Assembly (NCBI GenBank): GCA_024644405.1
Contig: JAHELC010000001.1
Location: forward strand, 72,854 to 136,853
Origin: Nitrospinaceae bacterium
Lineage (GTDB): Bacteria; Nitrospinota; Nitrospinia; Nitrospinales; Nitrospinaceae
Reading direction: 5' to 3'
Length of the DNA stretch: 64,000 nt
The notes under the pieces are model-generated. The model did not search any database, was not told the DNA's origin, and saw only the letters and a list, made by a program, of their open reading frames with translations. Shown piece by piece: positions 1 to 64,000 of this stretch (position 1 is the stretch's first letter; each line of letters begins with the position of its first letter). The position numbers and the translations under genes are program-made.

Positions 1-831
1 ATCCAGAAGCCCCTTGATGTTGAAATAACCCATCGATTCGACGGGAATCTTGTTTTCGTTCAGGCGGCCGCTGTGTTTTACGGATTTGACGAACGACAAC
101 GCGTGCCGGGCGCCGACGTTGTTGGTCACGCCTTCTTTGAGTCCTACAGCCATCAACTCCTTGATGCGGTAAAACGGTTCCGCCGGTTTGGGACAACGCT
201 CCACGCATTCCCCGCAGTGGGTGCAATCCCACATGCCGCCGGGTTTGCTCAATTCCTTGATGCGTTCGCGGGTGGCCTGGTCGCGCGAATCGCCCACGAA
301 CCGTTGCGCCTTCGCCAGTGCCGCCGGTCCCAGAAAATTCTTGTCAACTTCCAGAACATTGCAATCGGAATAACAGGCGCCGCACATGATGCAGGTGGTG
401 GCTTCATCAATTTTTCTGAACTCGTGGGGACTTTGTTCGCGTTCTTTTTCCGGAGGCTTATCTTTGGTCTTGAGATACGGCTTCACCTGATCCACCTTGT
501 CCCAGAACTGCTGGAAGTCGGTGACCAGATCCTTGATGACCGGCATGTTGCCGAGCGGTTCGATGGTGATGGTATCGCTGCCGTCCTTCAAAAGATGAGC
601 CGCCTGCCGTTGACAGGCCAGCAGGGCGTGGCCGTTCCCCTTCATGCCGCAGGAACCGCAAATCGCGCTCCGGCAGGACATGCGATAGGTCAGGGTCCCG
701 TCCATATTCCACTTGATGTGGTTCAGGCAATCGAGCAGCGTCGCGCCTTCGGGAAAATCATAATCATATTCCTCGTAATAGGCGTCGGCCTGTTTTTCCG
801 GGTTGTATCGCTTGATTCGAAACTTTGCCAT
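1..831 (-). CDS. sdhB: Succinate dehydrogenase / fumarate reductase iron-sulfur subunit (partial)
   Basis: This is the electron-transfer subunit passing electrons between the SdhA flavin and quinone at the membrane. The 277 codons in the window show an N-terminal 2Fe-2S plant-ferredoxin domain (SCRSAICGSCGMKGNG) and then the 4Fe-4S/3Fe-4S cysteine motifs CIMCGACYSDC and CTHCGECVERCPKP. The ATG at 831 overlaps the sdhA stop by one base (TGATG on the minus strand), so the two are translationally coupled. The stop lies beyond the left edge. No membrane-anchor gene lies upstream of sdhA; it could lie past the left edge. Whether the enzyme runs as SDH or as fumarate reductase (reductive TCA) cannot be told from sequence alone. 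Confidence 0.95.
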   Translation of the reverse strand, partial: MAKFRIKRYNPEKQADAYYEEYDYDFPEGATLLDCLNHIKWNMDGTLTYRMSCRSAICGSCGMKGNGHALLACQRQAAHLLKDGSDTITIEPLGNMPVIKDLVTDFQQFWDKVDQVKPYLKTKDKPPEKEREQSPHEFRKIDEATTCIMCGACYSDCNVLEVDKNFLGPAALAKAQRFVGDSRDQATRERIKELSKPGGMWDCTHCGECVERCPKPAEPFYRIKELMAVGLKEGVTNNVGARHALSFVKSVKHSGRLNENKIPVESMGYFNIKGLLD

Positions 832-2540
832 CAATACGTTCTTTCTTTGGGTTGATATCGGGTGATGACTACCGGCCGGTGCTTCAACTCCAGTTCACCG
901 TTTTTGGGATACACCAGCGTGTGTTTCAGGAACTCCTGGTCGTCGCGTTTGGGAAAATCCGTGCGGTAATGACCGCCGCGGCTTTCCTGACGCGCCAGCG
1001 CGGCGGTCGCAATGATCTCCGCCATCTCCAGCATGTTGCCCAACTCGATGATCTCATAGACCTCGGTGTTGAACAATTGACCCTTATCCGTTACCTTGCC
1101 TTTTTTACACCGTTCCTTCAAGCCTTGAATGGCAGCCACACAGGATTTCAGATTATCCGCGTCGCGGAACACCCCGCATTTGTCCATCATCACTTCTTTC
1201 ATCTCGTTGCGGATATCGTTGTAACTCTCCGAGCCATCCCGTTGAAAAATTTCCTCAATTTGATTCAACACCCGTGCTTTTTCATGGCTTTCGTTGATCT
1301 TGCCGAACTCCGCATTTTTTGCATATTCCAGCGCCGACCTGCCGGTGCGTTCGCCGAACACGGTGGCTTCCAACAGCGAGTTGGTTCCGAGGCGGTTGGC
1401 CCCGTGCACTGAAACGCAGGCGCATTCGCCCGCCGCGAAAAATCCTTCCATCGGCGTCCCATCGCCATCGATCACGACCTGGCCATGCATGTCCGTGGGA
1501 ATGCCACCCATCGAATAATGCGCGGAAGGTTGAATCGGCAGAGGGTCCTTCACGCAGTCGACGCCGATGAAGTCGATGCCCAACTGACGAATCTGCGGCA
1601 GGCGTTCCATGATCCGGGCTTCCCCCAGGTGGCGCAGGTCGAGATGAATACACGCTTCCCCGTTAACGCCGCGTCCGGCATCGATTTCGCTTTGCTCGGC
1701 CCGGGCGACGATGTCGCGCGGTGCCAGTTCCATCCGCGACGGGGCATATTGCTCCATGAACCGGTCGCCATTGCCGTTCAATAAGTAACCGCCCTCGCCC
1801 CGCGCCGCCTCTGAAAACAATATTCCCTGACGGTACAGACCCGAAGGGTGAAACTGTACGAACTCCGGATCCTCCAGCGGGATGCCAGCGTGAAATGCCG
1901 CCATCGCTCCATCTGCGGTGCTGGCAAACGCATTGGTGGTGATTTTAAAGACCCGGCCGTAACCGCCGGTGGCAAAGATCACCGCTTTGGCGTGGATCAC
2001 TTCCACCTCGCCGGTGCGGATGTCGCTCACCACCACGCCGCTGCAACGCCCTTCTTCGATCACCAGCTGGTGCATGTACCATTCGGAATAGATCTTGATG
2101 GACTTGGCGTTCTTCAATACCTGTTCATGCAGGGCATGAAGAATGGCATGGCCGGTGCGGTCAGCGGAAAAACAGGCGCGCGGTTTGGAATGGCCGCCGA
2201 AACTGCGTTGGGCGATTTTGCCGTCTTCGGTGCGGCTGAAGGCACAACCCATGTGCTCCAGCTCATAAATGATCCGGGGTGCGGCCTTGACGTATTCCTC
2301 CACTGCGTCCTGGTCGGACAGGTAATCCCCGCCCTTGACGGTATCGAACATGTGCTCTTCCCAGCTGTCTTCTTCGGAATTGCCGAGGGCGGCGGCAATA
2401 CCTCCCTGCGCCGCGCCGCTATGCGATCGAGACGGGTAGACCTTGGTCAGCAGGCCGACATCCAGTTCCTTGCACACCTCCAGGGCCGCGCGCATCCCCG
2501 CCAGTCCCGCACCTACAATTAAGACATCATGTTTGATCAA
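831..2540 (-). CDS. sdhA: Succinate dehydrogenase / fumarate reductase flavoprotein subunit
   Basis: The 569-residue catalytic subunit interconverts succinate and fumarate using covalently bound FAD. The N-terminus has the dinucleotide fold ([11 protein letters not shown]) followed by [16 protein letters not shown], which contains the FAD-linking histidine. HPSGLY and the active-site region [11 protein letters not shown] are conserved, and the length is normal. The start codon is TTG (minus-strand complement of 2538-2540), preceded by AGGAG eight bases upstream. It is directly followed by sdhB. There is no sdhC or sdhD between this gene and the divergent helicase gene, so the order begins with A, as in some anaerobic or reductive-TCA complexes. 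Confidence 0.96.
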
Positions 2541-2758
2541 ACCGCTTTCTCCTAGACACCTGCCTGCTCTCGTAATTACAACCGCAATCCCTATTGGCCA
2601 TAACTCTTTAAACTCATAAGTTACAAATGATTGCTGAAAAACGGATCGGGATCGGTAAGAGGCGAGTGTTCACAAAATATGTCAGGAAAGTTTCAAAAAT
2701 TGAGCCGGTATTGAACCACCTTGAGACATGCAATGTCAAGAAAAATGAAGATTTACGG

Positions 2759-2786
2759 TTGAAACCCCCCTTGGCTGGTATATACT
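2759..2786 (+). promoter_or_regulatory. Sigma70-type promoter of the RhlB-like helicase
   Basis: TTGAAA (2759-2764), a 16-bp spacer and TATACT (2781-2786) form a near-consensus promoter. It implies a transcription start near 2793, inside the longest possible reading frame (from 2788), and so argues for the ATG at 2917. The rest of 2541-2916 shows no gene; it holds the sdhA leader on the other strand. Confidence 0.6.
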
Positions 2787-2916
2787 GATGCTCAATTGGG
2801 AAAATCACTACGAGTTCATCCGCCAAGTTCACCAACCCTACATATGGAGTATCACATCGTCACCCGGCTCACCCCAATCCGCCTGCCCTGAACCGGAGCG
2901 CCTGTCAATCACACGC

Positions 2917-4344
2917 ATGGAATCGGAACCTATTGAATTTGAAAGCCTCCCAATTCCGGAGGCAGTCCTGCAAGGCATCCGGGACGCCGGATTTAAAGAA
3001 TGCACCCCCATTCAAGCCAAAACCCTGCCCATTTCGCTGGCCGGGAAGGACGTCGCCGGCCAGGCCCAGACCGGCACCGGTAAAACCGCCGCTTTTCTGA
3101 TCTCGACGTTTACCCGCCTGGTCACGCACGAACCCATGCCGCAGAAAGGCAAGCAATGGGTGGCGCCGCGCGCGCTCATTATCGCCCCCACCCGTGAGCT
3201 GGCCCTGCAGATCGAACGCGATGCGATACTGCTCGGCAAACATTGCGGACAGAAAATTCTCTGTGTCTACGGCGGCGTCGACTACGAAAAGCAAAAGGAT
3301 TCCATCAAACAAGGGGTCGATATTCTTATCGCCACGCCGGGGCGGCTCATCGATTACTATAAGCAGAAATTCTTCAGCCTGAAGGGAGTCGAGGTGCTGG
3401 TGATCGATGAAGCCGATCGCCTGTTCGACATGGGCTTCATCGTCGACGTGCGTTATATCATGCGCAACATTTCACCGTATCACAAACGACAGTCCATGCT
3501 GTTCTCAGCCACGCTCAACTTCCGCGTGATGGAATTGTGTTACGAACACATGAACGAACCGGTTCCCATCAAGATCGAACCGGACAGGGTGGTGGTGGAA
3601 AAGGTAAAACAAGTGCTCTATCACGTCGGCAAAAACGAAAAACTCAAACTCCTGCTGGGCCTGTTGAAAAGCGAGACGCCTGGGAAAACGCTGATTTTCA
3701 CCAACATGAAATCCACCGCCGAAAAACTGGAAGCCCAGCTCAAATACAACGATTACAACGCCCAGCAGATCAGCGGCGACCTGCATCAGAAAAAACGCAT
3801 CAAGGTGCTGGAACAGTTCACCGAGGGGGAGATCGATATCCTCATCGCCACCGACGTGGCGTCACGCGGACTGCACGTCGACGACATCACCCACGTCATC
3901 AACTACGACGTGCCGCAGGACCCGGAAGACTACATCCACCGCATCGGCCGCACCGCGCGTGCCGGAAAAGACGGAGATGCCATCACCTTCGCGTGCGAAG
4001 ACTATGCCGAGCATTTGATGGCGATCGAAGACACACTGAAAAAGAAAATTCCGGTCGAATGGCCGGAAGACGCACTGTTTCTGGAACCGAAGGAAGGCAT
4101 GCCGGCTTTCAAAAGACGACGGCCGAGCGGTCCCCCGGCACGCAGGGGCGACGGCGGGAACCGGCGCGGTTCCTCTTCCAACGGCAGACGCCCCCCCAGA
4201 GGTGGCGGTCAATCCCGAGGCCGCGCACCCAAATCCGCAAGCAAACCCGGCTCCAGCTCCGCCAAGTCCGGTTCACCCAAATCCGGCAACCGCCGGCGAC
4301 GCCCCAGCGGACAACGCAAACGCACCCCCTCCGGCAACAAATAA
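2917..4344 (+). CDS. rhlB: DEAD-box ATP-dependent RNA helicase, RhlB-like
   Basis: This ATP-driven RNA helicase (475 residues from this start) is the class that unwinds structured RNA during decay or ribosome assembly. It has the Q motif (CTPIQAK), motif I AQTGTGKT, Ia PTRELA, II DEAD, III SAT and VI HRIGRTAR. Residue patterns around DVAGQAQTGTGKT and GVDILIATPGRLIDYYKQ resemble E. coli RhlB more than RhlE. The C-terminal 75 residues are Arg/Gly/Pro/Ser-rich and basic, a typical RNA-binding tail. The start at 2917 is preferred because a promoter overlaps the longer version and no good Shine-Dalgarno supports the earlier codon. It is monocistronic by spacing. Confidence 0.9.
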   Translation: MESEPIEFESLPIPEAVLQGIRDAGFKECTPIQAKTLPISLAGKDVAGQAQTGTGKTAAFLISTFTRLVTHEPMPQKGKQWVAPRALIIAPTRELALQIERDAILLGKHCGQKILCVYGGVDYEKQKDSIKQGVDILIATPGRLIDYYKQKFFSLKGVEVLVIDEADRLFDMGFIVDVRYIMRNISPYHKRQSMLFSATLNFRVMELCYEHMNEPVPIKIEPDRVVVEKVKQVLYHVGKNEKLKLLLGLLKSETPGKTLIFTNMKSTAEKLEAQLKYNDYNAQQISGDLHQKKRIKVLEQFTEGEIDILIATDVASRGLHVDDITHVINYDVPQDPEDYIHRIGRTARAGKDGDAITFACEDYAEHLMAIEDTLKKKIPVEWPEDALFLEPKEGMPAFKRRRPSGPPARRGDGGNRRGSSSNGRRPPRGGGQSRGRAPKSASKPGSSSAKSGSPKSGNRRRRPSGQRKRTPSGNK

Positions 4345-4420
4345 ACTTCCTTTATATTTCCAGAAAGTTTTTGGAACCCATCTGTAAGGATCAGAACCTT
4401 TCCTGCACTAATGTTCAACG

Positions 4421-4449
4421 ATGACATTCCGTTTTTTAATTTTTAATAT
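4421..4449 (+). promoter_or_regulatory. Possible promoter of the carbonic anhydrase gene
   Basis: ATGACA (4421-4426), a 17-bp T-rich spacer and TAATAT (4444-4449) lie 30 bp upstream of the carbonic anhydrase start. The -10 element is weak (4 of 6 positions match). Confidence 0.35.
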
Positions 4450-4478
4450 GACAGAGAGGTATAGGAAGGAATGATTGA

Positions 4479-8649
<4,171 letters not shown>

Positions 8650-8755
8650 ATATTCCCTTTTAAAGAAGAAACTATGAGCCCAAGGAGCTTTCGACCGATT
8701 CATTCAAGTTTCCCGGCGACGTTTCAAAATTCCAGGCATGAGAGCCGGCTCGGCA

Positions 8756-10231
8756 TTACTTGAGTTTCACGGCAATGTAGATGGTGGTTCCGCCCCGCTT
8801 GACCAGCATGAGGGCCGTGTCGCCGCGCTTCAACTTGCCGGCGATCCGGTTATAATCGTTGGTGTTCTTGACCTTGTTCCGGTTGACTTCGGAGATAATG
8901 TCGCCGCGCTTGAGTCCTGATTCACCGCCGGGTTCGCCGGGGGTCACATCCGAAACCAGCACGCCTTCCACATTTTCCAGATTCAGGCTCTGCGCGATGT
9001 CCGGCGTAATGTCCTGCACCTGAATTCCCATGGGGTCCAGTGCGGCCACTTTCATTTCTTCATCCTTGAGAATGGCGATGGTGACATCCAACACTTTTTC
9101 CTTGCCGTCACGAATGATTTCAACTTCGACGGCCTTACCCGGTGTGGTGCTGCCGACAATCTTGGGAAGGGCTTCCATGGTCCTCACTTCTTCCTGGTCG
9201 AATTTGACAATGACGTCTCCCCGCTGGATGCCGGCTTTCTCTGCCGGGCTGTTGGGAATAACGTCCCCGACCAGGGCACCTTCGGTGCGGTCCAGGTTGA
9301 ACGATTCCGCCAGATCGGGGGTGATCTTCTGAATCATGACCCCCAGCCAGCCGCGGGTTACCGTGCCTTTTTCTTTCAGGTCTTTCAGGATATCCTTGGC
9401 AACATTGATCGGGATGGCGAAACCGATACCGACATTACCGCCCGAGTTTCCCGAAATGATGGCGGTATTGATTCCGATGACTTCACCTTTGATATTCATC
9501 AGCGGACCGCCGCTGTTGCCGGGATTGATGGACGCGTCGGTCTGGATGAATTCATCATACGGGCCGGAGCCGATATTGCGCTCCTTGGCGCTGACCACGC
9601 CGACCGTGACGGTATGACTGAGACCAAAGGGATTACCGATGGCCACCACCCACTCGCCGACTTCCAGCTTGTCGGAATTGCCCAGGCTCAGCGCAGGGAA
9701 GCTCTTTCTCCCCCCCTCTTCCGGGACCAACTTAATCAGAGCGATATCCGTTTTGGAGTCGGTTCCCACCAGCTTGGCATCGTATTCCTTTTCGCCGTTG
9801 TTTCCGTCCTGAATCAGAACGACGATTTCATCGGCGCCGTCGATGACATGGTTGTTGGTGAGGATGAGTCCTTCTTTATCTATAATGAAACCGGAACCGG
9901 TGCCTGACCGAGGTTTGCGATCGCGATCACCGAAAAACTTGTCGTAAAAATCCTGAAACGGATCCTGCCCTCCCGGAGCCTTGGGATTTCTCGGAGGACG
10001 GGGCGGACGTGCCCGCCGTTTTGTCTTGGTGCTGATGTTGACAACCGCCGGATTCTGCTTTTTGGCAATCTCGACAAAAATATTGCTTCCCAAGGGTTGG
10101 CTCTTGGCGCTGACCGCGTAAGCCTTCTGTATAAGGAAACTGCCGCAGTCATTTTCAATGAACGACAGAGGTAGAGCCAGCACAACCATCATAATGACAA
10201 GGAGCAGAACTTTAAATGAATTGAAAATCAT
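8756..10231 (-). CDS. degP: Do/DegP-like periplasmic serine protease
   Basis: This 491-residue protease/chaperone degrades misfolded envelope proteins. A long hydrophobic leader (residues 1-39, ending KAYAV) precedes the protease domain with His in TNNHVIDGAD, Asp in KTDIALIKL and Ser in NPGNSGGPLMN, then two PDZ domains (GALVGDVIPNSPAEKAGI, GVLVSDVTPGEPGGESGL). Between leader and protease there is a Pro/Arg/Lys-rich linker (KRRARPPRPPRNPKAPGG), typical of the flexible LA-loop region. GAGG seven bases before ATG is the ribosome-binding site. It is first in an operon-like row degP-htrA-ligA. RseP in the same window would act in the same stress pathway (inference). Confidence 0.94.
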   Translation of the reverse strand: MIFNSFKVLLLVIMMVVLALPLSFIENDCGSFLIQKAYAVSAKSQPLGSNIFVEIAKKQNPAVVNISTKTKRRARPPRPPRNPKAPGGQDPFQDFYDKFFGDRDRKPRSGTGSGFIIDKEGLILTNNHVIDGADEIVVLIQDGNNGEKEYDAKLVGTDSKTDIALIKLVPEEGGRKSFPALSLGNSDKLEVGEWVVAIGNPFGLSHTVTVGVVSAKERNIGSGPYDEFIQTDASINPGNSGGPLMNIKGEVIGINTAIISGNSGGNVGIGFAIPINVAKDILKDLKEKGTVTRGWLGVMIQKITPDLAESFNLDRTEGALVGDVIPNSPAEKAGIQRGDVIVKFDQEEVRTMEALPKIVGSTTPGKAVEVEIIRDGKEKVLDVTIAILKDEEMKVAALDPMGIQVQDITPDIAQSLNLENVEGVLVSDVTPGEPGGESGLKRGDIISEVNRNKVKNTNDYNRIAGKLKRGDTALMLVKRGGTTIYIAVKLK

Positions 10232-10355
10232 GGATCATCCTCAGCAAATGGGAAAAGATAAAATCATCCGGCCAGTCTGGAGTATCCCGGAATCGGAAAT
10301 TCATCCAAGTGGATATTTGGTGGTGGGTCATTCCAAACATTGATTATTTAAGTTC

Positions 10356-10385
10356 ATTATATAATGTCCTTTTCTTTATTTACAA
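10356..10385 (-). promoter_or_regulatory. Promoter of the degP-htrA-ligA transcript
   Basis: On the minus strand TTGTAA (complement of 10380-10385), an 18-bp spacer and a perfect TATAAT (complement of 10356-10361) precede degP by about 125 bp. The -10 lies within the palindrome CATTATATAATG (10355-10366). Confidence 0.5.
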
Positions 10386-10428
10386 GCCCCTTTCTTTGGG
10401 ACTCAACCGGGCTGTTCTGAATTGCCTG

Positions 10429-10457
10429 TTGACTCCCCTAACCGCTTCAAAGATAAT
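10429..10457 (+). promoter_or_regulatory. Promoter for the DUF2065-lipoprotein-Hda-OleC group
   Basis: TTGACT (10429-10434), exactly 17 bp, then GATAAT (10452-10457): 5 of 6 matches in each box. It predicts a leader of about 150 nt before the ATG at 10612. The remainder of 10232-10611 contains no convincing gene. Confidence 0.55.
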
Positions 10458-10611
10458 CGCATTCGGTCGGTCGCCTTGATCGTTCAGGATTTTGATCCGA
10501 TCCGGAGGTTTTTCGGGATAATGAATAAATTTCGGATTTCTGCCGTGACTGATTGATGCGCTTTTCGTACCCATTTATTACCCGAAAGAGGCTTCGCAGC
10601 CAGGTGGGCCT

Positions 10612-10812
10612 ATGAACGTGTTGTTGATTGCTCTGGGTTTGATGATGATATTCGAGGGAATTCCCCTGTTCTGTTTCCCCGACCAGTTGAAGCAGCTGGC
10701 CCGGAAATTGCCGGAACTTGAAAATGACGTTTTGAGGTTTATCGGGTTGGTGGTGATGATATTCGGCCTGGCAGCGGTTTACCTGGGCAAGGGGGTGTTC
10801 GGCAATGATTAG
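10612..10812 (+). CDS. DUF2065 family small membrane protein
   Basis: A 66-residue protein with two hydrophobic segments (about residues 2-20 and 42-60) separated by a charged stretch (DQLKQLARKLPELEND). The layout and the pattern GLMMIFEGIPLFCFP match the DUF2065/YjeT family, whose members often lie beside envelope protease genes such as hflKC. Function is unknown. It overlaps the next gene by 8 bp, so the two are likely co-translated. Confidence 0.8.
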   Translation: MNVLLIALGLMMIFEGIPLFCFPDQLKQLARKLPELENDVLRFIGLVVMIFGLAAVYLGKGVFGND

Positions 10813-11248
10813 ATCTCGGAACTTGATCCTGTTTGGCCTGTTCCTGGCAGGTCTGGGAATATCCGCCTGCTCTACCCCGCAAACGGCCGCCAGGAGTGAT
10901 TTCCAGGGAGGAATCAATCAAGCCCGCTTTCCGCGATCAGTGGATAAGCAGTTTCCGGTTTTACCCTTTCCTCCCCAGCACGCAATGGACCGGGACCGGA
11001 GCTTCATTTTTGAATCGGGCCAGGGGGAGATAAAAGTTGGGGGAATACACCTCAACGTTAGTGATACCCCGGACAACACCGTGAGCTTTTACCGGACCGA
11101 AATGAAAAACAATGGGTGGCGTCTGATTCAAATGGTGGACCACCGGGGTACGATCATGCTGTACGAGTTAAGAAACCTGATCTGCACCATAATCGTTGAG
11201 CCCTCGGCCGATCAATCCCGGGTCATCATCCACATTGGACCGAAATGA
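10805..11248 (+). CDS. Predicted lipoprotein of unknown function
   Basis: This 147-residue protein has a signal peptide ending in the lipobox-like GISAC (Cys at about residue 22), so it is probably a lipoprotein. The mature part has a compact alpha/beta region with VSDTPDNTVSFYRTEMKNNG, a pattern seen in small lipoproteins that carry a DUF4367/BON-like sandwich, but I do not recognise a specific family. It overlaps DUF2065 by 8 bp and precedes the Hda-like gene by 45 bp. Confidence 0.7.
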   Translation: MIRSRNLILFGLFLAGLGISACSTPQTAARSDFQGGINQARFPRSVDKQFPVLPFPPQHAMDRDRSFIFESGQGEIKVGGIHLNVSDTPDNTVSFYRTEMKNNGWRLIQMVDHRGTIMLYELRNLICTIIVEPSADQSRVIIHIGPK

Positions 11249-11293
11249 AACAATTCTCTTTCGCGATGCAGAACAGGTGGCGGGAGATAAAGG

Positions 11294-12097
11294 ATGTCCC
11301 GTTATCGCGGCCATTCTCTTACCGATCCATGCGCGTCCGAATCCCCCATGGCTGATCACGATTCCCCTTCACGGCAATATGTTTTTCAGTTTCCCGCCCG
11401 TCCCGAATATCGTTTTGACAACTTTATCGTGTCGAACGGGACCAGTTTCGCGTGGACCTGTGCCCGGAGAATGTGTTCCGGTGAACCGGTGACTTACCAA
11501 TCCCTCTACCTGTCCGGTCCGCGCGGACTGGGAAAAACGCATCTGCTGATGGCCATTGGAAACCATCTCGCAGAATCCGGTTTTCCTGCCAGGGCACTGT
11601 ACGTGCATTGCCGGGACTTGATTGAATCGTTGAAGCGGGGAGAAAGCGGATTGCCCGGCAACCTGGGAACCCCCGGCTCGGAAATCAATTTTTTGTTACT
11701 CGATGATATCGACCGGATCACCGGCAATCGTCCTGCACAGGAAGCTTTGTACCGGGTCTACAACCAGACTCTTGAGCAGGGAGGGAAAATGGTGTTCGCC
11801 GGGCGCACCCCGGCGGACCAACTGGAAAAAACCGAAAGCTTCCTCACCTCACGCTTCAAATGGGGGATGACGGCGGAACTTCTGCCCATGGATGACGCAG
11901 CGACGGCCCAATTGATTCAAAAGCTGGCAGAGGACCGGGGGCTGGATGTTCCGGATAAAATCATCACTTATCTTTTGAACCGGATACCCAGGGATTTCCA
12001 ATCGGTCAAAAGCGCAGTGACCCGCATCAACGAAGAATCGCTCAGGCAAAAACACAAGGTCACCCTGCCCCTCGTCAAAACCGCACTGGGTCTTTAA
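11294..12097 (+). CDS. Hda-like / DnaA-related AAA+ ATPase
   Basis: This 267-residue protein matches the ATPase module of DnaA without the DNA-binding domain, as in Hda, which stimulates DnaA-ATP hydrolysis at the sliding clamp. Visible features are RFDNFIVSNGT, Walker A GPRGLGKTH, Walker B FLLLDDID, sensor 1 (VFAGRTPADQL) and the box VII/sensor 2 area (LTSRFKWGMTAELLPM). The short N-terminal YVFQFP resembles the clamp-binding end of Hda (QLxLP type). The ATG at 11294 has GGGAG seven bases upstream; a second ATG at 11348 lacks one. It is followed within 4 bp by the OleC-like ligase. Confidence 0.8.
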   Translation: MSRYRGHSLTDPCASESPMADHDSPSRQYVFQFPARPEYRFDNFIVSNGTSFAWTCARRMCSGEPVTYQSLYLSGPRGLGKTHLLMAIGNHLAESGFPARALYVHCRDLIESLKRGESGLPGNLGTPGSEINFLLLDDIDRITGNRPAQEALYRVYNQTLEQGGKMVFAGRTPADQLEKTESFLTSRFKWGMTAELLPMDDAATAQLIQKLAEDRGLDVPDKIITYLLNRIPRDFQSVKSAVTRINEESLRQKHKVTLPLVKTALGL

Positions 12098-12100
12098 ATA

Positions 12101-13747
12101 ATGATGGATGCCCATTCACCGGAAAATATCGCGCACACTCTGGAACAAATGGCACGGGAACGGGCTGGGGCCGAAGCCATCATTGTTCCCCTTAGGGGAT
12201 CGATTTCCAAAATCACGTTTCAACAACTCGATCAGGACGCCAACCGTCTGGCTGACGGCTTGCGCCACACCGGCCTGGCGAAGGGCGACCGGGTACTGAT
12301 GATGGTGCCTTCGGGCATCGATTTCATCGCACTCACCTTCGCCCTGTTCAAACTGGGCGCGGTGCCGGTGTTGATCGACCCCGGCCTGGGCCGCCGCAAC
12401 GTCCTGAACTGCATCGCCAACGCCCAACCCCGGGGCATGATCGCCGTGCCTCTGGCTCATGCGGCGCGCAAACTATTTCCCAAACCGTTTCAGGGCATTG
12501 AAGTGAACGTGACGGTGGGACGTCGATGGTTCTGGGGCGGTACTACCCTCAAGCAGATTCGTCGGGCGGGAGCGGAGGACTTTCCATCCGCACCGGTGGC
12601 ACCGGATGACCCGGCGGCCATCCTGTTCACCAGCGGCAGCACCGGTCCTTCCAAGGGCGTGCTGTACAGCCACCGCATGTTCTACCGGCAAGTGGAGTTG
12701 TTGCGCCGACTGTTTCACATAGAACCAGGGGAAATGGACCTGCCCACCTTCCCGCTGTTCGCCCTGTTTGGCGTGGCGCTGGGCATGACCTGTGTGATTC
12801 CGGATATGGACCCGACCCGTCCCGCTGAAGTGGACCCTGAAAAAATAACCGGCCACATTATAGATTACAAGATCACCAACAGTTTCGGGTCGCCTGCGTT
12901 GTGGAACACCGTATCCCAATACTGCCTGGAAGAGAATGTTCAGTTACCCACACTCAAACGAATATTGATGGCGGGCGCGCCGGTACCGGGCAGCCTACTG
13001 GAACGGTTCGACCGCATCCTGTTGCCGGACGCGCAGATCCACACCCCTTACGGCGCGACGGAAGCGTTGCCGGTCGCTTCCATCTCCCACCGCGAAATCC
13101 TGAACGAAACCTGGCAGCAGACGCAAGAAGGTAAAGGAACCTGTGTCGGTACGGCCGTGGATGGGTTGACACTCAAAATAATAAAAATTACCGACGAAGC
13201 AATTGAGGAATGGGACGATTCAGTGGAACTGCCTCAGGGAACCATCGGCGAGGTGGTCGTGCAAGGCCCGTGGGTAACACGCCAGTATTTCAATCTGGAC
13301 AACGCCACGCGGCTGGCCAAGATTCGCGATGGAAAAAATTTCTGGCACCGTATGGGGGACGTGGGTTACCTGGATAAAAATTATCGTTTATGGTTTTGCG
13401 GACGCAAGAGCCACCGCGTGCAAACGGCGGAAGGCACCTTGTATACCATTCCCTGCGAGGCGATCTTCAACACGCACTCGCGAGTGAAGCGGTCTGCATT
13501 GGTGGGAATCGGTCCGGCGGGAAAACAAACGCCTGTGATCATCATTGAAACGCAAGGGCCGGTTGACGAAAAAGTTGTCATCGAAGAGTTGTTGACGCTG
13601 GGCGCGTCGCACCCCGCTACCCGGCCGATCCGGCGGGTGCTGTTTCATCCGGCCTTTCCGGTGGACATCCGCCACAACGCCAAAATCGACCGGGAACAAC
13701 TCGCCCGTTGGGCCCGGGCGAGGCCCGGAACAAATTTAAAACATTAA
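12101..13747 (+). CDS. AMP-dependent ligase, OleC-like (beta-lactone synthetase family)
   Basis: This 548-residue ANL-superfamily enzyme adenylates a carboxylate. The P-loop signature [17 protein letters not shown], the A5 region [10 protein letters not shown] and the A7 motif MGDVGYLD are present. The variant [14 protein letters not shown] and the roughly 550-residue length match OleC, which turns 2-alkyl-3-hydroxyacids into beta-lactones during long-chain olefin synthesis. OleA, OleB and OleD are not adjacent, so the assignment rests on sequence pattern. Upstream is the Hda-like ATPase, an unexpected partner. It could instead be a fatty acyl-CoA ligase of the same clade. Confidence 0.75.
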
Positions 13748-13809
13748 ATTGCGCCCCATGACCATCGCTTGCCGTCAACTGTCAGCAAGTTGCCTCCCTC
13801 GCTAGAGGG

Positions 13810-14904
13810 CTAGCGGATTTCCCTGAGGTGGGTCATGACCTGATCCAGGACGGATTGGCCGAACAACTTGCCGTTCATTTGGTTTTGAACCTCTTTTCCC
13901 ACGGCGTAAAATTTTTCCAGTTGACTGCCGTTGGGGAGTGGCGTGATCTTCAGTCCGTTCTGTTTCATGACGGTGATGGCCTGGTCATTGTCTTCCTGGA
14001 TTTTCTGCACCAGTTTTTTCAGATAACCCTTGCTGATATCCCGGACAGCCTGTTTATGCTTGTCCGGCAAACGGTCGAACACGCGTTTCGTCATCAACAC
14101 ACCGCCGGTGGCGTTGGCCATGCGCAACTCGGACATGTAATTCACCTTGGTGAACCATTGCAACGCCAAAGCGCCCATGGGTGAGGCGTATACCGTATCC
14201 ACCATTCCCGTTTGCAAAGACAATAAAACGTCGGTAACCGAAAGCGGATGCGGGCTGACCCCCAACCCACTGTAGGTCGCCTGCACCAGGGGATCACCTT
14301 CCCACATCCAGGCTTTTTTGGGGCGCAGGCTTTCGACCGAGGAAACCGGCTCGCTGGAAAAAAAGTGGACCCATCCCACCGGCACCCAGCCGAGCAGGAT
14401 GTACCCTTTCTCCTCGAATCGGGCGGTGAAATAGTCGTTCATTTTTTCATAGATATGTTCGATCTCCTTGTCGTTGCGGAAGAGAAACGGCAAATCCAAA
14501 ACGCGGACTTCCGGCAGAATCTCCCCAAGGCCCACGCCGGTGAAGCCCGCGGCATGCACCTGCCCGATGCGCATTTTGCGGATCACGTCGATCTCGTCTC
14601 CCGACACGCCGCCGGGATAAAACTTGAACCCCACTTCACCATTGGTCACGCGCTGCAATTCTTTTTCCAACGAGCGCATCACTTTCATCCAGGAAGAACC
14701 TTCCGGCGCCAGGGTGGAAAACTTGATGCGGGTTTTCTTGGCAGCCAGCGCTTCCGGGGCCTGCCCGAAAATCAGCGCCAGCGCCAGCAACAGCGATGCC
14801 AGAATGCCGCACACGATGCATCCCAGGGTGGCAGGTCGAAGCATTCTTTTTTTAATTGCCGGCAAACTGAAATGAGAAGTTTTAGTGCGTTTAGAATAAA
14901 TCAT
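13810..14904 (-). CDS. dctP: TRAP transporter substrate-binding protein, DctP family
   Basis: This periplasmic receptor (364 residues) presents a carboxylate-type ligand to a TRAP permease. A signal anchor ending EALA precedes KIKFSTLAPEGSSWMK-like and GGVSGDEIDVIRKMRIG motifs typical of DctP7/TakP proteins that work with TatT. The start at 14904 has GGAG seven bases upstream; the longer frame (14949) overlaps tatT more deeply without gain. It overlaps the tatT end by 14 bp. No DctQ/DctM permease follows; the next gene downstream is convergent. Confidence 0.9.
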   Translation of the reverse strand: MIYSKRTKTSHFSLPAIKKRMLRPATLGCIVCGILASLLLALALIFGQAPEALAAKKTRIKFSTLAPEGSSWMKVMRSLEKELQRVTNGEVGFKFYPGGVSGDEIDVIRKMRIGQVHAAGFTGVGLGEILPEVRVLDLPFLFRNDKEIEHIYEKMNDYFTARFEEKGYILLGWVPVGWVHFFSSEPVSSVESLRPKKAWMWEGDPLVQATYSGLGVSPHPLSVTDVLLSLQTGMVDTVYASPMGALALQWFTKVNYMSELRMANATGGVLMTKRVFDRLPDKHKQAVRDISKGYLKKLVQKIQEDNDQAITVMKQNGLKITPLPNGSQLEKFYAVGKEVQNQMNGKLFGQSVLDQVMTHLREIR

Positions 14905-15748
14905 CCGCTGACTCCAGTAGTTTTTGGGCCTTTTGTTTCGCCACGGCATTGGCCAGTTGCTGTTCGGGCAAAGTATCCGCCGGGGCGTCCATTACCTCCC
15001 CTAACAGTTTTTTGAACAAGGGCCGGTCCTGCATCTGAACCGCGTAGGTCTTGGCATAGATCACCTTTGCCATCAAAAATTTATTCTGTGTCAAGTTGAG
15101 GGATTGCTCAAAATGACTGCGGGCCACGTCCGGTTTTCCGCCCAGCAGTTTGGAGCGGCCGCCGTAAAACGCGCCCAACAACAGGTGCGGTCCGGCATAG
15201 TGATAAGACTCGTCCATTGCCAACGCTCTTTGTAAAATAGCTTCCACCTTGGAGATGGCGACAAAAGCCTGGAGATCGTCCAGGTTGAGCATCAGCCAGC
15301 CCGCCCAGCACTGCCCCATCCAGTACAATCCGGGCAAATGATCCGCATCCAATGTCTGCAACGTGCCCTTGAATTGTTCCGGACTCTGCGCGGTCAGGTG
15401 TTCCGGCGCGCCATCGGCCACCAGCAATCGTTCGGCATAACCCCGGCCCCGAAGATACAAACGGGAGGCGCGTTTTGGATCGGTGTCCTCCACAAAACTG
15501 AAAGCATACCCGCAAAACCCTTCGGCAAGATTTTTCAACAGGGTTTCGTTCCCCGGGTCCTCCCGCAGCAGGCCTTCGAGCATTTTCAGACTGGCGGGAA
15601 TGGCTTGTTGCGCCAACACGGGGTCGGTTTCTTCATTGATGGAAATATACTGGCTTTGCACCATCGGCGTTGCCATCCGGGTGGAGAGGGTGGAACACCC
15701 CTGAAAGAGGATCAGAAGAATAAGGCCTGCCGGAATTCGTGCATCCAT
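14891..15748 (-). CDS. tatT: TatT-like TRAP-associated TPR lipoprotein
   Basis: This 285-residue protein has a short lipoprotein-like leader (FQGC, Cys 17) and helical TPR-type repeats, including LLKNLAEGFCGYAFSFVEDTDPKRA, which matches the T component of TPATs (TatT, as Tp0956 of Treponema). TatT trimers bind the DctP receptor and are thought to deliver hydrophobic ligands across the periplasm. The immediate overlap with dctP supports the pairing. Confidence 0.85.
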   Translation of the reverse strand: MDARIPAGLILLILFQGCSTLSTRMATPMVQSQYISINEETDPVLAQQAIPASLKMLEGLLREDPGNETLLKNLAEGFCGYAFSFVEDTDPKRASRLYLRGRGYAERLLVADGAPEHLTAQSPEQFKGTLQTLDADHLPGLYWMGQCWAGWLMLNLDDLQAFVAISKVEAILQRALAMDESYHYAGPHLLLGAFYGGRSKLLGGKPDVARSHFEQSLNLTQNKFLMAKVIYAKTYAVQMQDRPLFKKLLGEVMDAPADTLPEQQLANAVAKQKAQKLLESADDLF

Positions 15749-15796
15749 GGATCTATCATAGCAAAACCCTGTAAGGGCAACAACTTATACCCCATT

Positions 15797-15825
15797 TTGA
15801 CAAGACTCAGCCAAACTGTTATGAT
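15797..15825 (+). promoter_or_regulatory. Sigma70 promoter of the DUF1844 gene
   Basis: Consensus TTGACA (15797-15802), 17 bp, TATGAT (15820-15825). The expected start is near 15832, giving a short leader before the ATG at 15870, which has GGAG upstream. Confidence 0.65.
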
Positions 15826-15869
15826 TTCGCACATCTCAAGGAATACACGTAACCTCTGGAGACAGGATC

Positions 15870-16250
15870 ATGAGCGATGCGGAAGGCGAAGGCTTTGTCA
15901 TTAAAGACAAGCGCTCGTCCAAACAGTCCGAAGAAGAAGCCAAGGCCTCCGACGAGTCTCAGAAGAAAGAGCCCGCCGCCAAGGAGGAGCCGCCTTCCCA
16001 GGCCGCAGAACTGAATTTTTCTACCTTCGTTTTATCGCTGGCCTCTTCCGCGTTTTACCACTTGGGAGACATTCCCGATCCCATGACCGGCAAGAAAGAG
16101 GAAAACCTGCCTGCCGTCAAGCAGACCATCGACATCCTCATCATGCTCCAGGAAAAAACCAAGAACAACCTCGATGCCGAGGAAGCCAAATTGATCGAGC
16201 AGCTGATCTACGAACTGCAGGTGAAGTACCTGGCCAAGAAGCCCAAATAA
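15870..16250 (+). CDS. DUF1844 domain protein
   Basis: This 126-residue cytoplasmic protein has a charged, low-complexity N-terminal half (residues 1-48, rich in Glu, Lys, Ala) and a C-terminal DUF1844 module with FSTFVLSLASSAFYHLG and LPAVKQTIDILIMLQEKT. The module is typical of delta-proteobacterial and Nitrospinota-type genomes and has no known function. It stands alone behind a strong promoter. Confidence 0.85.
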   Translation: MSDAEGEGFVIKDKRSSKQSEEEAKASDESQKKEPAAKEEPPSQAAELNFSTFVLSLASSAFYHLGDIPDPMTGKKEENLPAVKQTIDILIMLQEKTKNNLDAEEAKLIEQLIYELQVKYLAKKPK

Positions 16251-16364
16251 CGATTATTTCCTCATCCACTTACTGGACTCCCATTCCATCTCCAATGACT
16301 ATTGCCTTCCTTATAAAGAGGGTGGTATTTTGTTTCTTTCTATCGAAGTGAACCCTAATTTTTC

Positions 16365-17093
16365 ATGACCCTTTATTCCGATCACATTGGCGCTTTTATT
16401 CAGGGAGTGACCGACCCGGAGGAGTTGCGTGCCTTCATCAAGCAGAAGTTTTCCGAAGCCGAGATCCAGTACGCCTATGAAAAAATGCTGGCGGACACCA
16501 AGGCGCTCGCCAAGGCCGAGAAGATCCCCCTTCTGAAAGCGTTCTGGCAAGTGCTCGACCGCGCTTATGCCAGCAAGGCCCCGCCCCTGACCTGCCAAAA
16601 GGGGTGCAGTCACTGCTGTTACACCGGCGTCGCCCACACCCAGCTGGAATGGGACGGCATGATGAACGCCGCGCGCGACAAGGGCATCGACCTCAACGCC
16701 ATCATCGAAAAATCGGAGAAGACCGTGCGCAAGGTGGCGAAGACCCTGGAATCCGGAGTCGATCCGGAAACGGTGGACTGGTACCACATGGTGGTCAACC
16801 AGCGGTGCCCGTTTCTGGACGAGGAGGAGTCTTGCATGATTCACGAGGACCGGCCGCTGGACTGCCGCCTCATGGTCGCCTTTCGCGAAGTGTGCGCCTC
16901 GAAAAACCTGGAACACGCGCAACGCGGCGTGCTGATCGAAGAGGCGGTGGCGCCGACCGTCATCGCCCGCCTGCAATACGAGACGACACCCAAAATCAAG
17001 CGGCGCAAATTCACCGGGACCCAGAAACTGAGGATCATCCAGCACTGGCTGTTGACCTGGAAACACAAAAAAGGCGGAAAAAAGAAACGCTGA
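16365..17093 (+). CDS. YkgJ-family cysteine-cluster protein
   Basis: This 242-residue protein has the CxxxCSHCCY cluster (KGCSHCCYTGVAHT, about residues 81-94), then CPFLDEEESC and DRPLDCRL, the pattern of the YkgJ/CxxCxxCC family thought to bind an Fe-S cluster or zinc. The N-terminal half is helical and lacks motifs; the last residues are very basic (KHKKGGKKKR). Biochemical role unknown. Confidence 0.8.
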   Translation: MTLYSDHIGAFIQGVTDPEELRAFIKQKFSEAEIQYAYEKMLADTKALAKAEKIPLLKAFWQVLDRAYASKAPPLTCQKGCSHCCYTGVAHTQLEWDGMMNAARDKGIDLNAIIEKSEKTVRKVAKTLESGVDPETVDWYHMVVNQRCPFLDEEESCMIHEDRPLDCRLMVAFREVCASKNLEHAQRGVLIEEAVAPTVIARLQYETTPKIKRRKFTGTQKLRIIQHWLLTWKHKKGGKKKR

Positions 17094-17145
17094 TAAAGGC
17101 AGAGATCAAAGAATAATACAGAGGTATGCCCTGAGGCCGGGTGAA

Positions 17146-18120
17146 TCAACCCTTCAGCATGTCGAGGGTGAGGCCTTCCTGGGAAAGGATCATATCCAGC
17201 TTGCTTTTAGGGCCGATGGCTTTCAGGTATTTTTTGGTCTGTTCAAAAATATCGACCAGTTTGAAATCGCTGTAAGTCGGTTCGTGGTGATAAAAGGCGA
17301 TTTTCTTCACCTTGGCCTCCAGGGCGATATCCACGCCGATAAACATGGAGCTGTGCCCCCAATCTTCTTTTTCGATTCCTTCAATGAAGGTGTATTGGGA
17401 GTCGAACACCAGCAGGTCGGCATCCTTGAAAAACTCGATGGTGGGTTTGAGGCTGTCATCCCCGAGATCTTTATACTCTGAGTCGGTCGCGTAAATAAAC
17501 GACTTGCCGCGATACTCCACCCGGTAGCTGAAACACTGCCCGGGATGGTTCATTTCATGCCAGGTGATGCGAACGTCACCCAGCACGATTTCCTTTTCGT
17601 CTGCCAGGGAAACAATGTCGATATCGGCCTGACACGAATCGAAGGACACCGGAAAATAATCAAAATGCTGTTGGCCGAGCAGCCGTTGCTCCATGTTGGG
17701 ATGAGAGCCGTAAACCTTGAACCGGTTGCCTTCTCTATAAAAGGGAACAAAAAACGGGATACCCATGATGTGGTCCCAATGGGTATGAGTCAAAAACAGG
17801 TGAGCTTCGCCCTGCCCTTTCCCGAATTCCTGCTCCAGAAGCTGGTTGCCCAGAACCCGGAGACCCGATCCGCCGTCAAAAATCAAATGATGGGCGCCCA
17901 CCCGAACGTGGACGCACGAGGAATTGCCCCCATAACAGCTCTTCAAATGATCGGGAAGGCCGCCCACAAACGCTTTGCGCGTGGCCGCATCTTTAAGGTC
18001 TGCCGGACGGGCCTGCTCCAGGACCTTGATGAGCTTCTCGCGCACGTCCTGTCCCACCATCGGGCTGGGAATGGAGCCCCGGACACCATAAAATGTAACC
18101 AGGAACGACTGTTGGTCCAT
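17146..18120 (-). CDS. MBL-fold metal-dependent hydrolase
   Basis: This 324-residue metallo-beta-lactamase-fold protein has the metal motif THTHWDHIMG, an early FDGGSGLRVLG strand, HEMNHPGQCFSYRV and FIYATDSEY, the layout of RNase Z/cyclic-phosphodiesterase-like MBL proteins often found with bacterial signalling modules. It carries an insertion near residues 30-60. The ATG at 18120 is used; a TTG three codons upstream is possible. Substrate unknown. Confidence 0.8.
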   Translation of the reverse strand: MDQQSFLVTFYGVRGSIPSPMVGQDVREKLIKVLEQARPADLKDAATRKAFVGGLPDHLKSCYGGNSSCVHVRVGAHHLIFDGGSGLRVLGNQLLEQEFGKGQGEAHLFLTHTHWDHIMGIPFFVPFYREGNRFKVYGSHPNMEQRLLGQQHFDYFPVSFDSCQADIDIVSLADEKEIVLGDVRITWHEMNHPGQCFSYRVEYRGKSFIYATDSEYKDLGDDSLKPTIEFFKDADLLVFDSQYTFIEGIEKEDWGHSSMFIGVDIALEAKVKKIAFYHHEPTYSDFKLVDIFEQTKKYLKAIGPKSKLDMILSQEGLTLDMLKG

Positions 18121-18225
18121 AGTCTGCAAATGAAGGAAAGAAAAGGCTCGTTGCCTGTTTCAACGGAGCATTACTAGGGCGAAAAGAATCCCTGAACTCA
18201 GCGCATTTATTATACTTCGGATGGC

Positions 18226-19104
18226 TTATTTATAAAGGACTTCTTTAGCCAGATACAGACTTTCCCGGGTTTCCTCCACAATCTCCTCCAAGTCTTCCCG
18301 GGAGAGACCCTGTTGGATCAGAAAATTGTAATTGACCGGTTCCTCGACATGGGAAATGCCGTTGCCCATGTCGTAGGTATTGGCAATTGCATTGGCGATG
18401 ATCACAGCCAGAAGGATGGGGTATTTTTTTCCCTGATTCGACATGGTCAGATAATGCCCGCCGACGGAAGTCACGACCTCTTCAGGGACGGGCCACCATT
18501 TCCGAATAAACAACGAGCCAAGTTCCGGGTGCGAAATCCCGAATTTTTGAATTTCCAGTTCATGCAGAGGGCCATCCGTACCGCCAATCTTCTTGAGAAA
18601 CGCCGAGTATTCCTCCGGGATCAGGTAATTGAATACCATGATGCCGATATCGTGCATCAATCCGGAGAGGTAGCACATATCCTGTTCGATCTTTAATCCC
18701 TCCAACCGAGGGCTCAAAATACGTGACAGAATGGCGACGGCCAGAGAATGCTGCCAGAATTTACTTTGGTTGATTCCCTTGCCTTTCATGAATAATTTAG
18801 GAACTTCCAGCGTATATGCCAGATCGAGAATCATTTTGAGCCCCAGCCGAATAATGGCCTGGGACAGGTTTTCGACCTTGTTGCCGCCCCGGTTGAAAAA
18901 TACGCTGTTCGACAGCTGTATCATCCGGCCCGATAAAATCGGCTCAGTTTCTATCAATATGGCGATATCGCTGATATTGCTTTTAGGGTCTTCAATTTTT
19001 GATTCCAGGCGTACGAGAATATCCGGCAAGGGAGGTATATTCCCCTTTTCCTCCACCATGGCCAGGATGGAACTTCGCATCCCCTCTTGGGTCGCATTAA
19101 GCAT
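18226..19104 (-). CDS. HDOD-domain signalling protein
   Basis: This 292-residue protein consists mostly of an HDOD domain: LPDILVRLESKIEDPKSNI, LSGRMIQLSNSVFF, LSQAIIRLGLKMILDLA, and LSGLMHDIG in place of a full HD hydrolase site. HDOD proteins integrate signalling, often with c-di-GMP pathways, and usually lack hydrolase activity. AAGGT six bases before the ATG supports the start. It is divergent from the rlpA group. Confidence 0.85.
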   Translation of the reverse strand: MLNATQEGMRSSILAMVEEKGNIPPLPDILVRLESKIEDPKSNISDIAILIETEPILSGRMIQLSNSVFFNRGGNKVENLSQAIIRLGLKMILDLAYTLEVPKLFMKGKGINQSKFWQHSLAVAILSRILSPRLEGLKIEQDMCYLSGLMHDIGIMVFNYLIPEEYSAFLKKIGGTDGPLHELEIQKFGISHPELGSLFIRKWWPVPEEVVTSVGGHYLTMSNQGKKYPILLAVIIANAIANTYDMGNGISHVEEPVNYNFLIQQGLSREDLEEIVEETRESLYLAKEVLYK

Positions 19105-19231
19105 CAGGTACCTTGTAAATTCTCAAAAAATGATCGATTAAAAGCTGGATACGGGTGTTCTCCGGCTTCATCGGTGATGTTTTCCCAGATTTTAGTATAA
19201 GGTTAAAGTTGAAAATTTATAACCCATTTTT

Positions 19232-19247
19232 CAACCCATTTGGGTTG
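19232..19247. repeat. Palindrome in the HDOD-rlpA divergent region
   Basis: CAACCCA, two bases, TGGGTTG is a perfect inverted repeat 30 bp upstream of the rlpA promoter; another AACCCA lies just before it. It could be an operator shared by the divergent genes. The rest of 19105-19448 holds only the promoter. Confidence 0.4.
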
Positions 19248-19276
19248 CAGAATATGAGGGATCGGTCAAATTTGTG

Positions 19277-19305
19277 TTGACCTGATTCCCGGATATTCAT
19301 ACAAT
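19277..19305 (+). promoter_or_regulatory. Sigma70 promoter of the rlpA-greA-trmB-lpxC region
   Basis: TTGACC (19277-19282), 17 bp, TACAAT (19300-19305), each 5 of 6 to consensus. The likely transcript start is near 19312. Confidence 0.6.
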
Positions 19306-19448
19306 TGATGGGAAGATTTCCACTATAAGGTTATATTTTTAAATGATTTACGAGAAAATTTCCGAGATTTGTCCGGCCGTGCCCGCCCGGACCCCATAAC
19401 CTCCTGAAGCCGGTGCCCCCAACTGAAACCCTCAAAACTGACAATCAA

Positions 19449-20201
19449 ATGAAATCAACTGTATCGAACTCCCCATTGCCGTTTATAATAGGGTTCTGGA
19501 TCCTGATCGGTGTGAGCCCAGGTTGTGCCTCGCATCCCATAAAATCCTATCCGGGTCCCGAGACCCATTCCGATTCCGCCCAGACTTTACCTTATCGGGT
19601 AGACGGTCGCGTTTATTATCCTTTGAACAATTCCTCAGGGTTTGTTCAAAAGGGCATTGCGTCATGGTATGGCCCGGATTTCCATGGGAAGCTCACTTCC
19701 AACGGAGAGGTGTATAATATGAATTCCCTGACGGCGGCGCATAAAACCCTGCCGTTCAATTCCGTCGTTTTGGTCACCCGTCGGGAAAGTGGGGAAAGTG
19801 TTACCGTTCGCATCAATGACCGCGGCCCCTTTGTGGGCGACCGGATTATTGATCTCAGTCAGGGTGCGGCAGACCAACTGGGCATCATCGAAACAGGAAC
19901 CGCACCGGTCACGCTTCGGGTTATCAGAGGAGCGCAATCATCTCCACCTCGGAATGCAGCCGGAGCTTCCGCTGAAAAGGAAATCTATTCGGTACAAGTG
20001 GGCGTCTTTGGAGACCTTGAAAATGCCCGGAAGATTTCACACCGTTTTGATAACAGCCGGATCTTTGCGGTCAAACAAAGCAACCGGAAGTTGTACAAAG
20101 TTCTTGTCGGAGAATATTCCAACTACGAAAAAGCCCTGGTACCCATGGACCAGATGCGGCTCCAGGGATTCGAAGAGGCATTCATCGTATTGAGTCCGTA
20201 A
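19449..20201 (+). CDS. rlpA: RlpA-like lytic transglycosylase / septal ring lipoprotein
   Basis: RlpA proteins cleave or bind denuded peptidoglycan glycans at the septum. This 250-residue version has a hydrophobic leader ending GC (possible lipobox SPGCAS), a double-psi beta-barrel with GIASWYGPDFHGKLTSNGE, AAHKTLPFNS and VRINDRGPFVGDRIIDLS, and a C-terminal SPOR domain (YSVQVGVFGDLENAR...). The conserved HK and ND residues are present. The ATG at 19449 is chosen; an in-frame GTG at 19413 is the alternative, and neither has a clear ribosome-binding site. Confidence 0.88.
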   Translation: MKSTVSNSPLPFIIGFWILIGVSPGCASHPIKSYPGPETHSDSAQTLPYRVDGRVYYPLNNSSGFVQKGIASWYGPDFHGKLTSNGEVYNMNSLTAAHKTLPFNSVVLVTRRESGESVTVRINDRGPFVGDRIIDLSQGAADQLGIIETGTAPVTLRVIRGAQSSPPRNAAGASAEKEIYSVQVGVFGDLENARKISHRFDNSRIFAVKQSNRKLYKVLVGEYSNYEKALVPMDQMRLQGFEEAFIVLSP

Positions 20202-20243
20202 CCCCGGTTACGGGACTAACAACTTAAAAAATATCAGCAAGCC

Positions 20244-20717
20244 ATGAGATTACCGATACTGGATAAACTTGAAAAAGATTTAATGGAGTCCAAAAAAGAA
20301 CTGGACGTCGATATCCCCAAAGCCTTGAAAATTGCCACGGACATGGGTGATCTCAGCGAAAACGCCGAATACAAGGCGGCAAAAGAACGTCAGATGTTTC
20401 TGGAGAGCCGGATCTCGCAACTTCAAAAGCGAATTGGAGATATCACTTCCATCGATATCAGCCGCATTCCCAAAGACCGGTCCGGACTCGGCAGCACTTT
20501 GCTTTTAAAGCATGTCGACTCGGGGGAAGAAAGAAAATATTTCCTGGTATTCCCCGAGGAAGTGGATCCGGATACCGGCAAACTCTCCATGGCCTCCCCG
20601 GTCGGAAGAATGCTGGCCGGCAAAATGGAGGGGGATGAGGTCGAGGTGCCGGTCGAAGGCGAACGGCAAAACTTTGAAGTCATCCAACTGAAAACCATTC
20701 ACCAGGAGAACGGTTGA
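20244..20717 (+). CDS. greA: Transcript cleavage factor GreA
   Basis: GreA rescues backtracked RNA polymerase by stimulating cleavage of the RNA 3' end. The 157 residues comprise the N-terminal coiled coil with the acidic tip (DMGDLSENAEYKAAKERQ, whose D and E coordinate the catalytic magnesium) and a C-terminal FKBP-like domain (SPVGRMLAGKMEGDEVEV). It is followed at 15 bp by trmB. Confidence 0.93.
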   Translation: MRLPILDKLEKDLMESKKELDVDIPKALKIATDMGDLSENAEYKAAKERQMFLESRISQLQKRIGDITSIDISRIPKDRSGLGSTLLLKHVDSGEERKYFLVFPEEVDPDTGKLSMASPVGRMLAGKMEGDEVEVPVEGERQNFEVIQLKTIHQENG

Positions 20718-20732
20718 AAGACCGGAGATCCC

Positions 20733-21389
20733 ATGGCAAAGCGGCTCATTCCATTCGATAAAATCGCCAGCGAACATCCTTGCTTTCTGGACCCGGAGGA
20801 ACGGCCGGACTGGTGCGGCCTGTTTCAAAACAGCCATCCGCTGAAGCTGGAAATCGGATTCGGCAACGGCAATTTTCTCATCGACATGGCCATTCGCGAA
20901 CCCGAAAGTAATTTCATCGGAATGGATTTTTACCATAAGGGCATTCGCAAGGTCATCACCCGCATGGAGCGGCTCCATCTGAAAAATATCCGGATCGCTT
21001 ACGGCGACGCCAGCGAAAAAATCCCCATTCTGTTTGAAGAAGGTGAGCTCAGCGAGGTATTCATTAACTTTCCGGATCCCTGGCCCAAAAAAAGACACCA
21101 CAAGAGAAGATTGATCAAGCCGCAATTTGTCGAGACCCTGGCGGGCAAGCTGGCGCCGCAGGGTAAAGTCCGCATTGCAACCGACTTCGAATCCTATGCA
21201 CAGGAAATCCTCGAAGTCATGCAAGCGAATGCCCGATTCTGCAATCCACACGAGGCCCTGGGGTTTCTCCACGAACGGAACGATATCCCCAAAACAAAAT
21301 ATGAAAAAGCGTTTCTGAACGCTGGAAAGAAAATCTATTATTTCGAATTTTCCAAAGAGCAGGATTATGCGTTGGCCCCCACCGCATAA
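20733..21389 (+). CDS. trmB: tRNA (guanine-N7)-methyltransferase
   Basis: It makes m7G46 in tRNA using SAM. The 218-residue protein shows the SAM-binding LEIGFGNGNFLIDMA, FIGMDFYHKGIRKV and the family signature FINFPDPWPKKRHHKRRL, with the C-terminal TKYEKAF. GGAG five bases upstream supports the start. It sits in the greA-trmB-lpxC run. Confidence 0.95.
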   Translation: MAKRLIPFDKIASEHPCFLDPEERPDWCGLFQNSHPLKLEIGFGNGNFLIDMAIREPESNFIGMDFYHKGIRKVITRMERLHLKNIRIAYGDASEKIPILFEEGELSEVFINFPDPWPKKRHHKRRLIKPQFVETLAGKLAPQGKVRIATDFESYAQEILEVMQANARFCNPHEALGFLHERNDIPKTKYEKAFLNAGKKIYYFEFSKEQDYALAPTA

Positions 21390-21422
21390 CGGATCGGGAT
21401 GTTTTGATTTTTGATACCAATC

Positions 21423-21430
21423 ACGGAGGT
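21423..21430 (+). promoter_or_regulatory. Shine-Dalgarno fixing the TTG start of the LpxC fusion
   Basis: ACGGAGGT ends five bases before TTG at 21435. The earlier in-frame TTG (21411) has no such site and would place this sequence inside the coding region. Confidence 0.7.
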
Positions 21431-21434
21431 TTCA

Positions 21435-23474
21435 TTGGCTAAAGAAAGAGTCCTCATTGTAGATGACGAAAAAAATATAGTCTCCTCTCTTCAGGAGATA
21501 TTAAACGACGAAGGATATGAGATCGTCACCGCCGAAGACGGGTTGGACGCCCTTGAGATGGTGCAGTCCGAACCCCCGGATCTGGTTCTACTGGATATCT
21601 GGATTCCGGGCATGGACGGGATTGAAGTCTTGCAGGCCATCAAAACCTACCATCCTGAGATCGAAGTATTGGTGATGTCCGGCCACGGAACCATCGACAC
21701 CGCCGTGAAGGCAACCAAACTGGGAGCTTACGATTTTATTGAGAAACCGTTTTCCCTGAACCAATTGGTCCTGTCCGTCGAGAAGGCCCTCAAGCAAAGA
21801 AAAGGCCGGATGAACGGAATTGGCAACCATGACGCGGCTCAGCACGAACTCCCTCACTGTTTTGAAATGATGGTGGAAGTCAGGAAAGCGGTGACCCAGG
21901 CGTCGAAAACCAATGCTCCCATCCTGATCCAGGGTGAAATGGGAACGGGCAAGGAATATATCGCGCAGGCCATTCACCACAAGAGCAAAAAATCCAACTT
22001 CCCCCTCCACAAGATCAACTGCGCGCTCCGCTCCATGCCGAAAATTCAAATTGAACTGTTTACCCATCAGGATGAAAAAGGCCGGCAAACGAAATCAACC
22101 CGTGGAGGCGCCGGGAAGAAGGCGGTGTATCTCAAAAACATCGATTCCATGAGCCGGGACCTTCAGGTACAACTGGCATCCGCCTTAACGTCCACTTCCC
22201 CCGGAAAACCGGAAGGTTTTATACCGGACAGAATCTTTGCCTCCTCCACAAAAGACCTGGAGGCGATGGTCGAAAAGGGAGAATTTCATCCTGGCCTGTA
22301 TGAAGCCTTAAAAGAAAACAGCATCACCGTGCCGCCGTTAAGAGATAACCGGGCGCTGATCCCAACCCTGGTGAGCGAATATTTTGAAGATCTGGAGAAC
22401 CAGGGCAAAGTCGTTTGCAAAAACTTCAACGAAAAGACCATGCGGGCCCTGTGCGAATACGACTGGCCGGAAAACTTCAAGGAACTGCGTTCCGTCCTGG
22501 ACCAGATTGCACGGACCGTCCACCCGGATGAAGAAATCACCCTGAAGGACATTTCGGCTCTGATCAAGCAGAGCCCTTCCCCGGATCAGACAAAATCGAA
22601 AACATCAAAGGGCAAAAAGGGAAACAGCACGCTTCAGCGCACCTTGAAACGCAGCGTGGTGTTGTGTGGGCGCGGCCTGCATTCCGGAATCAAAACCGGC
22701 CTGATCATGCAACCCCTGCCTCCGGGAAGTGGAATAATTTTTGGAGATATCTCCAGCGGAAGCACCATCCCTGCCAAAGTGGAAAACGTGCAATCCACGG
22801 AATACGCCACCAGCCTGCGCAAGGGTTACGCATCCGTCTCCACGATCGAACACATTATGGCCACCCTTCACATGTACCGGGTCCACAACCTGTTGATCAA
22901 AATTGGCGACGAAGCCCCCGTGATGGACGGTTCTGCAAAGGATTTCTGCCAATTGATCGAAGATGGGGATTTCGAGGAACAGGATGAGCCTTACGAAGAA
23001 CTGGTAATCGATAAAGTCTACACCTTCGGGCCGAAGGAAGAAGGCGGAGCACATATATCGATTGAGCCCTATGACGGTTTCAAAGTGAGTTACCACATGG
23101 AATATCCGGCGCCCATCGGTATTATGGAACATACCTTTGAGTTTAAGGGAGCCGAGAGCTTCAAAGAAGAAATCGCACCGGCGCGCACCTTCGGATTCGT
23201 GAAAGATGTGGCCATGCTGAATAAGATGGGTTTTGGAGTCGGCGGCAAACTGGATAACTTCATTCTGCTGGGGGACGAAAAAGTCCTCAACACCACTTTG
23301 CGGTATGAGAACGAATTCGCACGCCACAAAATCCTGGATATTCTCGGGGATTTTTATCTGCTGGGCAAACCGATCCGCGGCTATATCAAAGCTCACAAAT
23401 CAGGACACACTCAAAACATCGGACTTCTAAAAACCATTAAGGAAGACCTGGCCCAAGCGGTGCCCGTTCATTAA
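21435..23474 (+). CDS. lpxC: Response regulator receiver - degenerate AAA - LpxC deacetylase fusion
   Basis: This 679-residue single frame has three parts. Residues 1-120 are a complete CheY-like receiver with D10, D11, phospho-acceptor D54, S82 and K104. Residues about 143-375 resemble an NtrC-type sigma54 AAA domain with Walker A GEMGTGKE (167-174) and the late YDWPENFKELRSVLD motif, but the GAFTGA loop is absent and the Walker B acids are replaced (YLKNIDS, K234-N235). Residues 399-679 are LpxC, UDP-3-O-acyl-GlcNAc deacetylase, the committed lipid A step, with zinc ligands H473, H631 and D635, plus E472 and H658 (E. coli H79, H238, D242, E78, H265). There is no helix-turn-helix. A Lys/Ser-rich linker (about 380-398) joins the AAA part to LpxC. 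The deacetylase call is firm; a regulatory role for the N-terminal parts is inference. Confidence 0.95.
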   Translation: MAKERVLIVDDEKNIVSSLQEILNDEGYEIVTAEDGLDALEMVQSEPPDLVLLDIWIPGMDGIEVLQAIKTYHPEIEVLVMSGHGTIDTAVKATKLGAYDFIEKPFSLNQLVLSVEKALKQRKGRMNGIGNHDAAQHELPHCFEMMVEVRKAVTQASKTNAPILIQGEMGTGKEYIAQAIHHKSKKSNFPLHKINCALRSMPKIQIELFTHQDEKGRQTKSTRGGAGKKAVYLKNIDSMSRDLQVQLASALTSTSPGKPEGFIPDRIFASSTKDLEAMVEKGEFHPGLYEALKENSITVPPLRDNRALIPTLVSEYFEDLENQGKVVCKNFNEKTMRALCEYDWPENFKELRSVLDQIARTVHPDEEITLKDISALIKQSPSPDQTKSKTSKGKKGNSTLQRTLKRSVVLCGRGLHSGIKTGLIMQPLPPGSGIIFGDISSGSTIPAKVENVQSTEYATSLRKGYASVSTIEHIMATLHMYRVHNLLIKIGDEAPVMDGSAKDFCQLIEDGDFEEQDEPYEELVIDKVYTFGPKEEGGAHISIEPYDGFKVSYHMEYPAPIGIMEHTFEFKGAESFKEEIAPARTFGFVKDVAMLNKMGFGVGGKLDNFILLGDEKVLNTTLRYENEFARHKILDILGDFYLLGKPIRGYIKAHKSGHTQNIGLLKTIKEDLAQAVPVH

Positions 23475-23607
23475 CCCGATCGGGTACGGCGGATTCATTC
23501 CCGATTCCAAATGTGCAAACCTGTCACCCTGGGCTTGCCGAAGAACGGCAGGTTTATTGCGTCGGGATCTTCCATAATTTTTTAAACGCAGGTGACCCAA
23601 CCGAACC

Positions 23608-24237
23608 ATGACTTCCGGCAATTTCAAAATTGGAGTACTGGTGTCCGGACGCGGAACCAATTTGCAGGCGATCATCGATACTATCGAAAACGGAGAATTG
23701 AACGCCCGCATCGCCGTGGTCCTGAGCAATAAGAAAGATGCCCTGGCTTTGGAACGGGCTCGAAAAAAGGGTATCGAAACGGTATTCCTGGACCCCAGAC
23801 AATACGCCGGTAAAAAGGAATTTGATCGGGCACTCGCCAGGGAACTCGAAGCCCGGCAAGTCGACCTGGTTTGCCTGGCCGGGTACATGCGCATTCTCGG
23901 CCCGGAATTCATCCGGAAGTTTGAGGGGAAAGTCATCAACATTCATCCGTCACTCCTGCCGGCGTTTCCGGGGCTGGACGTCCAGCAACAAGCGCTCGAT
24001 TACGGAGTCAAATTTTCCGGGTGCACGGTCCATTTCGTCAACGAAGAAGTCGATGCCGGCCCCGTCATCCTGCAGGCGGTCGTGCCCGTACACCCGTCGG
24101 ACAATGCGGAAACCCTGGCCGAGCGCATTTTGATCCAAGAACATCTCATCTATCCGCGTGCAATACAAATGATCGTCGAAAACCGCCTGCATATTGAAAA
24201 CCGAAAGGTCTCGTACAAGGAAAGCGTATCTCAATGA
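23608..24237 (+). CDS. purN: Phosphoribosylglycinamide formyltransferase
   Basis: It transfers formyl from 10-formyl-THF to GAR in purine synthesis. The 209 residues show VLVSGRGTNLQAI, CLAGYMRILGPEF, the catalytic Asn-His region NIHPSLLPAFPG and GCTVHFVNEEVDAGPVI with the catalytic Asp. The stop overlaps lolA by 4 bp (ATGA). Confidence 0.96.
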   Translation: MTSGNFKIGVLVSGRGTNLQAIIDTIENGELNARIAVVLSNKKDALALERARKKGIETVFLDPRQYAGKKEFDRALARELEARQVDLVCLAGYMRILGPEFIRKFEGKVINIHPSLLPAFPGLDVQQQALDYGVKFSGCTVHFVNEEVDAGPVILQAVVPVHPSDNAETLAERILIQEHLIYPRAIQMIVENRLHIENRKVSYKESVSQ

Positions 24238-24893
24238 ATCTGAAAACCGGCAACATTTTTTTTATTCTGCTTTTTCTGGGGTTCCTGCCCGGATCGGCCC
24301 TCGCCCTGGATTCCGTCGCGATTGTCGATGCCATCCAGAAACAATATGACGCCACCCACACTTTTCAGGCCCGGTTCATTCAAAAATCGTATCTGAAAAT
24401 CCTGGGCCAGTCGCAGAAAGCCGAAGGCTCCGTCTCCATCAAAAAACCCGGTAAAATGAAATGGGATTACAAGGCTCCGGATCGCCAGATCCTGGTGAGC
24501 AATGATCAGGGCCTGTGGCTGTACCTGCCCGATGAAAAGCAGGTCACTAAAATGAAAGTCCAGAGCATCTACTCGTCGAACACCCCGGCCCTGTTTCTGG
24601 CCGGACGGGGCAAGCTGACCGAATCGTTCACCATCGGAAAAGTAACTGAAGAGCGCGGGCTTTACGTCGCCGAGTTGATTCCGCGGGACAAGGTACAGAA
24701 CCTCTCGAAAATGGTGCTGTTGGCCGACAAGAAAAATTACCAGATCGTCGGGTCCCGGGTGTATGATAATTTAGGGAACAAAACAGAAATGCTGTTCAAC
24801 AACATCCGAACCAACCCCAACCTTGATACGGAATTGTTTCAGTTCACGGTTCCGAGAGGGGTGGAACTCATTGATCTTTCTTCCATGGAGTAG
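24234..24893 (+). CDS. lolA: Outer-membrane lipoprotein carrier LolA
   Basis: This periplasmic chaperone ferries lipoproteins from LolCDE to the outer membrane. The 219 residues have a signal peptide (cut after ALA, about residue 24) and the LolA beta-sandwich: FQARFIQKSYLKILGQSQ, GSVSIKKPGKMKWDYKAPD, WLYLPDEKQV. It starts inside the purN stop and precedes rseP by 12 bp, forming an envelope group with the lpxC fusion. Confidence 0.92.
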   Translation: MNLKTGNIFFILLFLGFLPGSALALDSVAIVDAIQKQYDATHTFQARFIQKSYLKILGQSQKAEGSVSIKKPGKMKWDYKAPDRQILVSNDQGLWLYLPDEKQVTKMKVQSIYSSNTPALFLAGRGKLTESFTIGKVTEERGLYVAELIPRDKVQNLSKMVLLADKKNYQIVGSRVYDNLGNKTEMLFNNIRTNPNLDTELFQFTVPRGVELIDLSSME

Positions 24894-24904
24894 TTTGATT
24901 TATC

Positions 24905-26275
24905 ATGTTTGATATTGCCGCATCATCTTTCGATACATTCCTGTCTTACGGATTCAAGACCACGGCTTTCCTGACAGGCCTGGCCGCCCTTATTTTCGTC
25001 CACGAGCTGGGCCATTTTCTGATCGCCCGTAAATGCGGAGTGATCGTTGAAAAATTTTCCATTGGATTCGGCCCCAAAATTGCCGGATTCAAATCCGGCG
25101 GCACCGAATACCTGATCGCCGCCATTCCTCTGGGCGGTTACGTCAAAATGAAAGGCGAAGATCCTACAGAGGAGTTACCAGACACCCAGGGCTCCTTCTC
25201 CGCCGCAACCGTGTATCAGAGGCTGGCCATCGCGTTCGGCGGCCCCCTGTTCAATGTCCTGTTTGCCATTGCCATCTATATCGGTGTCTACATGGTGGGC
25301 GTTCCGACCAATGGAACTGTTATCGGCAAAATCCATGACAATACCCCAGCCCAACAGGCAGGCCTCCAAACCGGCGACCGGATCATTGAAATTGACGGCG
25401 AAAAAATCCTTTACTGGCGGCAATTGCTTAAGATTGTTCACAACGCTCCGGGCAAGAAAATGGAGTTCGTGATCGAGCGCGATTCAAAAACAATAATTAC
25501 CGTCCCCATTACCCCAAATGAGAAAGAAGTGGCTGACCTGTTTGGCGATAAAGAAACCGTGGGATTGATCGGCGTCGAAAGCCTGATGCGCAGGGTTTCC
25601 GGTATCGAAGAGGGTTCCCCTGCCGACCGGGCCGGGTTTCAGGTGGGCGACGATATTCTGTCGATTGACGGCATTGAAATCAGCGCGATCTCTGACTTAA
25701 AAGCTGCCGCTTTCGACAAACCCGGACAGGAACTTAATTTCCGTATCTTGCGGGACGGTCAGGAACAAACCCTTCTATTAACTCCCGAATTGAAATCGAC
25801 TACCGACCTTAAAGGAAACGTTGAGAGTTACGGGTACATGGGATTTTGGTTTTCCGGGGTCATGGTTACCGAGCAATATTCGTTGCTGGGGGCCATCCAA
25901 CGCGGACTGGAGGAAACCTGGGAGCGGATTTATCTGATCAGCGTCAGCATTAAAAAACTGATCACCGGTTCCATTTCGCCCAAAACCATCGGCGGCCCCA
26001 TTCTCATTTTCCAGGTTTACGGCCAGCAGGCAGACCTGGGAATCACTTATTTCATACTGTTGACGGCGTTTCTGAGCATCAACCTGGGGCTTTTGAATCT
26101 CCTGCCCATTCCTATTCTGGATGGCGGGCACATCATGTTCTTCCTGATCGAAATCGTCAAAGGCAAACCTCTCAGCGAGTCAAGCCGGGAGCGGGCTTCC
26201 CAGGTCGGTCTCTTCATGTTGCTCTCGCTGATGATTTTCGCTTTTTACAATGACATCATGAGGGTCTTCAACTAA
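24905..26275 (+). CDS. rseP: RIP zinc metalloprotease RseP
   Basis: This 456-residue inner-membrane site-2 protease cleaves anti-sigma factors and leftover signal peptides. It has the zinc motif HELGH in the first transmembrane helix, GFGPKIAGF, the GGYVKM loop, two tandem PDZ domains (GKIHDNTPAQQAGLQTGDR, GIEEGSPADRAGFQVGDD) and the second catalytic motif LLPIPILDGGH near the C-terminus. With two HtrA proteases in the window it completes much of a sigma-E-like stress circuit, although no rseA or rpoE is seen. Confidence 0.95.
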   Translation: MFDIAASSFDTFLSYGFKTTAFLTGLAALIFVHELGHFLIARKCGVIVEKFSIGFGPKIAGFKSGGTEYLIAAIPLGGYVKMKGEDPTEELPDTQGSFSAATVYQRLAIAFGGPLFNVLFAIAIYIGVYMVGVPTNGTVIGKIHDNTPAQQAGLQTGDRIIEIDGEKILYWRQLLKIVHNAPGKKMEFVIERDSKTIITVPITPNEKEVADLFGDKETVGLIGVESLMRRVSGIEEGSPADRAGFQVGDDILSIDGIEISAISDLKAAAFDKPGQELNFRILRDGQEQTLLLTPELKSTTDLKGNVESYGYMGFWFSGVMVTEQYSLLGAIQRGLEETWERIYLISVSIKKLITGSISPKTIGGPILIFQVYGQQADLGITYFILLTAFLSINLGLLNLLPIPILDGGHIMFFLIEIVKGKPLSESSRERASQVGLFMLLSLMIFAFYNDIMRVFN

Positions 26276-26286
26276 ACTCACCCAAA

Positions 26287-26301
26287 AGGAGAGTTTCTCC
26301 T
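26287..26301 (+). promoter_or_regulatory. Hairpin covering the Shine-Dalgarno of the small coupled gene
   Basis: AGGAGA (26287-26292), three bases, TCTCCT (26296-26301) form a perfect 6-bp stem ending at the ATG (26302). The 5' arm is the ribosome-binding site, so the stem would hide it. Its effect is inferred. Confidence 0.45.
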
Positions 26302-26604
26302 ATGCCCGATTCGAACACAGAACCCCTGGCGCTGTCCCGCCTGGAAGACCTCAAGGACACCGCCCGTAAACTCTCGATTGAAATCCTGTTCGCCGACCTG
26401 TCCGATCCGGAATTTCCCACTCAAAGCGGTACTTGTAAAGTTCACGGTGAGGATTTTATCGTGGTGGATCAACGACTGTCGGCACAACGTCAGGTCGAGG
26501 TGATCCTCGACATCTTCCAGCAATTTGATTGGGATGACGTCTATGTCGCTTCCTGGATTCGGGAGCGCCTTGAAAACCCCAAACTCACCGGCCTCACATC
26601 ATGA
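26302..26604 (+). CDS. Small unknown protein coupled to the PEP mutase
   Basis: A 100-residue acidic, soluble protein I do not recognise. Residues 24-30 are ISIEILFADL-like and residues 40-75 form an alpha/beta stretch (VHGEDFIVVDQRLSAQRQ...). There is no signal peptide or cysteine motif. Its TGA overlaps the PEP mutase ATG (26601-26604), so the two are translationally coupled. It begins 26 bp after rseP. Confidence 0.75.
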   Translation: MPDSNTEPLALSRLEDLKDTARKLSIEILFADLSDPEFPTQSGTCKVHGEDFIVVDQRLSAQRQVEVILDIFQQFDWDDVYVASWIRERLENPKLTGLTS

Positions 26605-28358
26605 CACTACTCAGCCAGAATCTACCGGAAGACCGGCGCGGCAAACTCAAAGCCCTGCTTGCCCAAGACAAACTCGTCCGCGTCCTGGAAGCCCATAACG
26701 GTCTCAGCGGCATCGTCGCCGACACCACTTGCGTGGAAGGCAAATCCGGCGACCAGTCGGTCACCCGCCAGTTCGACGCGATCTGGGAAAGCAGTCTGAC
26801 CGATTCCGCTTCCAAGGGCCATCCGGACATCGAAGTGATCAGCTTTGATTCGCGCCTGCATAGCATCCAGGAAATCCTGACCGTCACGCAAAAACCCATG
26901 ATCGTGGACGGCGATACCGGCGGCGACCCCAACACCTTCGAATACATGGTATCCAAAATGGAACGGGCCGGCGTCTCGGCGGTCATCATCGAAGATAAAG
27001 TGTTTCCCAAACGCAACAGCCTGGAAGCCGGCACCAGTCAGGTTCTGCAGGAACCCGAAGTGTTCGCCCAGAAAATCAAGCGTGGCAAAAAAGTGCAGGC
27101 CACCGACGATTTCATGATCATCGCCCGTATCGAAAGTCTCATAGCCGGCACGGGGATGGAAGACGCGCTCACCCGCGCCCGCACTTATCTGCAGGCGGGA
27201 GTGGACGGCATCATGATTCACTCCAAGTCCAAACAGCCGGATGAGATCATGGAGTTTGCCGGTAAATACAGCGCCCTCCTCAAGGAATTGGAGATGAGCA
27301 GACCGCTGGTGTGCGTGCCGACCACCTACAACAATATCCCTGAAGAAGAACTGCAGGCGGCAGGTTTCCAAATCATCATTTACGCCAACCATTTGCTACG
27401 CGCCGGGTACAAGGCGATGCGCGACACCGCCAAATCCATTCTGTCGAACCAGCGCTCGCTCGAAGCCGACCCGTTGTGCGCCCCGGTGCGTGAGATTTTC
27501 GATGCGGTCGGCTTTCTGGACGTTAAGGAAAAAGATCAGCAGGATGAGTCCAATACCAATATCCCGGTCATCATCCCCGCCGCCGGGGAAGCGCCGGCCA
27601 TCGAACCCGTGCTCAAAAACGCGCCCAAGGCAATGGCCGATATCGCCGGCAAAACCCTCCTGGCCCGGCAGGCCCAGACCCTCAACCAGAACCGTCTGAC
27701 GGATATCACCGTGGTGACCGGTTACGCCGGCGATAAAATGAAAGGCGAAGGGATTTCCTTCCTGCACAATAAAAATTACAAAAAAGGCACCGAGCTGGAC
27801 AGCTTGCTCATCGCCCAGGAAAAAATGCACAATGGATTTCTGATGCTGTACTCGGATATCCTGCTCGAGAACCATGTGATCGCCCAGTTGCTGGCATCCA
27901 GGGAAGATATCGTTCTGGTGCTGGACAACTCCATTCAATACCTGGAATCGGTGGAGGGCAAGGCGACCGATTACGTGATCAGCCGCAACCGGCAAAACCG
28001 CAACCGCCGAAGCATCAACTTCGACCACCAGAACACCGTGGCCAAAATAGGTAAAAAAATTGACCCGGCGCTAGCCACCCATGAGTTCATCGGTCTCGCC
28101 AAATTCTCGAAGACCGGAGCCGAGCAGTTCCTCCAGACCTATCACGACGCATTGAAAAACCTGAAAGGAAAGGTCCAGGAAGCGGAGGATATTTCCCAGT
28201 TCCGCCTGACCGATCTGATACAAGAGATGATCGACCGCGGTTTCAACGTCCATTATCTGGAAATCCACAAAGGCTGGCTGGAAATCCATTTCCCCAAAGA
28301 CATCGAACTCGCCAACGAATTGTTCATCGCGCAGGAACACCCCTCGGAAGTTTCGTAG
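26601..28358 (+). CDS. Phosphoenolpyruvate mutase fused to a nucleotidyltransferase-like domain
   Basis: PEP mutase makes the C-P bond of phosphonates. Residues 1-310 match the PEP mutase/isocitrate lyase superfamily: RVLEAHNGLSG, KPMIVDGDTGGD, and the phosphonopyruvate-type motif EDKVFPKRNS at 131-140, which separates mutases from lyases. Residues about 320-585 look like an NTP transferase (VIIPAAG, NAPKAM, MLYSDILLEN as the acidic metal site) with a degraded glycine loop. The 585-residue fusion suggests a phosphonate that is then activated by a nucleotide. No phosphonopyruvate decarboxylase (ppd) or transaminase is adjacent; these may lie elsewhere. Confidence 0.85.
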   Translation: MTLLSQNLPEDRRGKLKALLAQDKLVRVLEAHNGLSGIVADTTCVEGKSGDQSVTRQFDAIWESSLTDSASKGHPDIEVISFDSRLHSIQEILTVTQKPMIVDGDTGGDPNTFEYMVSKMERAGVSAVIIEDKVFPKRNSLEAGTSQVLQEPEVFAQKIKRGKKVQATDDFMIIARIESLIAGTGMEDALTRARTYLQAGVDGIMIHSKSKQPDEIMEFAGKYSALLKELEMSRPLVCVPTTYNNIPEEELQAAGFQIIIYANHLLRAGYKAMRDTAKSILSNQRSLEADPLCAPVREIFDAVGFLDVKEKDQQDESNTNIPVIIPAAGEAPAIEPVLKNAPKAMADIAGKTLLARQAQTLNQNRLTDITVVTGYAGDKMKGEGISFLHNKNYKKGTELDSLLIAQEKMHNGFLMLYSDILLENHVIAQLLASREDIVLVLDNSIQYLESVEGKATDYVISRNRQNRNRRSINFDHQNTVAKIGKKIDPALATHEFIGLAKFSKTGAEQFLQTYHDALKNLKGKVQEAEDISQFRLTDLIQEMIDRGFNVHYLEIHKGWLEIHFPKDIELANELFIAQEHPSEVS

Positions 28359-28436
28359 CGTCTCAGCTGGAAATCAAAATGGCAGGACTCGACCCAAAGT
28401 GGACATTCAATTATAGAACCATCCATTAAAAATGGG

Positions 28437-29273
28437 TCAATCCTCAATAATGCTGCTGACGGCCTTGGGGTTCCTGGCGGATACGACCAGGGAACTTAGT
28501 CCCGGGGTCTTCTTTACGCTGGCCAACCAATAGGCCATGCCGACAAACAGAGCGCCGCCGACGATATTTCCCAGCGTGACCCAAGTCAGGTTGTACCCTA
28601 AACCGGCCAAGGAAATCTCCGCACTATGAGGAAGCAGTAAGCCCAGGCTCAGCAAAGTCATATTGGCCACACAATGCTCAAACCCGCTGCTAATAAAGGC
28701 GAACAGGCACCAGAAAATCATGATGAGTTTAGCAGTTTCACTTTTAATCTTCACAGTCAGCCACACCGCGAGGCACACCAGCCAGTTGCACAAAATCCCC
28801 CGGACAAACAACTCATTAGTGTCGGCATTCATCTTCATGGAGCTGACTTGCAAAATCAGGGTTTTAGAGGATTCCGCCAGACTATCCGCATGAAACATCA
28901 ACCACGCCAACATTACGGAGCCGATCAAATTTCCCAAATAACACAGGAGCCATGATTTCATCACCAGTCCTGAGGAAATTTTATTTTGAAATCTTCCGAC
29001 AATCAGAATCATATTGTTGCCGGTAAACAACTCGGATCCGGCGAAGATCACCAGACTCAACGCAATGCCGAAACAGGCACCCATCACCAGTTTCAGAAAG
29101 GGTCCCGCACCGGCATGGATGGGTCCGCCGATGGAAAAAATGAGGATGATTCCAAAACCGACATAAACACCGGCCAGGGCGGACAACACCAGATACCCCC
29201 AAGGCGAGGCTTGCATATAGCGCATTTTATATTCAGCTGTTTCAGTAATCTTGTTTATCTCTTCTGCAAACAT
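28437..29273 (-). CDS. Formate/nitrite transporter (FNT) family channel
   Basis: This 278-residue membrane protein has six predicted helices, the FNT signatures FSIGGPIHAGAGP-like early loop, AGSELFTGNNM and SSGFEHCVANM with the central histidine. It lies 34 bp downstream of nirA on the same strand, which points to nitrite (or formate) uptake for that reductase. GAGG five bases before the ATG is the ribosome-binding site. Confidence 0.9.
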   Translation of the reverse strand: MFAEEINKITETAEYKMRYMQASPWGYLVLSALAGVYVGFGIILIFSIGGPIHAGAGPFLKLVMGACFGIALSLVIFAGSELFTGNNMILIVGRFQNKISSGLVMKSWLLCYLGNLIGSVMLAWLMFHADSLAESSKTLILQVSSMKMNADTNELFVRGILCNWLVCLAVWLTVKIKSETAKLIMIFWCLFAFISSGFEHCVANMTLLSLGLLLPHSAEISLAGLGYNLTWVTLGNIVGGALFVGMAYWLASVKKTPGLSSLVVSARNPKAVSSIIED

Positions 29274-29307
29274 AAATCCTCTTGGATATCTCCTGATAGG
29301 CTCCGGC

Positions 29308-30909
29308 TTAATTACAAGCCAGAGAGGGTTTAAAAGGTAAAACCTTTGGACTACCCGCGATAGTTTCAGCCGCTTTCAATTTTTTATTCGCACGCCGTTT
29401 TCTCTTGATGGGATGCATTTTCGTTCTGGTGTGGTAGGGAATGATATTCTCAAGAACCTGCGGAAGCCGGTCGCAGGGTACATTTTCAAGAATTTTGACC
29501 GCCTGCTTGGGATGTGGTCCCGCCCGGCCGCCGACAAAAATATCAACCGCATCCACAATAGTCCCATCGACTTTTGCCTTTTTCCCAAGAAACCCTACAT
29601 CCGCAACTAAATGATTGCCGCATCCGGCGGGACAGCCCGACCAATGCATGGAAATCGGGCCGACTTTTTCAAGATCAAGTTTATCTTCCACCTGACGGGC
29701 GACATCTACCGCCTGACTCTTGGTTTCGATGGTCGCCAGATGGCAATAATCTTTCCCAACACAACTGACCAGATTTTTTTGGATGGCTGAGGGGGCATAT
29801 AGTAAATTCTTCAACGCTGGTTCTTCTAAAAAGTTTCCAAGACCCTTGTCCGTCACATGAGGAATGATCAGTGCTTGGTTGGGGGAAATCCGGATTTCTC
29901 CATTGCCATATTGATAGGCAAGCTCTCCCACCTGAAACAACTCTTCGGCCTGAATCCTCCCAACGATCACTTTCAATCCGACAAAATTCATCTTTGATTT
30001 TTTTTGCCTGAAGACTCCCATGTGGTCTTTAATTTCATTAAGCCTTTTATCCTGACCGGCACCTTCCAGCGGATGCTTCAGCCGCAGGACCAGTTCCTCA
30101 CGAAACCGATCTTCCCCCCATTCATCTAAAAGAAAGGCCAGACGGTTCTGAGTGCGGGAGTCCCGGCAACCGTGATCCCGATATAGCAGAATGATTTCCG
30201 CGCACACCTCCACCACTTCTTCGGGGTGAATAAATATATTCAATGGGGTTGCAATCCGGTACCCCCCAGAACCGAGCTTACCCCCAGCAAGAATGTTAAA
30301 GCCGATGTGTTCCTTTCCTGCAATTGTTTTGACAGCAGGAACCAATGCCAGGTCCTGAGTTTCTGTATGAAGGCAGTTGTCGGGGCATCCGGTAATGGCG
30401 ACATTGAATTTTCTGGGAAGATTCACAAACTCCGGATTGTTAAGGATATGCTGATTTAAAGCCCGGACCCAGGGCGAAGCATCGATGATTTCCTTCGGAT
30501 GTAATCCCGCTACGGGGCACCCCATAATGTTCCGCACATTATCAATTCCGGTTTGCAGAGAAGTCAGGCCAACCGATTCCAAAGCTTCAAAAACCGCGGC
30601 AATATTTTCAATTCGCAAATGACGTATTTGGAACTGCTGACGTGTGGTAATATCGATCACTCCATTTCCATAATGCTGTGCTATCCGCGACAACACCCGC
30701 AACTGATCCGTGGTCGCAAATCCGTTCGGTATGCGAACTCGGAGCATGAAAAATCCCGGAGTGGGTTTCCTTAAAAACAATCCGTACCATTTGAGCCTTT
30801 GGGCATCGTCCTCAGAAATCGATTCCCATCCATCGCGGGCAAAACGCGCCAAATCGTTTTTAACATCCAACACATTTTTTTCAGCTTTTAGTATTTCAAC
30901 TTTATTCAT
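29308..30909 (-). CDS. nirA: Ferredoxin-nitrite reductase (siroheme / 4Fe-4S)
   Basis: It reduces nitrite to ammonium with reduced ferredoxin. The 533 residues contain two ferrodoxin-like and siroheme halves: DITTRQQFQIRHL, GCPVAGL, and the siroheme 4Fe-4S cysteines in CVGKDYC and HWSGCPAGCGNH. The variant of the last motif is closer to NirA than to sulfite reductase (which usually has TACPN or GCPN), but sulfite reductase is not excluded. The C-terminal 40 residues are Lys/Arg-rich. First gene of nirA-FNT. Confidence 0.88.
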   Translation of the reverse strand: MNKVEILKAEKNVLDVKNDLARFARDGWESISEDDAQRLKWYGLFLRKPTPGFFMLRVRIPNGFATTDQLRVLSRIAQHYGNGVIDITTRQQFQIRHLRIENIAAVFEALESVGLTSLQTGIDNVRNIMGCPVAGLHPKEIIDASPWVRALNQHILNNPEFVNLPRKFNVAITGCPDNCLHTETQDLALVPAVKTIAGKEHIGFNILAGGKLGSGGYRIATPLNIFIHPEEVVEVCAEIILLYRDHGCRDSRTQNRLAFLLDEWGEDRFREELVLRLKHPLEGAGQDKRLNEIKDHMGVFRQKKSKMNFVGLKVIVGRIQAEELFQVGELAYQYGNGEIRISPNQALIIPHVTDKGLGNFLEEPALKNLLYAPSAIQKNLVSCVGKDYCHLATIETKSQAVDVARQVEDKLDLEKVGPISMHWSGCPAGCGNHLVADVGFLGKKAKVDGTIVDAVDIFVGGRAGPHPKQAVKILENVPCDRLPQVLENIIPYHTRTKMHPIKRKRRANKKLKAAETIAGSPKVLPFKPSLACN

Positions 30910-31412
30910 TAGAATCCCAAATCAAAATTTCAACTATTCAGCGGGCTGAGTATTCCAAACTCAACTCATAAGCCTCTTGTAAAGCAATTCCCGTGCCATT
31001 TTGAAAAATTAACCTGCAAACGGTGGATATTGCTCCAAGGAAAGAGGTTTTAACGGAAACAGAAAAGGTAGGAAAGCCTGGCATTGCTCACTGGAATGCT
31101 TAATTAAAGAAGTAATACCCTCAACCCATGCTACAAAATGAAGCAGACTTGACCCTGTAAGTTGAACTACATATTAAGTTGGAGTGTAAGTCTTCAAATA
31201 AATACGGAGGAACTACCACAGCCAAAGCACTGTGTGATCGAACCCATTGTATTCAGACGATTGAGAAGTAACAGTATGAATGTCCGCTTTTGGCCGTTTG
31301 GAGGTATTCGATTTTGAACTGAGACGCTACTGGAAATTTCCACGCATTGATTTATACTTCAGTTTTCTGCATAATCGCCATTCGTTTGTCCCATTCAACC
31401 TGAAAGACATTC
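30910..31412. other. Divergent intergenic region nirA-proS (503 bp)
   Basis: No convincing gene. A possible promoter TTGACC (31149-31154), 17 bp, TATTAA (31172-31177) points to proS. Between about 31170 and 31260 a short frame reads KYGGTTTAKALCDRT before a stop, vaguely like a transposase or helix-turn-helix fragment, but too short to call. Nothing else is seen. Confidence 0.35.
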
Positions 31413-33122
31413 ATGTACTATTCGAAATCGTTCATCCCGACACTGAAACAATCACCGACCGACGCCGAAGTGGTCAGCCACAAGCTGATGGTGCGCGCCG
31501 GGATGATCCGGCAACTGGCCGCAGGGATTTACTCCATCCTGCCCCTCGGCCTGCGCGTGCTGAAAAAAGTGGAGCAGATCATTCGCGAGGAGATGGACCG
31601 GATTGGCGGCCAGGAGGTGTTCCTGCCCAGCATCCAGCCCGCCGAACTGTGGCAGGAGAGCGGACGGTGGGAACTGTACGGCAAGGAACTCATGCGGCTC
31701 CAGGACCGGCACGACCGCGAGTTCTGCTACGGACCCACGCATGAAGAAGTGATCACCGATATTATCCGCCGCGAGATCAAGTCCTACCGCCAGCTCCCCC
31801 TGCTCACGTACCAGATCCAAACCAAGTTCCGGGACGAAGTGCGCCCCCGCTTCGGCGTGATGCGCGGACGCGAATTCATGATGAAAGACGCTTACAGTTT
31901 CCATGCCGATGAAACCAGCGTTCAGGACATGTACGAAAACATGAAGCAGGCCTACTCCAACACCTTCCGGCGGTGTGGGTTGGACTTCAAAATGGTGGAA
32001 GCCGACAGCGGCACCATCGGCGGCAGTTTTTCTCACGAGTTCATGGTGCTGGCTGATTCGGGAGAAGACGCCGTCGCGTTCTGCGACGCCTGCGACTACG
32101 CGTCCAACGTGGAGAAAGCCGCCGCACGTATCCCTGCCCCGGTCCCGCCTCCAAAAAAATTGGACGACTTGAAAAAAATCCCAACCCCCGGAAAAAAATC
32201 CGTGGAGGACGTAACGAAATTTCTCAAGGTTTCTCCTCAGCAAATCGTCAAAACCATCATCCTGGAAAATGAAAACGGCCTGGTGGCGGGCCTGGTGCGG
32301 GGCGACCGGCAGATCAACCCCGTCAAACTCAAAAACCTGATCGGGTGCGACTGGCTCCATCACGCTCCCGAATCTTTGATCACTTCCAAAACAAAAATTC
32401 CCTGCGGCTTCATCGGACCGGTGAAACTGGACATGAAGGTCTACGCCGACCACGAAGTCGCCGTCATGCACAATTTTGTGACCGGCGCCAACACCAAGGA
32501 CGCCCACTACACCGGCGTACAATTTGAACGGGATATAAAAGCCGCTCAGGTCGGCGACCTGCATGAAGTGCAGGAAGGCGACCCCTGCCCCAAATGCGAC
32601 AAGGGGCGCTACCAGGTGAAACGCGGCATCGAGGTGGGGCATATCTTCATTCTGGGCACCAAATACAGTTCCTCCATGAAAGCCAATTTTCTGGACGAGC
32701 ATGGCAAGGAAAACCCGATGATCATGGGATGCTATGGCATCGGCGTGGGGCGCACCGCCGCCGCGGCCATCGAACAGAATCATGATGACAAGGGCATCAT
32801 TTGGCCCGCCCCGCTCGCCCCTTTTCAGGTGGTGGTCATTCCGGTCAAATTTGAAGAGCACAGCCAGCGCGCCGCCTGCGAGGAGGCCTACAAAATCCTT
32901 GGCGAACTGGGTATAGAAACCCTGCTGGACGACCGCCCGGAGCGCCTCGGGGTCAAATTCAAGGACGCCGAACTCCTGGGAATCCCCCTCCAGATCATTA
33001 TCGGCCCGAAGAACCTTGAAAACGGCCAAATTGAGATAAAGTCAAGAAAAACGGGAGTTTCCGAGCTTATCGACTTCCCCGCCGGTCTCCAGGATATCCC
33101 CAACCGGCTCAAAAACTCCTGA
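31413..33122 (+). CDS. proS: Prolyl-tRNA synthetase (bacterial type, with editing domain)
   Basis: It charges tRNA-Pro. The 569-residue class II synthetase has the motif 1 region (LPLGLRVLKKVEQIIREEMD), motif 2 FRDEVRPRFGVMRGREFMMKD, an inserted YbaK-like editing domain at about residues 225-400 (VTKFLKVSPQQIVKT) and motif 3 GIGVGRTAAAAIEQ. The length and INS domain identify the bacterial form. Confidence 0.96.
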   Translation: MYYSKSFIPTLKQSPTDAEVVSHKLMVRAGMIRQLAAGIYSILPLGLRVLKKVEQIIREEMDRIGGQEVFLPSIQPAELWQESGRWELYGKELMRLQDRHDREFCYGPTHEEVITDIIRREIKSYRQLPLLTYQIQTKFRDEVRPRFGVMRGREFMMKDAYSFHADETSVQDMYENMKQAYSNTFRRCGLDFKMVEADSGTIGGSFSHEFMVLADSGEDAVAFCDACDYASNVEKAAARIPAPVPPPKKLDDLKKIPTPGKKSVEDVTKFLKVSPQQIVKTIILENENGLVAGLVRGDRQINPVKLKNLIGCDWLHHAPESLITSKTKIPCGFIGPVKLDMKVYADHEVAVMHNFVTGANTKDAHYTGVQFERDIKAAQVGDLHEVQEGDPCPKCDKGRYQVKRGIEVGHIFILGTKYSSSMKANFLDEHGKENPMIMGCYGIGVGRTAAAAIEQNHDDKGIIWPAPLAPFQVVVIPVKFEEHSQRAACEEAYKILGELGIETLLDDRPERLGVKFKDAELLGIPLQIIIGPKNLENGQIEIKSRKTGVSELIDFPAGLQDIPNRLKNS

Positions 33123-33149
33123 CATCCCGGCCCAAAATCGACATTTTTC

Positions 33150-33178
33150 TTGCAGGCACCGCAGGGATTATGTAAAAT
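33150..33178 (+). promoter_or_regulatory. Promoter of the rimP-nusA-infB operon
   Basis: TTGCAG (33150-33155), 17 bp, TAAAAT (33173-33178). The predicted start is near 33185, only about 20 nt before the stem-loop terminator. Confidence 0.55.
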
Positions 33179-33201
33179 CGTGACAAATTTAAAGGGCTGC
33201 T

Positions 33202-33228
33202 AAGCGGGCTCTCTGGCCCGCTTTTTTT
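33202..33228 (+). terminator. Intrinsic terminator / attenuator before rimP
   Basis: AAGCGGGC (33202-33209), six-base loop, GCCCGCTT (33216-33223) and then a T run to 33228. It may end proS transcription, but it lies downstream of the rimP promoter, so it would also act on the rimP operon leader. Confidence 0.75.
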
Positions 33229-33351
33229 GTATGGGCCTTAGTTATCAAAAATTTATATCGATTTTTCAGACTTCGATTGTTTCGAAGGGCATTATTTTCA
33301 TTACAACTATTATTGGTTCTTGTTCTTTCTCAAATCATGGGAGCCCCGAAA

Positions 33352-33813
33352 ATGGGTAAAGGCTCGGTTACGGAATCCATCGAAGAGCTGGTGACTCCGA
33401 TCATTAATGAGAACCGCCTTGAACTGGTCGACGTTGAGTATAAAAAGGAAGGTAAAAACTGGTTTCTGAGAATATTTATCGATAAAGAAGGCGGAGTCAC
33501 GGTAGACGACTGCACACGGGTCAGTCGCCAAATTGAAGATTTGATTGAGGTGGAAGAAGTCGTTCCCTCAAGTTACATCCTGGAAGTTTCCTCACCCGGG
33601 TTGGACCGGCCTCTTAAAAAGGAAGAAGATTTTCTTCGGTTCAAGGGCAAACGCGCCCACGTAACCACTTACACTCCCATCCATCAGCAGAAGAACTTTA
33701 AGGGAACCATCCGTGATTTTCAGGAGGATGTGCTGTTTCTGGAAATCGATCGCCAACACGTGGAAATCCCCAAGAACCAAATCGCCAAAGCCAGACTGGA
33801 AATAGAGTTTTAA
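33352..33813 (+). CDS. rimP: Ribosome maturation factor RimP
   Basis: RimP helps assemble the 30S subunit. The 153 residues contain ELVDVEYKKEG, the conserved VDDCTRVSRQIEDLIE and EVSSPGLDRPL, and the Sm-like C-terminal domain. The start at 33352 has GGGAG eight bases upstream; the longer frame from 33277 adds an unrelated hydrophobic stretch. It heads the rimP-nusA-infB operon. Confidence 0.93.
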   Translation: MGKGSVTESIEELVTPIINENRLELVDVEYKKEGKNWFLRIFIDKEGGVTVDDCTRVSRQIEDLIEVEEVVPSSYILEVSSPGLDRPLKKEEDFLRFKGKRAHVTTYTPIHQQKNFKGTIRDFQEDVLFLEIDRQHVEIPKNQIAKARLEIEF

Positions 33814-33818
33814 CGAAT

Positions 33819-35441
33819 ATGAGCATTGAAGTCATACATATCATTGAGCAGTTGTGCCGGGAAAAAGGCATCGACAAGGATTTTCTGGTCGATGCGGTAA
33901 AAACCGCGGTGGAAGCCGCTGCGCGCAAAAAGCTTCCGCACGTGGAAAATCTCGTTACCCAGTTCAACGAAGAAAACGGCGAAGCGGAAATCTGGGCGGA
34001 GCAATCCGTCGTGGACACCATAGAAGACCCGGAAAACCAGATCCTGCTGAAAGATGCGGTCAAAATATCTCCCGACGCCCAGGTTGGGGAAATCGTTCTG
34101 GTCAAACAGGAGTTGAGGGATCTCGGTCGAATTGCCGCGCAACTGGCCAAGCAGGTCATTCTGCAAAAAGTCCGGGAAGCGGAAATTGAAATCACCTACA
34201 ACGAATTTCAGGAAAGAAAAGGCGATCTGATCAACGGCATCGTTCAACGCTTTGAACACGGAGACATCATCGTCGAATTGGGTAAGGCCGAAGGCATTCT
34301 CCCCCGGCGCGAGCAGGTGTTCCGCGAGGCTTTCAACCGCGGCGACCGAATCCGGGCATACGTGGTAGACATTCGAAAGACTTCCAAAAACGCCCTGGTC
34401 ATTCTTTCCCGGACCCATGTCGGGCTCATAGAACGCCTGTTCGAACTGGAGGTTCCCGAAATCAGTGAGGGCATGGTGGAGATCATGGGTATCGTACGCG
34501 AACCCAACGGCCGCACCAAAATAGCCGTTCGCACCAACGACCGGGATATCGACGCGGTCGGCGCCTGTGTCGGCATGCGCGGCATGCGCGTTCAGGCCAT
34601 TGTCCAGGAACTGCGCGGAGAAAAAATCGATATCGTCGAATATTCCGAGGACCCGGAAGTGTTCATTCGAAACGCGCTGAGCCCGGCTAAAATTTCCCGG
34701 ATTATCGCCAACAAGGAAGAGAATCACATGACCATTATCGTGGCGGATGATCAGATGTCACTTGCCATAGGAAAAAAAGGCCAGAATGTGCGTCTCGCCG
34801 CAAAATTGGTGAAATGGAAAATTGACATCAAAAACGAATCCGAAACCGGTGGCGGCCTTCTGGAAGCTTCGGGCCTGCTGCCCCGCAAGGAATCTCCCAC
34901 GGAAGATTTCCTTGAAATCATCAAAAACGCCAAGGGATTTGGAGAAAAAATCGTCGCCATTCTCTTCACCAATAATGTAGTGAGCTTTGAGGAAGTCATC
35001 AACCGGGGCGTCGAGGGGTTGACCCAGATTACCGGCATTGGCCCCAAAAAGGCCGAGGCTATTTTTGAGTTTTCCCAGAATTATATCAGCCAGTTAGCCG
35101 AAGCGACACCGGCCGCTGAAGAAGTTGCTGGCGAAGAAGATGATGCGGTCACCACTCCCCAGGCGGAAGGGGAGGAAATCGAAACAGAAGAAGCTTCCGC
35201 TGCCAGTGAAGAAGTTGAGGAAGAAGCCGCGGAAGAGGACCAGGAGTTTCCGGTGAGCGACCTGCCCGAAATGGACCCGGCCATCATCCAGATATTGGAA
35301 AGCAATGGTTTCCAAACCATTGCGGAGTTATCGGTGACCCCGGCGGAGGAACTGGTTGCCCTGGAAGGCATCGACGAGGCTTTGGCAAACAGTCTGGTGG
35401 AACAAGCCCGGCTGCATATGGAAAAATTTGAAAATGTTTAA
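33819..35441 (+). CDS. nusA: Transcription termination/antitermination factor NusA
   Basis: NusA binds RNA polymerase and controls pausing, termination and antitermination. The 540 residues have the N-terminal polymerase-binding domain, S1 (GDIIVELGKAEGILPRREQ), KH1/KH2 (VGACVGMRGMRVQAI, LAIGKKGQNVRLAAKL) and two C-terminal helix-hairpin-helix repeats separated by a highly acidic linker (about residues 432-480). The acidic linker is longer than usual. It follows rimP by 5 bp. Confidence 0.96.
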   Translation: MSIEVIHIIEQLCREKGIDKDFLVDAVKTAVEAAARKKLPHVENLVTQFNEENGEAEIWAEQSVVDTIEDPENQILLKDAVKISPDAQVGEIVLVKQELRDLGRIAAQLAKQVILQKVREAEIEITYNEFQERKGDLINGIVQRFEHGDIIVELGKAEGILPRREQVFREAFNRGDRIRAYVVDIRKTSKNALVILSRTHVGLIERLFELEVPEISEGMVEIMGIVREPNGRTKIAVRTNDRDIDAVGACVGMRGMRVQAIVQELRGEKIDIVEYSEDPEVFIRNALSPAKISRIIANKEENHMTIIVADDQMSLAIGKKGQNVRLAAKLVKWKIDIKNESETGGGLLEASGLLPRKESPTEDFLEIIKNAKGFGEKIVAILFTNNVVSFEEVINRGVEGLTQITGIGPKKAEAIFEFSQNYISQLAEATPAAEEVAGEEDDAVTTPQAEGEEIETEEASAASEEVEEEAAEEDQEFPVSDLPEMDPAIIQILESNGFQTIAELSVTPAEELVALEGIDEALANSLVEQARLHMEKFENV

Positions 35442-35508
35442 GAAGGAAACCGCCATGGGTCAATAACCTGTCGCTTGCTTTTCCCTTACAGCATTAGGAG
35501 AACTTTCA

Positions 35509-37869
35509 TTGGGAAAAATCAGAATCAATAAATTGGCGTTGGAATTGAACATCCCCAACGACAAGATCATCGACGAACTCAAGAAGAAGGACTACCCCGT
35601 CAAGAATCACATGAGTTCCATCGATGGCGAGGCGGTGGAGTTTATCCGTGGTCTGTTCACGGACAAATCCGTAACCAAGGCGAAGAAAAAAACCGCCACC
35701 AAAAAAACCGCCGCCAAAAAAGAATCCACGGTCGCCAAACCCATCACCGCCAAAACCGCCGCCAAAGCCGCCGCCAAAAAGAAAGCGGACCAGGAGAAAA
35801 AAGCCAAAGAAGAGGCTAAAAAGCCCAAGGCCGCTCCTGCCAAAGCAAAAGCCAAAACCGCTGCAAAACCCAAAACGGCCGCCGCCAAAGCCCCAAAGGA
35901 AGAAGTCGATTCCGAAAAGCACAAGACTTCCCGAAAACTGGGACTGAAAGTCGTCGTCAAACCGGAGGAGGTGGAAAAGAAAAAGGAATCCAAGGCTCCC
36001 AAGGAAAAACCGGCCGCCAAAAAGAAAAAAGAGGAACCTAAATCTGTCCCCGTTAAAAAGGCCGAGGAAAAACAACCGCTGGAGACGCCTCCGGCTGAAG
36101 CGCCCACTGAGGAAGAAGTATTTGAAGTCGTCCAACTGATGGACAACATGCCCCTGCGCGATGTGGCCGAAAAATTAAAATGCACCCCCAACGATATCAT
36201 TATGGATTTGATGACCCTGGGCTCCATGGCCACCATCAACCAGAGTCTGAGTCTGGAGGTCGCTTCTAAAATTGCCGATCAAAGAGGGTTTGAAGTGGAA
36301 GTCATTACCCCGGAATCGGAACTCGGTTTTGAGGAAGAGGAAGAGGAGGATTCACCCAAGGACCACATTCCCCGGCCGCCGATCGTTACAATCATGGGGC
36401 ATGTCGATCACGGCAAAACCTCCCTGCTGGACGCTATCCGGAAAACCAATGTCACCGGCGATGAAGCCGGGGGAATCACCCAGCACATCGGGGCCTACCA
36501 GGTCAAAATCAAGGATTCGACGATTACCTTTCTTGATACGCCGGGCCATGAAGCCTTTACCGCCATGCGGGCACGCGGGGCACAGGTCACCGATCTCGTC
36601 GTCCTGGTGGTGGCCGCCGACGACGGCATCAAGCCGCAAACCCTGGAAGCCATCCACCATGCCAACGCGGGGGGTGTGCCCTTACTGGTGGCCATCAATA
36701 AAATCGACAAACCCGACGCCAAACCCGACGAAGTCCAAAAACAGTTGGCCGATCAGGGACTGCTCCCGGAAGAATGGGGAGGACAAACGATTTACACCAA
36801 GGTATCCGCCAAAGAGGGAAAAGGCATTGACCACCTGCTCGAAATGATTCTTTTGCAGGCCGAAGTCATGGAATTGAAAGCGAACCCCAAAGTCGGAGCT
36901 CGCGGCGTCATTATCGAATCACACCTGGACAAAGGCCGGGGTCCGGTAGCAACATTGATGGTCCAAAAAGGTCAACTCAAAGTAGGCGATCCGTTCATTG
37001 CCGGAAACTTTTTCGGGAAGGTACGCGCCATGGCGAATGACCAGGGCAAGGAAATCCAAAAGGCCTCCTTGAGCACGCCGGTGGAAGTCATCGGCCTACC
37101 GGAGGTTCCGACTCCCGGCGACAGCTTTCTGGTGGTTAAGGACGAAAAGCGGGCCCGCCAGCTCAGCAACCTGAAAATCCAACGGAAACGCGAATCGGTC
37201 CTGTCTCAGAAACCCCGCATCACCATGGAAGATTTGCATCAGCAGATCGTCGAAGGAAAAATCCAGGAATTGAATCTGATCATCAAGGCCGATGTCCAGG
37301 GCTCCATCCAGGCCGTTCAGGAAGCCTTCAACAAACTGGAAACCGACAAGGTGCGGGTGAAAATCATTCATGATGCGGTGGGGGGAATTACCGAATCGGA
37401 TATTCTTCTGGCCAGCGCTTCCAACGCCTTGATCATCGGATTCAACGTGAGGCCCACCTTCAAAGCCGAGACCATGGCCGCCCAGGAAAAAGTGGACGTG
37501 CGGCTGTACAGCATCATTTATGATGCCATCGAGGACATCCAAAAAGCCCTGGAAGGTCTGCTCGAGCCGACCTTCCGCGAAAAAATCATGGGACGGGCCG
37601 AGGTACGGAAGGTGTTTTCCATGCCTAAAATCGGCGTTATCGCCGGGTGCCAGGTCATTTCCGGAATCCTCGAACGCAACAGCAAAGCCCGGCTGGTTCG
37701 GGACAATGTCGTCGTGTACGAGGGCAAAATCCAATCCCTGAGACGTTTCAAAGACGATGTCAAGGAAGTCGCATCGGGTTATGAGTGCGGCCTGGCGCTG
37801 GACAAGTATCAGGACTTGAAACAGGGAGATATCGTCGAGCCGTTTGTCCTGGAGGAAGTTGCCCCTTGA
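35509..37869 (+). CDS. infB: Translation initiation factor IF-2
   Basis: IF-2 is the GTPase that places fMet-tRNA on the 30S subunit. The 786-residue protein has an N-terminal IF2-N domain, a long Lys/Ala-rich basic linker (about residues 60-200), a second IF2-N motif and the G domain: G1 GHVDHGKT, G2 GGITQHIG, G3 DTPGHEAF, G4 NKID. The TTG start has AGGAG upstream. It lies 67 bp after nusA in the same operon. Confidence 0.97.
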
Positions 37870-37898
37870 TCGCCGAACTGGAAACCAGAGGAACCGCC

Positions 37899-38204
37899 AT
37901 GCATCTTGGGTATTGTTCATTGAAGTTTTTTTTACACGGAAACGATTCTTTGAAAGGCAAGCGGAAGGTGATCCGGGCCATCAAAGACCGGCTGAAGAAT
38001 AAGTTCAACGTATCCATAGCAGAAGTTGGCGATCAGGACGTCTGGCAAAACATTCACCTGGGAATCGCCGCGGTCAATTCGGACGCTCAATACCTGGATG
38101 GACTGTTCAAGCAAATGGTGAATTTCGTCGACAACATGCATCTGGCGGAGATGACCCACTGCCAGACTGAAATCATCAATGTGAACGACGGTTACTCGGA
38201 TTAA
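37899..38204 (+). CDS. DUF503 family protein
   Basis: This 101-residue protein matches DUF503 (YlxP type): DSLKGKRKVIRAIKDRLKNK, VSIAEVGDQDVWQ, GIAAVNSD. Its place between infB and rbfA is typical in firmicutes and deltaproteobacteria, but the role is unknown. The ATG at 37899 is preceded by AGAGGA; the longer frame from 37785 lies inside infB. Confidence 0.88.
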   Translation: MHLGYCSLKFFLHGNDSLKGKRKVIRAIKDRLKNKFNVSIAEVGDQDVWQNIHLGIAAVNSDAQYLDGLFKQMVNFVDNMHLAEMTHCQTEIINVNDGYSD

Positions 38205-38223
38205 GGAAGAATAGAAGAAAGTC

Positions 38224-38571
38224 ATGTTTCGATATAAACGATCACAGCGAGTGCAGGAACTTCTCCTTGAGGAAATCTCCAAACTGATTCAGCATGGTTT
38301 GAAGGATCCACGAATCGGCTTCGTAACCGTCACCCGGATCGAATTGAGCGACAATCTCAAAAATGCCAGGGTGTTTGTCAGCATTATGGGGAGTGAAGAG
38401 GAAAAGGAAAACTCGATCAAAGGGCTGAACAGCGCCAAAGGATACCTCCGGAGTTGTCTCGGCAAGAATTTGTATCTGAAGCATATCCCCGAATTGCACT
38501 TCAAGCTGGACGAAACAGCCGACCATGTCGAAAAAATCACCAAAATCATCGGCGAATGGAACCATGAATAA
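38224..38571 (+). CDS. rbfA: Ribosome-binding factor A
   Basis: RbfA assists 16S 5' end maturation. The 115-residue KH-fold protein has KRSQRVQELLLEEISKLI, DPRIGFVTVTRIELSDNL and LKHIPELHFKLDETADH, with a typical length. It overlaps truB by 8 bp. Confidence 0.95.
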   Translation: MFRYKRSQRVQELLLEEISKLIQHGLKDPRIGFVTVTRIELSDNLKNARVFVSIMGSEEEKENSIKGLNSAKGYLRSCLGKNLYLKHIPELHFKLDETADHVEKITKIIGEWNHE

Positions 38572-39493
38572 TATCCTGAATCTGTACAAACCCGTGGGCC
38601 CTTCCTCCTTTTTTATGGTGCAATCCGTCAAAAGAACGCTCAAGGTCAAGAAAGCGGGCCACATCGGTACCCTGGACCCCAAAGCCGAGGGGGTACTCCC
38701 GATCTGCCTCGATCGGTCCACGCGCCTGATTCAGTTTCTGGTCAGCCTGCCCAAAGTCTATCGGGCCACCATGACCCTTGGAATAGCGACAGATACACAG
38801 GATGCGACCGGCCAGGTACTGTCCACCCAGGACGCCAATTCCATCACCGAGCCGCAGGTCCGGGAAGTTCTGGCCGGATTTCAGGGGGAACAGGAGCAGA
38901 TTCCCCCCATGTACTCCGCCAAGAAAAAAAACGGGGTCCCGCTGTACAAATTAGCGAGAAACGGCATAACGACCGACAGAAAACCAGTCACCCTGCAGAT
39001 TTATTCCATCGATTTCCTTAAAAAAGAGGACAATCAGGTCACCTTCAGGGTAAAATGCTCCGCAGGAACGTATATCCGCACCTTGTGCCATGATGTCGGT
39101 GAGGCCCTCGGTTGCGGGGCGCACATGTCTCAACTGGTCCGGGAACAAGTCGGCCGGTTCGATGTTCAGTCTTCGCTGACCATTGAGGAGTTGAGCCAAG
39201 CCCAGGATGACGGGACCCTGGCTCAAAAGTTATTGGAAACGGAAACGGTTCTGGATTTCCTTCCGGAAATCAAAGTCAACCCGGATTTTGTCGCTTCCAT
39301 TGCCCATGGCAAGCCTTTAACTAAAATTGCGGTGATGGAAACGCCCGAACACTTCCAGCCTGGAATGAACCTCCGGGTCACCGGAGAAGACGGACGCATA
39401 GCAGCGATCGTCGAACCGGTGGTGGATGAAGAGGGGTTTCGAACACTGGACCCCCGGGACACTGCATTTAAATTGAAACGAGTACTGATTTAG
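38564..39493 (+). CDS. truB: tRNA pseudouridine-55 synthase TruB
   Basis: It makes pseudouridine 55 in the T arm. The 309 residues contain the catalytic Asp motif GTLDPKAEGVLP, YRATMTLG, and KCSAGTYIRTLCHD, followed by a C-terminal PUA-like region. The ATG at 38564 overlaps the end of rbfA; the earlier in-frame codon lies deeper in rbfA. ribF, which often follows truB, is missing here. Confidence 0.94.
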   Translation: MNNILNLYKPVGPSSFFMVQSVKRTLKVKKAGHIGTLDPKAEGVLPICLDRSTRLIQFLVSLPKVYRATMTLGIATDTQDATGQVLSTQDANSITEPQVREVLAGFQGEQEQIPPMYSAKKKNGVPLYKLARNGITTDRKPVTLQIYSIDFLKKEDNQVTFRVKCSAGTYIRTLCHDVGEALGCGAHMSQLVREQVGRFDVQSSLTIEELSQAQDDGTLAQKLLETETVLDFLPEIKVNPDFVASIAHGKPLTKIAVMETPEHFQPGMNLRVTGEDGRIAAIVEPVVDEEGFRTLDPRDTAFKLKRVLI

Positions 39494-39534
39494 AAGGAAC
39501 CCTATTTATTTTAATGAATGATGGGAGCCGATTT

Positions 39535-39600
39535 GGTTGGAATGTTTTCGCAGGGAAGATTCCCCATGCAGAATTTTTTCTACGAAAACATTCAACAACC
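39535..39600 (+). promoter_or_regulatory. Structured rpsO leader (possible S15 autoregulatory site)
   Basis: GGTTG-GAATGTTTTCG (39535-39550) pairs with CGAAAACATTC-AA-CAACC (39583-39600), 16 base pairs with a two-base bulge. The loop contains a small hairpin (GGGAAGATTCCC at about 39553-39564). It lies just before the rpsO Shine-Dalgarno. S15 leaders regulate their own translation in several bacteria; here this is inferred from position and structure. Confidence 0.5.
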
Positions 39601-39635
39601 CCTCCCGTCACAGACCGAAAGAGGAGGTTTTTTAC

Positions 39636-39905
39636 ATGTCGTTTACCAAGGAATTTAAGACCAATATCATCACCAAGTACCAAGTAAATGAAAAAGATAC
39701 CGGATCCTCAGAGGTCCAGATCGCGCTGTTGACCGAACGATTGAATTATTTGAACGATCATTTCAAAACCCACGGCAAGGATCACCATTCCCGCCACGGC
39801 TTAATTCGTATCGTCAACAGAAGGCGGAAACTTCTGGACTATCTCAAAAGAGAGGATGCCCAACGGTATCAGACCATCATCAAAGAATTGGGCATCCGCC
39901 GTTAA
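39636..39905 (+). CDS. rpsO: 30S ribosomal protein S15
   Basis: The 89-residue protein matches S15 precisely: [60 protein letters not shown] at 39621-39627 gives a strong ribosome-binding site; an upstream in-frame ATG at 39537 would read through the leader stem. Confidence 0.97.
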
Positions 39906-39949
39906 ATTAGAATCCTGCCTACAGGATCAAGAAAATTGGAGAGTATTGA

Positions 39950-42055
39950 ATGCAAGAACATAAAGTAGAGATTGATCTGGATGGAAAAACCCTTTCGCTC
40001 GAATCAGGCTGGTTGGCCAAGCAAGCCAACGGATGCGTGGTCGTTCGATACGGAGACACCATGGTGCTGGTTTCAGCGACCATGGCAAAAAGCGCAAGAG
40101 AGGGGATCGACTTTTTCCCCCTGACTGTAGACTATCGAGAAAAAACCTATGCTGCGGGACGTATTCCCGGCGGCTACCTCAAACGGGAAGCCCGGCCCGG
40201 TGATCTGGAAACCCTGACCTGCCGGTTGATAGACCGGCCCATCCGGCCCATGTTCCCGAGCGAATTCCGCAATGAAACCCAAATCGTCTGTTTCGTTGTT
40301 TCCCACGACCAGGAAAATTCCCCCGACGTGAACGCTATTTCCGGCGCTTCCGCCGCACTGCTGGTATCCGATATTCCCTTCGAGAATCCGGTTGCCGGCG
40401 TCCGCGTCGGAAGAAAAGACGGGGCCTTTATCATCAACCCGACGTATGAAGAGACCCAAGCCAGCGACCTCACCCTGGTGATGGCCGGCACCGCCGACGC
40501 CATCGTCATGGTCGAAGCCGGGGCCAACGAGCTCAGCGAAGAAATCATGATGAACGCGCTGGAGTTCGGACACGGTTACATCAAAAAAATCGTGGAAGGG
40601 CAAATCAAACTGCGGGAATTGATGGGCAAAGAAAAAGTGGCCATCGAGGTAGTGGAAACCGATCAGGACCTGACCCAAAAGGTAACCGAAGCCATCCGCC
40701 CCGGTCTGGCCGATGCCATGCGCATTGCCGGTAAACAGGAGCGGAGCGATGCGATTGCCGCGGTCAAAGAAGCCATGACCGCCCAATTCAATCCCGATGC
40801 CGACGAAGACCTGAAAGGAACCCTGGGAGGCATATTTCATGACGTCGAAAAGGAAGCCATGCGCAGTATGATCCTCGACGAAAAGAAACGGATCGACGGG
40901 CGAAACCTGAACGAAGTCCGCAATATCACCAGCCAGGTCGGCTATCTGCCCCGCGTGCATGGGTCCGCAATTTTCACCCGCGGCGAAACCCAGGCACTGG
41001 TCACCACCACGCTGGGGACCAGCTCGGACGAACAGCGGATGGATAACCTGGAGTTCAAAGGCACGAAATCCTTTCTGCTTCATTACAATTTCCCGGCCTT
41101 TTGTACCGGGGAAGTCAAATTCCTGTCGGGACCCGGACGAAGGGAAATCGGCCACGGTATGCTGGCCGAACGCGCCCTCACCCCGATGCTCCCCGATAAA
41201 GAAACGTTTCCCTATACCATCCGAATCGTGTCCGACATTCTCGAGTCCAACGGCTCTTCTTCCATGGCTTCCGTATGCGGCGGGTCTCTGTCGATGATGG
41301 ATGCCGGTGTTCCCATCAAAGCCCCGGTCGCCGGGATTGCCATGGGAATGATCAAGGAAGACGACCGGGTAGCCATCCTGTCCGATATTCTGGGCACGGA
41401 AGATCATCTGGGCGACATGGACTTTAAAGTGGCGGGTACCCGCAACGGCATCACCGCCCTGCAGATGGACATCAAGATCAAGGGGCTGACCCACGAGTTG
41501 ATGGAAACAGCCCTGGGCCAAGCCAAGGAAGGTCGGCTGCACATCCTGGATGAAATGGCCAAGGCGCTCGATACCACACGACCCGAGATGTCCAAATATG
41601 CCCCCCGCATCATTACCATCAAGGTGCCGGTCGACAAGATACGTGACGTCATCGGACCGGGCGGTAAAGTTATTCGGGATATCATCGACCGAACCGGCGT
41701 CAGCATCGACATCAACGACGATGGGAAGGTCAATATTGCCTCACACGACGAGGAGGCCTCCACCAAGGCCATCCAGATCATTCAGGATCTGGTGCAGGAC
41801 GTCGAAGTCGGGAAAATTTACATGGGCAAGGTCAAGAAGATCATGGATTTCGGGGCCTTCGTCGAAATTTTACCGGGAACCGATGGTCTTGTGCACATCT
41901 CGCAAATTTGTGACCGCCGCATCCAGAAAGTGAGCGACGAGATTCAGGAAGGCGACGAGATCGTGGTCAAGGTGATCGACGTGGACCGCAACGGCAAAGT
42001 CAAGCTCAGCCGCAAAGAGGCGATGCGCGACGAGGCCGCAGCCGCCACGCATTAA
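39950..42055 (+). CDS. pnp: Polynucleotide phosphorylase
   Basis: PNPase degrades RNA 3' to 5' using phosphate. The 701 residues have two RNase PH cores ([11 protein letters not shown] in the first; [16 protein letters not shown] and [19 protein letters not shown] in the second), KH ([14 protein letters not shown]) and S1 ([16 protein letters not shown]) domains. It ends the translation operon, followed by a terminator. Confidence 0.97.
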
Positions 42056-42075
42056 GTCCCGAGTTTCAAAACTAC

Positions 42076-42115
42076 AGCGGATGCGCCGGAACTTTCCGGC
42101 CATCCGCTTTTTTTA
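42076..42115. terminator. Terminator between convergent pnp and surE
   Basis: AGCGGATG-c-GCCGG (42076-42089) pairs with CCGGC-CATCCGCT (42096-42108), then a T tract to about 42114. It ends the pnp transcript. Confidence 0.85.
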
Positions 42116-42117
42116 TT

Positions 42118-42873
42118 CTAGAAATCGAGGTCCCACTCCTTGAGGTTTTTAAGAGCCTGAAAATGGGTGAGATCAAAATGAATGGGGGTCACGGAAATAT
42201 ACTCTTCCGCGACCATTTCGCAGTCCGTGTCTTTTTCCACCTCGTCGAATTTCATCTCTCCGGCCAACCAGTAATACGTCTCGTTTCGCGGATTCACCCG
42301 CTTATCGAAAGTTTCAATGACGCGCGATTTACCCTGACGCGTCACCACTGCACCCTTGATTTGATCTCTGGGAATGGCTGGAACGTTGACGTTCAAAGAT
42401 ACCCCCTCGGGCAATCCTTTTTCGATCACAATCGGGTACAACTTTTTGACAAAGTCAACTGCCGGAGAAAAATCCTGAAACTCGAACGAATTGAGAGACA
42501 CGGCGATGGCGGGCAAACCCATAATAGCCGCTTCCGTCGCGGCGGACACCGTGCCTGAATAAATGGCGCAGGTACCCAGATTGCCCCCCTGATTGACCCC
42601 GGAGATCACCAGTTCGGGAGGTTCGTCGAGCAGTTCGGTGACTGCGATTTTAACGCAATCGGCAGGGGTGCCGTTGACGGCATAGCCACGCAATTCCCCG
42701 CCCTCCTCCACTTTTTGGACCTTCAAAGGATTGGACAGGGTGATGGCATGCCCGACGGCGCTCTGCTCGGATTCGGGAGCCACCACGAGGACATCGGCCA
42801 CCTCGGCCAACCCTTCACGCAGAGCCTGGATTCCCTTGGCGTAAAAACCGTCATCGTTAGTGATCAAAATCAT
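42118..42873 (-). CDS. surE: 5'/3'-nucleotidase SurE
   Basis: This 251-residue metal-dependent nucleotidase has the N-terminal LITNDDGFYAKGI, APESEQSAVGHAIT and the GVNQGGNLGTCAIYSGTVSAATEA loop. The ATG at 42873 gives the normal length; a longer frame adds an unlikely tail. No clear ribosome-binding site. It is convergent with pnp. Confidence 0.94.
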   Translation of the reverse strand: MILITNDDGFYAKGIQALREGLAEVADVLVVAPESEQSAVGHAITLSNPLKVQKVEEGGELRGYAVNGTPADCVKIAVTELLDEPPELVISGVNQGGNLGTCAIYSGTVSAATEAAIMGLPAIAVSLNSFEFQDFSPAVDFVKKLYPIVIEKGLPEGVSLNVNVPAIPRDQIKGAVVTRQGKSRVIETFDKRVNPRNETYYWLAGEMKFDEVEKDTDCEMVAEEYISVTPIHFDLTHFQALKNLKEWDLDF

Positions 42874-43161
42874 AAGAAAAAACCAGCGGGACGCAGGACC
42901 CAATTTTACTGGTGCAGGTCCCAACGTACACCGTTCCCTTAGCCAACCAAGGTTTTTTAATCACCCGCGACAGTTCGCCGCTTGCCAGCGTGATGCCCGT
43001 CGTAATTACGCCGGGCGCTATTTGCTGAAACGGAATGGCTCAATTGAACGGTTTTTTCGCCGACCAAAGCTTTTTAAGCTATCTGCAGAGAAACGCCACT
43101 TGTGCTCAGTCGCATTCTCCAGGGTTCAACGGTCAACCCGTTCCCTCTCCGGGCAGGAGGG

Positions 43162-43749
43162 TTAATTGTGGCTTTTGAAATATTCCTGGGATTCCTTCGG
43201 CCCCGGTTTCATGGCAGCTTCGCCTTTCTTCCAGTTGGCCGGGCAGACTTCCCCGTTTTGCTCATGGTGTTGAAGCGCGTCCACCATGCGGATCGCTTCA
43301 TCCACGTTGCGTCCCAGCGGCAGGTTATTGACCAACGAATGCTGGACGATTCCATCCTTGTCGATCAGGAACAGGCCGCGAAAAGCGATTCCGCCGTCCG
43401 CCAGCACACCGTAATCGGTGGAGATTTGCTTATCCAGATCGGCCACCAGGGCATAATCGATCTGGCCCAACCCGCCCACTTTACGATCCGTGTTGCGCCA
43501 GGCCAGGTGGGAAAAATGACTGTCGACGGAAACACCGAGCACTTCCGTGTTGCGTTTTTTGAAATCACCAATTTGAGTGCTGAACGCAATAATCTCCGTC
43601 GGGCAGACAAATGTAAAATCCAATGGATAAAAGAACAGGATGACGTACTTTCCCTTATAGTCGGACAGCTGAATTTCCTTGAAACTCCCGTCCGGCATCA
43701 CCGCCTGCGCCTTGAAATTGGGGGCAGGTTTCGCAACTAATGTCGCCAT
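43162..43749 (-). CDS. Typical 2-Cys peroxiredoxin
   Basis: It reduces hydrogen peroxide and organic peroxides. The 195-residue AhpC/Prx protein has the peroxidatic Cys in [13 protein letters not shown] and the resolving Cys in GEVCPANW; the YF C-terminal motif is partly retained (QEYF). GAGGAG eight bases upstream supports the start. It is divergent from the CDF exporter. Confidence 0.94.
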
Positions 43750-43850
43750 ATTTTAACTCCTCTAAGGTAATCAATGGTTCAAATGAAAATGAAGGGATAC
43801 AATTTAGCACAAACCCTCTGGTACGTTCAAACTCTTGTTTCAATGAAAAC

Positions 43851-43890
43851 ACCCGGGGCCATGGCAGCACGGATATCGGGTTCCCCGGGT
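43851..43890. repeat. Inverted repeat in the peroxiredoxin-CDF intergenic region
   Basis: ACCCGGGG (43851-43858) and CCCCGGGT (43883-43890) are perfect 8-base arms around 24 bases. They lie 100 bp upstream of the peroxiredoxin start and 36 bp before the CDF promoter, and lack a T run. A regulatory site is possible. Confidence 0.4.
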
Positions 43891-43925
43891 CTTCAAGGTC
43901 AAATTGGGGAATATCGATGAGAATC

Positions 43926-43954
43926 TTGACAGCCCCTCAGGGGGCACATAGAAT
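43926..43954 (+). promoter_or_regulatory. CDF exporter promoter with palindromic spacer
   Basis: Perfect TTGACA (43926-43931), 17 bp, TAGAAT (43949-43954). The spacer begins with GCCCC-TCAG-GGGGC, a palindrome that sits where a repressor or activator could contact the promoter. Confidence 0.65.
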
Positions 43955-44032
43955 GCTATATAAAGGTTTTTTTAATGACGGAACCCGACATCGCCCCTTT
44001 AGATGTCCTATCCCAGCCAGGGGTGCAAGAAA

Positions 44033-44932
44033 ATGGAATCTCGCGCCATCCAAAAAAAGCTTAAAATCGCACTGATACTGGTATTTTTCGTATTGTGCCT
44101 GGAAGTCGCCGGCGGAATCATGGCACACAGCCTGGCCCTGTTGAGCGACGCCGCACACATGCTGACGGATGCCTTCGCTCTCAGCCTCAGCCTGATGGCC
44201 CTCACCATTGCCGCCCAGCCTTCGACCCATACCAAAACCTTCGGGTATCACCGGGTGGAAATTCTAGCCGCGCTGGCCAATGGCATCCTGTTGCTCCTGA
44301 TGGCGCTGGGAATCCTGTGGGAAGCCTACCGCCGTTTTACCGAGCCGCATGAAGTCCATAGCCTGATTGTCATCTCGGTGGCTACGGTCGGACTGGCGAC
44401 CAATCTGTGTGTCCTTTATTTCCTGAAGGATCCGGTGCATAACGCCCACAACCACGACTTGAACCTGAAGGCCGCTTTTTACCATGTGATCGGAGATTCC
44501 CTGGCGTCCGTCGCGGTGATTCTGGGCGGAGTGGCCATGTGGATCACCCAGTGGTACGCTCTGGACTCGATCATTGCGGCGCTGGTGGCGCTGGTGTTGA
44601 TTTGGGGAGCTCAAACCATCATCCGCGATTCTTTCCATGTATTACTGGAAGGCGTGCCCAAGGGGATTTCCATTCATGAAGTGGAAAAGGAATTGACTTC
44701 CATTCCCGAGATCAGGGACATTCATGAGTTGCATGTCTGGTCGATCTGTTCCAACATCTACGCCCTGAGCACCCACGCGTTGGTGAACGATCAGAAAGTC
44801 AACCAGGTGGAAACGATCCTGAAAGATATTGAATCCCTGCTGAGGGATAAATTTAACATCACGCACTCCACGATTCAGTTTGAATCCAACCCCTGTTCCG
44901 CAGCGGATGTGGCGTGCGATATCAAGCATTAA
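44033..44932 (+). CDS. Cation diffusion facilitator (CDF) metal exporter
   Basis: This 299-residue inner-membrane antiporter of Zn, Cd or Co type has six hydrophobic helices, HSLALLSDAAHMLTDAFAL and HVIGDSLASVAVILGG with the paired HxxxD metal site, and a C-terminal ferredoxin-like cytoplasmic domain (HELHVWSI). A His-rich loop is short (HNAHNHD). It most resembles ZitB/CzcD; the metal is not determined. Confidence 0.92.
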   Translation: MESRAIQKKLKIALILVFFVLCLEVAGGIMAHSLALLSDAAHMLTDAFALSLSLMALTIAAQPSTHTKTFGYHRVEILAALANGILLLLMALGILWEAYRRFTEPHEVHSLIVISVATVGLATNLCVLYFLKDPVHNAHNHDLNLKAAFYHVIGDSLASVAVILGGVAMWITQWYALDSIIAALVALVLIWGAQTIIRDSFHVLLEGVPKGISIHEVEKELTSIPEIRDIHELHVWSICSNIYALSTHALVNDQKVNQVETILKDIESLLRDKFNITHSTIQFESNPCSAADVACDIKH

Positions 44933-44940
44933 TAGAAACC

Positions 44941-45705
44941 ATGCGAATTTTGTTTTTGGGAACCGGCACCTCCACCGGTATCCCCAGCCTATGCTGTTCC
45001 TGTGATGTCTGTACATCGGACGATCCGCGCAACAAGCGCCTCCGAGCCTCCGCGCTGATCCAGAACAACGGATTTAATGTCCTGATCGACACCTCGACGG
45101 ATCTCAGGCAACAATGCCTCCGGCACAACATCACCCAGATTGACGGAGTGCTGTACACCCACCATCACGCCGACCACGTACACGGCATCGATGAATTGCG
45201 GTGCTTCAACTTTTTCAACAAAACCGTAATCCCCTGTTACGGCAACCCCATGACTCTGGCCGCCATTCAGAAGAACTTCAGCTATATCTTCAACGGAGAA
45301 ATACCGATGGGTGGCGGCATACCGAAACTCGACATGATCACCCTGGACAGCCAACCCTTTTCCGTGGGGGGCGTGCAGGTCACTCCGGTCGACATCATCC
45401 ATGGCAACATGACGATTCTTGGGTACAAGATCAACAACGCAGCTTATGTCACCGACTGCAACCGTCTGCCGGACAAAGCCAGGGAAACCCTGTCCGGACT
45501 GGATGTCCTCGTCCTGAATGCCCTGGGTTTTGAGCCTCATGCCACGCACTTTTGCCTGAGCGAGTCGCTGGCGGCCATCGAAGAATTGAAACCGAAACGG
45601 GCGATCCTCACCCATATCAATCACAAGTTCGATCACGAAGCAGTCAGCCGGGATTTGCCGGATAATGTGGAGCTGGCTTACGACGGGTTGACGGTGGACC
45701 TGTAA
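44941..45705 (+). CDS. MBL-fold phosphodiesterase, PhnP-like
   Basis: This 254-residue metallo-beta-lactamase-fold enzyme begins MRILFLGTGTSTGIP, has the cysteine-rich loop CCSCDVCTSDDPRNKR (as in PhnP-type zinc sites), the metal motif YTHHHADHVHGID, and late LTHINHKFDHE. PhnP itself hydrolyses cyclic ribose phosphate in C-P lyase pathways; in this genome the enzyme may instead be a general cyclic-phosphodiesterase. It starts 8 bp after the CDF gene. Confidence 0.82.
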   Translation: MRILFLGTGTSTGIPSLCCSCDVCTSDDPRNKRLRASALIQNNGFNVLIDTSTDLRQQCLRHNITQIDGVLYTHHHADHVHGIDELRCFNFFNKTVIPCYGNPMTLAAIQKNFSYIFNGEIPMGGGIPKLDMITLDSQPFSVGGVQVTPVDIIHGNMTILGYKINNAAYVTDCNRLPDKARETLSGLDVLVLNALGFEPHATHFCLSESLAAIEELKPKRAILTHINHKFDHEAVSRDLPDNVELAYDGLTVDL

Positions 45706-45996
45706 TCAGTCCAGATCAAAATCGCGGAGGGGTTTGCTGGAGTCGGTTTTATCGACGTTCTTCTGAGCTTCCTTGAATTTTTCAGCCAGGAGACGGGCCT
45801 TGTCCTTTTGCAGTTCCTTTTGTTTCTGGAACATGGACTGGCTCTCTTTCTGATGCTCGGCGAGATCATGGACCATATCGGATAGAGAGGAAAACTCCTT
45901 CTTTTTCTCCTCTTTCCAAAGCACCTCACCGGTTTTCTGATCCACCTGCAGTTTGGCATCGCAACAGGGGCATATGATTTCCAGTTTCGAACTCAT
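45706..45996 (-). CDS. Small zinc-ribbon and coiled-coil protein
   Basis: This 96-residue protein has an N-terminal CPCC zinc-ribbon half-site (ICPCCDAKLQVDQ), then a charged helical stretch rich in Lys, Glu and Gln (residues 40-80). The ATG at 45996 has GGAAGGG about eight bases upstream. Its end abuts the convergent MBL gene. Function unknown. Confidence 0.75.
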   Translation of the reverse strand: MSSKLEIICPCCDAKLQVDQKTGEVLWKEEKKKEFSSLSDMVHDLAEHQKESQSMFQKQKELQKDKARLLAEKFKEAQKNVDKTDSSKPLRDFDLD

Positions 45997-46170
45997 GGTG
46001 CGGCCCTTCCCAAAAAAAACAAACATCAATTGACCAAACTAAATTATAGCAGAAATCGCAAGACTTCCAAAGTCCCAGGAGACACCACCGAAGATACCGC
46101 CATTAAATTTAATATGGCATCTCTCCCTGCCCTTCCCTACAATGAAGCCTTTTAAAATCGGGAATATTGA

Positions 46171-46887
46171 ATGTCAGCACAGGGATTGTTCATAACAGGT
46201 ACGGATACCGGTGTCGGGAAAACCGTGGTTACCGCGGCGCTTCTGGCCCATTGCCTGCACCAGGGCAAAAAAGCCGGGGTCATGAAACCCATCGAGACTG
46301 GAGTCGACAGCGAGTGCAGTTCGGCGGCCAATTCCGACGCTCTATTTCTAATGGAAAGCGGCGGCATCGAAGATGCTCTGGCGGAGGTATGCCCGATTCG
46401 CCTGAAGCCCGCCGCCTCGCCTTACCAGGCGGCTCTGATCGAGAACCGCACCCTCCAGCCGGAAACGATTCTCTCGGCCTACCGAACCCTGTCGGGAAAG
46501 TACGATTGGTTGCTGGTGGAAGGTATCGGCGGCATACGGGTCCCGATCACCCGCGACTACGGGGTGGTGGATTTGATGCGCGACCTGGGCTTGCCTGCAG
46601 TGGTCGTGGCGCGCTATCAACTGGGAACTCTCAACCATACGCTCCTGACGTTGGACACGCTGAAGCAAAATGGGATTCCGGTGAGAGGCGTCGTCTTCAA
46701 TCATACCAGCCCCGAAGCAAAGGATGCCATCGAGCAGGACCAGCCCCGTTTGATTGAAGAGTTATCCGGGATCCGGGTTCTGGGCGAATTTCCATACATC
46801 GACAACCTGAACACACACAGTTTTTCACCTGAGAAGTTGGAGGCATGGGCAACCACAGTCGACTTCCCGGGATTCATCCAGAAATAG
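46171..46887 (+). CDS. bioD: Dethiobiotin synthetase
   Basis: It closes the ureido ring of dethiobiotin from DAPA, CO2 and ATP. The 238-residue P-loop protein has FITGTDTGVGKTVVTAAL, VMKPIETG, and LLVEGIGGIRVPI. bioA lies 13 kb away on the other strand, so the biotin genes are split. Confidence 0.93.
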   Translation: MSAQGLFITGTDTGVGKTVVTAALLAHCLHQGKKAGVMKPIETGVDSECSSAANSDALFLMESGGIEDALAEVCPIRLKPAASPYQAALIENRTLQPETILSAYRTLSGKYDWLLVEGIGGIRVPITRDYGVVDLMRDLGLPAVVVARYQLGTLNHTLLTLDTLKQNGIPVRGVVFNHTSPEAKDAIEQDQPRLIEELSGIRVLGEFPYIDNLNTHSFSPEKLEAWATTVDFPGFIQK

Positions 46888-46900
46888 GAGGCCAGCTTAT

Positions 46901-47905
46901 ATGAAAATCGATTGCTATGCCGCGCAGTCAGCCAAGAAGCCGCTTGAAAAATTCAATTACTCCTCCCGCGACCCGGGCTCTTGGGATGTAGAAGTTAAAA
47001 TCAGCCATTGCGGCATTTGCCACAGCGATGCCCACCTGGTGGACAACGACTGGGGCATTTCCCAATACCCCCTGGTACCGGGGCATGAAATTGTCGGAAC
47101 CGTATCAACCATGGGGACCTCGGTCAAGCATTTGAAAGCCGGGCAGAGAGTGGGTATCGGTTGGCAATGCTCGTCGTGCATGAGTTGCGAGTGGTGTATC
47201 TCCGGCAAGGAGAACCTGTGCCCGGAAATTGGCGGCACCTGCCTGGGAAATTACGGCGGTTTCGCCAATTCGATCGTGGTTGACAGCCGGTTCGCCTTCG
47301 CCCTGCCCCACGGCCTGGAGTCGGAAAACGCGGCTCCCTTGCTGTGCGGCGGCATCACCGTGTTCGCTCCTCTCATTCATTTCGACATTCGCCCCGCCAT
47401 GAAAGTGGGAGTGATTGGCGTCGGCGGTCTGGGCCACCTGGCCCTGCAGTTTTACAAAGCCTGGGGATGCGAGGTCACCGCTTTTTCAGCGACCCCCGGA
47501 AAAGAAAAAGAGGCGAAAGGTTTTGGCGCTTCCCGGGTGTTCAGTTCGAGAGATCCCGAGGTCCTGAAATCCAAAGCGGCTACCCAGGATTTCATCATCT
47601 CGACGGTTCCGGTGGACCTCGACTGGGAGTCCTACCTGAACGTTTTAAGGCCGGAGGGAAAGCTGTGTATGGTCGGTGTGCCGCACAGCGCGATAACCAT
47701 TCCCGCGTTCCCCCTGATTGCGGCCCGGAAAACGGTGTGTGGCAGTCCCATCGGCAGCCGGGGGGATATTGAAACCATGCTGGCTTTCGCGGCGCGGCAC
47801 GGGATCGAAGCCCAAACCGAAACGTTTGCCATGAGTGAGGTCAATCCGGCCATGGACCGGGTGCGGAACAACCAGGCCCGTTACCGCATTGTTTTAAAAA
47901 ACTGA
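46901..47905 (+). CDS. Zinc-dependent NAD(P) alcohol dehydrogenase, YahK/CAD-like
   Basis: This 334-residue medium-chain dehydrogenase has the catalytic zinc CGICHSDAH with GHEIVG, the structural zinc cluster CSSCMSCEWCISGKENLC, and a Rossmann motif GVIGVGGLGHLALQ. It resembles cinnamyl-alcohol/YahK aldehyde reductases. Substrate unknown. It is 13 bp after bioD and may share its transcript. Confidence 0.9.
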   Translation: MKIDCYAAQSAKKPLEKFNYSSRDPGSWDVEVKISHCGICHSDAHLVDNDWGISQYPLVPGHEIVGTVSTMGTSVKHLKAGQRVGIGWQCSSCMSCEWCISGKENLCPEIGGTCLGNYGGFANSIVVDSRFAFALPHGLESENAAPLLCGGITVFAPLIHFDIRPAMKVGVIGVGGLGHLALQFYKAWGCEVTAFSATPGKEKEAKGFGASRVFSSRDPEVLKSKAATQDFIISTVPVDLDWESYLNVLRPEGKLCMVGVPHSAITIPAFPLIAARKTVCGSPIGSRGDIETMLAFAARHGIEAQTETFAMSEVNPAMDRVRNNQARYRIVLKN

Positions 47906-48003
47906 ACGGGCAAACGGACCGCCGGCAAAACTCCATTGCTTGACAAAGCTAACAATGGGTGTCATGTTTTCCTGATCCGTTGACCGCTTGAAAGGGAACC
48001 CCT

Positions 48004-48528
48004 ATGAAAAAATGGTACATGCTGACCCTGGTGGGACAAGACCGCTCCGGCATCGTCGCTCAGATCACCCGCGCGTTGTACGAGGGCGAGTGCAACCTGG
48101 GGGAAGCCTCCATGGTGCGGCTGGGCGGCAACTTTACCGTCATGCTTATGGTGCAGTTCGCGGGCAACGAGAAGGCGCTGGACGATTTGATCGGGCCGAC
48201 CTGCCGTTCCTTTGACCTGCGCCATCATGTGGATGCGATTGAAGGGGAGTTGTTGCACCATATGGAGCCGGACGTCCGTATCACCGTTTATGGAGCGGAC
48301 CGGTCGGGTATCATTGCCGAGGCGACGGGAGTTCTGGCTGAAAAAGGATTCAACATCCTCAATCTGGAATCCGATGTCGGGGGCACGACGCAGAATCCCA
48401 TTTATGTCATGACCATTGAGGGGATCGCGGAACAAGGGATCGAGGTCCTCGAGGAAGCTCTTCAGAAACTGTCGCGGGAAAAGGGGTTGGAAACACAATT
48501 GGAACCTATTGATACGTTGATCGGGTAA
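48004..48528 (+). CDS. Double-ACT domain protein, GcvR-like
   Basis: This 174-residue protein consists of two ACT domains (LTLVGQDRSGIVAQITRALYE and ITVYGADRSGIIAEATGVLAE), as in GcvR, the glycine-cleavage repressor partner. The ligand is probably an amino acid. It precedes def by 5 bp. Confidence 0.85.
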   Translation: MKKWYMLTLVGQDRSGIVAQITRALYEGECNLGEASMVRLGGNFTVMLMVQFAGNEKALDDLIGPTCRSFDLRHHVDAIEGELLHHMEPDVRITVYGADRSGIIAEATGVLAEKGFNILNLESDVGGTTQNPIYVMTIEGIAEQGIEVLEEALQKLSREKGLETQLEPIDTLIG

Positions 48529-48533
48529 GGTGC

Positions 48534-49058
48534 ATGGCTGTTCTTGAAATATTGGTTTATCCCGATCCGCGATTGAAACAGATTTCAAAACCGGTGACGC
48601 AATTCGACGGTCCCCTGCGAAGTTTTGTCCAGGACCTGGAGGAAACCCTGCGGGCCGGGCCGGGGGGCGTTGGCATCGCCGCCCCTCAGGTCGGTCGCTT
48701 TGAACGCATCATCATCGTGGATGTTTCCAGCAAACCCAAGATCAAGCACCACGGCCGGCTGGTCTTGATCAACCCGGAAATCCTCTCGCAGGAAGGGTCG
48801 GCAGTCGGCCGCGAGGGTTGCCTGTCCGTCCCCGAGTATACCGGCAACGTGGCCCGCTCCAAATTTATAACGCTCCGGGCGCAGGATGAATTCGGAAAAC
48901 CGCTGGAGTTCAACATGGAGCGCTATGAAGCGCGAGCCGTTCAGCATGAAATGGATCACCTGGACGGCTTGTTGCTGCTCGACCGGTTGGTCAGCCGCCG
49001 GGATTTGTTTCGCCGTCAAACCCAGGAAGCGACGGCACCCAAAACCAAAACTTCCTGA
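48534..49058 (+). CDS. def: Peptide deformylase
   Basis: It removes N-terminal formyl groups from nascent proteins. The 174 residues have motifs GVGIAAPQVG, EGCLSVPE and HEMDHLDG, with metal Cys and two His, and the usual length. It is tightly linked to the ACT protein. Confidence 0.96.
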   Translation: MAVLEILVYPDPRLKQISKPVTQFDGPLRSFVQDLEETLRAGPGGVGIAAPQVGRFERIIIVDVSSKPKIKHHGRLVLINPEILSQEGSAVGREGCLSVPEYTGNVARSKFITLRAQDEFGKPLEFNMERYEARAVQHEMDHLDGLLLLDRLVSRRDLFRRQTQEATAPKTKTS

Positions 49059-49304
49059 TATTTCTGTTCCGGGAGCAATCCAGGATTCAGATGAGCGGCA
49101 GTCGGGTCTGCCCCAATGGAAGGGTGAAACTGAAAATCGTTGAGTTTCGCCCGCTAACGCTTCCCTTGCCTTCCTACGAAAACGGCTGTTTATCCTGTTT
49201 CCTTTGTCTGGATAACCCGACCCCGGCACAAAACCTGTGGCAATCTGGAAATGAGCTGTTACATTAATAAGATAGAAGCAATTCATATTACCGGGACGAA
49301 TATA

Positions 49305-49946
49305 ATGTCTAAAACCAAAGCGCTGGCATGGGCAGGCGGTCTTTTAATCTTACTGGGGACCGCCACAGGCTGTAACAAAAACAAACTGAAGAATGATGCT
49401 TTTCTGGATATCAATACCCGAATCTTGATCCACGAATCCAACCTGGGGGGCGGCAAGAACCTGAAGGTTTCCGTAGTGGATAAGAGAAGGCGCAACATTC
49501 TGTTGAAAAAAGATTCCGAGCGAAAAATCAAATCTGGCCGGGCTTTGGTTTTAATGGATTATCACCCTTCTTTGAAACTGGATACCAACTTCGAACAAAC
49601 TGCCACGGAAGCCTTCCAGATGCAGGGTTATGAAACCGACGGCAAAGGTACCGGAACACCCCGCGAATTGACGATTTACATCACCAAGGTGGATCTTCGA
49701 CTGCGCAAGGATCGAAACCGTGCGGGGACTCTGCCCACCATCCAGGCACGGCTTCGCTCAAAAATGAAAATAACCGCCAAAAACCGGGGCATGGCATATG
49801 GGAACGACTACGAGTTTTTCATCAAAAAATCCTACCCCGGAACTCCAGAAAAAGCAGATACCGAAAAGATTCTGAATTACGGTCTCACCCAGCTCCTGCA
49901 CCAGATACTGGAAGATCCCAAACTCGCCCAATTTCTGACCAGTTAA
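49305..49946 (+). CDS. YajG-like lipoprotein
   Basis: This 213-residue protein has a hydrophobic leader ending TATGC (lipobox-like Cys 22) and a YajG-type body: LKVSVVDKRR, LDTNFEQTATEAFQMQGYE, LTIYITKVDLRL and RSKMKITAKNRG, ending LAQFLTS. YajG-family lipoproteins sit at the inner face of the outer membrane; role unclear. It has a related second copy 259 bp downstream. The chosen ATG fixes the leader length. Confidence 0.78.
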   Translation: MSKTKALAWAGGLLILLGTATGCNKNKLKNDAFLDINTRILIHESNLGGGKNLKVSVVDKRRRNILLKKDSERKIKSGRALVLMDYHPSLKLDTNFEQTATEAFQMQGYETDGKGTGTPRELTIYITKVDLRLRKDRNRAGTLPTIQARLRSKMKITAKNRGMAYGNDYEFFIKKSYPGTPEKADTEKILNYGLTQLLHQILEDPKLAQFLTS

Positions 49947-50204
49947 CCTGATAAAGAGCTTATCTCCGCAACATTACTGCCCCTTTTTCCGATATGAAGG
50001 GAGCACGTGAATCGATCCAAGACACAGCCGTGTTTTGACTGGCACCCTGCTCCTGGAAAATGCCTGACGGTACCTTTCAAAAATAACAAATCCGGTAAAC
50101 TGTAGTAAACTACCCCCCGACCCAAGGGTTGCGGAACAATTTCCGGCCCGAACTTGATTCAGTTGCTCATTATCAAAATATCCAAGCTTCCAAACAGGCA
50201 AGCC

Positions 50205-50886
50205 ATGACAAAAAACATGCGTTTTCCCGAAGTCCCAAGCGGTATCCAACACAAAAGCTTATCCAGTTCGTTGATATGGATCATGTTCGTATTGTTCGTC
50301 TCGTTTTTGGGGTTCGGTTGTACCCATGATCATAAAATAGATCTTAACCCGGAGATATTTGTCCGTGTCAGCAACATCGGCAATGGGGAAAGACTGGTGG
50401 TTCGGGTCCGAGACACACGTTCCCAAAAAGCCATTTCCAAAAAAAAAATCCGGTCTTAATGTGACCTCGGACCGCGCGATCAACACGGTCAATATCTATG
50501 CTTCCTCCAGCGTTCGTGATACCGTTTCGGATAAAATCATGGAGGGCTTTGAACGGATGGGATTTCATCCCTCCAAAAATGGCAATCCTTCCAGCAAAAT
50601 CATCGCCGTGGACATATCCAAACTTCAGTTGAACTACCAGGGAGGAAAAGCAGGGATAAAAATCCCGGAAGTTCATGCTCAAATGGAAACAATACTCCGG
50701 ATACAGGCCAACCAGGGAAATCAATCCTTCAAGAAAACTTACGGCACCCGGATGACCAAGTCTCACCGCATGCTTACCGGAAAATTCAAAAACGAGCGTC
50801 TGGTGAACAACAGTCTTTCCATGGCGATACAGAAAATGTTCGACGACCCTGAACTTCTCCATTTTCTTTCACCTGGAAAACTTTGA
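50205..50886 (+). pseudogene. Second YajG-like lipoprotein, frameshifted at an A10 run
   Basis: A hydrophobic leader ends GFGC (lipoprotein-like), and the first part (residues to about 81: FVRVSNIGNGERLVVRVRD) aligns with the upstream YajG-like protein, but the frame stops at 50459. Alignment resumes in another frame (from about 50447: SGLNVTSDRAINTVNIYASS) to 50886 (LLHFLSPGKL). The switch is at ten A (50439-50448). Nine A would restore one open frame. It may be a pseudogene, a homopolymer error, or slippage; the two halves stay conserved. Confidence 0.7.
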
Positions 50887-51182
50887 TCCCTGCTCAATCC
50901 GTGTTCTGGACTACAGGGAAGCATTTCCTAAACCCGGAAACTCAGGACAGCGAGGCCTCCGGACATCCAAAATCACTGAAATAACGTCATTAAATTCTGA
51001 TACTTATTGCCAACCCACGGGGATCGTGATAATCTTAATTCATGTAAATATTAAATTTATCCATAATAGTTTTCAAAGAAAGGAACTTTCCAAAGCTTCT
51101 GAAAACTTCAATTAAGCCAGCCTTTTGGATCGCGTGACCAAAGGATGGCAAACCCGTATGACCCCTGAATTAATGAGGAATA

Positions 51183-52517
51183 ATGCTCGTGAAGTATTCT
51201 CAACTGATCTTTGACGATCCCGATCAAAAGAATACCTCTCCCCACCTGCGGCGGGACCAGATTGTTTCCAAACTGAAGGAAAACTTCGATTTTGAGAACG
51301 CCCACCTGCGCACCTCTTCTAATGAGGGTCAGGGCGTCTTGTCAAAATGCCACGGCTATGAGGCCCCGGACCAAGCCAAGGACCTCGGTATCTACCCCTA
51401 TTTCCGCGAAATTGAAGCCATGGACGGCGCCCACGTCACCATTGGGGGACGCGACGTCATTACGGTATCTTCGAACAACTACCTGGGACTGACCCAAGAC
51501 CCCCGAGTCATCGAAGCCGGCAAAAATGCCTTGGAGAAATTCGGTTCCGGGTGCACCGGCAGCCGGTTTGTCAACGGAAACCTGAGCCTCCACAAAAAAC
51601 TGGAGAGCGACATTTCGCACTTCCTGAAGCGCGAGGACACCATCGTCATGTCGACCGGCTACCAGGCCAACCAGGGAACCATCTCCTGTCTGTTGGGTAG
51701 AAAAGACATCGCTTTCTCAGACCGGGAAAACCATGCCAGCATTTATGAAGGATGCGCGGTGGCTCCCAGCAAAACGGTGCGTTACCGCCACAACGACATG
51801 GATCATCTGGAACACTGCCTGAAAAATTTTAGTGGTGTGGAAGGCAAACTGATCATAACCGACAGCGTTTTCAGCATGAGCGGCGACATCGCGAACCTTC
51901 CGGGAATCGTCAAACTGGCAAGGGATTACAAGGCCAACGTTCTGGTGGATGAGGCCCACGGCATGGGGGTCATCGGTGAGGCGGGCCGGGGGGTCACGAG
52001 CTATTACAATCTGGAGAAAGAGATCGATATCTATGTCGGTACTTTCTCCAAGAGCATGGGATCGATCGGCGGATTTGTTTCTGCACATCCTAAAGTTACC
52101 GAATACATCCGGCACAAAGCTTCGGCGTTTATCTTTACGGCAGCGTTGCCCCCGGCCTCAGTCGCCGGAGTCAATACTGCTTTAAACATCATGATTCAGG
52201 AACCGGAGAGGATTCAGAAACTCCATGACAATACCGCCTACATCAAAAAAGGGTTGTTCGACATGGGATTTCAAATCAACAACAATCCGATTCCGATCAT
52301 TCCCATCAAAATCGGAGACGAAGCCTTAACGCTTTACTTCAACCAGCTCCTGTTCGACCAGGGAGTTTTCGCTGGCGTTGCCGTATCCCCCGTGGTTCCG
52401 GCTTTCCACGCGATGATACGAACCAGTTTCACCTCCGCCCACACGCAAGAGGATATGGACCACGTTCTCCACGCCTTCAAAACCATCGGAACCGAATTGG
52501 GCATTATTCCTCAATAA
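51183..52517 (+). CDS. Alpha-oxoamine synthase, serine palmitoyltransferase-like
   Basis: This 444-residue PLP enzyme condenses an amino acid with an acyl thioester. It has SSNNYLGLTQDPRV, GSGCTGSRFVNGNLSLHKKL, ENHASIYEGC, VLVDEAHGMGVIGEAG and the PLP lysine in GTFSKSMGS (K290). The TGSRFxNG version and a roughly 70-residue N-terminal extension suit serine palmitoyltransferase better than BioF or Kbl. It heads a five-gene run with an acyltransferase and reductase, as expected for 3-ketosphinganine and ceramide synthesis. GAGGA lies upstream (short spacing). BioF-like activity is possible but less likely. Confidence 0.82.
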   Translation: MLVKYSQLIFDDPDQKNTSPHLRRDQIVSKLKENFDFENAHLRTSSNEGQGVLSKCHGYEAPDQAKDLGIYPYFREIEAMDGAHVTIGGRDVITVSSNNYLGLTQDPRVIEAGKNALEKFGSGCTGSRFVNGNLSLHKKLESDISHFLKREDTIVMSTGYQANQGTISCLLGRKDIAFSDRENHASIYEGCAVAPSKTVRYRHNDMDHLEHCLKNFSGVEGKLIITDSVFSMSGDIANLPGIVKLARDYKANVLVDEAHGMGVIGEAGRGVTSYYNLEKEIDIYVGTFSKSMGSIGGFVSAHPKVTEYIRHKASAFIFTAALPPASVAGVNTALNIMIQEPERIQKLHDNTAYIKKGLFDMGFQINNNPIPIIPIKIGDEALTLYFNQLLFDQGVFAGVAVSPVVPAFHAMIRTSFTSAHTQEDMDHVLHAFKTIGTELGIIPQ

Positions 52518-53638
52518 TGACCCCCGTTTTAAAAAAGGTCGAATCCCCTGGAGATACCGATCGCTTCATACGGTTTCCCCACCAAATCTATTCTGACAAC
52601 TCTCCCTGGGTGGCCCCACTGAACGGCGAAAGAAAAAAGTTTCTTTCCCCGGAGACAAACCCTTTTTTTGATCATGCCGAAGCCGAATTCTTTCTAGCTT
52701 TATCCACCGACGGGAAAACTCTTGGGCGCATTGCCGCCATCGTGGACCACGACCACAATCGATTTCACAAGGAAAAGACAGGTTTCTTCGGGATGTTTGA
52801 ATGCGTCAATGATGTAGAGGTTTCCGCCCTGCTATTCAACGCGGCTGAGCAATGGTGCCGGAAGAAAGAAATGGACCGAATTCGGGGTCCGCTGAATTTG
52901 TCCATCAACCACGAATGCGGCCTGCTGGTGGAAAATTTTGACGATCCTCCAGTCCTGGGGATTCCCTACAATCCCCCCTACTATGCCGATTTGTTCCACC
53001 ACTGGGGCCTGGAAAAAACCAGGGATCTGATTTCACTGGAAATTCAACTCACCCACATCCCGGACTATCTTGAAAGAGCGGTTACGTTGATTAAAAAAAG
53101 GAACCGTTTCAACATACGGTGCTTGCAGATGGACCGGTTTGAGGAGGAAATGAACGTGCTTTGGGAAATTTATAATGCCGCCTGGGAGGCCAATTGGGGG
53201 TTTGTGCCGATGAACCATAAGGAGTTTATCTTTACGGCACGGGAAATGAAGCACGTGGTGAATCCCCGGTTGTGCTTTATTGCCGAGGTAAACGGAGAGC
53301 CCGCTGGGTTTTCTCTGGCCTTGCCGGACGTGAATCAAGCCCTCAAATCCATGAAAGGAAAACTGTTTCCTTTCGGCTGGCTGAAGTTTATTCTAAGGAA
53401 GAGAAGGATTAATCGCTTCCGCGTGATCACTCTGGGAGTCAAAAAACAATTTCAACGTTTGGGAATTGACGCCTTTTTCTACCACGCCACTTATAAGCAA
53501 TTGATGGAAATAAATATCTTTCGGGTGGACATGTCATGGGTGCTGGAGGACAACCGGGCCATGATCGGTCCCATTGAAAAAATTGGGGGTGTCCCCTACA
53601 AGCGGCATCGAATTTATGAAAGAAGTCTCACTCATTAA
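52517..53638 (+). CDS. GNAT-like N-acyltransferase (candidate bacterial ceramide synthase)
   Basis: This 373-residue protein is of the large YghO-type GNAT-like family: FPHQIYSDNSPWVAPLNGE, FFDHAEAEFFLA, GRIAAIVDHDHNRFH, GFFGMFECVNDVE, RGPLNLSINHECGLL and IPYNPPYYADL, with a GNAT-style acyl-CoA loop near the C-terminus (QFQRLGIDAFFY). Bacterial ceramide synthase of Caulobacter belongs to this kind of family. It starts within the stop of the synthase gene (TAATG). Confidence 0.75.
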   Translation: MTPVLKKVESPGDTDRFIRFPHQIYSDNSPWVAPLNGERKKFLSPETNPFFDHAEAEFFLALSTDGKTLGRIAAIVDHDHNRFHKEKTGFFGMFECVNDVEVSALLFNAAEQWCRKKEMDRIRGPLNLSINHECGLLVENFDDPPVLGIPYNPPYYADLFHHWGLEKTRDLISLEIQLTHIPDYLERAVTLIKKRNRFNIRCLQMDRFEEEMNVLWEIYNAAWEANWGFVPMNHKEFIFTAREMKHVVNPRLCFIAEVNGEPAGFSLALPDVNQALKSMKGKLFPFGWLKFILRKRRINRFRVITLGVKKQFQRLGIDAFFYHATYKQLMEINIFRVDMSWVLEDNRAMIGPIEKIGGVPYKRHRIYERSLTH

Positions 53639-54623
53639 AGGATCATCGACGCTGGTCACCGGTGCCACCGGCTTTATCGGCAGCCACCTGGTCGACGCTT
53701 TGCTGGAGCGCGGATGCAAAGTGCATTGCCTGGTTCGTGAAACCAGCAACCTGCAATGGCTCGATCCGTCCCGCGTAATCGTGCACACAGGGGATCTCCA
53801 TCAACCCGAAACATATCAGGATTGTCTCACCGAAATGGACTATGTGTTCCACTGCGCCGGTATCACCCGCGCCAACAACAGACACGAATACCTCCATAAC
53901 AATGCGCGGGTATGCATTCCTTTTTACCGAAGCTGTGTCGAACATGGAAAACGGATTAAACGGGTGGTGCATATCAGCAGTCTTGCCGCCGTCGGCCCCA
54001 CACCTCCCGATCAGAAAGTCGATGAAGAGACTCCATGCCACCCGCTAACCTATTACGGCAAATCCAAGTTAACCGGCGAAGAGATTGCCCTGGGGTACGA
54101 ATCGGAACTTCCCATGGTGGTGCTACGTCCGCCGGTGGTTTACGGAGAACGGGAAGTCAATTTCTTCTCTTATTTAAAGGCCATTCAATGGAGAATGGCC
54201 GTCAAAATAGGAACCGCACCGCGAACCCTTTCCCTTATATATGTCAAAGACCTGGTCGATGCCATGATCCGGACGGTGGAGGCTCCGGAACCGGATCGAA
54301 AAGTTTTTTTCATCACTGACGGCAATATTTATTCGTGGGACGATGTGGCTAACGCCGCCATGAGAGCTCTGGAAGTGCGGGCGTTGAACGTGATAATTCC
54401 GGTTTCGTTGATGGGCTTTGCCGCCATGGTATCGGAGTTTCTGGCAAAAATGAGAAACCGGACCCCTCTCCTGGACCGGCAACGGATGATCGATCTCCGC
54501 CAAAGCTCATGGACGGCATCGTCCGAGCGGTTTTTCGACGATTATTCGTTTCAACCCCGGCATGACTTGAACCAGGGCCTGAAACAAACATGCGCCTGGT
54601 ATAAACAGCAGGGGTGGCTTTGA
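53616..54623 (+). CDS. SDR-family reductase/epimerase (CerR-like)
   Basis: This 335-residue extended SDR has the cofactor motif LVTGATGFIGSHL, HCAGITRA, the catalytic YYGKSK and LRPPVVYGE. It overlaps the acyltransferase by 23 bp. In known sphingolipid clusters an SDR (CerR) reduces the keto group of oxidised ceramide; sequence also allows a 3-beta-HSD-type sterol/hopanoid role. The ATG at 53616 is used; 53574 is an alternative in the same frame. Confidence 0.75.
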   Translation: MKEVSLIKGSSTLVTGATGFIGSHLVDALLERGCKVHCLVRETSNLQWLDPSRVIVHTGDLHQPETYQDCLTEMDYVFHCAGITRANNRHEYLHNNARVCIPFYRSCVEHGKRIKRVVHISSLAAVGPTPPDQKVDEETPCHPLTYYGKSKLTGEEIALGYESELPMVVLRPPVVYGEREVNFFSYLKAIQWRMAVKIGTAPRTLSLIYVKDLVDAMIRTVEAPEPDRKVFFITDGNIYSWDDVANAAMRALEVRALNVIIPVSLMGFAAMVSEFLAKMRNRTPLLDRQRMIDLRQSSWTASSERFFDDYSFQPRHDLNQGLKQTCAWYKQQGWL

Positions 54624-54624
54624 A

Positions 54625-55485
54625 ATGTCTGTGCATGACCGGGTCGATCATATTCGCAAAGACCTGACGGAACCGGTGGTCCGATGGATTCAGGAACCGG
54701 CCGCGCGACCGCTCGTTTATGCTTTTAAAGAAACGCCGGTCACCCCCAACCAGGTCACTGCTCTCTCCGCCCTGCTGGCCATACTGGCGGCATATTTTTT
54801 TAGCCTGGGGGATGCCCGTTCGATGATTCAGGGGGGGATTATTTTCGAAATATCCCTTATTCTGGATAGTGTGGATGGGGAACTCGCCCGGGCCAAAGGG
54901 ATGGCCAGCGAATGGGGACGCCTCGTGGACGGCATCGGCGACTATATCTCCAGCATCGCTGTGCTGATAGGATTGATGATTGGTCTTCCGGACTCCAGGG
55001 GAGCGTTACTCATTTTGGCGTTACTTATATTTTTAAGAGGCATCACTTTTGACTATTTCAAGGAAAGCATGATGAACCGGATAAAGCATGGGCATGACGG
55101 TTCGCTACGCGACATCCAGACAACCTATGAAAAGATACACGCATCCTCCTCCTTTGTACTCAAAATCTATTTTTATTATTTGCAATTTCAGCAATTGCTG
55201 TTCAGAGGACATTGGACTTCTTTCAAGGGTTATGCTGCAACCCGGACAGCAACTGACACCGCCTGGACAGAAGAACAAAGACTGCGCTATTACCAGGGAA
55301 AACGGCCCCTGATCGTTCTTTGGAAATGGAATGGGCCGGATTTGATTTTTTTTCTCCTCGCCCTGCTTTCCTGCTTCTCAATTCTGGATAATTATTTACA
55401 ATGGCTCTCAGGAATCATGCTCATACAGCTGGCATTAACGTTCATTCTTCATCATTATATGATTCGCAATGAAAAATATTCTTAA
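54625..55485 (+). CDS. CDP-alcohol phosphatidyltransferase
   Basis: It transfers a phosphoalcohol head from a CDP-alcohol, or a CDP-lipid, at the membrane. The 286-residue protein has the full signature D81-x2-D84-G-x2-A88-R89-x8-G98-x3-D102-x3-D106 and several hydrophobic segments (DARSMIQGGIIFEISLILDS, ILALLIFLRGITF). The ATG is one base after the SDR stop. The context suggests it adds a phospho head group to a ceramide; phospholipid synthesis is the alternative. Confidence 0.85.
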   Translation: MSVHDRVDHIRKDLTEPVVRWIQEPAARPLVYAFKETPVTPNQVTALSALLAILAAYFFSLGDARSMIQGGIIFEISLILDSVDGELARAKGMASEWGRLVDGIGDYISSIAVLIGLMIGLPDSRGALLILALLIFLRGITFDYFKESMMNRIKHGHDGSLRDIQTTYEKIHASSSFVLKIYFYYLQFQQLLFRGHWTSFKGYAATRTATDTAWTEEQRLRYYQGKRPLIVLWKWNGPDLIFFLLALLSCFSILDNYLQWLSGIMLIQLALTFILHHYMIRNEKYS

Positions 55486-57880
55486 GTGGTGCTATCTTAA
55501 TATAACTTCAAAAAATCCGTGGCTCCTGGTGGCGTGCGCCGCTCTGGTAACGCTCGGTGCCCTCTGGGTAGCCTCCGGCTTGACCTACAGCCCCCGCCTG
55601 GATAACCTCCTCCCGCAGGACCTGGAACTGGTCCGGGAGTTCAACCAGGTGATCAAAAAAACGGGGAATACCGGACCTCTGGTGGTGGTTCTGGAAGGAT
55701 TGAAACCCAAAGAAGCGCCCGAAGTGATTGAAGGCCTGACCGGAAGATTCCAACGGGTTCCTGATGTTTATTTTGTGGATTACCGGATACCGGTTGAGTT
55801 TTTAAAAAACCGCCAATTGCTGTTCGCCCCTCAAAGTGATCTGGAGGAACTGGATAAAGTGGTCGAGGGAGCTATTGAACACGCCCGTAGCTCGTTGACC
55901 GGGTTTTTTGGAACGACTCAGGATTCCTATAACCCCTCCGAACTCCAGGACCTGTCCGGCCATTATAAAATTTTTGAAAATATTCAACCGTTCTATAAGG
56001 GTAAAAGCGGCAACCGTTATTATATTTTCATACAACCTCGTGGAACCGCTTCCAACACGGGGTTCACCCGACAATTCGTTCAATCGATTCAGGAGCAAGT
56101 CGATAAATTCCTTACAGGCCATCGATACCCGAATTTGAAAGTTCAGTTTACCGGAGGCATGATCACGCGCATTGAGGAAAACCGGGTTGTTCAAAATGAT
56201 TTAAAAAACTCGGTAATCGTCGCCGTGGTTCTGGTCACATTCATTCTGGCTCTGTACAACCGGTCTATCCTCTCCATTATCCTGCTCTTCATTCCCCTGA
56301 TCACCTCTCTCAGCCTGACCTTCGCGTTCACCCGGCTGCTCATCGGCCACGTCAACATTGTTTCTGGATTTTTGGTCGCGATTCTGACCGGTCTGGGAAT
56401 CAATTATGGTATTCATTTATATATCCGATTCAAGCAGGAATTGCGCAAAGGCCAGACCATCCCGGCGGCGGCCGAGCTGGTCGCCACTCAGGTCGGACGG
56501 TCCGGCGTCATCGCCATGGCCACCACTATCAGCGTTTTCTCGTTGTTGATGTTTTCCGATTTCCGCGGGTTCTCCGAGTTCGGCGCCATAGCGGCGATCG
56601 GCATCCTGTGTTCCTTCATCAGTTACTTTTTTCTGTTGCCCGCACTGATTCTGTGTGCCGACAAAATTCACGGTTTGCGGAAGCCCCGGCCCCGGTTGTT
56701 CTCTTTGAGAATTTCCGCCATCTATTCCAAAACTCCCGTCTTTCTGGTAGCCATGTTCATCCTGTTGCTGTTCTTCAGCATGTTTCTCCTTCCAAAAGTG
56801 GAGTTCGAGCACGATTTTCGCAAACTTCGTGGAGATTCTCCGGCGGCCGACTTCGAAGCCAAAACCACTGAGGATTTTGGCTACGCCTTTTCCCCCACCG
56901 TGATCATGACGCCCAACAAAGAGGATCTTTCCCGTATTCACCAGACCCTGCAGTCCCTCAAGGAGAAATACGGAGAGGACTCCACCATAGGGATTCATCA
57001 CTCGCTGGATTTATTCAGCTACAAACAATATGAAAATAAAAAACCGGTCCTGAAAAAGATTCATGACAAATTGATCAAGGACCGGGATATCATCGAAATA
57101 TCCATGGGGACACAGCGTTACCGCAAGCTCAAGCAACTGGTGGAAGCTCAGCCTTTCGACGAAAATAATATCCCCCCCAATTTATTGAAACGGTTTATGG
57201 CAGGCGACCAATACCTGCTCCTGATATTTTCTCCGGCGGATAAAAACTTTTTTGATGTGAGGAATATTTACCAGCTCGAAAGGGAAATCCGGGAACTCAA
57301 AGAGTCCCTCGCCAAAGACAATATTCATTTCGCGGTATTGAATGAGAACCTGCTGGCCGCCGCTATTCTGGACTGGGTGAAACAAAAAGGTCCCCAAACC
57401 CTGGCCTGGGCCATGGGATTGGTGTTTTTAATCCTGCTCTGGGATTTCCGGAGTCCCCGGCTGGCTTTCAAAACTTTTTTGCCCCTGTTCACGGGCCTGG
57501 CCCTGACCGGGGCGTTGATGGCCGTCTTTCATATCAAACTGAATTTTATCAATATGGTGATGCTGCCTTCAATTGTCGGTATAATGGTCGATCATTGCGT
57601 TTATCTGGGGCATCACATTTTGGATTATTCCCGGCATGAGACCACCAAATCCGTCAAGGAAACCGGAAGCGCTATTATTCTATCCGCCCTGGCGAGCTTG
57701 GCGGGATATGCCAGCCTGAATATCGCGCACCATGCCGGAGTTCGATCCATCTCGCATGTGGTGGAAGTGGGAATCATCGTCTGTACCACATGTGCTTTAT
57801 TCATGCTCCCGGTACTGTTTCAAATGGGCGCCCACAAGTCTCCTTCATACAGAGCGCCTCAACCCGACAAGCAGAATTAA
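55469..57880 (+). CDS. MMPL/RND-family lipid exporter
   Basis: This 803-residue inner-membrane protein has two repeats of large periplasmic domain plus six helices each, typical of MMPL/HpnN transporters: VVFILALYNRSILSIILLF-like segment, GLGINYGIHLYIRFKQEL in the first half and GIMVDHCVYLGHHIL in the second (proton-relay Asp and His). Overlaps the CDP-alcohol gene by 17 bp. Likely moves the lipid made by the cluster toward the outer membrane (inference). Confidence 0.85.
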   Translation: MKNILKWCYLNITSKNPWLLVACAALVTLGALWVASGLTYSPRLDNLLPQDLELVREFNQVIKKTGNTGPLVVVLEGLKPKEAPEVIEGLTGRFQRVPDVYFVDYRIPVEFLKNRQLLFAPQSDLEELDKVVEGAIEHARSSLTGFFGTTQDSYNPSELQDLSGHYKIFENIQPFYKGKSGNRYYIFIQPRGTASNTGFTRQFVQSIQEQVDKFLTGHRYPNLKVQFTGGMITRIEENRVVQNDLKNSVIVAVVLVTFILALYNRSILSIILLFIPLITSLSLTFAFTRLLIGHVNIVSGFLVAILTGLGINYGIHLYIRFKQELRKGQTIPAAAELVATQVGRSGVIAMATTISVFSLLMFSDFRGFSEFGAIAAIGILCSFISYFFLLPALILCADKIHGLRKPRPRLFSLRISAIYSKTPVFLVAMFILLLFFSMFLLPKVEFEHDFRKLRGDSPAADFEAKTTEDFGYAFSPTVIMTPNKEDLSRIHQTLQSLKEKYGEDSTIGIHHSLDLFSYKQYENKKPVLKKIHDKLIKDRDIIEISMGTQRYRKLKQLVEAQPFDENNIPPNLLKRFMAGDQYLLLIFSPADKNFFDVRNIYQLEREIRELKESLAKDNIHFAVLNENLLAAAILDWVKQKGPQTLAWAMGLVFLILLWDFRSPRLAFKTFLPLFTGLALTGALMAVFHIKLNFINMVMLPSIVGIMVDHCVYLGHHILDYSRHETTKSVKETGSAIILSALASLAGYASLNIAHHAGVRSISHVVEVGIIVCTTCALFMLPVLFQMGAHKSPSYRAPQPDKQN

Positions 57881-57927
57881 ACCGAGTCGGTTTCAATGGA
57901 TTATCGTTATTTGCGTGAGGCTTCATC

Positions 57928-59580
57928 ATGAACGATTCTGCACCCTTTAAGGGAAAACCCATCTCCAAAATTGCCTCCCAACTGGGTTTGAAAGCAGGCG
58001 ATTGGATTCCCTATGGCACCACCAAGGCCAAGATCCGGCTGGAAGTCCTGAAAGCTCATCCGCCCCGCGGTAAACTCATCCTGGTTTCCGCCATCACTCC
58101 CACCCCGGCAGGCGAAGGCAAAACCACCACGACCATTGGATTGGGGCAGGCCCTGGCGCAACTGGGACAATCCGTCAGTATCGCGTTGCGCGAACCGTCC
58201 CTCGGCCCGTGCCTGGGCATGAAAGGCGGCGCCACCGGCGGGGGCCTGAGCCAGGTGCACCCTGCTGAAGAAATCAATCTTCATTTCACGGGTGATTTCC
58301 ATGCCATCACTGCCGCGAACAATCTGCTGGCGGCCCTGCTCGACAACCGAATTTACCGCGAGGAAGCGGTGGCGATTGATCCCCGCCGCATCACCTGGAA
58401 ACGGGTCGTGGACATGAACGACCGCGCCTTACGCAATATCATCATCGGCCTGGGGGGTGTTCTGCAGGGCGTGCCGCGTGAATCGGGATTCGATATTACC
58501 GCCGCCTCTGAAATCATGGCCATCCTCTGCCTGGCTAAAGATTACGACGATTTGAAAACCCGACTGGGACGCATCCTCGTCGCGTTCACCTACGCCGGCG
58601 AACCGGTCACCGCCGATTCACTGAACGCCACCGGGGCATTGGCGGCTCTGCTGAAAGACGCTCTCATGCCGAATCTCGCACAGACCACTGAAGGCGTTCC
58701 CGCCTTTATCCACGGCGGACCGTTCGCCAATATTGCCCACGGATGCAACTCGGTGATCGCTACGAAGATGGCTCTGGGACTGTCGGATTGGGTGATTACC
58801 GAAGCCGGGTTCGGTTTCGACCTGGGAGCGGAAAAGTTTTTCGACATCAAATGCCAGAGCGCGGGACTGGACACCGCCGCCGTGGTGCTGGTGGCCACCT
58901 GCCGGGCGCTCAAAATGCACGGCGGCGTCACCAAAGATAAACTCACCGAAAAAAATATCGAAGCCTTAAAAAAGGGCCTGGCCAATCTCGACAAGCACGT
59001 CGAGAACATCGACAAATTCTGCGAGCCGCCGATAGTCTGTCTCAACCGCTTCACAACCGATCACGACGAAGAAATCGAACTGATTCGCAATCATTGCCTG
59101 AAAGAATTACGCGTTCCGTTCGCCGTCAGCAATCATTTTGAAGAAGGAGGATCGGGTGGTACGGAATTGGCGAAAGCGGTGATGCAACACGCGGAGAAAG
59201 TTTCGATCCCGTTTTGCCCGCTTTACGACTGGAAGGAAGACGTTAAAACCAAAATCTGGAAAGTGGCGAACGGCATGTACGGTGCTGAAAAAATCGTTTA
59301 CACCAAAAAGGCGGAGCGCGACCTGAAGTCCATCGAACAGCTGGGATACGGCCAACTGCCGGTGTGCATTGCCAAAACGCCGCAATCACTGTCCGACGAT
59401 CCCAAACTCCTGGGCCGGCCCACAGGATTCACCGTGACCGTGAGCGAAATCATCATTTCGGCGGGTGCCGGATTCCTGGTCCCCATCACCGGGGACATCA
59501 TGCGCATGCCCGGCCTGCCGAAGAACCCGCAGGCGGAACACATCGACGTGATCGATGGCAACATCACTGGCGTGAAATAG
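57928..59580 (+). CDS. fhs: Formate-tetrahydrofolate ligase
   Basis: It activates formate to 10-formyl-THF with ATP. The 550 residues have TPTPAGEGKTTTTIGLG (P-loop), LREPSLGPCLGMKGGA, DFHAITAANNLLAALLDN and VTVSEIIISAGAGFLVP. It supplies one-carbon units, including for purN. GAGGC precedes the ATG. Confidence 0.96.
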   Translation: MNDSAPFKGKPISKIASQLGLKAGDWIPYGTTKAKIRLEVLKAHPPRGKLILVSAITPTPAGEGKTTTTIGLGQALAQLGQSVSIALREPSLGPCLGMKGGATGGGLSQVHPAEEINLHFTGDFHAITAANNLLAALLDNRIYREEAVAIDPRRITWKRVVDMNDRALRNIIIGLGGVLQGVPRESGFDITAASEIMAILCLAKDYDDLKTRLGRILVAFTYAGEPVTADSLNATGALAALLKDALMPNLAQTTEGVPAFIHGGPFANIAHGCNSVIATKMALGLSDWVITEAGFGFDLGAEKFFDIKCQSAGLDTAAVVLVATCRALKMHGGVTKDKLTEKNIEALKKGLANLDKHVENIDKFCEPPIVCLNRFTTDHDEEIELIRNHCLKELRVPFAVSNHFEEGGSGGTELAKAVMQHAEKVSIPFCPLYDWKEDVKTKIWKVANGMYGAEKIVYTKKAERDLKSIEQLGYGQLPVCIAKTPQSLSDDPKLLGRPTGFTVTVSEIIISAGAGFLVPITGDIMRMPGLPKNPQAEHIDVIDGNITGVK

Positions 59581-59600
59581 GCCGACTTTGCCAGAAATCC

Positions 59601-59969
59601 CTATTCATAGTAAGAAGCCCCGCAATTGGGCATTTCGTAAATTTCCACCTTTTTGATGCGGACGCCATCGTTGTTGAGATCCGCACTCAGTTTTTTGTAC
59701 AGCCAGCGCGCGATGTTTTCCGCGGATGGATTGTCCTTGTCGAAGGGCGGTATTTCGTTGATGTTCTTGTAGTCGAGAAGAGACAGGCAGGATTCGACTT
59801 TTTCCTTGAGCTTGACGAAATCGATACCGACACCGATTGAGTCGAGTTCCTTCGCCTCGGCGGTGACCGACGCGGTCCAGTTGTGGCCGTGCAGGTTTTC
59901 AAATTGACCGTCATAGCCTTTCAACCGATGAGCAGCGGAAAATTGTGTGGTCACATACACTTCATACAT
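59601..59969 (-). CDS. PTPS/QueD-fold protein lacking the catalytic Cys and His
   Basis: This 122-residue tetrahydropterin-synthase-fold protein keeps zinc histidines H14, H27 and H29 (FSAAHRL, LHGHN) and the pterin-anchoring glutamate (E112, YEMP). However, the catalytic Cys of QueD/PTPS is F23 (GQFENLHGH) and the Asp-His of the triad is D66-Y67 (LLDYKN). It begins 2 bp after bioA. It may be a PTPS-III-like or altered enzyme, with E24 next to the missing Cys; a queuosine role is doubtful. Confidence 0.82.
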   Translation of the reverse strand: MYEVYVTTQFSAAHRLKGYDGQFENLHGHNWTASVTAEAKELDSIGVGIDFVKLKEKVESCLSLLDYKNINEIPPFDKDNPSAENIARWLYKKLSADLNNDGVRIKKVEIYEMPNCGASYYE

Positions 59970-59971
59970 AG

Positions 59972-61351
59972 TCAGTTTCCTTTGAGCACAGCAATAATGC
60001 TGTCTTGGGCCGCGTTCATCATGGTTTCAATCTGTCCGGGTTCGATGACAAGCGGCGGAATAAAATATGCCACGTTACCCAGGGGGCGCAGATAGACTTC
60101 GCGCTTCAGGCCTTCAAGAAAAATCCGGTACCCCACTCGTTGTGCAACCGGAAAGGGTGCGAGCGTTTCACGATCTTGAACCAGCTCCACCGCCGCGATC
60201 ATCCCGGTTTGGCGAAACTCCCCGCACCAGGGCAAATCGCGCAGAGTTTTGCCCTGTTCATGCATTGCTTTTATTTTCGGTTTCAGGCTCTCCATGAACC
60301 CGGCTTCGGTCAACAGGTCCAGGGTTGCATTGGCGGCGGCACAGGCCAGAGGATTGGCCGAATAGCTGTGGCTGTGGATAAACAATTTGAACGACTCGTA
60401 ATCGTCATAAAACGCCTGATAAATTTCGTCCGTGGTCAACGTCGCGGCCAGCGGGAGATAACCGGAAGTGATGCCTTTGGACAAACACACGAAAGTCGGA
60501 TTCAACTCGTGATACTGCGACACAAACAAAGAACCGGTCCGCCCGAAACCCACGGCGACTTCATCATAAATGACATGCACATCCGTGGCCTTGCACGCTT
60601 CCTCCAGTTTTTTCAGATACACGGGAGGATACATGTTCATCCCCGCCGCGCCCTGTACCAACGGTTCGAGGATCACACCGGCGACGGACTCGTGATCTTT
60701 TTCCAACGCCTGCTCCATAGGCACAAAACATTCAGCGTTGCAGGACTCGCGTTTCAAACCGAACGGACAACGCAGACAATCCGGCCCCTCGACCTCCAGG
60801 TTTTGCGGGAGCACTGTTTCGAATTTCTCACGGAACAGGCTCAATCCACACACTGAAAGCGCTCCCAGGGTTTCACCGTGATAACCGCCCTTTAAATAAA
60901 TGAATTTCGTTTTCTGAGGTTTGCCGGTCTGCAACCAGTATTGCAGACTCATCTTCAACGCAACTTCCACCGCGGTGGACCCGTTGTCTGAAAAAAACAC
61001 TTTACTTAAATCAGGTGAGGAAGAAGTCACCAGTTTTTCGGCAAGGTCGATGGCGGGCTGGTGCGTCACGCCGGCGAACATGACGTGCGCCATTTTGTCC
61101 AGTTGATCCTTGATGGCTTGGTTGATGCGGGGATGGTTGTGTCCGAACAAATTGACCCACCAGGAGGCAATCACATCCATGTACCGGTTCCCCTCCCGGT
61201 CATACAGGTAAACGCCCTCGGCGCGGTCGATCAGAAGCGGCGGCACCTCGGCATGGTCCTTCATCTGGGTGCAGGGATGCCAGACGTGGTGAAAATCCCG
61301 GACCAAATCCTCGTCCTGCTTATTGATCAATGCCTGAGGCGAATTGGCCAT
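59972..61351 (-). CDS. bioA: Adenosylmethionine-8-amino-7-oxononanoate aminotransferase
   Basis: It converts KAPA to DAPA in biotin synthesis. This 459-residue class III aminotransferase has WHPCTQMKDH, DVIASWWVNLFGHNHP, FSDNGSTAVEVALKM, YDEVAVGFGRTG and the PLP lysine in CLSKGITSG. The gene lies between thiO and the PTPS-like gene; bioD is at 46171. Confidence 0.95.
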   Translation of the reverse strand: MANSPQALINKQDEDLVRDFHHVWHPCTQMKDHAEVPPLLIDRAEGVYLYDREGNRYMDVIASWWVNLFGHNHPRINQAIKDQLDKMAHVMFAGVTHQPAIDLAEKLVTSSSPDLSKVFFSDNGSTAVEVALKMSLQYWLQTGKPQKTKFIYLKGGYHGETLGALSVCGLSLFREKFETVLPQNLEVEGPDCLRCPFGLKRESCNAECFVPMEQALEKDHESVAGVILEPLVQGAAGMNMYPPVYLKKLEEACKATDVHVIYDEVAVGFGRTGSLFVSQYHELNPTFVCLSKGITSGYLPLAATLTTDEIYQAFYDDYESFKLFIHSHSYSANPLACAAANATLDLLTEAGFMESLKPKIKAMHEQGKTLRDLPWCGEFRQTGMIAAVELVQDRETLAPFPVAQRVGYRIFLEGLKREVYLRPLGNVAYFIPPLVIEPGQIETMMNAAQDSIIAVLKGN

Positions 61352-61377
61352 AGCGGTTCACTTTTCAATTGAGTCGA

Positions 61378-62490
61378 TTATAAATCGTAACGATCGGGAG
61401 AAAACTCAGTTATGGGATCCTTCAAGGTTCCCAACAGGCAGGCGGTCATGTAATCCGCCTGGTGGGGCGTTTGCAGAATTCCGTTGCGGTAATGCCCGGT
61501 GGAATAGAATAAATTGTCGTAACGTCCGCTGGATCCCATGATGGGCATCAAATCCTCTGCCGCAGGTCTCAGGCCGGTCCAGGATTCGATCAGCGGGGCC
61601 TCTTTAAGACACGGCAGAATTCCTGAGGCACGATTGATGAGGCCCTGGATCACATCCGCCTCCACGCTACTGTTAAATCCCCGGTCCTCCATGGTGGATC
61701 CCACAACGAAACCGTTCCCCTCCCGCCAAGGAGCCACATACGTATTCATGCCGTGAATCGTAAAGTCGAGGCGCCCGTCTTCCACCGACACACGGCACAT
61801 TTGCCCCTTGATGGGTTTGAGCGGCATCGACACTTCGAGAACCTTGCCTATTTGCTGGGACCAGCTACCCGCCGCCACCACGAATTGTTTGCCGCGTATT
61901 TCCCCTGAATCGGTCACCGCCGCATGAATCCGGTTGGAGTAGCGCTGAAAACCCGTCGCATTTTTATTAAAAACCTGGACGCCTCTTCGGTGGGAGCCCG
62001 TCACCAGTGCATCGTGCAGTTGCCGGTTGTTGACCTGGCCTTCGCCCACCCAGATCACCTCGCCGCAATCCGGCGCCAGATCGGGTAGTTGCGAACGCAC
62101 CCGGCTGACCGGCCACACCTCATGCGGAATATTTTCTTCGCGAAAAAATCTCAGTCGTTCGTCCCACTGGTCCCCCACCGAAGATGCAGGCATTAGGGAC
62201 CCCGCCATCGACAGGTGAATGCCCACACCGCTGACGCCGGTGAGTTCCTCGATAAAAGACGGAAATTTGTCGAGCGATTCCCGGCAAAACCGGAAAAAGC
62301 GGTCGGCGTGATCGCATTCACAATACGGAGCCAGCATCCCCGCTGCCGCCCGCGACGCCATAAGCGAATTCATGGGATCCCCCAGCACCGCCACGTTGAG
62401 CGAGGGTTCGGCGTTTTTCAATTGATAGGCGATGCTGTGGCCGATAACCCCCGCCCCGACGATCACCACATCAAACGCATCTGATGTCAT
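61378..62490 (-). CDS. thiO: Glycine/D-amino-acid oxidase, ThiO-like
   Basis: This 370-residue FAD oxidase probably makes iminoglycine for thiamine thiazole. It has DVVIVGAGVIGHSIAYQL, SRAAAGMLAPYCE, and a C-terminal YNLFYSTGHYRNGILQTP-like region. AGGAG lies before the ATG at 62490; the longer frame adds 13 residues. No thiG or thiS is nearby, so the pathway assignment is moderately sure. Confidence 0.85.
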   Translation of the reverse strand: MTSDAFDVVIVGAGVIGHSIAYQLKNAEPSLNVAVLGDPMNSLMASRAAAGMLAPYCECDHADRFFRFCRESLDKFPSFIEELTGVSGVGIHLSMAGSLMPASSVGDQWDERLRFFREENIPHEVWPVSRVRSQLPDLAPDCGEVIWVGEGQVNNRQLHDALVTGSHRRGVQVFNKNATGFQRYSNRIHAAVTDSGEIRGKQFVVAAGSWSQQIGKVLEVSMPLKPIKGQMCRVSVEDGRLDFTIHGMNTYVAPWREGNGFVVGSTMEDRGFNSSVEADVIQGLINRASGILPCLKEAPLIESWTGLRPAAEDLMPIMGSSGRYDNLFYSTGHYRNGILQTPHQADYMTACLLGTLKDPITEFSPDRYDL

Positions 62491-62599
62491 AAAATGAGTC
62501 TCCTGAATGAGTTCTCGCATTGTAACCAAAATTGCTAAACGGCTCCACTGAAAGGGTTCCCGACGGCCAACAATTAATCCCTGAAAGCACCTGTAGCGC

Positions 62600-62629
62600 T
62601 TGATAAAGGGCCGGGGGATATGCTATTTT
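62600..62629 (+). promoter_or_regulatory. Possible promoter for the gene at 62729
   Basis: TTGATA (62600-62605), 18 bp, TATTTT (62624-62629); the second box is weak. Confidence 0.35.
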
Positions 62630-62728
62630 GGGTCATCTCAAAAATACGATCCCTTTACCCGGCGGGTGCAGTGGACGCTTGGAAAGGTTGAGTTAATCCA
62701 TTGAAAATTTTGAATTTAAGGATTTACC

Positions 62729-63382
62729 ATGACTGAGGAAGGGGCCCAAAACACAGAAAGTACCAGCGGGCAGGAAGCGGTTCAAAAAGCCAGCGAAAGG
62801 ATCGAGCCGATTCTGGCCCACCTCAAGGTGGTGGAAGCGGACATCGATATGGACAAAATCCGCACTCATTTTGATCAATTGTGGGAATTTGAAAAAGGCG
62901 ACGAACTGAGCCCCGAGGAACAATACCTGACCACCATTGCCTTGTTTATCTATACCACCCATGGCGCGCTGGATGAGTACAATATCAATGTCAAACGGGC
63001 CCGCGAGTACACCACCGAAGCCTTCCGGGGCTGGTTGAAACCCGAGCTTGATAAAATGGTTGCTGAAGAAAAAGCGTCGGACAACCCCTTCAGCACCTTT
63101 GTCGAAAAAAACCTTCCCAAAGTGGATGATTATTTTTCATGGCGGCATTTTCAGCTGGAACACAAAAAAAATGAAGATGCCCTGTGGACCTTTAAAATGA
63201 AACAGTGCTGGTTCGCCACTTTTTTCATCCGGTTCGGGCGCACCGACATTATCCAGACGGCCTGCAGTTTTGATTCGATCCCTTCGGAAGCCCGTCAGGA
63301 ATACGTGAACCTGAAATTGACCAACACGTTTGCCAAGCTGGGATCCTTCTGCGAGTTCAAATACACTCCGAAGAAAGATTGA
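62729..63382 (+). CDS. Unknown protein, weakly ATC-hydrolase-like
   Basis: A 217-residue soluble protein, acidic at the N-terminus. The last third has C-x9-FGRTDI, TACSFDSIP, and SFCEFKY, resembling the L-2-amino-thiazoline-4-carboxylate hydrolase-like family, with paired Cys and Asp. The match is by eye and low confidence. AAGGATTT precedes the ATG. Confidence 0.65.
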   Translation: MTEEGAQNTESTSGQEAVQKASERIEPILAHLKVVEADIDMDKIRTHFDQLWEFEKGDELSPEEQYLTTIALFIYTTHGALDEYNINVKRAREYTTEAFRGWLKPELDKMVAEEKASDNPFSTFVEKNLPKVDDYFSWRHFQLEHKKNEDALWTFKMKQCWFATFFIRFGRTDIIQTACSFDSIPSEARQEYVNLKLTNTFAKLGSFCEFKYTPKKD

Positions 63383-63403
63383 TTGCGCTCGAGATACGGG
63401 GAT

Positions 63404-64000
63404 TTATTTCACTTTATCTTTGTAAATGACCTGAAACTCCGCCACCGCCTTTTTGACCCCCTTGGTCATGGAGCGAACCGATAACGTGGCCCCGGTAATA
63501 TTGTTGATGTTGTCGAACGGGTCCCCGGCATCCCTTCCGAAAAACTGGCTCATGAACGATTCAAATCGCACTTCCCAGCCGTGCGGCTCCCGGTACACCA
63601 TGATCTCCACATCCTTCACGACACCGTTGGTGCTGAGCACCACCATGAAGGTGATAGGATAAGACCGTCCGATTTCGTTGCCGATGACCATGGCGCCGAT
63701 CGGCCTGTTGGCCTCGTCCAATCCAAAATAGTGGGTCACACGGCGCTCCCTGTATTCGATCTGGTCGCCGAGGATTTTCTGAATCGCCGCTTTCTGCGTG
63801 TCACTCAACCAGACTTTTTTCTTTTTGACTTTTTTGACACCGGGAAACGCCAGCTTAAGCGCTTCCTTCTTGGTCAGGAACATCTGCTCGACGTACTCTT
63901 CCTCGTCCGCTCCCACCGTCAGGGTCAGGAGACACAGCATCATCCCTGCCAGAATCGCGGTCTTTAAAAAGAAAGAAACCCGAGGCCGGAAGCCATCGGG
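63404..64000 (-). CDS. FMN-binding domain protein (5' end outside window)
   Basis: The C-terminus has the flavinylation-type motif ITGATLSVRSMT, as in RnfG/NosR FMN-binding domains, where Thr carries FMN. An ATG at 63943 exists, but the upstream frame continues with a hydrophobic stretch (FFLKTAILAGMMLCLLTL) that completes a signal peptide, so translation probably begins beyond 64000. A basic run (KKVKKKKVWL) follows the leader. Partner electron carriers are not visible here. Confidence 0.82.
   Translation of the reverse strand, partial: PDGFRPRVSFFLKTAILAGMMLCLLTLTVGADEEEYVEQMFLTKKEALKLAFPGVKKVKKKKVWLSDTQKAAIQKILGDQIEYRERRVTHYFGLDEANRPIGAMVIGNEIGRSYPITFMVVLSTNGVVKDVEIMVYREPHGWEVRFESFMSQFFGRDAGDPFDNINNITGATLSVRSMTKGVKKAVAEFQVIYKDKVK

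Follow-up and report, generated by a model that had tools for sequence, protein, structure and literature searches.

The fusion gene and its product

The window analysed here is a stretch of 64,000 nucleotides from a contig (JAHELC010000001.1) of a Nitrospinaceae bacterium, and it contains a gene in which a receiver domain (REC), a degenerate AAA domain of the sigma54-interaction type with its lid, and LpxC follow one another in a single frame (Table 1). An earlier note, made from the letters of this DNA alone, had described the unbroken frame, the TTG start and the ribosome-site sequence in front of it, all of which were confirmed, and the residues that it named were all found where it had placed them, i.e., the receiver set (D10, D11, D54, S82 and K104) is complete, K173 lies in the Walker A motif, and the zinc ligands (H473, H631 and D635) and catalytic residues (E472 and H658) of LpxC are all present. 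In the alignment, 43 of 59 members from the phylum share this TTG start, against 8 with ATG and 4 with GTG.

Table 1. Features of the fusion locus and orphan kinase genes. Positions refer to the window unless a contig or locus is named.
Feature	Position	Strand	Description and basis
REC-AAA(degenerate)-LpxC fusion gene	21435..23474	+	679 aa, TTG start; ORF and Pfam domains
Shine-Dalgarno-like ACGGAGGT	21423..21430	+	4 nt 5' of the TTG; direct sequence reading
Receiver domain, NtrX-like	21450..21779	+	aa 6-115; Pfam Response_reg 1.1e-33; AF2 model
Phospho-acceptor Asp54 codon GAT	21594..21596	+	sequence; conserved in 87/87 fusions
Degenerate sigma54-interaction AAA without GAFTGA	21867..22325	+	aa 145-297; Pfam Sigma54_activat 1.1e-21
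Walker A GEMGTGKE	21933..21956	+	aa 167-174; K173 in 58/58 phylum fusions with AAA
Former Walker B site AVYLKNID, acids lost	22122..22145	+	aa 230-237; sequence and alignment
AAA lid; no Fis-like HTH behind it, unlike relatives	22350..22598	+	aa 306-388; Pfam AAA_lid_14 3e-11; alignment
Complete LpxC domain	22635..23441	+	aa 401-669; Pfam 5e-80; NCBIfam lpxC above cut-off; Foldseek to LpxC structures
purN-like gene, 3' of the fusion, separate protein	23608..24237	+	Pfam Formyl_trans_N
Orphan kinase gene, own genome	G000:C16:5179-7353
Orphan kinase gene, L212	L212:5107-7416

The LpxC domain scores 269 bits against a cut-off of 27 with PF03331 and 229 against 187 with TIGR00325, and the genome (2.98 Mb, 96% complete) holds exactly one LpxC and also encodes LpxK. 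Judged by its sequence, the protein is the sole and complete LpxC of the organism, with predicted deacetylase activity.

In the AAA part, LKNI takes the place of the LDEI that sigma54 activators show at Walker B, and neither GAFTGA, nor the Walker B acids, nor a helix-turn-helix (HTH) was found in the window protein by Pfam and alignment. Of the features that mark a sigma54 activator (bEBP), GAFTGA, Walker B and the C-terminal Fis-type HTH are missing and Walker A alone is retained, which agrees with the earlier reading of a Walker A without its usual companions, no DNA-binding domain and a complete LpxC, now supported by both sequence and Pfam.

As for the surroundings, purN and RseP-type genes also lie 3' of the fusion in several other phyla, according to the neighbour lists, and serve as a synteny marker. 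Elsewhere in the window, a 585-aa ORF (26601-28358) looks, by eye, like a join of a PEP-mutase-type and a nucleotidyltransferase-type domain.

Fixation in Nitrospinota and occurrence in other phyla

A search of 77 genomes of the phylum found one LpxC in 65 and two in none. Four of the 65 frames are cut by contig ends, and in all 61 with an assessable 5' end the receiver is fused to LpxC in an unbroken frame, including the single-contig assemblies G010, G047 and G057. Since the same fusion stands in 61 of 61 assessable genomes, a chance or assembly artefact is excluded, and the earlier rejection of a gene merge is borne out by these genomes and by other phyla. The lone lpxC and the separately encoded parts for which the note had left room did not turn up either: the fusion is the only lpxC of its genome, and the searched phylum genomes hold no separate genes for its parts. 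Two fairly complete genomes of the phylum (G023 and G003) gave no LpxC match and do have the kinase described below, which may reflect a gap or a loss.

The REC-AAA-LpxC architecture proved to be fixed in a clade, and in one far wider than the earlier note had supposed. Among about 310 genomes sampled outside Nitrospinota, in which LpxC is mostly stand-alone or joined to FabZ, at least 13 carry REC-LpxC or REC-AAA-LpxC, a rough floor for which part of the frames of 430-500 aa were read and G350 was counted from its frame length and adjoining kinase. In the phylum of G138, the fusion query matched 20 of 24 genomes and 15 of the 15 good ones (the match in G512 being covered from residue 156 onward), and in that of G158 it matched 2 of 119. 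The carriers among the matches listed include Desulfomonile (L104, L108), Desulfopila sp. IMCC35006 (L119), a member of Thermodesulfovibrionia (L107), acidobacteria of the Holophagae, Thermoanaerobaculales and Terriglobia together with another acidobacterium (L109, L112-L114), MAGs filed as Deltaproteobacteria (L102, L105, L106), and two poorly placed MAGs (L110, L111). The long LpxC frames of G144, G174, G247 and G269 were rejected as receiver fusions, being LpxC-FabZ with read-through of high-GC frames.

In a tree of 93 LpxC rows, a 100/100 branch separates 48 fused from 45 stand-alone sequences, and the fused branch is long; the fused receivers are likewise split from those of ordinary sigma54 regulators (96/92). 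By these trees, the fusion is one ancient event. At one locus, L258 (G468), another REC protein and a kinase-like gene are encoded directly upstream of a REC-LpxC fusion, an arrangement that may be an intermediate or the result of a duplication.

Unequal fates of the receiver, the AAA domain and the HTH

Within the phylum, REC-AAA-LpxC is found in the family of the window and in others, REC-AAA-FisHTH-LpxC, with the HTH between AAA and LpxC, in most other lineages, REC-HTH-LpxC in G001, and REC-LpxC in G067, G068 and G022. The last of these, a small genome of the window's order (L032), has lost the AAA domain and gave no kinase match. The loss of the Walker B acids is common to the window's order, and deep relatives keep an intact-looking FLDD or FLDE (G071, G073, G074 and G262, the first three of which belong to the phylum and have FLDD). 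GAFTGA occurs in none of the scanned fusions, against 18 of 20 ordinary sigma54 regulators from seven of the same genomes.

On the other hand, the two ends of the protein are well conserved. Mean pairwise identity in the window's order is 0.76 for REC and 0.77 for LpxC, as compared with 0.44 for AAA and 0.36 for the lid. D11, D54, W56, S82 and K104 are invariant in 87 of 87 fusions (D10 in 83, with E in the other 4), the invariant W56 after D54 being a trait of NtrX-like receivers, and no variation occurs in the catalytic residues of LpxC (86 of 86). In the fused part of the tree, the presence of AAA requires 6 changes and that of the HTH 11, whereas REC is missing in no member. This pattern says that the receiver is apparently in use and the AAA domain non-essential, because REC is as conserved as LpxC and its residues are invariant while AAA diverges and is lost; the AAA domain is probably a dispensable remnant, which may still bind nucleotide.

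The earlier note had suggested that phosphorylation and ATP binding could both gate the enzyme. Phosphorylation remains the natural reading, given an intact and constrained receiver and a conserved kinase, but ATP gating was rejected as a main or general mechanism, as repeated losses of AAA have left REC and LpxC in place and, in three cases, the adjoining kinase as well.

A probable kinase partner of the NtrY type

An NtrY-like kinase gene lies immediately 5' of the fusion in L086-L093 and L221, in deep Nitrospinota (G001, G067, G068, G071, G073, G074 and G076), and in most of the other phyla that have the fusion. The kinase has about 750 aa, with the Pfam domains NtrY_N, HAMP, PAS, HisKA and HATPase, and hydropathy, a rough method, predicts transmembrane segments close to its N-terminal end and another around 314-332, with some 190 residues possibly extracytoplasmic. 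It also precedes the AAA-less fusions L102, L105 and L107, and for this reason kinase plus REC-LpxC can be regarded as the minimal unit. No kinase adjoins the fusion in L104, L108, the Acidobacteriota fusions, G083 or G231.

In the window's order, the orthologue of this kinase is present once per genome as an unlinked orphan with no regulator beside it, adjoining a DUF4390 gene. In the kinase tree, in which seven rows from deep Nitrospinota are labelled adjacent and the contig of L189 ends before adjacency would be visible, these orphans nest among the fusion-adjacent kinases. The orthologous kinase is present in 64 of 77 phylum genomes and in 30 of the 31 good ones, and among the other sigma54-type regulators read in the window's own genome none has an NtrX-like receiver. 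The orphan kinase is thus the presumptive partner of the fusion in this organism.

The DUF4390 (PF14334) gene stands just upstream of the NtrY-like kinase at L212:4260-5132, L086:849-1550 and L215:5866-6588, even where the kinase is unlinked to the fusion, and its product is possibly part of the sensor.

Probable origin from an NtrYX system

Both by sequence and by fold, the best full-length match of the fusion is NtrX, and the PDB matches are to Brucella NtrX for the first half and to LpxC for the second. NtrX (NF051870) is the best NCBIfam match as well, at 259.6 bits against a whole-protein cut-off of 600, the C terminus being different. The fusion shares with the NtrX of NtrYX (Brucella NtrX, PDB 5m7n/5m7o) the order REC-AAA-lid and, in relatives, an NtrY-type kinase; it differs in that the HTH is replaced by LpxC (in the window) or followed by it (in relatives), that GAFTGA is lost and AAA dispensable, and that the Walker B acids are lost in the window's order.

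One other line of evidence comes from genomes in which the parts are not fused. At 13 loci (L252-L257 and L259-L265, in the phylum of G158, which would be the Acidobacteriota going by its placement in the LpxC tree), lpxC, an NtrY-like kinase and an NtrX-like regulator are three separate genes in a row on one strand. The same three functions thus exist in two arrangements, row and fusion, which constitutes a link of the Rosetta-stone type between lpxC and ntrYX. The receivers of the row regulators group with the fused receivers (92/92), in a REC-only tree that has too few columns to tell whether the fused receivers form a clade apart from the lpxC-linked NtrX receivers, and two of the row kinases adjoin the fusion-associated clade in the kinase tree. 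Taken together, these groupings indicate that the receiver of the fusion descends from NtrX. Several of the row regulators also lack a GAFTGA-type motif.

A functional tie between NtrYX and LpxC has been reported in Rhodobacter, where loss of NtrYX raised the lpxC transcript about ninefold and increased LPS, and where no NtrX site was detected at lpxC (PMC7240162). NtrYX is known to affect lpxC transcription and LPS in Caulobacter as well as in Rhodobacter (PMC7240162, PMC12444477); among the inputs to lipid A regulation reviewed in 2025, it figures solely as a transcriptional one (PMC12444477).

Comparison with other LpxC proteins and response regulators

The fusion contains the whole catalytic domain of the stand-alone LpxC of E. 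coli, P. aeruginosa and Aquifex, no zinc or catalytic residue being missing, and the fold match shows about 36% identity to the P. aeruginosa enzyme, but the fused members form a separate clade on a long branch, all with an N-terminal receiver. LpxC-FabZ (PRK13188 type), also found in the sampled genomes, likewise places LpxC in a larger polypeptide; there, the partner is a second enzyme at the C terminus, whereas in the fusion a signalling module precedes LpxC at the N terminus. CheB, PleD, RpfG and similar response regulators also join REC to an enzyme and have a kinase partner, but their outputs act on signalling molecules or proteins, while the fusion has as its output the committed step of a biosynthetic pathway that is essential.

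The YejM-LapB-FtsH system of E. coli would share its purpose with the fusion, i.e., the matching of LpxC to the state of the envelope, but it controls LpxC by proteolysis through separate proteins. The N-terminal domain of YejM (PF11893) was found in 0 of 77 phylum genomes, so that this route is at least incomplete in the phylum; the matches to the LapB zinc ribbon (PF18073) have the length of RadA and occur in Gram-positive controls as well.

Proposed mechanism and alternatives

Phosphorylation control of LpxC is the natural reading because the receiver is intact and under strong constraint and its kinase partner is conserved. We consider it probable that an ancient NtrY-NtrX system captured LpxC, giving an NtrX-type regulator with LpxC as its output, in which phosphorylation of D54 by an NtrY-type kinase would set the flux into lipid A. 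Most likely, the membrane histidine kinase, encoded by the orphan gene in the window's genome, would phosphorylate D54 of the receiver; the phosphorylated receiver would then alter the working of the tethered LpxC, probably by dimerising or by docking across the flexible linker, and the altered LpxC would set the flux at the committed step of lipid A synthesis, either up or down. That phosphorylation of D54 changes the LpxC output is what we infer from the constraint on the receiver and its kinase. That the kinase senses LPS or the envelope state directly, with the enzyme as its output, is a possibility on which we lean slightly to the negative side.

The structure predictions returned the expected folds but supported no defined REC-LpxC contact in either the full-length or the short-form model. 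The full-length AF2 model (37 sequences) has a mean pLDDT of 79.7 and a pTM of 0.47, and the short-form, AAA-less model has a pTM of 0.68. Residues 127-139 and 379-396 of the full-length model are disordered linkers, and in the models the linker pLDDT is about 35. Given the disorder of the linker, dimerisation, docking or recruitment would be favoured over rigid coupling.

The main rival to direct control of the enzyme holds that the receiver sets the amount or the place of LpxC rather than its catalysis, through protease delivery gated by phosphorylation or through recruitment to the inner-membrane kinase. RssB, a REC-containing adaptor which delivers RpoS to its protease, offers an analogue. 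The LpxC of E. coli is controlled by proteolysis and that of alphaproteobacteria has been reported as Lon-sensitive (PMC12444477), a disordered linker suits tethering better than rigid allostery, and the kinase is a membrane protein with multiple transmembrane segments. However, this analysis identified no degron or adaptor, and we regard this reading as unlikely, while giving it real weight.

It is far less probable that the receiver is a relic, or a purely structural fold that stabilises LpxC. The AAA domain and the HTH are clearly eroding and, in the window's order, the kinase gene lies apart from the fusion, as such a reading would have it, but a relic would sit badly with phosphorylation residues held invariant through 87 fusions of several phyla, with a REC identity equal to that of the enzyme, and with the retention of the orthologous kinase in nearly all the good genomes.

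The direction of control could also be reversed, the protein being mainly a transcription regulator with LpxC as its sensor of UDP-acyl-GlcNAc, as the Fis-like HTH kept by many relatives might suggest. This is scarcely credible, since the HTH is absent from the window protein and has been lost many times elsewhere, GAFTGA occurs in no fusion, and the only LpxC copy, with its catalytic residues all kept, must be an enzyme. Finally, an annotation or assembly artefact, or cleavage after synthesis into ordinary parts, has next to no chance against an identical frame throughout the assessable phylum genomes and other phyla, single-contig assemblies included, with no stand-alone lpxC as a fallback.

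Significance for lipid A control

Lipid A synthesis is controlled at LpxC, which is also a target for antibiotics, and response regulators whose output is an enzyme are already known. No description of a receiver-LpxC protein was found in the open-access full-text literature and, as far as can be told, a response regulator that has an essential enzyme of lipid A synthesis for its output is new. The regulation of LpxC beyond a few Proteobacteria is largely open (PMC12444477).

The architecture of kinase and receiver-LpxC points to direct control of the enzyme by a signal. In the whole phylum Nitrospinota and in parts of others, LpxC itself appears to have been built into a sensor-kinase pathway, and both the fusion and the gene order tie NtrYX to lipid A, beyond the transcriptional link already known.
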